A stretch of DNA of 34,837 nucleotides from an uncultured Bacilli bacterium (GTDB lineage: Bacteria > Bacillota_I > Bacilli_A > RF39 > UBA660). Below, piece by piece: positions 1 to 34,837 of the stretch; position 1 is the stretch's first letter, and every line of letters starts with the position of its first letter. A program made the translations under genes and the position numbers. The notes under the pieces were generated by a model that was not told the DNA's origin, did no database searches, and was given only the letters and a program-made list of their open reading frames with translations. The stretch covers positions 1-34,837 of the forward strand of contig CANROW010000013.1 of assembly GCA_947632345.1 (NCBI GenBank). Direction: 5' to 3'.

Positions 1-138
1 ATATTGTTTTATGAAGTATTACCAGGAGAAAAATGTTTCTTTGTCATAGTAAATGGTGATACATTGTATAAATATCGTTTGACAAAAGCGTATTTGGAAA
101 GAGAAGAGTTAGAAAAACATCAACAAAAAATAGATTAG
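1..138 (+). CDS. C-terminal fragment of an unrecognised protein (5' end outside window)
   Basis: Reading frame 1 is open from the first base to a TAG at 136-138 and gives the last 45 residues of a protein. It has a short beta-rich stretch (LPGEKCFFVIVNGDTLYKY) followed by a charged helical tail (LEREELEKHQQKID). An AAGGTGA ribosome site for the next gene follows directly, so the two are probably co-transcribed. A SipW-type signal peptidase would be a sensible neighbour for the exported protein downstream, but the visible tail does not look like one. I do not recognise the family. The coding call rests on the open frame and the spacing to the next gene. Confidence 0.55.
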   Translation: MLFYEVLPGEKCFFVIVNGDTLYKYRLTKAYLEREELEKHQQKID

Positions 139-156
139 ATATGAAGGTGATAGACA

Positions 157-747
157 GTGCGAATACTAAAGAAAATATATATTTATCCAATTTTGGTGTT
201 GGCAGTTTGTTCTATTACCATTGTATGTGCTTCATTCTCAGAAAATATGACAATAATGGGAGAGGCATATTTGCGGGTTGATGAAGAGATCAGAATAACA
301 GATTTAAAGATGTTAAGTACAAATGATAGTAGTTTCGAAAAGTACAATAGTAAATATTCAAAAAATTCAACCAGTATGTTTGTGACGTTACCACAAACGA
401 CATCAACAATAACTTATCAAGTGACAATTGAAAATAAGTCTAATTATGTCTATGTCATTAGTGATATAACAGATGAGCTAATTAATAGTGAAATTATTTA
501 TACAGTAGATGATTATAAAATAGGGCAAGGCTTAGATCGCAAATCCATAACGACTATAAATATAACTTTTAAATATAAAAACGGAACAAGTGTATTGCCA
601 TCTAATATAGATCAAATAGCTAATATTTATTTTAAGTTTGAAAGACCACAAGCCATTCAATTGTCTTATAACAATTCTATTAGTAAAACACATTGTACGG
701 ATGTACAATGCGCTTTAGATGAGTTGTATGAATTATTAGGAGGGTAA
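157..747 (+). CDS. Small exported beta-rich surface protein (TasA-like style), unknown function
   Basis: Starts at a GTG six bases after AAGGTGA (144-150). Residues 1-26 are a signal peptide or anchor: basic MRILKK, then a hydrophobic run ending near VCASFS. The remaining ~170 residues are rich in Ser, Thr, Asn and beta-forming residues, with a stretch of alternating strands (SDSTITYQVTIENKS-like, about residues 78-95) typical of extracellular Ig-like or TasA-like folds. The C-terminus (about residues 170-196) carries YNNS...DVQCALDELY, a short module that recurs near the N-termini of the two downstream proteins. It overlaps the next gene's ribosome site and is probably in one operon with it. 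A degenerate copy of its 3' end reappears at about 2300-2339. Surface location is well supported by the signal sequence; the function is not known to me. Confidence 0.8.
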   Translation: MRILKKIYIYPILVLAVCSITIVCASFSENMTIMGEAYLRVDEEIRITDLKMLSTNDSSFEKYNSKYSKNSTSMFVTLPQTTSTITYQVTIENKSNYVYVISDITDELINSEIIYTVDDYKIGQGLDRKSITTINITFKYKNGTSVLPSNIDQIANIYFKFERPQAIQLSYNNSISKTHCTDVQCALDELYELLGG

Positions 748-748
748 G

Positions 749-2272
749 ATGATGGATAATCAAACCAAAAGAGCTAACATAATTGCCTTAATAGTAATAA
801 TAATTTTGTCATCAGTAACAGTGGTATCAGCGACTATTACAATAATAACCAGCAGTGATGTAATCTATGATAATACTACAAGTGGAGGAAGCTCGAAAAC
901 TGTTCAGGGTTCAATAGACGAATTGTATAAAAAAGCTGAAATATTGAGTGAAGAAAAGGAAAAAGCCCAGAGCCCAGAACCAGAAATGGATAAAGTATAT
1001 AAAGATGAAATTCTTAATGGTGCGGATCCCGTTTTAAAAGGTGGAATGATTCCGGTAACTATTGATGGTGGTGGCGCTGTTAAATATGCCAGTCTTAACA
1101 GCAAGTGGTATAGTTATAAAGAGAAAGAATGGGCTAATGCGGTCATACTAGTAGATAATCCAAGTAAGAATTATAAAAAAGGAGATACTATTAACCCAGA
1201 TGATATTGAAAGTTATTTTGTTTGGATACCGAGATATCGTTATAAAATATGGGATCTTGGATTATATACTAGTACCTATAGTCTTGGTGATCTAACTGAT
1301 GATTGGAATTCAGATACATCAGTTGGACATATAACTGGTAATGCTCGTCTTATTGATATTGTTTTTGAAACAAAAGACAATCCTACCAAAGATGGTGTTG
1401 ATAATGAATGTACTACACCACTTAACGCGGGTGATAGTGGTCATTGTAATGTCGGTGATTATATGACCCATCCAGCGTTTATCAATTTTGATGTCAATGG
1501 ATTTTGGGTTGGAAAGTTTGAAATGGGATATGAAAATAATCAAATTATAGTAAAGCCAAATGTTACTTCTTGGCGTTTTCAAACAGTAGGAACGTTTTTT
1601 AATACAGCATATAGTTACAATCGTGACTTAGATTCCCATATGATGAAAAATACAGAATGGGGAGCCGTTGCTTATTTATCTCACTCAGCTTATGGTAAAG
1701 GAAGTGAGATAAATATCAATAATAATGAAAATTATTTGACTGGATATTCAGCGGCTGCTGGTACAGATCAAAGCACTTATCCGGGTACTTACGAAACTAC
1801 TTCTGATAAAACGCAACCGTATAATACAGCTACTGGTTATTTAGCTAGTACGACGGGGAATATAACAGGCATATATGATATGTCTGGTGGAGCGTTTGAA
1901 TATTTAGCCGCATATATGGATAATATAGTAGGAAGTAGCGGATTAACCGTCGATTTTATAAATTCTCATAAAAAATATTTTGATATTTATCCATCAGATA
2001 GTGATATTAATACTTATAATAAACGAATACTTGGTGATGCAACAGGTGAAATGGGTCCGTTTTATTATTACTATGATGGTGATAATGAGAAGCGTTATCA
2101 TAACGCCTGGTACGTTGACAGTTCATACTTTGTGTTCTCTTCGCACCCTTGGGTCGATCGAGGCAGCAATTACAGCTTCGGTGTGCTAGCCGGTCAGTTC
2201 TACTTCAATAGAAATACGGGCGGTCTAGGTTCTGACTTCGGGTCGCGCCTCGTCCTTGCATTTAATAATTGA
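749..2272 (+). CDS. Surface protein with FGE-like C-type-lectin fold; candidate DGR target, copy 1
   Basis: 507 aa. AGGAGG at 738-743 precedes two adjacent ATGs (749 and 752); either could be used. Residues ~8-31 form a hydrophobic signal anchor, followed by the YDN...VQGSIDELYKK module (~residues 40-64), an acidic linker, and from ~115 a domain like those of the formylglycine-generating-enzyme/sulfatase-modifying family: FVWIPRYRYKIW, FWVGKFEMGY, MMKNTEWGAVAYLSHS and YDMSGGAFEY are visible. The extreme C-terminus (W.DRG...GVLAGQFYF...GSRLVL) has the layout of C-type-lectin variable regions of diversity-generating retroelements. This segment is GC-richer than the rest of the gene. By family knowledge such proteins display a variable ligand-binding face; a catalytic role is not implied. 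It is a close paralogue of the next gene. The RT and template are not in this window, so the DGR link is inferred from the substitution pattern. Confidence 0.85.
   Translation: MMDNQTKRANIIALIVIIILSSVTVVSATITIITSSDVIYDNTTSGGSSKTVQGSIDELYKKAEILSEEKEKAQSPEPEMDKVYKDEILNGADPVLKGGMIPVTIDGGGAVKYASLNSKWYSYKEKEWANAVILVDNPSKNYKKGDTINPDDIESYFVWIPRYRYKIWDLGLYTSTYSLGDLTDDWNSDTSVGHITGNARLIDIVFETKDNPTKDGVDNECTTPLNAGDSGHCNVGDYMTHPAFINFDVNGFWVGKFEMGYENNQIIVKPNVTSWRFQTVGTFFNTAYSYNRDLDSHMMKNTEWGAVAYLSHSAYGKGSEININNNENYLTGYSAAAGTDQSTYPGTYETTSDKTQPYNTATGYLASTTGNITGIYDMSGGAFEYLAAYMDNIVGSSGLTVDFINSHKKYFDIYPSDSDINTYNKRILGDATGEMGPFYYYYDGDNEKRYHNAWYVDSSYFVFSSHPWVDRGSNYSFGVLAGQFYFNRNTGGLGSDFGSRLVLAFNN
2102..2257 (+). 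other. Candidate DGR variable region VR1
   Basis: Final 52 coding triplets before the tail of copy 1, in exact register and equal length with 3651-3806. My hand count gives about 82 G+C in 156 bases, far above the flanking gene. Of the codons that differ from VR2, 16 keep the same pyrimidine third base and change only at positions 1 and/or 2 (for example AGT/GAT, TTC/CGC, AAT/CGT, AGC/TAC, GGT/TAT). This is what adenine mutagenesis of AAC/AAT template codons produces. The invariant stretch GGGTCRCGCCTCGT at the 3' end is in the position of an IMH element. The template repeat itself is not visible here. Confidence 0.7.
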
Positions 2273-2275
2273 GAC

Positions 2276-2291
2276 TTTTTAAATTTAAAAA
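2276..2291. repeat. 16-bp AT palindrome just after VR1 gene
   Basis: Bases 2276-2291 read TTTTTAAATTTAAAAA, a perfect palindrome four bases after the TGA stop. A comparable A/T-only dyad follows copy 2 after its stop (about 3822-3840). In some DGRs a hairpin just 3' of the variable region assists mutagenic homing. These elements are A/T-only and could equally be chance in such AT-rich DNA, so I make no functional claim. Confidence 0.35.
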
Positions 2292-2299
2292 TGAAATTG

Positions 2300-2339
2300 C
2301 TGACGTACAAATGTACCTTAGATGAATTATTAGGAGGGT
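2300..2339 (+). pseudogene. Remnant of the 3' end of the 157-747 gene, carried by tandem duplication
   Basis: The 70-base gap before copy 2 matches the last ~50 bases of the gene at 157-747: GACGTACAA, CTTAGATGA and ATTATTAGGAGGGTAAGATGATGG are all recognisable, with about eight bases deleted (GTTGTATG at 722-729 has no counterpart) and small changes. It no longer encodes the original peptide, but it keeps the AGGAGGG ribosome site that now serves copy 2. This shows that the duplicated unit began inside the upstream gene. Confidence 0.75.
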
Positions 2340-2342
2340 AAG

Positions 2343-3821
2343 ATGATGGATAATCAAAACAAAAGAACTAAAATAATTGCCTTAATAGTAATAATATTTT
2401 TGTTATCATTAACGGGTGTATCAGCTGCTATTACGATAATATCAAGTAGTGATGTAACTTATGATAATACTAATAGTGGTGGAAGTTATAAAAATGTCCA
2501 AGGCTCAATAGATGAATTATATAAAAAGGCCGAAATATTGAGCGTAGTCTATAAAGATGAAATTCTTAATGGTGCGGATCCCGTTTTAAAAGGTGGAATG
2601 ATTCCGGTAACTATTGATGGTGATGGTGCTGTAAAGTATGCAAGTCTTTATAGTAAGTGGTATAGTTATGAGGAAAAAAAGTGGGCTAATGCGGTCATAC
2701 TAGTAGATAATCCAAGTAAGAATTATAAAAAGGGCGATACTATCAAAGAATCTGATATTGAAAGTTATTTTGTTTGGATACCGAGATATCGTTATAAAAT
2801 ATGGGATCTTGGATTATATACTAGTGCCTATAGTCTTGGTGATTTAACTGATGATGCTAATTCAGCTACATCATTTAGACATATAAGTGGTAATGCTCGT
2901 CTTATTGATATTGTTTTTGAAACAAAGGATAACCCTACCAAAGATGGTGTTGATAATGGGTGTACTACACCGCTTACCGCCGGTGATAGTGGTCATTGTA
3001 ATGTCGGTGATTATATGACCCATCCCGCGTTTATCAACTTTGATGTAAATGGACTTTGGGTCGGAAAGTTTGAAATGGGATATCAGAATAGTCAAATTAT
3101 AGTAAAGCCAAATGTTACTTCGTGGCAAAATCAAACAGTAGAAACATTTTTTAATACGGCATATAGTTACAATCGTGACTTAGATTCCCATATGATGAAG
3201 AATACAGAATGGGGAGCTGTTGCTTATTTATCTCACTCAGCTTATGGTAAAGGAAGTGAGATAAATATCAATAATAATACAAGTCTTAAGACTGGATATT
3301 CAGCGGCTGCTGGTACGGATCAAAGTACTTATCCAGGCACTTACGGAACTACTCCTGATAAAACGCAATCATATAATACAGCTACTGGCTATTTAGCTAG
3401 TACGACGGGAAATATAACGGGTGTATATGATATGTCTGGTGGAGCGCATGAATATTTGGCTGCATATATGGATAATATAGTAGGAGATAGTGGATTAACC
3501 GTCGATTTTATAAATGAACATAAAAAATATTTTGATATTTATCCATCAGATAGCAATGCTTCGAATTTTAATAACCGTATACTTGGTGATGCAACAGGTG
3601 AAATGGGGCCATTTTATTATTATTACGATGATCCTGGAAAACGCTATCATAACGCCTGGTACGCTGATGATTCCGAATTTGTGCGCTCTTCGAAACCTTG
3701 GTTCCATCGAAGCGGCCGTTTCTACGTCGGGGTGTTAGCCGGTCAGTTCTACTTTTGTGGTACAGAAGGCTATGCCTATCCTGAATACGGGTCACGCCTC
3801 GTGTTAAGTTTTAAGAATTAA
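2343..3821 (+). CDS. Surface protein with FGE-like C-type-lectin fold; candidate DGR target, copy 2
   Basis: 492 aa, with two adjacent ATGs (2343, 2346) after a duplicated AGGAGGG. The architecture matches copy 1: signal anchor (~residues 8-31), YDN...VQGSIDELYKK module, a linker shorter by about 14 residues, the FGE-like domain (FVWIPRYRYKIW, LWVGKFEMGY, MMKNTEWGAVAYLSHS, YDMSGGAHEY), and a C-terminal lectin-like segment with WFHRSG, GVLAGQFYF and YGSRLVLSF. The last segment differs from copy 1 mostly at first and second codon positions. Like its paralogue it is predicted to sit on the cell surface and show a diversified binding face. Its ligand is unknown. It may share a transcript with the two upstream genes, because no promoter is evident in the 70-base gap. 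Confidence 0.85.
   Translation: MMDNQNKRTKIIALIVIIFLLSLTGVSAAITIISSSDVTYDNTNSGGSYKNVQGSIDELYKKAEILSVVYKDEILNGADPVLKGGMIPVTIDGDGAVKYASLYSKWYSYEEKKWANAVILVDNPSKNYKKGDTIKESDIESYFVWIPRYRYKIWDLGLYTSAYSLGDLTDDANSATSFRHISGNARLIDIVFETKDNPTKDGVDNGCTTPLTAGDSGHCNVGDYMTHPAFINFDVNGLWVGKFEMGYQNSQIIVKPNVTSWQNQTVETFFNTAYSYNRDLDSHMMKNTEWGAVAYLSHSAYGKGSEININNNTSLKTGYSAAAGTDQSTYPGTYGTTPDKTQSYNTATGYLASTTGNITGVYDMSGGAHEYLAAYMDNIVGDSGLTVDFINEHKKYFDIYPSDSNASNFNNRILGDATGEMGPFYYYYDDPGKRYHNAWYADDSEFVRSSKPWFHRSGRFYVGVLAGQFYFCGTEGYAYPEYGSRLVLSFKN
3651..3806 (+). other. Candidate DGR variable region VR2
   Basis: Aligns with 2102-2257 without gaps. It starts at the shared AACGCCTGGTACG and ends in GGGTCACGCCTCGTG. Differences from VR1 concentrate in codons corresponding to residues 440-464 and 472-482 of copy 2. 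Sixteen differing codons keep a common T or C in third position. Conserved anchors between the variable stretches are CCTTGG, GTGTTAGCCGGTCAGTTCTAC and the 3' block. The RT and template are outside the window or elsewhere in the genome. Confidence 0.7.
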
Positions 3822-3867
3822 AATTTAAAAAAATTTTTAATTATTTTATTTGAAACTTTCATCAACA

Positions 3868-3891
3868 TTTTTGCTTTTTTTTAAGCAAAAA
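3868..3891 (+). terminator. Possible weak terminator after surface-gene cluster
   Basis: TTTTTGCTT (3868-3876), a six-T loop and AAGCAAAAA (3883-3891) form a 9-bp perfect stem. It is followed by TAATTTTTAA instead of a continuous T run. It lies 47 bases after the stop of copy 2. The stem contains only two G:C pairs, so strength is doubtful. Confidence 0.4.
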
Positions 3892-3950
3892 TAATTTTTA
3901 AATTATAGAATTTATAGTAACTCTAAATTGAAAAAATTAGGAGTTTAGAT

Positions 3951-4133
3951 TGATATAAATGTAGGTGATAAAAAAATTTGCCAAGTAATTAAATGGTGAA
4001 AATTAAAATGTTTGAAGCAGTATATGATGTAATGCTCAGAGTGTAGACAAACCCTTAGTTTTTTTCTGAAGTTTGGTCTAAACTTTTCCAACAACCAAGT
4101 GGTAGGTGAATGAAATTTATTTCATTCTTTTTT
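3951..4133 (+). ncRNA. Candidate small structured RNA in the 401-base gap before proS
   Basis: No gene fits in 3822-4222. Within it, TGATATAAAT (3951-3960) is an extended -10-like box, and a strong hairpin plus T run ends at 4133. Together these delimit a transcript of roughly 165 bases starting near 3966. An internal hairpin pairs TAGAC (4044-4048) and AAAC (4049-4052) with GTTT (4071-4074) and GTCTA (4076-4080), with TTAG/CTGA pairing further in. The proS promoter lies beyond the terminator, so this looks like a separate unit and not a leader. I could not match it to 6S, tmRNA, SRP RNA, RNase P or a T-box. It may also be non-functional spacer. Confidence 0.3.
4108..4133 (+). terminator. Rho-independent terminator upstream of proS
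   Basis: GAATGAAA (4108-4115), loop TTTA and TTTCATTC (4120-4127) form a perfect 8-bp stem followed by six T residues. It lies upstream of the proS promoter and would end either readthrough from the surface genes or the candidate small RNA. Confidence 0.75.
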
Positions 4134-4161
4134 ATTGCAATTGTAAATATAATATTTTATC

Positions 4162-4193
4162 TTGTAGATATTTTTGTTTTTGTATAATATAAT
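4162..4193 (+). promoter_or_regulatory. Probable SigA-type promoter of proS
   Basis: TTGTAG (4162-4167) lies upstream of two overlapping TATAAT hexamers (4183-4188 and 4188-4193), with spacers of 15 or 20 bases. Neither spacing is ideal, but the position between the terminator and the ribosome site AAGGAGTG makes this the likely start region. Confidence 0.55.
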
Positions 4194-4222
4194 ATAGATA
4201 TGTTTAAAAAAGGAGTGAAATT

Positions 4223-5647
4223 ATGGCAAATGAATTAAAAGAAATTACTAGCCGTGATGTCGATTTTGCTAAGTGGTATACTGATGTTGTCAAAAAGGCC
4301 GATCTAGTAGATTATTCGCAAGTAAAAGGAAGTATGGTTATTCGACCATATGGTTATGCTATCTGGGAAAATATGCAGAAAATATTGGATCAAGAATTTA
4401 AAAAGACAAATCATGAAAACGTCCAAATGCCGATGTTTATTCCTGAGAGCTTACTAAATGTTGAAAAGGAGCACGTTGAAGGATTTGCTCCAGAGGTAGC
4501 TTGGGTTACACACGGAGGAAATGATAAACTTGAAGAGAGAATGTGTGTTAGACCGACGAGTGAAGTTTTATTTTGTGAACACTTCAAAAGAATTATTAAA
4601 TCATATCGTGATTTGCCTCTTTTATATAATCAGTGGTGCACGATCGTTCGTTGGGAGAAGACTACTCGTCCTTTCTTGCGCAGTCGTGAGATTTTATGGC
4701 AAGAAGGACATACGATGCACGCAACTAGTGAAGAAGCTAAAGAAGAGACTTTGCGGATGTTGAAAGTATATGAAGATTTTCAGAGAAATGTTTTAGCGCT
4801 TCCTGTCATCGTCGGTAAGAAGACCGATAAAGAAAAATTTGCTGGAGCTGAAGCAAGTTATACTTTGGAAGCAATGATGTATGATGGAGTAGCTCTTCAA
4901 AATGGAACAACGCATTACTTTGGAAATGGTTTTGCGAAAGCTTTTGGTATTGAATATTTGGATAAAGAAAATAAGATGGTTACACCATACCAAACATCGT
5001 GGGGAGTTACGACGCGAATGATCGGAGCAATTATTATGACTCATGGTGATGATAATGGTCTCGTTTTACCACCAAATATTGCTCCTTATAAGGCTATTGT
5101 CATACCAATTGGTAAAGATGAAAATGTTTTAGCGCAAGCTAATGCTATTAAAGATAAATTAATAGCCAAAGATATATCAACAAAAATAGATTTAACTGAT
5201 AAGACGCCCGGTTATAAATTTGCTGAAGCGGAAGTTAAGGGATATCCAATTCGCATTGAAGTTGGTCCAAGAGATTTGGCCAATGGTCTTGTCACATTAG
5301 TTCGGCGTGATACACTTGAAAAGATGCAAGTCAAGTTAGAAGATATTAATTCTGAGGTGGACAAATTACTAGTTGATATCCAACAAAATCTTTATGACCG
5401 CGCTTTGAAAAGAAGAGATTCAATGATTTATGAGGCTAATAATTATGAAGAATTCACAGATATTGCTCTTCATAAATCGGGATTTATTAAAGTTAACTGG
5501 TGTGGTGATGTCGCTTGTGAAAATAAGATTAAGGATGATTTTGGTATTAAATCACGTTGCTTAATTGAAAATGAAGAAGTGACTGGACCATGTGTATGCT
5601 GCGGACGTGAAGCTAAACATCGTATCTATTTCGGTCGTCAGTACTAA
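4223..5647 (+). CDS. proS: Prolyl-tRNA synthetase, archaeal/eukaryotic type (ProS type 3)
   Basis: Charges tRNA-Pro with proline in the cytoplasm. 474 aa, the usual length of the compact archaeal/eukaryote-like class that lacks the bacterial editing insertion. Class II motifs are visible: the motif 1 region IRPYGYAIWENMQ, RPTSEV, WCTIVRWE followed by RPFLRSREILWQEGHTMHAT (motif 2), and a motif 3 segment ending in SWGVTTRMIGAIIMTHGDD. The anticodon-binding domain begins near residue 290 (YKAIVIPIG). The C-terminus has the zinc-type cysteines C-GDVAC and CVCCG and ends in FGRQY, typical of this class. ATG follows AAGGAGTG with good spacing. Monocistronic: its own promoter, and a terminator overlapping the stop codon. 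Confidence 0.96.
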   Translation: MANELKEITSRDVDFAKWYTDVVKKADLVDYSQVKGSMVIRPYGYAIWENMQKILDQEFKKTNHENVQMPMFIPESLLNVEKEHVEGFAPEVAWVTHGGNDKLEERMCVRPTSEVLFCEHFKRIIKSYRDLPLLYNQWCTIVRWEKTTRPFLRSREILWQEGHTMHATSEEAKEETLRMLKVYEDFQRNVLALPVIVGKKTDKEKFAGAEASYTLEAMMYDGVALQNGTTHYFGNGFAKAFGIEYLDKENKMVTPYQTSWGVTTRMIGAIIMTHGDDNGLVLPPNIAPYKAIVIPIGKDENVLAQANAIKDKLIAKDISTKIDLTDKTPGYKFAEAEVKGYPIRIEVGPRDLANGLVTLVRRDTLEKMQVKLEDINSEVDKLLVDIQQNLYDRALKRRDSMIYEANNYEEFTDIALHKSGFIKVNWCGDVACENKIKDDFGIKSRCLIENEEVTGPCVCCGREAKHRIYFGRQY

Positions 5648-5676
5648 AGAAAGTTTTAACATACTTTCTTTTTTTT
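5647..5676 (+). terminator. Terminator of proS
   Basis: AAGAAAGT (5647-5654) pairs with ACTTTCTT (5663-5670) around an 8-base loop, followed by an unbroken T run to 5676. The first base of the stem is the last base of the proS stop codon. Confidence 0.8.
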
Positions 5677-5685
5677 GTCCTTTTT

Positions 5686-5715
5686 TCGACATTTTTTTCA
5701 TATCTATCGTAATAA
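5686..5715 (+). promoter_or_regulatory. Possible promoter of the SPOR-radC-mre-spoIVF operon
   Basis: TCGACA (5686-5691) and TAATAA (5710-5715) are 18 bases apart, just after the proS terminator and 21 bases before the first gene of the operon. The match is weak, but the location between terminator and operon demands a promoter here. Confidence 0.35.
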
Positions 5716-5736
5716 TATAAAAATAGAGGTGAAGAT

Positions 5737-6201
5737 ATGAAAAAGAAATTGATTAGGGGAGTGATAATACCACTTTTATTTGCGATTACTCTTGGCTTTT
5801 ATGGAGCTAAGATAGCTTATCAATTCTATCAAGTTAAGAAGGCTTTGAATGAACGCACTTTTAATGCTTATGCAATCCAGTATGGCGTTTACACCAGTCC
5901 AACAACACTAGAAAAAAATTTGGCCAATCTCGATGACTATGTCGTCAGTTTAGAAGACGGAAAGTATTATATTTATCTAGGTTTTACGACTGATTATAAC
6001 AATCTCAGTAAAATGCGTAGTTTATATGCTAATAAAGATATAAACGTCTATACGAAAGAAGTCTTCATTGATAATGATGAATTTGTCAGCAGTCTTGAAC
6101 AATTTGATGTTCTATTAGCGAGTGTCAATAAAGAAGAAGATATCATTTCGGTCAATGAAGCTATTTTATCGAGTTATGATGAAATAATTTTAGGTAATTA
6201 A
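5737..6201 (+). CDS. Membrane-anchored SPOR-like protein, SpoIIB-like by position
   Basis: 154 aa. Residues ~7-27 are a single hydrophobic anchor after MKKKLIR. Residues ~45-110 resemble the SPOR peptidoglycan-binding fold: AYAIQYGVYTSPTTLEKNL, then YYIYLGFTTDYNN and INVYTKEVFI. SPOR proteins bind denuded glycan strands at septa. In B. subtilis, SpoIIB, a SPOR protein acting at the sporulation septum, sits directly upstream of maf-radC-mre. Here the protein occupies the same place directly before radC, which supports a SpoIIB-like role. The family match is by pattern and the SpoIIB identity is inferred from synteny. The start follows GAGGTGAAGAT. Confidence 0.75.
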   Translation: MKKKLIRGVIIPLLFAITLGFYGAKIAYQFYQVKKALNERTFNAYAIQYGVYTSPTTLEKNLANLDDYVVSLEDGKYYIYLGFTTDYNNLSKMRSLYANKDINVYTKEVFIDNDEFVSSLEQFDVLLASVNKEEDIISVNEAILSSYDEIILGN

Positions 6202-6234
6202 GTATTTGTCTTCAATAATAGTATTGGTGATAAT

Positions 6235-6906
6235 ATGATAAAAGATCTTCCGCTTGAAGAACGCCCACGGGAAAGAGCTATTCATAATGGGATAGAAAAA
6301 CTCTCCAATAGCGAACTTCTTTCAATCATTTTACGAACTGGTACTAAAGAAAAGAGTGTTAAAGATTTATCGATAGAGATAATTGATTTAATTGGTGACA
6401 TCACTAATTTTCGTGATTTGACTATGAATAAACTATTGACAGTTAAAGGCATTGGTCAAGTTAAAGCAATTGAACTCATCAGTGTCATCGAATTCAGTAA
6501 AAGGATCTATCACGATACAAATAAAAATTATATTAAAATTATTAGTGCTCAGGATGTATTTGAAAATTATAAAAATCTATTTTTTGATGTAAAACAAGAA
6601 TTGTTCTATTGTCTTTATTTAGATAATAAAAATGTTGTTATTGAAAGGAAATTGTTATTTATGGGAACTATCAATCGCAGTGTAGTACATCCAAGGGAAA
6701 TATTTAAAAATGCCTATTTAACTTCGGCCTCTGGAATTATTTGTCTTCACAATCATCCCAGCGGTGATATTACGCCATCTCTAGAGGATAAAAGACTGAC
6801 AAAAGCTTTAGTGGAAATTGGTCAAATTCAGAATATTCCGGTCCTTGATCACGTCATCATCGGTGAAGATAATTATTTCAGTTTTGTGGAGAATGATCTA
6901 TTATGA
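6235..6906 (+). CDS. radC: RadC/UPF0758 family JAB-domain protein
   Basis: 223 aa, full length. N-terminal LPLEERPRERAIHNG and SNSELLSIILRTGT are followed by a helix-hairpin-helix (LLTVKGIGQVKAIEL, ~residues 70-85). The C-terminal JAB/MPN domain has a complete JAMM metal motif: H172-x-H174-x7-S182-x2-D185 (HNHPSGDITPSLED). Despite the historic name its role in DNA repair is doubtful; it is a predicted metalloprotease-like or nuclease-like protein. It overlaps mreC by four bases (ATGA), indicating translational coupling. B. subtilis also places radC immediately before the mre genes. Confidence 0.95.
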   Translation: MIKDLPLEERPRERAIHNGIEKLSNSELLSIILRTGTKEKSVKDLSIEIIDLIGDITNFRDLTMNKLLTVKGIGQVKAIELISVIEFSKRIYHDTNKNYIKIISAQDVFENYKNLFFDVKQELFYCLYLDNKNVVIERKLLFMGTINRSVVHPREIFKNAYLTSASGIICLHNHPSGDITPSLEDKRLTKALVEIGQIQNIPVLDHVIIGEDNYFSFVENDLL

Positions 6907-7655
6907 AAAAATATCGAAAAAGGCGTCATTATAATCGTCATGTTGATTTGCGTTATAAAATTATTTGGGGAATGTTACTCCTCGTCATCGGAGTTCTTCT
7001 TTTAACTTTTTCATTTAAAAACGAATTATTTGTTACGGAGTGGATCAATAATATCTTTTATTATCCCTTTCATAACTTAGTCAACAATGACGATTTGATT
7101 GGGCAAAATATTAATGATGAATTACAAAGAGAAATAGATGATTTAAAAAAGTTGACTAATATAAAAAATGTCTTAACTGATTTTGAAGTTATTAATAGTG
7201 TCGTCATCGCCCGAAATTTATCTTATTGGGATGATGAAATAGTGATTAATAGAGGTCGTGAAAATGGCGTCGAAAAGGGGATGGCCGTCGTTGTCAGTGA
7301 GGGATTAGTCGGTTATATAAGTGAAGTTTATACGACATCAGCCCGCGTAAAATTATTAGCGAGTCCTCTCTACAACAACACTTCTGTTAGAGTAAATGAT
7401 TTATATTTAGTATTAGAATTTGATAAGGATCATAACTTGATCATCAATCAGTTAGATAATCGTGACGTCATTAAAGAAGGCGATATTGTTTATACTAGTG
7501 GTTTAACTGAAAAGTTTCCTGCTGGTCTAACGATTGGTCGTATTTCAAAAATAGAAGAAAATACTTATGAGAGTGGTAAAAAATTATATGTTTCTTTAGA
7601 TTATGATGTCAATTCCTTGCGATATGTTTCCGTCTTGAAAAGGAGTGCCCAATGA
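6903..7655 (+). CDS. mreC: Rod shape-determining protein MreC
   Basis: 250 aa. A basic N-terminus precedes one transmembrane helix (~residues 20-40), a short coiled coil (~65-85, INDELQREIDDLKKL) and the periplasm-facing beta domain with VVIARNLSYWDDEIVINRGRENGV, a typical MreC signature. With MreD it links the cytoskeleton to wall-synthesis enzymes on the outer membrane face. The start overlaps the radC stop and the end overlaps the mreD start, so the three are coupled. MreB is not upstream as it usually is, so it must be encoded elsewhere or be absent. Somewhat shorter than the Bacillus protein. Confidence 0.9.
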   Translation: MKKYRKRRHYNRHVDLRYKIIWGMLLLVIGVLLLTFSFKNELFVTEWINNIFYYPFHNLVNNDDLIGQNINDELQREIDDLKKLTNIKNVLTDFEVINSVVIARNLSYWDDEIVINRGRENGVEKGMAVVVSEGLVGYISEVYTTSARVKLLASPLYNNTSVRVNDLYLVLEFDKDHNLIINQLDNRDVIKEGDIVYTSGLTEKFPAGLTIGRISKIEENTYESGKKLYVSLDYDVNSLRYVSVLKRSAQ

Positions 7656-8113
7656 AAATAAAAATCTTTATTTTAGAATTGATAGCTTTTCTTTTTGACT
7701 TTATCTTACTTCTTTTTCTTCCCTTTAGTATCAATCATATAACTTTTATCTATCCTATGTCTTTTATCGTTACCAATGTTGTTTTATTCAAATATTTAAA
7801 TAAAAAAAATTTTTTTATCTATACTATTTTTATAATTATTTATTCTGCTGTTTTCTTAAATAATATCATCGTAGGCATCATTATTTTTTCAATAATATAT
7901 TTCTTTACTAAATTATTAATTGATCAATCAATCTATTGGCGATTTATTATTTCAATAATCATATACGATTTATTATTCTATTTAATTCTTTCAATATTTA
8001 ATAATTATGATTTAACTTTTATGGACTATTTTTATAAATTATCCCGGATTATCATCTTTAATTTTATCTATTTAATGATAATTAAATTAGTTCTAAAAAA
8101 GTATGAACCTTAA
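7652..8113 (+). CDS. mreD: Rod shape-determining membrane protein MreD
   Basis: 153 aa, almost entirely hydrophobic, with about five membrane helices rich in Ile, Leu and Phe. Sequence motifs are weak, as is normal for MreD. The call rests on size, topology and the four-base overlap with mreC. It is followed by spoIVFA-spoIVFB with no minC/minD in between, unlike B. subtilis. Confidence 0.82.
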   Translation: MKIKIFILELIAFLFDFILLLFLPFSINHITFIYPMSFIVTNVVLFKYLNKKNFFIYTIFIIIYSAVFLNNIIVGIIIFSIIYFFTKLLIDQSIYWRFIISIIIYDLLFYLILSIFNNYDLTFMDYFYKLSRIIIFNFIYLMIIKLVLKKYEP

Positions 8114-8135
8114 TATTTTATATTGAGGTGTTGAT

Positions 8136-8717
8136 ATGGATTATACTACTAGTAAATTCTTAAAAAATAATAATACTAAGAAAAGTTTTTTCAAATCATT
8201 TATTAATAAATCTCTCATTTGTATAATAATATTTTTAATATGTTTAATTACTTTAAAAAATAATCCAAGTCTAAAAGAAAAAGTTTATAATTATGTTTTT
8301 AATAACAATATTGCTTTTTCTAAACTACATGATCTATATGATAAATATTTAGGTGGTGTTGTTCCTTTTGACAATTTATTAGTAGATGATACAGTATCTG
8401 TCTTTAGTGAAAAAATGCAATATACTAAAAAAGAAGATTATAATTCTGGTGTTAAACTAACTGTTGATAACAATTATTTAGTTCCTATTTTAGAGAGTGG
8501 AATTGTGGTTTATATCGGTGAAAAAGAAGGATATGGAGATACGATTATCATTCAACAAGTAAATGGAGTTGATGCTTGGTATAGTAATGTCAATACCAAT
8601 ATAGCTCTATATGATTATGTTGAAAAGGGTTCTTTATTAGGTAATACTAAAGATAGTAATTTATATCTATATTTTCAAAAGAATGGAAAATTTATCGATT
8701 ATAAAGAATTTATCTAA
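8136..8717 (+). CDS. spoIVFA: SpoIVFA-like membrane protein with degenerate LytM/M23 domain
   Basis: 193 aa. A basic N-terminal region and one membrane helix (~residues 26-43) are followed by a C-terminal LytM-like domain (~110-190): VPILESGIVVYIGEKEGYGDTIIIQQ, VEKGSLLG and LYLYFQKNGKFIDY. The zinc ligands of active M23 peptidases are missing; the usual H-x-H strand reads YLYF here. In B. subtilis SpoIVFA has the same layout and holds the SpoIVFB protease inhibited in the forespore outer membrane. The gene overlaps spoIVFB by 35 bases. Good ribosome site GAGGTG before the ATG. A generic M23 protein is the alternative, but neighbour and degeneracy both favour SpoIVFA. Confidence 0.8.
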   Translation: MDYTTSKFLKNNNTKKSFFKSFINKSLICIIIFLICLITLKNNPSLKEKVYNYVFNNNIAFSKLHDLYDKYLGGVVPFDNLLVDDTVSVFSEKMQYTKKEDYNSGVKLTVDNNYLVPILESGIVVYIGEKEGYGDTIIIQQVNGVDAWYSNVNTNIALYDYVEKGSLLGNTKDSNLYLYFQKNGKFIDYKEFI

Positions 8718-9447
8718 AAAGATACATATAGATCCTTTCTTTTATTTTTTTATGATCATATCGTGTCTATCAGCTTCCTTTAAAAATTTTTCTTATTTTT
8801 TATCAATTATTATTATTCATGAATTAGGACATTTGACGATGGGAATGATTTTGGGATGGAAAGTTGATAAAATATGTCTATATCCCTATGGTGGAGTAAT
8901 TAAATTCAATGAAGATATCAATCGCAAATTGATTGAGGAAATAATGATTTTGATAATGGGACCTATCACGCAACTTATATACTTGTTCTTTGGTAACTTT
9001 ATTTTCCGTAGTGCAATATTTGTTCAGTATAATTTAGCTATTTTATTTTTTAATTTGTTGCCCATATATCCCCTTGATGGCGGTAAAATATTGAATCTTT
9101 TATTAAACTATTTTTTTTCTTTTCGCATGAGTTATTATTTATCCATAGTCACATCATTTATATTTTCTTTTTTGCTCATCTTCATATCTCTAAGAGAAAA
9201 ATATACTTTTAATTTAATCTTTATGTTTTTAATCGTCATCAGTAAGATCTTTGAAGAACTGCGAAAAAGAAAATATTATTTTAATAAATTTATTCTTGAA
9301 CGATATTTAAATAATTATCATTTTCAACATTTAAAAACGATTTCATCAATAAAAAAAATGATGCGTGATAAAAGGCACATCATTAAAAATCATAATACAT
9401 ATTATACCGAAAAAGAATATTTAAGAAAATTATATGGAAGGAAATGA
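8683..9447 (+). CDS. spoIVFB: SpoIVFB-type site-2 intramembrane metalloprotease (M50)
   Basis: 254 aa. About six hydrophobic segments. The zinc site H46-E47-L-G-H50 lies inside a membrane helix (IIIIHELGHLTMG), and the third ligand D132 lies in NLLPIYPLDGG, both canonical for the M50B branch that includes SpoIVFB. In Bacillus this enzyme removes the N-terminal prosequence of SigK during sporulation. A pro-SigK gene lies 2.2 kb downstream here, matching that role. The C-terminal ~50 residues are basic and cytoplasmic. The start overlaps spoIVFA and has only a weak ribosome site, suggesting coupled translation. The 3' end overlaps the convergent tdk gene by 18 bases. Confidence 0.9.
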   Translation: MENLSIIKNLSKKIHIDPFFYFFMIISCLSASFKNFSYFLSIIIIHELGHLTMGMILGWKVDKICLYPYGGVIKFNEDINRKLIEEIMILIMGPITQLIYLFFGNFIFRSAIFVQYNLAILFFNLLPIYPLDGGKILNLLLNYFFSFRMSYYLSIVTSFIFSFLLIFISLREKYTFNLIFMFLIVISKIFEELRKRKYYFNKFILERYLNNYHFQHLKTISSIKKMMRDKRHIIKNHNTYYTEKEYLRKLYGRK

Positions 9448-10077
9448 TATTTGGACTTTGTCTTCTTCCATTTCTTTTAATAGCTTTTTCTTATCTATTT
9501 TGCGAATATATTTTATATAGCATTTACCACATAATGGGACGTATTCAATGCTGTCGGACGAACCATCAATGACGTTTTGTTCACCAGAAGAGACGAATTT
9601 ACCATTGACTTTGCGAGCATTAAAACGCGCTTTTTTACCGCAAGAACAAATTGTTTCTAATTCCCGGACTTCATCACATAATTCTAATAATCTTCTCGAA
9701 CCAGGAAAACTATTGGTTTGAAAATCACTTTTTAGACCGAAACAGATGACAGGAATATCTAGAATTTTAGCTATATACCACAAATCTTCAATTTGTTTTG
9801 GTGATAAGAATTGAACTTCGTCGACTAGAATACATTCAGTATTTTTTATTTTTTTAGAATACTTTTTTTGAAGAATTGGCTCATCAGCTTTTAGAACGAT
9901 ATCAACTTGTCTTTTCGGACCAATTCGCGATACTAAAAAATTGTCACCTTTCGTATCTATTTCTGATTTGAGGAGGAGAATGCTACGGTGATTTTCAGCA
10001 TAATTGTATGCCACTTGCAGAAGCATCATACTTTTACCAGAGTTCATTGCTCCATATCGAAATTCTAACTTTGCCAT
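9430..10077 (-). CDS. tdk: Thymidine kinase, type II (TK1 family)
   Basis: Phosphorylates thymidine to dTMP with ATP in the salvage pathway. 215 aa. Walker A is G9-AMNSGKS near the N-terminus, Walker B-like VDEVQF at ~residues 87-92, then FGLKSDFQ and the lasso region with two cysteine pairs (CSCG and CGKC) for the structural zinc. All are standard for tetrameric TK1 enzymes. The start follows GGGTGTGAT on the minus strand. This is the only - strand gene in the window. It converges on spoIVFB with an 18-base overlap and diverges from murE. Confidence 0.95.
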   Translation of the reverse strand: MAKLEFRYGAMNSGKSMMLLQVAYNYAENHRSILLLKSEIDTKGDNFLVSRIGPKRQVDIVLKADEPILQKKYSKKIKNTECILVDEVQFLSPKQIEDLWYIAKILDIPVICFGLKSDFQTNSFPGSRRLLELCDEVRELETICSCGKKARFNARKVNGKFVSSGEQNVIDGSSDSIEYVPLCGKCYIKYIRKIDKKKLLKEMEEDKVQISFPSI

Positions 10078-10098
10078 AACATCACACCCTTAATTTTA

Positions 10099-10126
10099 AT
10101 TATAATTTTCTTTAATTCTTTTGCAA
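10099..10126 (-). promoter_or_regulatory. SigA-type promoter of tdk
   Basis: Read on the minus strand, TTGCAA (10126-10121) and a perfect TATAAT (10104-10099) are 16 bases apart. Transcription would start near 10092, 15 bases before the tdk start codon, with GGGTG in between. Confidence 0.7.
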
Positions 10127-10141
10127 TAGAATTGACAAATT

Positions 10142-10172
10142 TTGACATCATCTGACAAAAGCCACATAGAAT
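10142..10172 (+). promoter_or_regulatory. Possible promoter of murE
   Basis: TTGACA at 10142-10147 (another at 10132-10137) and TAGAAT at 10167-10172. The 19-base spacer is long and the resulting leader would be very short, so the exact boxes are uncertain. Some promoter must lie in this divergent gap. Confidence 0.35.
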
Positions 10173-10187
10173 ATGTTGGTGAATAGT

Positions 10188-11600
10188 ATGAAAAATATTC
10201 GTGATCTATATGATTGTGATTATGATTTTGAAATAAAAGACATTAAAACCAATTCAAAAGAAGTTGAAAAAGGCGATCTATTTGTCTGTACTAGAGGGGT
10301 AAATATTGACCGACATCAATTTATTAATGAAGCAATTGAAAATGGTTGTAGTGGACTAATTGTGGAAAGAGGTAGCAGTTATAGTGTTCCTTTTATTAAA
10401 GTTCAAAATACCAATAAAGAATTAGGAATTATATCAAAAAAATTTTATGATTATGACGATTCTTTAAAAATGATTGGTGTTACGGGAACGGATGGGAAAA
10501 CGACAACTTCATCCATCATTCGCGACATGTTGGATAATTGTGGTTACATTGGGACTAATGGTGTCCAAAGTAAAAAATTAAACTTAGCGACCAATAATAC
10601 TACTCCTGATATCAATTTGCTTTATAAATATCTCAAGATGTTTAAAGACGAAAATCTGCAGTACGTCAGTATGGAAGTGTCCAGTGAAGGACTACTGCAC
10701 AATCGTGTCCAAGATCTCGATTTTGACATTGGGGTTCTAACCAATATCAGTGAGGATCATCTAAATGTTCATAAAACATTATCTAATTATATCGATTGTA
10801 AGTTGAAGTTGTTCCAAAAAATAAAAGGCGATGGTTTTGCGGTTCTCAATCGTGATGATCGGTTTTTTGACAAATTTAGAGAAAATTGTCATTGTCATAT
10901 CTTCACTTATGGTAAAGATGAGCAAAGTGATCTATTGATTAAGGATTATAAAATTGCGGAAGATAAAACAGAAATAGATTTTGTCTATAAAAATCAAAAC
11001 TATCACATCGTCAGCAATTTGCGTGGCGAGTATAATGTCTATAATTTAATGGCAGCGATTGGGACTTTATTGTGTTTGAATTTTGACATTCAAGATATTA
11101 TTAGTAGAATCAAAAATATTTCTTTGGTCAAAGGTCGATGTGAAATGTTTAAAACAGCTAATTTTACAGTTGTCTTAGATTATGCTCATACAGAACGCGC
11201 TCTAAAAAGCATTTTGACCTATTTGAATGAAATAAAAAAGAATAGGATTATCACGGTTACGGGAAGTGCTGGCGGACGAGAAAAAGAGAAAAGACGAGGA
11301 ATGGGAAGAGTTGTTCAAGCAATGTCGGACTTAGTCATTTATACGATGGATGATCCGCGTTATGAGAAAGTCATCGATATCATTTCTGATATGAAAGATT
11401 CATCTAAAGATAATTATCTAATTGTCGAGAAGCGGGAAGAAGCTATTGCGAAAGCCTTTTCTATTGCTGAAAAGAATGACATCATTTTGGTTGCTGGCAA
11501 AGGACGAGATCACTATATGGCGGTATTGGATAAATATTTAGATTATTGTGATTATGATGTCATTATGGATCTGTTAAAGAAATATGCAGAAAACAATTAG
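10188..11600 (+). CDS. murE: UDP-MurNAc-tripeptide synthetase MurE
   Basis: Adds the third amino acid to UDP-MurNAc-L-Ala-D-Glu in the cytoplasm. I place the start at ATG 10188 (470 aa), because GGTG sits 7 bases upstream, as in other genes here. An upstream in-frame ATG at 10173 would add five residues. The N-terminal domain has IKTNSKEVEKGDLFVC, then the ATP loop GVTGTDGKTTT (~residue 97), TTPD, EVSSEGL, LTNISEDHLNVH, and the C-terminal RCE and DYAHT motifs. The substrate loop reads DDPRYE. An Arg after Pro is typical of enzymes adding meso-diaminopimelate, while lysine-adding enzymes have Ala there, so meso-DAP peptidoglycan is suggested but not proven. It stands apart from the murF-like gene and ddl by 6 kb. 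Confidence 0.94.
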   Translation: MKNIRDLYDCDYDFEIKDIKTNSKEVEKGDLFVCTRGVNIDRHQFINEAIENGCSGLIVERGSSYSVPFIKVQNTNKELGIISKKFYDYDDSLKMIGVTGTDGKTTTSSIIRDMLDNCGYIGTNGVQSKKLNLATNNTTPDINLLYKYLKMFKDENLQYVSMEVSSEGLLHNRVQDLDFDIGVLTNISEDHLNVHKTLSNYIDCKLKLFQKIKGDGFAVLNRDDRFFDKFRENCHCHIFTYGKDEQSDLLIKDYKIAEDKTEIDFVYKNQNYHIVSNLRGEYNVYNLMAAIGTLLCLNFDIQDIISRIKNISLVKGRCEMFKTANFTVVLDYAHTERALKSILTYLNEIKKNRIITVTGSAGGREKEKRRGMGRVVQAMSDLVIYTMDDPRYEKVIDIISDMKDSSKDNYLIVEKREEAIAKAFSIAEKNDIILVAGKGRDHYMAVLDKYLDYCDYDVIMDLLKKYAENN

Positions 11601-11627
11601 AGGTAAAGATGTGCTTGTCGAATAATA

Positions 11628-11657
11628 GAATATTTTGTCAAAAAGTAAACATATAAT
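11628..11657 (+). promoter_or_regulatory. SigE-like sporulation promoter of pro-sigK
   Basis: GAATATT (11628-11634) fits the SigE -35 consensus KMATATT exactly. After a 15-base spacer, CATATAAT (11650-11657) fits the -10 consensus CATACAHT with one mismatch. It is 17 bases before the sigK start, and SigE is the mother-cell factor that activates sigK in B. subtilis. A SigA reading (TTGTCA with TATAAT) would have only an 11-base spacer. The leader would be very short, a mild objection. Confidence 0.5.
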
Positions 11658-11674
11658 TAATTGAGGTTGATTAT

Positions 11675-12373
11675 ATGTTTTTTAAATTATTGGATTTTTT
11701 AAAAACTTTTTTCATGTTTACTGGTAGCTATTCAAATAATGTTTTTTATGACCCTCTATCTAGTGAAGAGGAAGAAAAGTATTTAAAATTATTACAAATG
11801 GGTGATAAAGAAGCCCGCAATAAATTGATAGAACACAATTTGCGATTAGTGGCGCATATCGTTAAAAAGTTTGATAGTAAGAGCGTTGATCAAGATGATT
11901 TGATCAGCATTGGAACCATTGGTCTAATCAAGGGAGTTGATACCTATTCTCCAAAGCATGGCACAAAGATTACCACTTACTGTGCCCGTTGTATCGAGAA
12001 TGAAATATTGATGTATTTTCGCAGTAATAATAAAAATGAAAAAAATATATCCCTAAATGAACCGATTGGTTTTGACAAAGATGGCAATGAGATAACCGTT
12101 ATGGATGTCATAAAATTACCTAGTCCTGATTTTATTGATGACATTCAAACTAAGGATAATATCAAGCTTTTAAAAAAATATATCAACGTCTTAACCGAAC
12201 GCGAAAGAGAAATTATCATTAAGCGTTATGGCCTTGATAATAACTTAGAACAGACCCAAAAGGCGATTGCGCGCGAGTTGAAAATATCGCGCAGTTATGT
12301 TTCCCGCATTGAAAAAAGGGCTCTTACTAAAATCTTTAGAGAATTCTTAAAAGAACAGAATGATAAGAGATAG
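11675..12373 (+). CDS. sigK: Sporulation sigma factor SigK (pro-form)
   Basis: 232 aa. Region 2 reads GDKEARNKLIEHNLRLVAHIVKKF, DLISIGTIGLIKGVDTY and TYCARCIENEILM; region 4 ends in ISRSYVSRIEKRAL. These match SigK closely, including SLNEPIGFDKDGNEI. SigK directs late mother-cell genes for cortex, coat and spore release. Residues 1-18 are a hydrophobic prosequence, and the stretch GS-YSNNVFYDPLS aligns with the Bacillus cleavage zone, placing the probable SpoIVFB cut after S18. The gene is intact, with no skin-type element. The ribosome site is GAGG. It has its own SigE-like promoter and a terminator overlapping its stop. SigE is the nearest alternative, but the prosequence and region 2 favour SigK. 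Confidence 0.92.
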   Translation: MFFKLLDFLKTFFMFTGSYSNNVFYDPLSSEEEEKYLKLLQMGDKEARNKLIEHNLRLVAHIVKKFDSKSVDQDDLISIGTIGLIKGVDTYSPKHGTKITTYCARCIENEILMYFRSNNKNEKNISLNEPIGFDKDGNEITVMDVIKLPSPDFIDDIQTKDNIKLLKKYINVLTEREREIIIKRYGLDNNLEQTQKAIARELKISRSYVSRIEKRALTKIFREFLKEQNDKR

Positions 12374-12387
12374 ATGTATCTCTTTTT
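12365..12387 (+). terminator. Terminator of sigK
   Basis: AAGAGATA (12365-12372), tetraloop GATG and TATCTCTT (12377-12384), with T residues through 12387. The 8-bp stem includes the sigK stop codon at 12371-12373. Confidence 0.8.
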
Positions 12388-12390
12388 ATA

Positions 12391-12419
12391 TTTACAAAAT
12401 TACCAAAAAATTCTATAAT
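12391..12419 (+). promoter_or_regulatory. SigA-type promoter of the deacetylase operon
   Basis: TTTACA (12391-12396), a 17-base spacer and a perfect TATAAT (12414-12419). It begins directly after the sigK terminator and would start transcription about 20 bases before the ATG at 12445. Confidence 0.75.
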
Positions 12420-12444
12420 TATATAGAATGGATGGTGAGAATTG

Positions 12445-13824
12445 ATGGCTAAAAAGATTCTATTTGTAATCATATTTATTCTTTCTTTAGCTGCTTTAGG
12501 AGGAGCCGTTTTTATACATCACATCATACATTTGAATGGTGAAAGTGTCGTATATTTATCTTTGAATGATGAATATCACGAGAGTGGTGCAAGGTTAGAT
12601 TTATTGGATGAGGATAATATAAAGATTATTGGTGAAGTGGATAATACTAAAGTCGGTGATTATAAGATTAAATATGAAGCCAATGTTTTAGGAATAAAGG
12701 TCAGTACGAGTAGAACCGTTAAAGTTGTTGATCGTGAGGCCCCTTCTATAGAATTAGTCAATGGTGAGACAGTCAATGTTTGTAGTGTAGAAGGGTATAA
12801 AGAAGATGGGTATAAAGCAATCGATAATTATGATGGTGATATAACTGACAAAGTTAAAGTTGAAAGACAAGATAATATCATTTTTTATACAGTTTCTGAT
12901 AGTAGTAATAATTCGGTTACCGTTAGACGGTATTTAAGTAGAAAAGATGATGAGAAACCTGATTTGAAATTGAAGGGTGATAGTACTTATGTCATTGCAT
13001 ATGGCGCTAATTTTCAAGATCCTGGTTATGAAGTAAGTGATAATTGTAGCACTAATATTGATGTCAAAGTAGAAGGACAAGTTGATACTAGTAAAGGCGG
13101 CATATACGAGATAACTTATACAGCGACGGATGAAAATAATAATACTAGTTCAGTCAAGAGATATGTAAAAGTTACTGATCATACTTCTAATAAGGGAGTC
13201 ATCTATTTAACTTTTGATGATGGACCAACAACCAGTTCAACACCAAAGATTTTGGAAATTTTGAAGAGAAAGAATGTTAAAGCAACTTTTTTCGTCATCA
13301 ATCACGAAGCTGGTAGTGATTATTTAATTAAACAAGAATATAATGAGGGACATACAGTAGCTCTACACAGTTATACGCATAACTATCAAAAAATTTATAC
13401 ATCAACTGATGCTTTCTATGACGATTTACAGAAAATTAGCGATAAAGTTGAAAGGCTTACTGGTGAAAAGTCTATGATTACTAGGTTTCCAGGTGGATCC
13501 AGTAACACAGTTAGTCGTAACTATCAAAAAGGAATAATGTCCCAACTCGCTAGTGAAATGAAAATCAAAGGATATCATTATTTCGATTGGAATGTCGATT
13601 GTGGTGATGCTGGTGGTGCTAAAAATAGCGATGACGTTTATAATAATGTCGTTAAAAATTTGAGCAAGAATAGATCTAATGTGGTCCTCATGCATGATTT
13701 CGCTAATAACACAAAGACAATCAATGCTTTGGAACGGATTATTGATTACGGACTTGCAAATGGCTACAGATTTGATAAAATAGATATGACGACACCGATG
13801 GTTACACATAATGTTAATAATTGA
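12445..13824 (+). CDS. Membrane-anchored polysaccharide deacetylase with DUF5011-type Ig-like repeats
   Basis: 459 aa from ATG 12445 (GGTGAGA upstream; an in-frame TTG three bases earlier is less likely). One N-terminal membrane helix (~residues 4-26), then two to three extracellular Ig-like modules of the DUF5011 kind with NTKVGDYKIKYEA, DREAPSIEL, YDGDITDKV, GIYEITYTATDENNN and YVKVTD. A C-terminal NodB domain starts near residue 252: T256-FDDGP, H308-SYTH312 (metal ligands D259, H308, H312), RFPGGSSN, DWNVD and VVLMHDF. The full set of metal and catalytic motifs indicates an active carbohydrate esterase family 4 enzyme, probably removing acetyl groups from peptidoglycan or another surface glycan. 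Substrate is inferred. The 3' end overlaps the ribosome site of the next gene. Confidence 0.9.
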   Translation: MAKKILFVIIFILSLAALGGAVFIHHIIHLNGESVVYLSLNDEYHESGARLDLLDEDNIKIIGEVDNTKVGDYKIKYEANVLGIKVSTSRTVKVVDREAPSIELVNGETVNVCSVEGYKEDGYKAIDNYDGDITDKVKVERQDNIIFYTVSDSSNNSVTVRRYLSRKDDEKPDLKLKGDSTYVIAYGANFQDPGYEVSDNCSTNIDVKVEGQVDTSKGGIYEITYTATDENNNTSSVKRYVKVTDHTSNKGVIYLTFDDGPTTSSTPKILEILKRKNVKATFFVINHEAGSDYLIKQEYNEGHTVALHSYTHNYQKIYTSTDAFYDDLQKISDKVERLTGEKSMITRFPGGSSNTVSRNYQKGIMSQLASEMKIKGYHYFDWNVDCGDAGGAKNSDDVYNNVVKNLSKNRSNVVLMHDFANNTKTINALERIIDYGLANGYRFDKIDMTTPMVTHNVNN

Positions 13825-13834
13825 GGAGTTTCAT

Positions 13835-15454
13835 ATGAAAAAAGATAAGAGAATAAAAAAGTGGGGTTTTTTAATCAGTCTATTGCTTCTAGTTTTATTG
13901 CCTTTTAAAGTTAAAGCCGATACAGTTGTATCAATTACTGGTAATGATTCAGCTTCTCCTGGCGATACTTTGCGTTATGCTATTGAGATAAGTTCAGATG
14001 ATGAAGAAGAAGTTATAAATGCTTTTAAGGCTGGGGTCTCTTTTGATAGTAACATCTTAACTTTCACAGCTATTGAGCCAAGTACGGGATGGACAGGAAC
14101 AACTGATGGTGGTAATTCTGGTAAAGAAGTAGAATTTAAAAATAGTAGTGGAGTAAATGGTAAAGTAGTAGTTGCCAATCTAGTCTTCAAAGTGAAAAAT
14201 GATGCGAAAGCAACTAGTGCTACTATATCTTTAGTCGCTCCAAAGTATTCAATTAAATCAGAAGATGGTGTAACTACTTCGAAAGATTTTACAACTCTCA
14301 ATAATAAGACTTTAAATGTCAAATCTAGTGATAATACGTTGAGTGAGTTAAAAATAAATGATAAAAAAGTTGAAAACTTTTCGTCAAATGTCTATGAATA
14401 TAAGATTGATGTGGAGTCAACTGTTGCTTCAGCTAAAATAAATGCGACGACGAATTCGGGGAAAGCCACTTTAAAAAAAGACTATGGCAACAGAACCGTA
14501 AGTCTAAATTATGGAAGTAATACCTTTAAAATTGTTGTCATCAGTGAGAGCAATGTTGAGCGAACTTATACGATAACGATTAACAGGGAGGATACGCGTA
14601 GTACTGATACGACCCTATCATCTATTTCTGTTGATGGTGTCGTAATTCCTAATTTTAAAAGTTCTACTTATAAATATACTGTAAAAAAATATAAAGTTGA
14701 AAGCGTTGATATCATTGGAATTGCTCACGATGATTTAGCTACAGTCAAGGTTAATCCACCAAAAGAAGTGATCATTGGTCTAAATACTTATGAGATTGTT
14801 GTCACTTCTGAAAATGGTGATACCGCAACTTATAGTGTCATCATCGAAAATGTTGATACAGCGATAAATAAAAGATTAAAAACTTTATCCATTAAAGGAT
14901 ATGATATTGATTTTGATCGCAATAACTATCGTTATGAAATAATGTACAACAAAGAAAAGTTTAAAGATTTACACGTCTACTTTTCAACTGAATCAGGTAG
15001 TGATGAAGTGACAGCATCTTTGACACCTAATATTAATGAGGATGAGGATGCTTTAAAGAAGTTAAAAGTAGGCGACGAAATAACGATTGCCATTACGGGA
15101 ATTGATGGTGAAACAACTGAATACACGATTGTCGTTGTCAAAGATAATCGTATTAGCTTCTTCTTAGTCTTTGAACTTTTATTGATGGCAATTATCATTG
15201 CTATAATAATCGTCATTGCTGTTCAAAGAAAAAAAGGAAATAAGAAACGCAGAAAGAGTGCTTACAAGACTAAAGTTGTAACTCCTGAAAAGAAAGAAGA
15301 AATCGTTTCTAAAACAACGCATTCTGAAAGTGCTGTCACGATTGTCGAAGGCAAAAAAAAGAAAAAAAGATTTTCTATCTATGAAGAAGAAGAAATAACA
15401 CCAGAAGATGAAGACGATGATACCAAAGAATTTAATGAACAAGAATTGAAATAA
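13835..15454 (+). CDS. Surface protein: cohesin-like domain, cadherin-like beta-sandwich repeats, TM and cytoplasmic tail
   Basis: 539 aa from ATG 13835, placed by GAGGAG at 13823-13828; an upstream in-frame ATG at 13811 lies inside the previous gene. Signal peptide residues 1-28 end at VKA-D. Residues ~29-165 look like a cohesin domain (SASPGDTLRYAIEIS, GKVVVANLVFKVK). Three cadherin-like beta-sandwich modules (Pfam Cadherin-like type) follow, each with a LSELKINDKK...F...YEYKI start and an RTYTITI-like end. One membrane helix at ~441-464 precedes a strongly basic then acidic cytoplasmic tail of about 75 residues. It is a bitopic surface protein co-transcribed with the deacetylase. Partner and function are unknown. 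Confidence 0.85.
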   Translation: MKKDKRIKKWGFLISLLLLVLLPFKVKADTVVSITGNDSASPGDTLRYAIEISSDDEEEVINAFKAGVSFDSNILTFTAIEPSTGWTGTTDGGNSGKEVEFKNSSGVNGKVVVANLVFKVKNDAKATSATISLVAPKYSIKSEDGVTTSKDFTTLNNKTLNVKSSDNTLSELKINDKKVENFSSNVYEYKIDVESTVASAKINATTNSGKATLKKDYGNRTVSLNYGSNTFKIVVISESNVERTYTITINREDTRSTDTTLSSISVDGVVIPNFKSSTYKYTVKKYKVESVDIIGIAHDDLATVKVNPPKEVIIGLNTYEIVVTSENGDTATYSVIIENVDTAINKRLKTLSIKGYDIDFDRNNYRYEIMYNKEKFKDLHVYFSTESGSDEVTASLTPNINEDEDALKKLKVGDEITIAITGIDGETTEYTIVVVKDNRISFFLVFELLLMAIIIAIIIVIAVQRKKGNKKRRKSAYKTKVVTPEKKEEIVSKTTHSESAVTIVEGKKKKKRFSIYEEEEITPEDEDDDTKEFNEQELK

Positions 15455-15456
15455 AT

Positions 15457-15500
15457 AGAAAAAGATAGAAATAAACTTTTGTTTATTTCTATCTTTTTCT
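15457..15500 (+). terminator. 20-bp perfect hairpin, probable terminator or RNA processing site before yqeG
   Basis: Bases 15457-15476 and 15481-15500 are perfect reverse complements around a TTTT loop (arms AGAAAAAGAT... and ...ATCTTTTTCT). No T run follows; GGAGG, the yqeG ribosome site, begins at the next base. The 3' arm itself contains five Ts, so termination within the arm is possible. Otherwise the helix would control translation or processing of yqeG. Confidence 0.6.
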
Positions 15501-15510
15501 GGAGGTAGAG

Positions 15511-16029
15511 ATGAGATATTTTATTCCGAGTAGTTATTATAAGAGTATATATGATATCAATTATGATAAATTGGCTGAAAAAAATATAAAGTGTATTATG
15601 TTTGATTTAGATAATACTCTAGCGCTAATTGATGAGGGATATCCTCCTAAAAAAGTAGTGGATTTCATGAAAAAACTCAATAAGCGATTTGATACTTATA
15701 TCATTTCTAATAATAATAGAAAAAGAATTGCTAAATTTTGTAGTAGTTTTGATTCAAAATTTATCTCTTTTGCTTTAAAACCATTACCAAAAGGATTTAA
15801 ACAGATTCAGAATATGAAGGATTACTCAAAAGAGGCGATGTGCATAGTGGGTGATCAATTGATGACGGATATCCTTGGGGGAAATCTTTTCGGATGTCAT
15901 ACTATTCTCGTCGATCCTCTAGGAAAAAAAGATCTAAAGGTTACGACTTTGAATCGTGCCGTCGAAAAAGTTTTAATAAAAAGGTTATCTAAGAAGGGAA
16001 TCCTAGAGAGGGGAAAATATTATGAGTAA
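15511..16029 (+). CDS. yqeG: YqeG family HAD-IIIA phosphatase
   Basis: 172 aa. The HAD motif I is D32-L-D34-NTLA; SNNNRKR is motif II-like, KPLPKG supplies the motif III lysine and GDQLMTDILGGN is motif IV. All four are present, so the phosphatase should be active. Related proteins were annotated as phosphatidylglycerophosphate phosphatases, but the substrate of bacterial YqeG is not settled here. It overlaps yqeH by eight bases, as yqeG-yqeH are paired in B. subtilis. The start follows GGAGGTAGAG. Confidence 0.92.
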   Translation: MRYFIPSSYYKSIYDINYDKLAEKNIKCIMFDLDNTLALIDEGYPPKKVVDFMKKLNKRFDTYIISNNNRKRIAKFCSSFDSKFISFALKPLPKGFKQIQNMKDYSKEAMCIVGDQLMTDILGGNLFGCHTILVDPLGKKDLKVTTLNRAVEKVLIKRLSKKGILERGKYYE

Positions 16030-17029
16030 GAAAAAGACTTGTATCGGTTGCGGTATTGTTCTTCAAGATGAAAATATGAGTCAAGAAGGCTATACTAGTA
16101 ATATTGATAATGATATATGTAATCGTTGTTTTCGGATGAAAAATTATGGTGACTATCAGATAGTTACGCGATCAAATGAGGAATATATAAATATTTTGCG
16201 GGATGTCAATAAGACTAAAGATTTAGTTTTATATATTGTTGATGCCTTGAATTTTGAGAAAGATATCACAAGTATTAGACAGTATCTTTCAAATCGAATG
16301 ATTCTTGTCATCAATAAAAGAGATGTTTTACCGAAGAGTGTTAAAGATGAAAAATTAATTAGTTATTTTCAAAACTTAAATCTTGATTTTGCGGATATCA
16401 TCATCATCAGTTGTCATAAAAATTATCATTTGGATGAACTGATGAATATGATTAATAAATATAAGAAGAGTAAAAAGGTTTATGTCGTAGGTAATACTAA
16501 TGTAGGTAAAAGCAGTTTAATTAATAAATTGATCAAAAATTATTCCGAAAAAGAAGGAGAGCTTACTATTTCGCCAATGCCTTCAACTACACTCAATAAA
16601 ATCAGTATTAAATTGAATGATGATTTGACCATAATTGATACCCCAGGACTAGTTAATCGTGGCAATATTGTCAATTACGTCGATAGTGATCACGTAAAAA
16701 AGATAAATCCGAAAAAAGAGATAAAACCAAAAACTTATCAAATCAAAAAAAATCAATGTCTTGTCATCGGTGATTTAGTAAGAGTTGATTATGTTGAAGG
16801 CGATAAGAACAGTTTTACGGTTTTTGCATCTAACGATTTGAAAGTAAAACGTTATAATAGTAACCGGTGTCAGTTTTTAAAAAACTTATCTAAGATTCCA
16901 TATGAAGTTGCTTATCATCAAGATTTAGTCATTGATGGGTTGGGGTTTATTAAAATCGTTTCAAAAGCTAAATTAGATATTTATGTCGATATAAATGTTA
17001 ATGTTTATACAAGAAATTCTATCATCTAA
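16022..17029 (+). CDS. yqeH: Ribosome-biogenesis GTPase YqeH, circularly permuted
   Basis: 335 aa. An N-terminal zinc finger (C7-x2-C10 and C33-x2-C36) is followed by a circularly permuted G domain: NKRD (G4, ~98-101) comes before GNTNVGKSS (G1, ~158-166) and DTPG (G3, ~206-209). YqeH assists assembly of the small ribosomal subunit in Bacillus. The C-terminal RNA-binding part is present but the protein is somewhat shorter than the Bacillus one. It overlaps yqeG and is followed by a strong terminator. aroE and yqeI, its usual followers, are absent. Confidence 0.94.
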   Translation: MSKKKTCIGCGIVLQDENMSQEGYTSNIDNDICNRCFRMKNYGDYQIVTRSNEEYINILRDVNKTKDLVLYIVDALNFEKDITSIRQYLSNRMILVINKRDVLPKSVKDEKLISYFQNLNLDFADIIIISCHKNYHLDELMNMINKYKKSKKVYVVGNTNVGKSSLINKLIKNYSEKEGELTISPMPSTTLNKISIKLNDDLTIIDTPGLVNRGNIVNYVDSDHVKKINPKKEIKPKTYQIKKNQCLVIGDLVRVDYVEGDKNSFTVFASNDLKVKRYNSNRCQFLKNLSKIPYEVAYHQDLVIDGLGFIKIVSKAKLDIYVDINVNVYTRNSII

Positions 17030-17041
17030 GACAAAATAGTT

Positions 17042-17079
17042 AAAAAAGACTAAAAAGTTTGTATTTTAGTCTTTTTTTT
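17042..17079 (+). terminator. Terminator of yqeG-yqeH
   Basis: AAAAAAGACTAAAA (17042-17055) and TTTTAGTCTTTTTT (17064-17077) form a 14-bp perfect stem with an 8-base loop, continuing into more T residues. Confidence 0.85.
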
Positions 17080-17087
17080 ATTATAAT
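17059..17087 (+). promoter_or_regulatory. Probable promoter of the hydrolase-murF-ddl group, nested in the terminator
   Basis: TTGTAT (17059-17064), a 17-base spacer and a perfect TATAAT (17082-17087). The -35 box overlaps the loop of the yqeH terminator, a compact arrangement. The start would lie near 17094, just before GGGTG. Confidence 0.6.
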
Positions 17088-17103
17088 TATTATGGGTGTA
17101 AAT

Positions 17104-17826
17104 ATGAAATTAAATGTTAAAGATACAGCAGTTAATTACATACAATATGGTAAGGGAAAAGATTTAGTTTTACTCCATGGATGGGGGCAAAATATTGAAA
17201 TGATGAAACCACTTGGCGATAGACTTAGCGATAAATATCGCGTTACTATTATTGATTTACCAGGCTTTGGTAACAGTGATGAGCCAAAGAGTGATTGGAC
17301 AATTGAAGAGTACTGTGAATTTGTTGAAGAAGTATTAAAAAAAATAAAAGTGTCCAATCCAACAATGATTGGTCATTCATTTGGCGGAAGAATTTCGATT
17401 GTCTATGCCGCTCGTAACAAAATCGATAAATTGGTGTTATTTGGCAGTCCCTGTGTGCGACGGGCCCAAAAGTTGAGTTTAAAAGTAAGAATATTAAAGA
17501 AAATGAAACAAATACCCGGTTTGAATAAAATGGAAGGGTTTGCTAAAAGGCATATTGGAAGTAGGGATTATAAGAATGCTAGTGATATGATGCGCCGCAT
17601 TTTAGTAAAAACAGTTAATCAAGATCTATCTGATTATGCTAAAAAAATAAAACATCCAACGCTTTTGATTTGGGGCGATAATGATACTGAAGTTCCTGTT
17701 GAACAAGCAAAAGAATTAGAAAAGTTGTTAGCCGATGTTGGCTTAATTGTTTTACCAAACTCTGGGCACTATGCCTATTTAGAGAATTTGTTACAAGTAG
17801 AGAAAATAATAAAAGAATTTGTATAG
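17104..17826 (+). CDS. Alpha/beta hydrolase
   Basis: 240 aa from ATG 17104, with GGGTG five bases upstream; the longer frame from TTG 17059 would run through the promoter and terminator. Oxyanion segment LLHGWGQN, nucleophile elbow GHSFGG, the acid in WGDNDTEVP and the histidine in NSGHYAYLEN give a complete catalytic triad. The family includes esterases, lipases and lactonases, and the substrate cannot be read from the sequence. A 9-base gap with an AGGAGG site joins it to the murF-like gene, so some link to the cell envelope is possible but not shown. Confidence 0.88.
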   Translation: MKLNVKDTAVNYIQYGKGKDLVLLHGWGQNIEMMKPLGDRLSDKYRVTIIDLPGFGNSDEPKSDWTIEEYCEFVEEVLKKIKVSNPTMIGHSFGGRISIVYAARNKIDKLVLFGSPCVRRAQKLSLKVRILKKMKQIPGLNKMEGFAKRHIGSRDYKNASDMMRRILVKTVNQDLSDYAKKIKHPTLLIWGDNDTEVPVEQAKELEKLLADVGLIVLPNSGHYAYLENLLQVEKIIKEFV

Positions 17827-17835
17827 GAGGATTTT

Positions 17836-19473
17836 ATGGAAGATGTTTTTTTACAATGGTCATTAATTGGAGCATATGTTGTAATGGCTATTATCTTTGT
17901 CTATTCAATGATCAAGATGAAAAGAAGTTTGCATATGGCTCAACAAAATCTGTACAATGAAAATGATCGTTATTTGCATTGGATTAGCAAGAATAAAAAT
18001 GAGATATTTAAGAATATAGATGTGTTTGGGGCAATATTTGTTTTAGCTCTAAGTATGACTTATAACACCTATGTCTACTTTTATTTCTTAGGAATAACAA
18101 TATTTGTCTATTTGATTTGTGCAATATATGCCGTTAAAAAGAGAAATAGTGACCAAAATAAGAAACCCCTTGTCATTACAGCTAGGGTTAAACGACTTAT
18201 CGCTACGACGACAATTTTATATCTAATACCTTGTGTATTGGGAATTGTATTCCACAATTTTATAGGTGATTTTATCTTTGTTTTAGCCGTTATGGCGATA
18301 TTCAATTTTTACATTGTCTATGCTGCATTGATAATTAATATTCCTATTGAAAAAATGGTTTATAAACATTTTGAAAAAAATGCCAAAAATAAATTGGCAA
18401 GCATACCTAATTTAAAGATTATTGGTATTACTGGTAGTTATGGTAAAACTAGTTGTAAAAATATTCTCAACGATGTTTTGAGTATTAAATATAATACTTT
18501 AGCTTCTCCTAAGAGCGTCAATACTTTTAATGGTTTAATGATCAATATTAACAATCAACTAAATAAATTCAATGATTGTTTCATAGCTGAAATGGGAGCT
18601 TATGTCAAAGGCGAGATTAATCGACTTTGTGAATTAGTCAATCCACAATATGGCATTATTACGACGATTGGAACTGCCCATTTAGAGACTTTCGGTAGTG
18701 AGAAAAATATTCAAGAAGGTAAAATGGAATTGATCGAGTATCTACCTAAAAATGGTGTTGGTGTTTTAAATCGCGATGACGAAAAGCAAAAGAGTTATAA
18801 GTTTAAGAAAAAAGATCATTGTAAAATTCTTTGGGTTGGAATTGATACTGATGATGAAGTTGATGTCAGAGCTAAGAATATCAAGTGTAGTAGCGAAGGA
18901 ACTACTTTTGATTGTCTCTTTAAAGGGGATAAGAAGAAATATCAATTCACAACTAAATTGCTTGGAAAACACAATGTATATAACATCATTTCAGCCCTAG
19001 CTTTAGGACGGGAATTCGGTATCGAAATCGATAAACTCCAACAAGCGGTTAGAAAGATAAAAGTTGTTGAACACCGTTTAGAGATTAAGAATTTTAATAC
19101 TTTTTATCAATTGGATGATGCCTATAATTCAAACCCAGTTGGGGCTAAAGCTGCTTTAGATGTCCTAGATATGATGGATGGTATGAAAGTGGTTGTCACT
19201 CCAGGAATGATTGAATTAGGTGATAAAGAAACCTATTATAATAAAGAATTTGGCAAACAGATTGCTGATGTTGCTGATAGGGTAATCCTAGTTGGTAAAA
19301 AACAGACTGAGCCAATTTTAGCTGGCTTAAAAGAGAAAAAATATGATGAAAAAAACATTGAAATTATAAATGATGTCCGGATTGCATATAAAATGCTTGG
19401 AGAAATTAAAACAAAGAAAAAGATATATGCCTTATTTGAAAACGATTTACCTGATACATATAATGAAAAGTAG
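17836..19473 (+). CDS. murF: MurF-like Mur ligase with an N-terminal membrane domain
   Basis: 545 aa. Residues ~1-175 hold about four to five membrane helices (near 8-25, 60-95, 115-140 and 143-168), where ordinary MurF has a soluble substrate-binding domain. The Mur ligase core starts near residue 190: ATP loop GITGSYGKTS (~197-206), NTFNGL, EMGAYVKGEI, TTIGTAHLETFGS, VLNRDD, LGKHNVYNI, then DDAYNSNPVGAKAAL and TPGMIELG, which are MurF-type motifs. It probably joins D-Ala-D-Ala (made by the next gene, ddl) to the UDP-MurNAc-tripeptide, at the membrane. An alternative is a related Mur-ligase acting on another envelope substrate. The fusion is unusual against textbook MurF. Confidence 0.85.
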   Translation: MEDVFLQWSLIGAYVVMAIIFVYSMIKMKRSLHMAQQNLYNENDRYLHWISKNKNEIFKNIDVFGAIFVLALSMTYNTYVYFYFLGITIFVYLICAIYAVKKRNSDQNKKPLVITARVKRLIATTTILYLIPCVLGIVFHNFIGDFIFVLAVMAIFNFYIVYAALIINIPIEKMVYKHFEKNAKNKLASIPNLKIIGITGSYGKTSCKNILNDVLSIKYNTLASPKSVNTFNGLMININNQLNKFNDCFIAEMGAYVKGEINRLCELVNPQYGIITTIGTAHLETFGSEKNIQEGKMELIEYLPKNGVGVLNRDDEKQKSYKFKKKDHCKILWVGIDTDDEVDVRAKNIKCSSEGTTFDCLFKGDKKKYQFTTKLLGKHNVYNIISALALGREFGIEIDKLQQAVRKIKVVEHRLEIKNFNTFYQLDDAYNSNPVGAKAALDVLDMMDGMKVVVTPGMIELGDKETYYNKEFGKQIADVADRVILVGKKQTEPILAGLKEKKYDEKNIEIINDVRIAYKMLGEIKTKKKIYALFENDLPDTYNEK

Positions 19474-19485
19474 GAGATGATTTGA

Positions 19486-20685
19486 ATGATTAAAGTAGGA
19501 GTTATTTTTGGTGGAGAAAGTGTTGAACACGAGGTAAGTATCATATCAGCTATTCAAGCTATGAATAAGATGGATAGTGAAAAATATGAAATTGTACCAA
19601 TCTACATAAGTAAAGAAGGCGAATGGTTTACAGGAGATTTTTTGAAAGAAATAGAAACATTTCAAGATATGAATCTTCTCAAAAAATACGCCAAGAAAGT
19701 TGTCTTATATAAAAGAAATGGCAGTTTTGTCCTTCAGAGCAAAGGCTTCTTTAGAACGATAGTAAAGGAAATTGATATTGCTTTCCCAATTGTCCACGGT
19801 ACGAATGTTGAAGATGGAGTCTTACAAGGATATCTAAAGACAATCGGTATTCCTTTTGTTGGTAGTGATGTCTGTGGTGCTGCTTTAGGACAAGACAAAA
19901 TCTATCAAAAACAGATTTGGAAGAGTGAAGGATTACCAATCCCTGACTACACTTGGTTCTTCGATAGTGAATATGAAGAAAATCCTGAGGAAGTTCTCAA
20001 AAAGATTGAGAAAAATATCAAGTATCCAGTGATTGTTAAACCAGCAACGCTAGGAAGTAGTGTTGGTATTAGCGTAGCTCATAAAAAAGCTGAATTGATT
20101 GAAGCAATTGAAGATGCGATTGTCTATGACAATAAAATATTGGTTGAAGAAGTTATTGAAAATTTGACAGAAGTAAATGTCAGTGTTGTTGGAAATCATG
20201 ATAGCCAAGATACGAGTGTCATTGAGCAAGTCTTAACCGATAATGATTTATTGACATATGAGGATAAATATATCGGTGGTAGCAAGAAGAGTGGAGCTGG
20301 CAAAGGAGCATTGGCTGCAACTCGTAAAATACCAGCTGATATTGGTGATAAATTGACTAATGAAGTTAAAGACGTTGCTGTTAAAGCTTTTAAAGCTTTA
20401 AATTTGAGTGGTGATGTTCGAATTGATTTCTTAATTGATTCAAAAAAGAAAAAATTGTACATCAATGAAGTTAATACAATTCCTGGTTCTCTTGCTTTCT
20501 ATTTGTGGGAACCAGTTGGCAAAGATTATACAGCGCTATTAGATGAAATGATCAACATTGCCATTAAGGATTATAAAAAGCGTATGAATAAAACACATTC
20601 CTTTGAAACAAATATTTTAAGTGGATTTAGTGGTGGCGTTAAAGGTTTAAAAGGAGCTAAAGGGGTAAAATCATTAGATAAATAA
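19486..20685 (+). CDS. ddl: D-alanine--D-alanine ligase
   Basis: 399 aa. Makes D-Ala-D-Ala for peptidoglycan precursors. N-terminal GVIFGGESVEHEVSIISA, IVHGTNVEDGVLQGYL, ATP-grasp KPATLGSSVGIS, the omega-loop TYEDKY and C-terminal DVRIDFLID, YINEVNTIPGSLAFY are all visible. The Tyr in the omega-loop region favours D-Ala-D-Ala over the D-lactate specificity of VanA-type enzymes. A lysine/glycine-rich tail of about 30 residues (from KTHSFETNILSG) extends beyond the usual end. ATG follows AGGAG; 12 bases separate it from the murF-like gene. Confidence 0.94.
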   Translation: MIKVGVIFGGESVEHEVSIISAIQAMNKMDSEKYEIVPIYISKEGEWFTGDFLKEIETFQDMNLLKKYAKKVVLYKRNGSFVLQSKGFFRTIVKEIDIAFPIVHGTNVEDGVLQGYLKTIGIPFVGSDVCGAALGQDKIYQKQIWKSEGLPIPDYTWFFDSEYEENPEEVLKKIEKNIKYPVIVKPATLGSSVGISVAHKKAELIEAIEDAIVYDNKILVEEVIENLTEVNVSVVGNHDSQDTSVIEQVLTDNDLLTYEDKYIGGSKKSGAGKGALAATRKIPADIGDKLTNEVKDVAVKAFKALNLSGDVRIDFLIDSKKKKLYINEVNTIPGSLAFYLWEPVGKDYTALLDEMINIAIKDYKKRMNKTHSFETNILSGFSGGVKGLKGAKGVKSLDK

Positions 20686-20717
20686 AAATTACGATGTTCT
20701 GCTAGGGGGTGGAAGTA

Positions 20718-21851
20718 TTGAATGACAATTTTGAATCCGACCTAGAAGAGTTGAGTGATGAGGCTCTAAAATATATTGGTGTAACTAATTTAGAATTTCA
20801 CACTCGACTTTCTAGAGAAGATCTCGATGAAATCCAAAAAATTATTTTTTCAATCAGTACTTTAATACAAGTTACTTTCAAAGATGGAACGACTGTTGAT
20901 GATATTGAGAACATCAAACACTTACTTGAATTATCGCCAATGTGTAATGATAAAAAAATTGAAAAAATGATTTTACGACAAAATACTTTAGAAGAAGTTA
21001 AAGATATTTTAGCAATGCCATATGAAAATCCTGATACGTGGCATATTGCCTATTCGATTATAGATGGAACTTATATGTTGACTACCTTGCCAAATTATCG
21101 CGTCATGGAAGAATATATAAGTATTGTCCTATCTTGTGTTAAAGAGGATATGACACCTTTAGAAAAGATAAAAGAAGTCTATGATTTTGTTAAACTATTA
21201 GACTTTGATGAAAATGGTAGTGATCGTTTACCAGATATAGTCAAAGATCGTCGAACTAATAATTTAGGATTCAGTCTATTATTTTCGGAAATACTTAAAA
21301 GACTTGGCATCAAGATTTTTATAGGTCAGGTTAAAAGAGATAATTCGATTGAGAATATCACGATGATTGACGTGAAAGATGAAAAATATGGAGCCGATGG
21401 AATTTATGTTTTCGACCCAGCCAGTGATTCGATTCCTAAACACGTTTACAAGAGTGATGCGATTAGAAAAGTAAATTATAATTTCTTCGGCATAACTCTA
21501 ATGGAGTTAAGTAATACTAAGGAACACGATAAGTTATTACCGCCACTCTTATTCTTAAATTTGGATTCTTTTGAATACGCTAATCGAAAAATTGAAAAGA
21601 GAGATCGTCTTCATCTCGAAAAAGTATTTGAATGTCGTTATGAAGAAATATTTGATAGAATTAGAAATACGAAAGCTATCAGTGATGAAAAATTATTAGA
21701 ACTATTTATCAATACGGTTCATGAAGAAGATTTTTTAGGACTTCATCGCAACATTAAAGAGTTATTGACTGATAACTATCAATTGCGGAAGAAAAATATA
21801 TTTTGTGAAGCGCTTGATGAAGATAATTCGCTTCCCATTCACGATATTTAG
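20718..21851 (+). CDS. Transglutaminase-like fold protein, apparently inactive, unknown role
   Basis: 377 aa from TTG 20718. The strong site AGGGGGTGG (20704-20712) sits five bases upstream, whereas a GTG start at 20709 would be inside that site. The middle region (~residues 145-245) resembles a transglutaminase/peptidase core: MTPLEKIKEVYDFVK, NNLGFSLLFSEILKRLGI, and YVFDPASDS. The expected catalytic Cys in the second segment is Gly-Phe and the His position is not evident, while the Asp region is kept. The fold assignment is by pattern and uncertain. It may be cytoplasmic; I see no signal or membrane segment. It could be read through from ddl and ends in a strong terminator. Confidence 0.75.
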   Translation: MNDNFESDLEELSDEALKYIGVTNLEFHTRLSREDLDEIQKIIFSISTLIQVTFKDGTTVDDIENIKHLLELSPMCNDKKIEKMILRQNTLEEVKDILAMPYENPDTWHIAYSIIDGTYMLTTLPNYRVMEEYISIVLSCVKEDMTPLEKIKEVYDFVKLLDFDENGSDRLPDIVKDRRTNNLGFSLLFSEILKRLGIKIFIGQVKRDNSIENITMIDVKDEKYGADGIYVFDPASDSIPKHVYKSDAIRKVNYNFFGITLMELSNTKEHDKLLPPLLFLNLDSFEYANRKIEKRDRLHLEKVFECRYEEIFDRIRNTKAISDEKLLELFINTVHEEDFLGLHRNIKELLTDNYQLRKKNIFCEALDEDNSLPIHDI

Positions 21852-21875
21852 AAGATTGATTTAATCTTCTTTTTT
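21850..21875 (+). terminator. Terminator after the transglutaminase-like gene
   Basis: AGAAGATT (21850-21857) pairs with AATCTTCT (21863-21870) around a 5-base loop, followed by T residues to 21875. The stem begins within the TAG stop codon. Confidence 0.82.
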
Positions 21876-21887
21876 GTTGCTTTAATA

Positions 21888-21916
21888 TTTAAAATTAATA
21901 ATTACTATGTTATAAT
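21888..21916 (+). promoter_or_regulatory. Promoter of the Tad locus
   Basis: A perfect TATAAT (21911-21916) preceded by TGT (21908-21910) makes an extended -10 element. TTTAAA (21888-21893) is a weak -35 box at 17 bases. No other clear promoter appears before yebC, so the six Tad genes and probably yebC share this start. Confidence 0.65.
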
Positions 21917-21944
21917 TGTTATGATAATAGGAAGGGTTGATTAG

Positions 21945-22301
21945 ATGAATAATAAGCAGAGTGGTCAAGCTTTAATAGAATTTGTCATTATTCTACCAGT
22001 TTTAATTTTGCTTATCTTTTCATTTGTGGATTTAGGGCGAATCATATTAGAAAATAATCGTCTAGAAACGATTACGACCTTAGTAGTTAATAAATATCGT
22101 GAGACAACCGATAAAGATGATATTATATCCTATGTTCAATCATCGGGATATAAAAATATTGATATTGATATTGTGACTGAAGATCGTTTATTGAAAGTTA
22201 CAGTTACGAAAGATATTGATATAATGACCCCGGTTTTGAACAATATCTTAGGAGATCCTTACGAAATATCCGTAGAAAGAGTTGTCAATTATGAAGAATG
22301 A
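21945..22301 (+). CDS. tadE: TadE-like pseudopilin
   Basis: 118 aa. The N-terminus has SG-QALIEF, a type IV prepilin-like cleavage site with glutamate at +5, followed by one hydrophobic helix (~residues 10-32) ending in FVDLGR, the classic TadE form. TadE-family proteins are minor pilins of the tight-adherence system. The rest is a small extracytoplasmic domain. The start follows GGAAGGGTTGAT. It overlaps the next pseudopilin by 11 bases. Confidence 0.9.
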   Translation: MNNKQSGQALIEFVIILPVLILLIFSFVDLGRIILENNRLETITTLVVNKYRETTDKDDIISYVQSSGYKNIDIDIVTEDRLLKVTVTKDIDIMTPVLNNILGDPYEISVERVVNYEE

Positions 22302-23076
22302 AAATGGTCAAGTCCTAGTGTTATTTATCATCATTTTACCGGTATTGTTGCTTGGGGGAGCTTGTCTTGTCGATTCGTCATATATGTTGTACCAAAAAAA
22401 TAGATTAGATAATATTAACAATGATGTCTTAAACAGTTTGAAAAATCAGGATGATGTTTCTTTAGAAGAAGTGCAACGTCTTATTAAACTTAATGATGAG
22501 TCAATTATTAATGATAACCTCGTCGTCGATCAAAATATAACTATTGAAAATCATCTTTTAATTGAAAGTATCTTTGGCAAGATCATCGGTATTAAAAATT
22601 ATCGTGTTGAATCTAAAAAGAGTGTTAAACGTAAAGATGTTGAAAGACTGGTTTTAGATGTTAATCATCTCAGCGATTATGACAATACTAATAATTATCT
22701 AATCCAGAATAATGGTGTCATATATGATAATGGTTTAATTTTTGATGAAGCTAGTCTTTTAATAGATGATGTAACCTTAGATGATAGTTATCGGATAGAG
22801 GTAGCATTCAGTTATGATGGCGACGGTCAATTGTTGGAATTTAACAATTTGTTAGTAAAAATTATGAATGATAAATTGTTTGTCAATGACAGAGAAATCT
22901 ATTCTTTAACTAGCAATAAACTCTATACTTTAGAGATTAGTAATAAGACCATTTATTTGAATGAATCTTCTTTTGCTAATAGTATTGATATCGATAATAA
23001 ACGTGGTGCTTTACTCATTGGTAGTGACTTTAAAGGAATAATAAAATATATAAAAATATATAGTATTGGAAATTAG
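22291..23076 (+). CDS. TadE/TadF-like pseudopilin with LamG-like C-terminal domain
   Basis: 261 aa from ATG 22291, which gives MKNENGQVLVLF in line with TadE; a TTG nine bases earlier is possible. Helix ~8-30 ends with CLVDSSYMLYQKNRLD. The prepilin-like G-Q junction is kept but the +5 glutamate is Leu. Residues ~110-261 are beta-rich, and the end (KLYTLEISNKTIYLNES...ALLIGSDFKGIIKYIKIYS) has the cadence of a LamG/concanavalin-A-like domain. Such domains bind sugars or proteins, so this may be a tip or adhesive subunit of the Tad filament. The LamG reading is pattern-based. Confidence 0.78.
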   Translation: MKNENGQVLVLFIIILPVLLLGGACLVDSSYMLYQKNRLDNINNDVLNSLKNQDDVSLEEVQRLIKLNDESIINDNLVVDQNITIENHLLIESIFGKIIGIKNYRVESKKSVKRKDVERLVLDVNHLSDYDNTNNYLIQNNGVIYDNGLIFDEASLLIDDVTLDDSYRIEVAFSYDGDGQLLEFNNLLVKIMNDKLFVNDREIYSLTSNKLYTLEISNKTIYLNESSFANSIDIDNKRGALLIGSDFKGIIKYIKIYSIGN

Positions 23077-23084
23077 GTGATATT

Positions 23085-23873
23085 GTGGAAATAAAAAAGG
23101 GAAAAATTTTAACAATTACGTCAATGAAGGGTGGCGTAGGAAAGACAACGACCGTTATGATGTTAGCTAATATTTATTCTAAATGTGGGAAAAAAGTATT
23201 AGTTCTCGATTTAGATTTATATAATGGTAATTTAGCTTTTGCCTATAATGCTAAAGTTAGGGGATCCATCTACAACCTATGTGATGATATGGCTAATAAT
23301 CGTTTAAAGAACGGAATTAATGAAGATTATGCGACTAAAGTTGATAAGAATATCTATTTGATATCATCACCTAAAGATCCAAGACAGGCTAATAAGATTA
23401 ATAATAAATATTTGAATAACATTTTAGAGTCTTTAAGATTTACTTATGATGTGATAATAGTTGATACTAGTCATATTTTGAGCGTATCAAATATGATTGC
23501 GTTCAGTAATAGTGATCGCATTGTCGATATCGTTACTAATGACAGTTTTGATTTACAGAATACTAAGACTTTTGTGGCGATTTGTAAGAATATGGAAGTT
23601 GAAAACTTAGTCTTAGTTCTCAATGAAGCAATGGATAATAGAAAAACCTTCTTCACTAATTATGATATCAAGAGCATTACTAAAAAGAGTATTGATTACA
23701 CCATTCCTAGTTCATTATATTTAAAGAATTTTGATCAACTCGTAATGGATGGTAAACTTAGTAATTTTGATGAACAGATAAAAGGAGATGCTAAAAAGAG
23801 TTTTCAAAATTTTGCTTCTCACATGTTGACTTTAATTGAGGATGAGGAGGAAGAAATAAATGAAAAAAACTAA
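23085..23873 (+). CDS. tadZ: TadZ/CpaE-like MinD-type ATPase
   Basis: 262 aa from GTG after AGGTGAT. The deviant Walker A is K15-GGVGKTT with the signature first lysine of the MinD/ParA class; VLDLDLYNGN and VIIVDTSH follow. CpaE/TadZ proteins place the Tad assembly machine in the cell. The receiver-like N-terminal domain of many CpaE proteins is missing, so it is an ATPase-only form. It overlaps the CpaF gene by 14 bases. Confidence 0.87.
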   Translation: MEIKKGKILTITSMKGGVGKTTTVMMLANIYSKCGKKVLVLDLDLYNGNLAFAYNAKVRGSIYNLCDDMANNRLKNGINEDYATKVDKNIYLISSPKDPRQANKINNKYLNNILESLRFTYDVIIVDTSHILSVSNMIAFSNSDRIVDIVTNDSFDLQNTKTFVAICKNMEVENLVLVLNEAMDNRKTFFTNYDIKSITKKSIDYTIPSSLYLKNFDQLVMDGKLSNFDEQIKGDAKKSFQNFASHMLTLIEDEEEEINEKN

Positions 23874-25239
23874 TTGGTTAAACGAGTTTGATATCAAAGA
23901 TTTGGCTTTAGAACAAGAGACAGCGAAAACGGATTATGATGTTTTTGAAGATAAGAATTTACTAGATGATTTTCGTAATCGCATAATTCAAGAGTTAATT
24001 GATAATAAAATTGTCAATTCTGATAATGTATCTAGATATATTAATGAAGAGATCAATCGTATCACTGACGGTTATGATTTGAGTGGTCAAGAACGGAACT
24101 ATCTATTCAATTTGATTGAGAATGAGATTAATGGTTATGGACCCATTACCGAGTTGTTGGAAGATAGTAATGTTACCGAGATAATGATTAATAGTCCTAA
24201 TGAAATATACATTGAAGTAGATGGTGTTCTATCACGAGATAATAGTGTTTCATTCATCAATAATGATCACATCATTCGAACGGTTCAAAGAATTATTCAA
24301 CCCCTTGGTCGAACGATCGATTCCGCCAATCCGATGGTCGATTCAAGATTACCAGATGGGTCAAGAATTAATGCGATTATTCCGCCTTTATCTGTAAAAG
24401 GACCAGTTGTTACTATCCGTAAATTTAAGAATGATATGGACAATATTGACGCTTTGATTGGTAACGGAACATTAACCCCATATATGGCCCGTTTCTTAGA
24501 TGCCAGTGTCAATGCCAGATTAAATATTTTGGTGTGCGGTGGTACGGGTAGCGGTAAAACGACGCTTTTAAACGTTTTATCCAATTTTATTGGTAACGAG
24601 GAAAGAATTATCACGATTGAAGATGCGGTTGAACTCCGTTTGAATCAAGAACACGTCATATCTTTAGAAACGAAAAGTGTCAATTATGATCAAGCTGGGG
24701 AAGTTACTATTCGGGATTTAGTTCGCAATTCTTTAAGAATGCGTCCTGATCGCATCATCGTTGGTGAAGTTCGTGGTAAAGAAGCTTTTGATATGCTTCA
24801 AGCAATGAATACGGGTCATGATGGTAGTATCACGACCTTGCACGCCAACGGTTGTAATGATGCCTTGAATCGTCTTGAAACAATGATTTTGATGGGAGAA
24901 ATTGAATTGCCAATCAAAGCCATTCGGGGTTATATCGAAAGCGCTATTGACCTCGTCATATCCATTGAGAGATTGAGTGATGGTAAAAGAAAGATCACAT
25001 CTATTTCCGAGATCGTCGGTTTTGATGGTGATAGTATTGAACTAAAAGAAATATTCGGTTTTATCAAACATGGTATGACGGAAAATCGGGAAGTAAATGG
25101 TGAATTCGTTTTCCACGAATATGTACCACGTGTATATCACAAGATTAAAAGTCGTGGTATTGATACTGTTGATGATTTGTTTGAAGGAATTATCCAAAAA
25201 GAAGAGAAGAAAAATAAAAAGACGAAAAGTCAAAAATAA
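23860..25239 (+). CDS. tadA: TadA/CpaF-type secretion ATPase
   Basis: 459 aa. The hexameric motor that drives pilus assembly. An N-terminal domain of ~100 residues precedes the core: NEIYIEVDG, RLPDGSRINAIIPPLS, Walker A GGTGSGKTT (~residues 226-234), Walker B-like EDAVEL, RMRPDRIIVGEVRG and TGHDGSITTLHAN. These are complete CpaF/VirB11-family motifs. A lysine-rich tail ends the protein. It is placed between TadZ and TadB, as in most tad loci. Confidence 0.95.
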   Translation: MKKTNWLNEFDIKDLALEQETAKTDYDVFEDKNLLDDFRNRIIQELIDNKIVNSDNVSRYINEEINRITDGYDLSGQERNYLFNLIENEINGYGPITELLEDSNVTEIMINSPNEIYIEVDGVLSRDNSVSFINNDHIIRTVQRIIQPLGRTIDSANPMVDSRLPDGSRINAIIPPLSVKGPVVTIRKFKNDMDNIDALIGNGTLTPYMARFLDASVNARLNILVCGGTGSGKTTLLNVLSNFIGNEERIITIEDAVELRLNQEHVISLETKSVNYDQAGEVTIRDLVRNSLRMRPDRIIVGEVRGKEAFDMLQAMNTGHDGSITTLHANGCNDALNRLETMILMGEIELPIKAIRGYIESAIDLVISIERLSDGKRKITSISEIVGFDGDSIELKEIFGFIKHGMTENREVNGEFVFHEYVPRVYHKIKSRGIDTVDDLFEGIIQKEEKKNKKTKSQK

Positions 25240-25251
25240 GGAAGTGATAAA

Positions 25252-26268
25252 ATGAATAGTGTGCTTGAATTAGTCATCTTTATAATGCAAGTACTTACAG
25301 TAATAATTCTATTTTATTGTTTATATAGGTTATTTCGTTTTCATAAGAAGACAATCTATGAAAAAAGATTTGGTCCTTTTTCTGTAGAATTGTTAGAAGA
25401 TGACACGGAACCTCTTTTTGATGTTATTGTCGATAGTTATTTAAATATGAGAAATAAGTTGTCAAAGTTCTTGATAAGGACCAAGATATTTGATTCTTAT
25501 AGTAAAAAATATGAAAAATATAGTAAGGAAGCTAAAGTGACATTGTTGGATGATATGAATTATATATCAAACAAGATATTTATTGGTTTAGGCTGTGTCA
25601 TACTATTATTATTTTCTTGTATGTTTAAGTATAAAGATATCAGTTTGTTATTTATCTTTACCGTTTTTTTGATAGGTTTCTTTGTTTTAGACATATACTT
25701 AATTGTTATGGATAAGATAAGAAAAATAAGCATTGAAAAGGATATGAATAAAGCAGTTATAATCATGAACAATGCTTTTAAGTCTGGTTATAGCATCATG
25801 CAAGCTATTGAATTAGTGGCAACAGAGCTTGATGGCGCAATCAGTGAGGAATTCAGAAAGATGTATATGGACATAACTTTTGGATTGACAATGGATGTGG
25901 TCTTCAATCGTTTCGCGGAACGAGTTGATTGTGTTGAAGCTCGGTATATGGCGACTTCTTTAACGGTCGTAAACAAGACAGGTGGTAATATTACCCAAGT
26001 GTTTAACGCTGTTGAACGAAATGCCTTTGCTCGAAAAAAACTTAAAGATGAATTGGCCAGTGTCTCAGCTTCGGCTAAAGCTATGTTTAAGATATTGATA
26101 GTAGTGCCAATATTTATTGTAGGATTATTACTTCTATTAAATCCAAATTATTTTTTACCGCTATTTAAAACACCATTGGGATGGTTATGTCTAATTGCTA
26201 GCATTCTTCTCTATGTCATCTATATATTTATAATAAGAAAAATTGTTTATTTGGAGGTAAATTTATGA
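25252..26268 (+). CDS. tadB: TadB-like inner-membrane platform protein
   Basis: 338 aa. An N-terminal membrane helix, a cytoplasmic stretch, two helices near residues 105-150, a GspF-type domain (MNKAVIIMNNAFKSGYSIMQAIELVATEL, then NKTGGNITQVF) and two C-terminal helices. This layout fits TadB, which with TadC forms the membrane platform of the pilus machine. It overlaps tadC by four bases (ATGA). Confidence 0.88.
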   Translation: MNSVLELVIFIMQVLTVIILFYCLYRLFRFHKKTIYEKRFGPFSVELLEDDTEPLFDVIVDSYLNMRNKLSKFLIRTKIFDSYSKKYEKYSKEAKVTLLDDMNYISNKIFIGLGCVILLLFSCMFKYKDISLLFIFTVFLIGFFVLDIYLIVMDKIRKISIEKDMNKAVIIMNNAFKSGYSIMQAIELVATELDGAISEEFRKMYMDITFGLTMDVVFNRFAERVDCVEARYMATSLTVVNKTGGNITQVFNAVERNAFARKKLKDELASVSASAKAMFKILIVVPIFIVGLLLLLNPNYFLPLFKTPLGWLCLIASILLYVIYIFIIRKIVYLEVNL

Positions 26269-26972
26269 TGAATCAAAATAAAAAGCAGATATCATCAAGC
26301 ATTTTCCCCAAAGAAGTTGTTGAAAAATACCAAAGAAAAATCAATTTATTGGGAGGAGAAACCAAATTTGATGCCATTTTTTTCTTAAATGTACGATTAG
26401 TGACTTCCATAATTTTGTTTTTAGTGGTATTATATGTGTTCGAGTTTGGATATTTTCTAGCGCCATTAATCAGTTTTTTATATTTTAATTTATTTTATTA
26501 TTTTACGATTGGTAAAAAAATAAAGAAGAGATGTGATAGATTAGATGTTGAAGCTATGTACTTCTTTGAAATCATGACGTTGGCTTTAGAATCAGGAAAT
26601 AATTTAAAACAAGCTATTCACATATCGTGCGATAATATTGATAATGAGTTGTCTAGGGAGTTTAAAAAAGCTTTAGATGAGATGGAGTTTGGTAAAAGTT
26701 TTAATGAAGCGCTAGATAGTTTGAAGAGAAGAATTCCATCTGATACAATTAATAATATTATTTTAAATATTACGCAGGCTAATATTTTAGGAAGTAATAT
26801 AACTAGTGATATGTATCGACAAATTGATTATATTCGGGATAAAGAAATTCAAAAAGCCAAAGGAATAATTAGTAAGATTCCTTTAAGAGTTTCTGTCATA
26901 TCGGTAATATTTTATATACCGTTAATAATGTTGTTGATTTTATCACCAATGATAATAGAATTTTTAAGTTAG
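26265..26972 (+). CDS. tadC: TadC-like inner-membrane platform protein
   Basis: 235 aa, shorter than many TadC proteins. Two membrane helices near residues 42-85, the GspF-type segment MTLALESGNNLKQAIHISCDNI with EMEFGKSFNEALDSL, and one C-terminal helix ending near the stop. Partner of TadB. No Flp pilin, prepilin peptidase or CpaB-like gene follows; yebC begins 11 bases later. Confidence 0.86.
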   Translation: MMNQNKKQISSSIFPKEVVEKYQRKINLLGGETKFDAIFFLNVRLVTSIILFLVVLYVFEFGYFLAPLISFLYFNLFYYFTIGKKIKKRCDRLDVEAMYFFEIMTLALESGNNLKQAIHISCDNIDNELSREFKKALDEMEFGKSFNEALDSLKRRIPSDTINNIILNITQANILGSNITSDMYRQIDYIRDKEIQKAKGIISKIPLRVSVISVIFYIPLIMLLILSPMIIEFLS

Positions 26973-26983
26973 GAGAGATAAAA

Positions 26984-27703
26984 ATGAGTGGACATTCAAA
27001 ATGGGCAACTATCCATCGTAAAAAAGGATTGTTAGATGCCGAAAGAGGAAAAATTTTTCAAAAAATTGCGAAAGAGTTATATGTAGCCGCTAAAGGAACA
27101 AATGGTAATCCTGATGATAATCCTGGACTACGATTGGTTGTTGAAAAAGCTAAGAGTAACAACATGCCGAAAGATAATATTCAAAAAGCTATTGATAAAG
27201 CTGTTAAATCAGTTGGTGGCGAAGATTATGAATCAGTTCGTTATGAAGGATATGGTCCCAATGGTGTAGCTTTTATGGTTGATTGTCTAACGGATAATCG
27301 CAATAGAACGGCAATGCTAGTGCGTTCAACATTTACGAAGCGTGGTGGAAATCTTGGAACGGATGGTTCTGTTTCTTATATGTTTGAACGGCGTGGAGTT
27401 ATCGTCATTGATAAGATCATCTCTGAAGATGAAGCTATGATGGTTTGTCTTGATAATGGAGCTGACGATTTTATTACTAATGATGATAATTATGAAATAT
27501 ATACATCTCCAGATAATTTTCTCAAAGTTAAAACAGCTCTCGAAGAGGCTGGTGTAAAAGATTTCTTGACTAGTGAAATTACTTATGTTGCGAATAATTT
27601 AATTGAGTTAGATGATGAAGCTACTGAGAAAGTAATGGCACTATCTGATGCTTTAGACGACATTGAAGATGTTCAAAATGTATATCACAATTTAGATATA
27701 TAA
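26984..27703 (+). CDS. yebC: YebC/PmpR family protein
   Basis: 239 aa, full length. The N-terminus MSGHSKWATIHRKKG, KSNNMPKDNIQKAIDKA, YEGYGPNGVAFMVDCLTDNRNRT and a C-terminal TYVANN segment are diagnostic. Members have been described as transcriptional regulators and more recently as factors that help ribosomes with difficult peptide stretches. Ribosome site TAGGAGAG overlaps the tadC stop; a hairpin terminator follows. Confidence 0.95.
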   Translation: MSGHSKWATIHRKKGLLDAERGKIFQKIAKELYVAAKGTNGNPDDNPGLRLVVEKAKSNNMPKDNIQKAIDKAVKSVGGEDYESVRYEGYGPNGVAFMVDCLTDNRNRTAMLVRSTFTKRGGNLGTDGSVSYMFERRGVIVIDKIISEDEAMMVCLDNGADDFITNDDNYEIYTSPDNFLKVKTALEEAGVKDFLTSEITYVANNLIELDDEATEKVMALSDALDDIEDVQNVYHNLDI

Positions 27704-27708
27704 TTTAT

Positions 27709-27730
27709 AAAAAGCATGTAAATGCTTTTT
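27709..27730 (+). terminator. Terminator of yebC
   Basis: AAAAAGCAT (27709-27717), loop GTAA and ATGCTTTTT (27722-27730), then CTTTATAAAA. The stem is a 9-bp perfect match. The T tract lies within the 3' arm, so some readthrough into the next operon is likely. Confidence 0.7.
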
Positions 27731-27750
27731 CTTTATAAAATGGGGGTTTT

Positions 27751-30700
27751 ATGGTGGATATTGAAATAGTTGATGAAAAAAAATCATCATCCAACCAGTA
27801 TAATAGTCAAAAAAATAATATTGAGTTAGATGATCATTTACTAAAAATGCTAACTCCTCATTGTTTAGGATTGTTGAAAAGATTGGAAAATTATAAGAGA
27901 ACGACAGCTAATTATGCTTTTACACAAATTGAAATAAAGGCTTTACTTTATAGTCTTTTGGAAACCATAAATTTATTTGATCGTACTTATGATGAAACGA
28001 TGATTAGAAAAACCCAAAAAGATGTATTTGATGTTTTGGCTTATTTTAGTGCATCATCATTATCTGTGGAACAAAAAAAGTATGTTTGTAAAGTATTTTT
28101 TGAATATATAGGTTCTTACTTTATGAAAAATTATCCTGATGAAAAATATTTCTATGATTTATTGACGAATGATGGAATGTTGAATAATGCGATGATTAGA
28201 TCATACATTTTTTCTGAGAAATCAGCTTATAGAATGCAGCTTACTATTGAAAGAAATATGATTTTATTCATGGTCAGTATGGTCGAACTATTTGCTGGTG
28301 TCGATGATTCAACCCAAGATAAAATCGACTATATATTTCATAGTAGTAGTGAAATTGTCAGTTATTTCTTTTACTCTAATAAAGAAGTAATAGAGTCTTT
28401 TTTCAGTAAAAAAATGCTTGATAATTTTAATAAAGAAACACTTAGCTATTTATACCGAATATATGGTTTTGATGGTATGAATGACGATTTGTCACAAGCT
28501 GATGATAGATATTTAAAAGTCATCAGTGCAATGAGTGATTATATACTTCATACTACAGGAAACAATTTTTTCTTCTTTTACTATTTATTTTCTAATTTAT
28601 ATTCTAAATCGGAAGGATATCAAGAATTTGAAAAATTAGTCATCAATTATTATGATTCTTATTTTGAAAAAGATAAAGAAAAGAACTTTGATGATGCACC
28701 AAATTTTCATTTATTATTAAATTTCCTTTTATGCCAAAAATGTGATATGACGGATAATATTTTTAAAGAACGAAAACTAGATAATCAAAAGAAGTATGAG
28801 GATATATATAAGACAAAAGAATTTAGTACTTCTAATATTCTTGATAGAATGAATAATCTTGTCACACTTCACGAAACAAAGAAATTATATTACCAATTAG
28901 CATATGGTATTAGTTTTGAACAAGCGATGTATATCTGTTCAACCTATGGTGAATATTTAGAAGAATACCAAGACGAAATATCACAAGAAGACCAATGGAT
29001 ATTAGATATGCTCCAAGATATAGTCGCGACCAGTTATATAAGTCTTGAAGAAGTTGATAAAGTTCAAGAGATTCAATGGAAGATTCATAGAATCATCGAA
29101 GAAAATGGTTTTATTGGAAAGATTAAGGATGCTAATTATCCTGTATTACGTTCTTTTCTCAACAGAATGTTTATGAAAAGATATAATGCCAAATTATTTA
29201 AAGTTGATGATAATACGAAGGTTTTGTCCAAAGACAATGGTGTTTTAGTTGTTGATGCCGGCTTAAAATTTAGTATGCTAGTCAGTTGTGTTAATGCTGC
29301 TCAAAATTTCTATGATGAGCAAGAAAATTCCAAAGATAGATATAACACATCGCATTACAGTCATAATCAGGGTATTTGTTGCAGTTACATCAACAATCAA
29401 AATTTAGGGATTATCAGTTTAGATAGACCAATATTAGGTTTTTCTAATTTAAGTGATGATTGTCTCATTTCAATGGGAATAGGTGATATCTATTCTGAAC
29501 CTAGCGAGGTTGATCCTCGTAAAAGTTGTGAAGCTGACTGTTGCTCAGGGACATATTTTACAACGCCTGATAGCTTAATTGATAACACGCGTTTCGGATA
29601 TAATGAACTATTTATAGATCGTTTTTTACCACGAGATGAAAAGGGCGAGATAAAAGTCCAACCGAGCTATATTGTAGTTTATAAGTTTGATGAAAAATAT
29701 CAAAATTCTAAGCATTATAAAAATGGATTAAAAATGGCTCAAGAATTTCATATTCCTATGGTCGTTGTCGATATTTTAAAGGTTAAAGAAAATGAGAAGA
29801 AAATAATCGAGGCAATGGAAGAAGAGTTATTCAGTCAAACAACTGTCAATAAGGATTTGGTTATGAAGATTATGACGCGTTATATGAATAACTATAGTGG
29901 TTCCTTGACGATGACGCGAAGTTCTTCTGAAATAGGCAATCATTGGAATTATTATGAAGATTTTTCGGTATTGGGAATTGATCGATTTCTTTTGAAAGTA
30001 CAAAAACATTTTCGAAATTTAGAACCGAATGAAATTGTTTTGTGGAAAGAAGCCTTAGAAGAAGCATACGAAGTTGAAAAAGAGAAAAATGAACGGGCTT
30101 TAGCGATTGATGGGTATAATTATTCTTTAACTAATGAGGAATTCCTTCTCGATGATGTCATTCTCTTTAAAGAAAAATTAGAAGCTATAGTTAATGATAG
30201 AGCTGACGGCTTATTAAATGGAGATATGAATAACGATGATGTTTCATTTCATTTTTCAGATCTTTCACCAGGTGTTAAAGTACTAATTAACTTAGCTAAT
30301 CTTTTATATCCAGAAGCATATCATATGATACCTACTAATGTTGGAGTTACTGTTAAACCAACTGCTAGTGTCATTAATATGAATGAATGTTTAAAGGAAG
30401 TTTATGGCGCCGTAATGTCTTATTTTTTAAATGATTACAGCAATAATTATTTTACTAATTTGGAATGTGGCGATAGAATTACTGACAATTTTGTTAATAA
30501 TATGTTATATTTAAATAAAGACGACGATGATGTTTTTGTTAGAGAGAGCTTTTCTAACGATATTGCGATTGGTTTACTAAATAATTTAGAACATTTAATT
30601 AGTAGAACAGATTATTATGACTTTATGGAAGTTTTTAGACCAATATTAGATGAGTTACAAACGGAGCAGCAAATACTGGCATTAGAAGATGAGATATCAA

Positions 30701-30804
30701 ATCGTAGAGAAAATTTTCATTCGCTTGTTGAAAAGAATATCGCAATAATACTAGGAGCAGACTTATGTCACACGAAACATGTAAAACAAAAAATAAAAAA
30801 ATAG
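27751..30804 (+). CDS. 1017-aa cytoplasmic protein of unknown function, first gene of a four-gene operon
   Basis: ATG follows GGGGG at 27742-27746. I see no signal peptide or membrane helix. Residues ~30-520 are mostly alpha-helical and hydrophilic. A distinct block at ~530-690 contains SHYSHNQGICCSYI, ILGFSNLSDDCLISMGIGDIYS, a cysteine patch EADCCSG, YFTTPDSLID, NELFIDRF, PSYIVVYKF and FHIPMVVVDI. This block looks like a discrete alpha/beta domain, and I recall similar segments in other large gut-Firmicute proteins without a known activity. The C-terminal ~300 residues are again helical and acidic. The downstream ADP-ribosylglycohydrolase makes an ADP-ribosyltransferase tempting, but no R-S-E or H-Y-E motif set is clear. 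The gene is tightly linked to a kinase-like gene 11 bases downstream. Confidence 0.8.
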   Translation: MVDIEIVDEKKSSSNQYNSQKNNIELDDHLLKMLTPHCLGLLKRLENYKRTTANYAFTQIEIKALLYSLLETINLFDRTYDETMIRKTQKDVFDVLAYFSASSLSVEQKKYVCKVFFEYIGSYFMKNYPDEKYFYDLLTNDGMLNNAMIRSYIFSEKSAYRMQLTIERNMILFMVSMVELFAGVDDSTQDKIDYIFHSSSEIVSYFFYSNKEVIESFFSKKMLDNFNKETLSYLYRIYGFDGMNDDLSQADDRYLKVISAMSDYILHTTGNNFFFFYYLFSNLYSKSEGYQEFEKLVINYYDSYFEKDKEKNFDDAPNFHLLLNFLLCQKCDMTDNIFKERKLDNQKKYEDIYKTKEFSTSNILDRMNNLVTLHETKKLYYQLAYGISFEQAMYICSTYGEYLEEYQDEISQEDQWILDMLQDIVATSYISLEEVDKVQEIQWKIHRIIEENGFIGKIKDANYPVLRSFLNRMFMKRYNAKLFKVDDNTKVLSKDNGVLVVDAGLKFSMLVSCVNAAQNFYDEQENSKDRYNTSHYSHNQGICCSYINNQNLGIISLDRPILGFSNLSDDCLISMGIGDIYSEPSEVDPRKSCEADCCSGTYFTTPDSLIDNTRFGYNELFIDRFLPRDEKGEIKVQPSYIVVYKFDEKYQNSKHYKNGLKMAQEFHIPMVVVDILKVKENEKKIIEAMEEELFSQTTVNKDLVMKIMTRYMNNYSGSLTMTRSSSEIGNHWNYYEDFSVLGIDRFLLKVQKHFRNLEPNEIVLWKEALEEAYEVEKEKNERALAIDGYNYSLTNEEFLLDDVILFKEKLEAIVNDRADGLLNGDMNNDDVSFHFSDLSPGVKVLINLANLLYPEAYHMIPTNVGVTVKPTASVINMNECLKEVYGAVMSYFLNDYSNNYFTNLECGDRITDNFVNNMLYLNKDDDDVFVRESFSNDIAIGLLNNLEHLISRTDYYDFMEVFRPILDELQTEQQILALEDEISNRRENFHSLVEKNIAIILGADLCHTKHVKQKIKK

Positions 30805-30815
30805 GGGAGTTTTAG

Positions 30816-31703
30816 ATGATAAAAAGAGATGATTGTTCACACAATAGTATAATTTATTATGAAGACGAAATGCATCAAGTTTACCTAGGTGGAACAGGCG
30901 ATATGTATCTTGTCCATTTAAATGGTAAAGATTATCTTTTTAAACCGGCCTATCGCAAGAATAGTTTTGAAATTGAGAAATTTCGGGGAATTGTTCAAGA
31001 GTGTGCTTATCACGTACAGTGTTTGATTGATTATCCTTCAGCTATTAGATGTTTTTATGTCGAATGTTGTAATCCCGTTATAGGTAATTCTGTCGTTGGA
31101 GCTATTCAAGATAAGATTGAGACTTTGCCAAATGCAATTGATTATGGAAGAATTCAAGATAGATATATTCATAAATTACCACCATCAGTAATCAATCAAT
31201 TTTTAAGAGAATTTTCAACGGACTATTTATTATGTAATTTTGATGCTCACGGCGGTAATTTTATAACTGATGTGAATGGTGTTGTTAGAGGAATAGATAA
31301 AGAACAATCTTTTCGCTATTTAGATGATGACAGAGCTCAAAAACCAAGTATTAATTATTCGCCAAATACAGAATTGTATGGGGAAAGAGAGCCAATATAT
31401 AATACTATTTTTAGAGCTTATATCAATGGTAAAATAGATATTGATTTTGATATTATTAGAAAATACACAGCTAAAATCGATTCGGTATCTGATGAATTTT
31501 ATCGTACGTTATTTCAGTCATATTGTGATGCTTGCTATGAATATTTTGGTAGTGATCCCATCGCAAAAAGTAATAAGATTTTGAAAAGAAAACAGGATAT
31601 GAGTGACAATATGGAAGAGTTCTTTGAAAAATTAATTGTTATGCGCGATGATAAATTGAAGAATGGTGGAGGAAAAGTTTATGGAAAATATTGGAAAACA
31701 TAA
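30816..31703 (+). CDS. HipA/PI-kinase-like enzyme, unknown substrate
   Basis: 295 aa. A glycine-rich strand pair LGGTGDMYLVHLNGKDYLFKPA supplies a nucleotide loop and K43. The catalytic loop is LLCNF-D143-A-H-GGN148-F, and the metal aspartate is D161 in GIDKEQSF. D...N spacing and the D-KE block match HipA, phosphatidylinositol-kinase and related atypical kinase folds. Whether it phosphorylates a protein, lipid or small molecule is unknown. There is no HipB-like partner, so a standard HipBA toxin-antitoxin is unlikely. ATG follows GGGGAG. The 3' end overlaps the PHP gene by 23 bases, so the two are translated together. Confidence 0.72.
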   Translation: MIKRDDCSHNSIIYYEDEMHQVYLGGTGDMYLVHLNGKDYLFKPAYRKNSFEIEKFRGIVQECAYHVQCLIDYPSAIRCFYVECCNPVIGNSVVGAIQDKIETLPNAIDYGRIQDRYIHKLPPSVINQFLREFSTDYLLCNFDAHGGNFITDVNGVVRGIDKEQSFRYLDDDRAQKPSINYSPNTELYGEREPIYNTIFRAYINGKIDIDFDIIRKYTAKIDSVSDEFYRTLFQSYCDACYEYFGSDPIAKSNKILKRKQDMSDNMEEFFEKLIVMRDDKLKNGGGKVYGKYWKT

Positions 31704-32847
31704 TTATCACTCACATACTTATCGTTGTGGACATGCAGCAAAAGTTCCTGACAAAGATTATATTGAAAAAGCGATAAAAGATGATTTTACGCAATATGGA
31801 ATATCTGATCATATTCCTGTACATCCAATTTTTTATGGTGATAGTATTATGCGTATGCATGATAATGATGTTGATGATTATTTAGAATCAATTGCGAAAT
31901 TAAAGAGAATCTATAGTAGTGATATCAAAGTATATAGTGCTTTTGAAGCAGAATATGATGAAATTATTGAAGCTTATTTATGTCAGCTTCGCAATCGATG
32001 TGATTATATGTTATTAGGGCAGCATTATATTTTGAATAAGAATATTAGAAGAAGTGGAGATTATCCTATTGAGTACGCTAAAAAAGTATGTACGGCGATT
32101 GAAAGTGGGATATTTGATATTGTTGCTCATCCAGACATATTTATGAAATATTTCTATGACATAACAGATGAAAGAACGAAAAAGCTTTTTTTAAAAAATG
32201 CTTTGCTTGCGGCAAAAATGATTTGTGAAAAAGCTTTGGGTTATGGAATACCGTTAGAAATCAATTTAGGTGATGTTGGCGATTTGGATAAAAACATCAT
32301 CATCAAAGATTTAATTAGATATCCGAATGATTTATTTTGGGATGTTGCTAAAGAAATGGGTAATGCTGTGGTAGTTGGAATAGATGCTCATTCTCCTATG
32401 CAAATAGATCTTCGCGAACTATATTTAGAGAGGATTGGTCGAAGGATTAATTTACAAAAGCTCGCCTTTGTAACTGACGATTTTTGTCCTGTTTCTAATC
32501 GAAAAAATAATATGAAATTATCTAGTGCTTACGATAAAACTGAAGAACAATTGACGAGCGTTGAATCACGATTAGTGGCTAGTTATATTGACGATTATTT
32601 GCTTGAAGAAAATGATGGCGATTTAAAGAGTTATATGGCTCGAAGAATTACTCCACCAGCCAATAAGTACAGTTCATCTATTCCATTACCAAAATTGACT
32701 GAAAATTATCAAAAGGAATTACTCAATGTTGTCAATCAATCGATTGATGAGAATGCAAAAAGTAAAGAAAATATTAAAGAAGTGATAGTTAGCGATATTG
32801 ATAATTACTATGGCGCTAAACAAAAGAAATTGAAAAAAATAAAATAA
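31681..32847 (+). CDS. PHP-domain phosphoesterase (histidinol-phosphatase-like) with C-terminal extension
   Basis: 388 aa from ATG 31681, with GGAGG at 31668-31672; a longer frame from 31663 begins upstream of that site. PHP metal ligands: H10-x-H12, H18 in CGHA, SDH (~residues 44-46), E in FEAEYDE, GQHY, VAHPD and DAHS. The full trinuclear site looks intact. The fold matches histidinol phosphatases of the HisK type, but no histidine genes are nearby and the linkage to a kinase-like gene suggests another phosphoester. About 115 residues beyond the domain (~275-388) are charged, end in QKKLKKIK and have no family I recognise. Confidence 0.8.
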   Translation: MENIGKHNYHSHTYRCGHAAKVPDKDYIEKAIKDDFTQYGISDHIPVHPIFYGDSIMRMHDNDVDDYLESIAKLKRIYSSDIKVYSAFEAEYDEIIEAYLCQLRNRCDYMLLGQHYILNKNIRRSGDYPIEYAKKVCTAIESGIFDIVAHPDIFMKYFYDITDERTKKLFLKNALLAAKMICEKALGYGIPLEINLGDVGDLDKNIIIKDLIRYPNDLFWDVAKEMGNAVVVGIDAHSPMQIDLRELYLERIGRRINLQKLAFVTDDFCPVSNRKNNMKLSSAYDKTEEQLTSVESRLVASYIDDYLLEENDGDLKSYMARRITPPANKYSSSIPLPKLTENYQKELLNVVNQSIDENAKSKENIKEVIVSDIDNYYGAKQKKLKKIK

Positions 32848-32860
32848 ATTAGGTGAATTA

Positions 32861-33841
32861 ATGGATAAAAATAATATTAAAGAAAAAAGAGTTGAAGATG
32901 GTCTTTTAGGTTTTGCTGTTGGTGATGCCCTAGGCGTTCCCGTTGAATTTGTAGAACGATCAACTTTAGAGAGTAAGCCGGTTAAGGATATGCTGGAATA
33001 TGGTACTCATAATCAGCCAAAAGGTACTTGGAGTGATGATACATCAATGACAATTGCTACTATGGATAGTATCATTGAGATAAAGAAAATTGATTATGAA
33101 AAAATGGCCAATAACTTTCTTTTATGGATGACTAATAAAAAATATAACCCTCACGGTTATTTATTTGATATTGGTTTAACGACTAGTAAAGCGCTTCGTA
33201 AATATCTAATTGAAAGAGGAGCTGCTCAAAAAGCTGGAAGTACAAATTATTATGATAATGGCAATGGTTCATTGATGCGAATGTTACCTTTAGTTTATTA
33301 TTTTGATAATTATGAGTTACCAGATAGAGAAATGGCCACTATTATCAATAATGTATCATCTATTACCCATGGACATCCAATCAGTTGCTTGGGGTGCTAC
33401 TTATATGTCAAATATGCTATGAATATTTTAGAAGGGCAAGATTTTAATCAAGCTTATAGAAGTCTACAGCAGGTTGATGTGTCTATGTATGATGAAGATA
33501 CAGTTAAATTTTATAGTCGAGTATTAGATGGTCACCTTTCAGAAATAGCAGATTCTTCACTAATTAAATCGAGTGGTTTCATCGTCGATACATTAGAAGC
33601 AGCAATATGGTGTAACCTTCAAAATAGCAATTATAAAGATGCTGTTCTCCAAGCTATTAATTTAGGAAATGATACGGATACAATTGGTGCACTTACTGGT
33701 GGATTAGCTGGCATTATGTATGGTAGTGAATCTATACCAAAAGAGTGGCTTGATTCATTAGCCCAAAAAGATTATTTACAGGAATTGTCTAAAAATTATC
33801 AAAAGACGATTTTTGAGAACAAAATTAAAATTAAAAAGTGA
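32861..33841 (+). CDS. ADP-ribosylglycohydrolase (DraG-like)
   Basis: 326 aa. The family signature is complete: GLLGFAVGDALGVPVEF near the N-terminus, W57-S-D59-D60-T61-S metal site, NGNGSLMRMLPL, SSITHGHPIS and D271-T-D273-TIGALTGGLAG. Members remove ADP-ribose from arginine or other residues of proteins, or cleave related ADP-ribosyl compounds. The dinitrogenase partner of true DraG is not relevant here. Start ATG follows AGGTG. It is 13 bases after the PHP gene and closes the four-gene operon with a strong terminator. A role as the eraser of a modification made by an upstream gene is an inference. Confidence 0.93.
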   Translation: MDKNNIKEKRVEDGLLGFAVGDALGVPVEFVERSTLESKPVKDMLEYGTHNQPKGTWSDDTSMTIATMDSIIEIKKIDYEKMANNFLLWMTNKKYNPHGYLFDIGLTTSKALRKYLIERGAAQKAGSTNYYDNGNGSLMRMLPLVYYFDNYELPDREMATIINNVSSITHGHPISCLGCYLYVKYAMNILEGQDFNQAYRSLQQVDVSMYDEDTVKFYSRVLDGHLSEIADSSLIKSSGFIVDTLEAAIWCNLQNSNYKDAVLQAINLGNDTDTIGALTGGLAGIMYGSESIPKEWLDSLAQKDYLQELSKNYQKTIFENKIKIKK

Positions 33842-33871
33842 TTGTAATTAGAATGATTTACAATCACTTTT
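33834..33871 (+). terminator. Terminator of the four-gene operon
   Basis: AAAAGTGATTGTAA (33834-33847) and TTACAATCACTTTT (33858-33871) form a 14-bp perfect stem with a 10-base loop. The TGA stop at 33839-33841 lies inside the 5' arm. The T run is short. Confidence 0.78.
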
Positions 33872-33905
33872 ATATTGAGTAACAACAAAACGTCTTCTTA
33901 TTAAA

Positions 33906-33934
33906 TTGTAAATAGATTATTTCTTTGTTATAAT
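33906..33934 (+). promoter_or_regulatory. Strong SigA-type promoter of the glycosyltransferase-like gene
   Basis: TTGTAA (33906-33911), a 17-base spacer and a perfect TATAAT (33929-33934), also preceded by TGT as an extended -10. It is 37 bases before the start codon. Confidence 0.78.
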
Positions 33935-33970
33935 CATATTAAAGATAATTTATTTATAATAGGAGCATTT

Positions 33971-34837
33971 ATGAAGGATAAGATTAAAAGAATGTTGGCA
34001 TTATTGAAACAAAATCGCTATATGATTTTCTATACAATTGTTTTTATTATATATATGATTGTCACTTTTACTTTACTGATAAATCACGAGAATTATTGTA
34101 ATGAAGCACAGGCATGGATGATCAGCAAAGAATTGGGATTTTTTGGTATATATAAACAAATGTATTGGGAAGGACATCCATGTTTGTGGCAATGGATATT
34201 AATGCCATTTGCTCATTTAGGATTTCCATATCATACGATGAATTTCATAAGTTGGGGAATATGTTTGATAACGGTGTTATTATTGTTCAAAAAATCACCA
34301 TTTAATCCCATAGCTAATGCCATAATTGTTTTTTCTGTACCACTATTGTATAATTATTCGGCTTTATCCAGAAATTATTGTCTAATACCATTAGTTCTAA
34401 TCTTATTAGCAATCAATTATAAGAATCGTCATGAACACCCAATTAGATATATTTTGTTGATATTATTATTAGCTTGGACTCATGTGGTTATGTGGGGAAT
34501 GGTAGGAGGATTATTAATCTTATTTTACTATGAAGAAATAATAAAGAATCACAAGACCAATACGAAAGAACAAAAGAAAAAAGTATATTTGAGTTTATTA
34601 ATTATAATAGCTGGATTATTATTGGTATTAATACCAATTGGTTTAGGAGTAAGCCATAATTATTTAATAAGAACAGAGTATAATAGGGAAAAATATTATA
34701 TCTTAAGAAGCATTTCAAAATATGTTTTTGGTATTAATGCAAATCTAGAAATGTGCATTAATATATTATTAGGAATTACAATTGTATTTGGTTTATATGA
34801 ATTAATTTTTTATCATAAGAGTTTCATTATTTTATTA
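33971..34837 (+). CDS. GT-C family membrane glycosyltransferase-like protein (3' end outside window)
   Basis: ATG follows AGGAG and the frame is open for 289 codons to the window end. A first membrane helix (~residues 18-38) is followed by a loop with NEAQAWMISKELGF and YWEGHPCLWQWILMP, the typical acidic-loop pattern of the PMT/ArnT-like GT-C families that use lipid-linked sugars. At least seven further hydrophobic segments follow. It probably transfers a sugar on the outer membrane face to a surface protein or glycan; donor and acceptor cannot be told. It is not obviously linked to the operon before it, because it has its own promoter. Confidence 0.82.
   Translation, partial: MKDKIKRMLALLKQNRYMIFYTIVFIIYMIVTFTLLINHENYCNEAQAWMISKELGFFGIYKQMYWEGHPCLWQWILMPFAHLGFPYHTMNFISWGICLITVLLLFKKSPFNPIANAIIVFSVPLLYNYSALSRNYCLIPLVLILLAINYKNRHEHPIRYILLILLLAWTHVVMWGMVGGLLILFYYEEIIKNHKTNTKEQKKKVYLSLLIIIAGLLLVLIPIGLGVSHNYLIRTEYNREKYYILRSISKYVFGINANLEMCINILLGITIVFGLYELIFYHKSFIILL

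What the first reader, a model, noticed from the sequence alone, without database searches (positions are those of the whole stretch)
27751..33871. Four-gene operon: unknown 1017-aa protein, atypical kinase, PHP phosphoesterase, ADP-ribosylglycohydrolase
The genes are 11 bases apart, overlapping by 23 bases and 13 bases apart, and end in one terminator. Three of the four handle phosphoryl or ADP-ribosyl groups: one could add phosphate, one remove phosphate and one remove ADP-ribose. I know of no described system with this set. It could be a modification/demodification circuit, a nucleotide-metabolite salvage route, or a defence/toxin module with its reversal enzymes.
Basis: inference. Interest (0 to 1): 0.75.

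Follow-up and report, generated by a model that had tools for sequence, protein, structure and literature searches.

The report
Kinase-phosphoesterase-ADP-ribose hydrolase gene module
Four neighbouring genes in a small gut bacterium stay together in sister species while their sequences change fast, and elsewhere the kinase is repeatedly fused to enzymes that attach ADP-ribose, so this looks like an undescribed attack-or-defence module that carries its own eraser enzyme.

Summary
The four genes are real, intact and tightly packed; the claimed terminator is not supported. The full set recurs in the same order at the same site (after yebC) in two other species of the genus. A third keeps only the large protein and kinase. 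Three sisters with both flanks held lack it. The genes diverge far faster (35-59% identity) than flanking yebC (87-91%), and catalytic motifs are kept.

The large protein has a core domain without Pfam match (residues ~487-697), found so far only in this bacterial family. In three genomes of other genera it is fused to the kinase. The kinase has a PI4K-II/CtkA-like fold. In other genomes the same kinase is fused to R-S-E-type ADP-ribosyltransferase (ART) domains, including in mycobacteriophage virion proteins. Two other genomes put a PHP gene directly before such an ART-kinase gene. Three of 13 close relatives of the hydrolase abut Pfam ART genes.

Best reading: a cytoplasmic conflict module. 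The large protein and kinase stand where ART+kinase stands elsewhere, the hydrolase is the Imm-ARG-like eraser, and the PHP enzyme probably reverses or processes the kinase product. ART identity of the large protein is inferred from context: profile comparison was negative, its fold untested. Biochemistry is untested.

The parts
27751..30804 (+). p1: 1017-aa orphan protein, helical N-terminal and C-terminal parts around one conserved core
   Evidence: ORF; no Pfam match; orthologues L139, L140, L057 at 35-36% identity; no membrane segment
29209..29841 (+). P1DOM, the conserved core of p1 (about residues 487-697); GICCSY 541, D579, TRFGYNE 613-619, P638
   Evidence: 47 of 385 genomes of the order; alignment A5 invariant D, R, E, P; fused directly before the kinase in L110, L013, L014; coordinates
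30816..31703 (+). p2: 295-aa PI4K-II/CtkA/HipA-like kinase; glycine loop 25-31, K43, D143, N148, D161
   Evidence: AlphaFold2 model pLDDT 82; PI4K-II Z 16, CtkA Z 14; catalytic residues invariant in A2
31681..32847 (+). p3: PHP-domain phosphoesterase (upstream alternative start 31663)
   Evidence: Pfam PHP E 4e-9, HisJ-like below cut-off; Shine-Dalgarno at 31681; HSH, SDH, E, GQH, AHP, DAH motifs intact
32861..33841 (+). p4: ADP-ribosylglycohydrolase of the DraG/ARH type
   Evidence: Pfam ADP_ribosyl_GH E 6e-70; WSDDTSM and GNDTDT metal motifs intact
27709..27730 (+). A+T-rich hairpin AAAAAGCAT-GTAA-ATGCTTTTT before a T-rich stretch, between yebC and p1; possible end of the yebC unit
   Evidence: read from sequence printed; not listed by the scan

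Best explanation
A compact, fast-evolving, cytoplasmic conflict module built on ADP-ribose chemistry. The writer half is the large protein (its P1DOM core) together with the PI4K-II/CtkA-like kinase. This pair occupies the place that an ADP-ribosyltransferase (ART)-kinase pair occupies in other genomes and phages, and most likely modifies a macromolecule of the cell or of an invader. The eraser half is the ADP-ribosylglycohydrolase, which would remove ADP-ribose, protecting the cell or resetting the system as Imm-ARG proteins are thought to do for toxin ARTs. The PHP phosphoesterase probably removes or processes the phosphate that the kinase adds. Shown: gene order, conservation as a unit, predicted kinase fold, intact catalytic motifs, kinase-ART and kinase-P1DOM fusions, PHP next to ART-kinase, hydrolase next to ART genes. 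Inferred: that P1DOM transfers ADP-ribose, the targets, which enzyme undoes which, and whether the role is anti-phage, anti-competitor or internal.
For: Same gene set and order in G386 and G385 and a reduced set in G209, at one site, absent from three sisters with both flanks held. Module identity 35-60% against yebC 85-91%. Kinase fused to R-S-E ART-like N-termini in seven loci, 0 of 9,600 shuffles, to Pfam ADPrib_exo_Tox in mycobacteriophage proteins, and to P1DOM in three giant proteins. PHP gene directly before ART-kinase gene in two other genomes. Three of 13 close p4 relatives directly follow Pfam ART genes. Imm-ARG precedent (PMC3482391).
Against: P1DOM shows no profile similarity to the ARTs tested and its fold could not be searched alone. 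The His in its first core strand is not conserved, also not in the window's copy. The PHP subfamily also sits beside or is fused to unrelated domains. G209 keeps p1 and kinase without p3 and p4, so the erasers are not obligatory. No defence model matches, and no secretion signal was seen.
Confidence: 0.45

Rival explanations
1. An endogenous regulatory cycle: reversible phosphorylation and ADP-ribosylation of a house protein, as DraT/DraG control nitrogenase reductase, with no conflict role.
For: p4 resembles DRAG (E 9e-42) and Tri1 (E 1e-53); all enzymes look cytoplasmic and active; writer and eraser in one operon would suit regulation.
Against: Patchy presence within the genus and fast divergence; no DraT homologue seen; kinase relatives occur in phage virion proteins.
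Confidence: 0.2
2. P1DOM is not a transferase of ADP-ribose but another enzyme or binding domain; kinase and P1DOM form one machine (for example a lipid or protein kinase with its substrate-recognition protein), and the hydrolase is an accessory gene at a shared conflict locus.
For: No profile or fold evidence for an ART fold in P1DOM; P1DOM-kinase fusions exist without a hydrolase beside them; kinase model is closest to PI4-kinases.
Against: The same kinase is fused to genuine ARTs elsewhere, and p4-type hydrolases adjoin ART genes in three genomes.
Confidence: 0.27
3. Chance neighbours: a metabolic or salvage operon, or unrelated genes collected at a variable site after yebC.
For: The site is variable between sisters, and an extra KilA-N gene is inserted in one of them.
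Against: Same order in three species at 35-59% identity, 11/13-base gaps and a 23-base overlap, and separate kinase-P1DOM and PHP/ART-kinase linkages in other genera.
Confidence: 0.05

Closest known systems
Imm-ARG with R-S-E ART toxins (Zhang et al. 2012, PMC3482391)
   Same: An ADP-ribosylglycohydrolase gene next to a presumed ADP-ribosylating partner; the same hydrolase type follows Pfam ART genes in related genomes
   Different: Here the partner's ART identity is unproven, and a kinase and a PHP phosphoesterase are added; no secretion or polymorphic-toxin trafficking domain was seen
Tre1-Tri1 of type VI secretion (from my own knowledge; NCBIfam model Tri1)
   Same: p4 matches the Tri1 model weakly (182 bits)
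   Different: Far below the curated cut-off of 490 bits; no type VI genes seen here
DraT-DraG nitrogenase control (from my own knowledge)
   Same: Hydrolase of the DraG type in a writer/eraser setting
   Different: p4 below the DRAG cut-off (143 of 337 bits); no DraT or nitrogenase link; fast evolution and patchy presence
Phage polyvalent / MuF effector proteins (PMC5512222, PMC9503650)
   Same: Kinase and ART in one virion protein in mycobacteriophages; MuF plus kinase in Clostridia phage-like loci
   Different: The polyvalent kinases described there are Ser/Thr/Tyr-type lacking the C-lobe, not this PI4K-II/CtkA-like type; the window has a chromosomal operon with separate genes
CtkA and HipA-like kinases, type II PI4-kinases
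   Same: Predicted fold and catalytic motifs of p2
   Different: About 11-14% identity; substrate unknown; no HipB-type partner gene

Membership tests
PI4K-II/CtkA/HipA-type kinase fold (p2) | Kinase fold | tested here: met
   Z 15.3-16.1 to PI4K-II, 13.5-14.0 to CtkA, over 212-247 residues, rmsd 4.1-4.5; Foldseek best hit CtkA E 8e-6
PI4K-II/CtkA/HipA-type kinase fold (p2) | ATP-binding and catalytic residues (glycine loop, K, D...N, D) | tested here: met
   K43, D143, N148, D161 invariant in 11 sequences
PI4K-II/CtkA/HipA-type kinase fold (p2) | Phosphotransfer activity and substrate | not testable with these tools
   needs biochemistry
ADP-ribosylglycohydrolase (DraG/ARH) (p4) | Pfam ADP_ribosyl_GH over cut-off | tested here: met
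   236.6 bits against 26.2
ADP-ribosylglycohydrolase (DraG/ARH) (p4) | Metal-binding acidic motifs | tested here: met
   WSDDTSM at 57, GNDTDT at 269
Tri1 or DRAG equivalogs (p4) | NCBIfam curated cut-off | tested here: not met
   182 of 490 bits (Tri1), 143 of 337 bits (DRAG)
PHP / histidinol-phosphatase HisJ (p3) | PHP domain with its metal ligands | tested here: met
   Pfam 37.4 bits against 26.4; motifs present
PHP / histidinol-phosphatase HisJ (p3) | HisJ family cut-off | tested here: not met
   68.8 of 90.2 bits
ADP-ribosyltransferase (for P1DOM) | Sequence-profile similarity to a known ART family | tested here: not met
   hhalign probability 0.2% against ADPrib_exo_Tox-type ARTs; no Pfam match in 28 members; other ART families not compared
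ADP-ribosyltransferase (for P1DOM) | ART fold | tested here: inconclusive
   full-length model; searches filled by helical parts
ADP-ribosyltransferase (for P1DOM) | NAD+-dependent transfer | not testable with these tools
   needs biochemistry
R-S-E ADP-ribosyltransferase (N-termini of ART-KIN relatives) | R, STS and ExE motifs in order | tested here: met
   seven loci, 0 of 9,600 shuffles; HMM E 3e-4 to 8e-3 for L017, L008, L009; no Pfam call
Imm-ARG (p4) | Gene adjacent to an R-S-E ART toxin | tested here: inconclusive
   True for relatives L117, L118, L127; in the window the partner is P1DOM, of unproven class
Known anti-phage defence systems (PADLOC) | Match to a PADLOC model | tested here: not met

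The most novel reading that the evidence does not exclude
A two-layer modification system: one enzyme adds ADP-ribose and the partner kinase phosphorylates the same target or the ADP-ribosyl adduct, with a matched eraser for each layer (hydrolase for ADP-ribose, PHP for phosphate). The ART-plus-kinase pairing would then be an old writer shared by gut bacteria and phage virions, with P1DOM a new family of transferases.
Probability: 0.2. Interest if true: 0.85.

Novelty: new variant of a known kind. Interest (0 to 1): 0.6.

Why it matters
A kinase family without a Pfam entry is repeatedly joined to ADP-ribosylating enzymes, in gut Bacilli and Clostridia and in virion proteins of mycobacteriophages. 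If borne out, phosphorylation and ADP-ribosylation are used together in bacterial conflicts. An operon with separate writer and eraser genes offers a system in which each step can be tested alone.

Tried and rejected
Pfam, NCBIfam, PHROGs and PADLOC scans of p1 gave nothing useful. PDB sequence searches with p1, p2 and their profiles gave only chance matches. A profile-profile test of P1DOM against ADPrib_exo_Tox-type ARTs was negative. Viral contigs gave no p1 relative and three phage-like kinase loci. In a class-wide sample of 296 genomes P1DOM was found only in the window's own family. Plasmids hold no relative of the kinase. Rfam: no RNA family in the window. Considered and set aside: nucleotide salvage (no salvage genes linked) and CDC123/R2K ATP-grasp operons with ADP-ribosylglycohydrolase (PMC4431377; no ATP-grasp gene recognised here). 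Literature searches for this gene set found no description, but the library is open-access only.
Full report
OBSERVATION. Four + strand ORFs are present at the stated coordinates: p1 27751-30804 (1017 aa), p2 30816-31703 (295 aa), p3 to 32847, p4 32861-33841 (326 aa). Gaps of 11 and 13 bases are exact. For p3 the ATG at 31681 has a GGAGG Shine-Dalgarno and matches the orthologues' start, giving the 23-base overlap. The terminator after p4 is not supported; an A+T-rich hairpin before a T-rich stretch separates yebC from p1 (27709-27730, read from the sequence).

WHERE IT LIES. The window is part of a 1.19-Mb, 78%-complete genome. From my own knowledge this is the RF39/UBA660 group of small-genome gut Bacilli. 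Upstream are Tad-type pilus genes and yebC (named from their sequences, no family scan run).

THE FOUR PROTEINS. p3 is a PHP protein (Pfam E 4e-9; HisJ-like but below the HisJ cut-off) and p4 an ADP-ribosylglycohydrolase (E 6e-70; best curated models Tri1 and DRAG, both below cut-off). Their metal-binding motifs are intact. p2 has no Pfam match, but its AlphaFold2 model (pLDDT 82) matches type II PI4-kinases (Z 15.3-16.1) and H. pylori CtkA (Z 13.5-14.0), with K43, D143, N148 and D161 invariant in 11 relatives. p1 is an orphan with one conserved core, here called P1DOM (residues about 487-697), whose invariant residues are D579, R614, E619 and P638. P1DOM was found in 47 of 385 genomes of the order, all listed as the window's family, and in a class-wide sample only in that family. 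None of the four proteins shows a membrane segment by hydropathy.

CONSERVED AS A UNIT. In the genus, L139 (G386) and L140 (G385) carry p1, kinase, PHP, a 423/426-aa p1-like protein without the core, hydrolase and a p1 paralogue, in that order, at the same site after yebC; L140 also has a KilA-N gene between yebC and p1. L057 (G209) keeps p1 and kinase but no PHP or hydrolase, with a p1-like fragment and a second p1. L138, L142 and L143 have yebC and its upstream neighbours without the module; L144 starts inside yebC and also lacks it; L141 ends too soon to judge. Protein identity within the module is 30-60%, where yebC is 85-91% and tadB/tadC 55-74%. Kept order with fast divergence and patchy presence is typical of conflict genes (inference).

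THE KINASE TRAVELS WITH ADP-RIBOSYLTRANSFERASES. (a) In L110, L013 and L014, giant proteins of 2235-2339 aa end in P1DOM followed by the kinase; P1DOM scores 25 and 17 bits in L110 and L013, while L014 is weak on its own but aligns with them; kinase E 1e-106 to 1e-80. (b) In L008/L009, L010, L012, L015, L016 and L017 the kinase follows a ~260-aa N-terminus with the R-S-E ART motif order [YF]RG...STS...ExE: of 955 distinct ORFs only these seven match, and 0 of 9,600 shuffles. An HMM built from Pfam-identified ARTs ranks L017, L008 and L009 next after its training sequences (E 3e-4, 3.5e-3, 8e-3), although Pfam itself misses them. The pattern was written after these sequences had been seen and catches only 3 of the 21 training ARTs, so the HMM ranking is the more independent test. 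(c) In mycobacteriophages the kinase lies in the same protein as Pfam ADPrib_exo_Tox: L181 (VG15 11-177, kinase 545-708, ART 984-1165) and L182 (kinase 281-457, ART 1158-1332), annotated by depositors as minor capsid/ADP-ribosyltransferase fusion and ADP-ribosyltransferase. (d) In L015/L109 and L016/L018 a PHP gene directly precedes the ART-kinase gene, so PHP and kinase are linked outside the genus too; each pair is one genome seen twice. (e) L007 and L022 combine Phage_Mu_F with the kinase.

THE HYDROLASE SITS BESIDE ART GENES. Of 13 close relatives of p4 in 146 genomes (E below 1e-60), three directly follow a gene with Pfam ADPrib_exo_Tox: L117 (E 1.4e-13, 5-base gap), L127 (E 8.8e-17, overlapping) and L118 (E 4e-29, 261 bases). 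With such an ART gene in 25 of 146 genomes, chance would give almost none (inference). Zhang et al. 2012 (PMC3482391) report that Imm-ARG associates strictly with R-S-E ART toxins and probably reverses them.

MECHANISM. The simplest reading is that p1 plus kinase stand in for the ART-kinase pair, p4 is the ADP-ribose eraser, and p3 removes or processes the kinase's phosphate. Shown: gene linkage, fusions, predicted kinase fold, intact catalytic motifs. Inferred: ADP-ribose transfer by P1DOM, targets, and role. The weak point is P1DOM: profile comparison with ARTs was negative, the His of its first core strand is not conserved, and its fold could not be searched alone. The versions in L013, L014 and L110 read H...STS...YNE, which resembles an ART pattern but is not proof. 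The PHP subfamily also occurs with other partners, including N-termini that look like a family-10 glycosidase (motif reading only), so its pairing with the kinase is not exclusive.

NOVELTY. An enzymatic immunity protein next to an ADP-ribosylating toxin is known. Recurrent coupling of a PI4K-II/CtkA-like kinase with ARTs across gut bacteria and phage virion proteins, and the operon that separates these parts and adds PHP, were not found described in the open-access papers searched. I file it as a new variant of a known kind.

Noticed in passing
L117:3-7430, L127:3-7952, L013:1767-8786, L014:1971-8750, L110:8658-15365: Giant multidomain proteins (2200-2650 aa or more) in this bacterial family carry ART, transglutaminase-like, DUF4116, P1DOM and kinase domains in different mixes.
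   Followed up: partly
L113:1007-4396, L112:2960-6187, L115:8149-10728: PHP relatives of p3 are fused to or follow N-termini that read like a family-10 glycosidase (TQMHID...LPIEVTEFD), and several end in a membrane segment.
   Followed up: no
L011:3030-6119: 1029-aa protein: possible ART-like N-terminus, an HD-type phosphohydrolase-like stretch (HTRRV...HDIGR), then the same kinase; a possible stand-in for PHP. Motif reading only, no Pfam match.
   Followed up: no
L008:9001-9447, L010:6643-7095, L012:7742-8215: A related small protein of about 150 aa of unknown function adjoins the ART-kinase gene in three loci; a candidate partner or immunity gene.
   Followed up: no
L153:8346-9932 (G000 contig 18): The window's own genome holds a second, distant P1DOM protein of 528 aa, with a HSS motif in the first core strand.
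   Followed up: partly
L080:388-2358 (G296 contig 40): 656-aa protein with an N-terminal FVFHVTNSVFAEKIKEEGL stretch that resembles another ART-like start (motif reading only), fused to the kinase.
   Followed up: no
L139:8066-9346, L140:8667-9938, L057:8836-10110: A 423-426-aa p1-like protein without the P1DOM core is kept in three sister species beside the module; possibly a regulator or scaffold. The window lacks it.
   Followed up: partly
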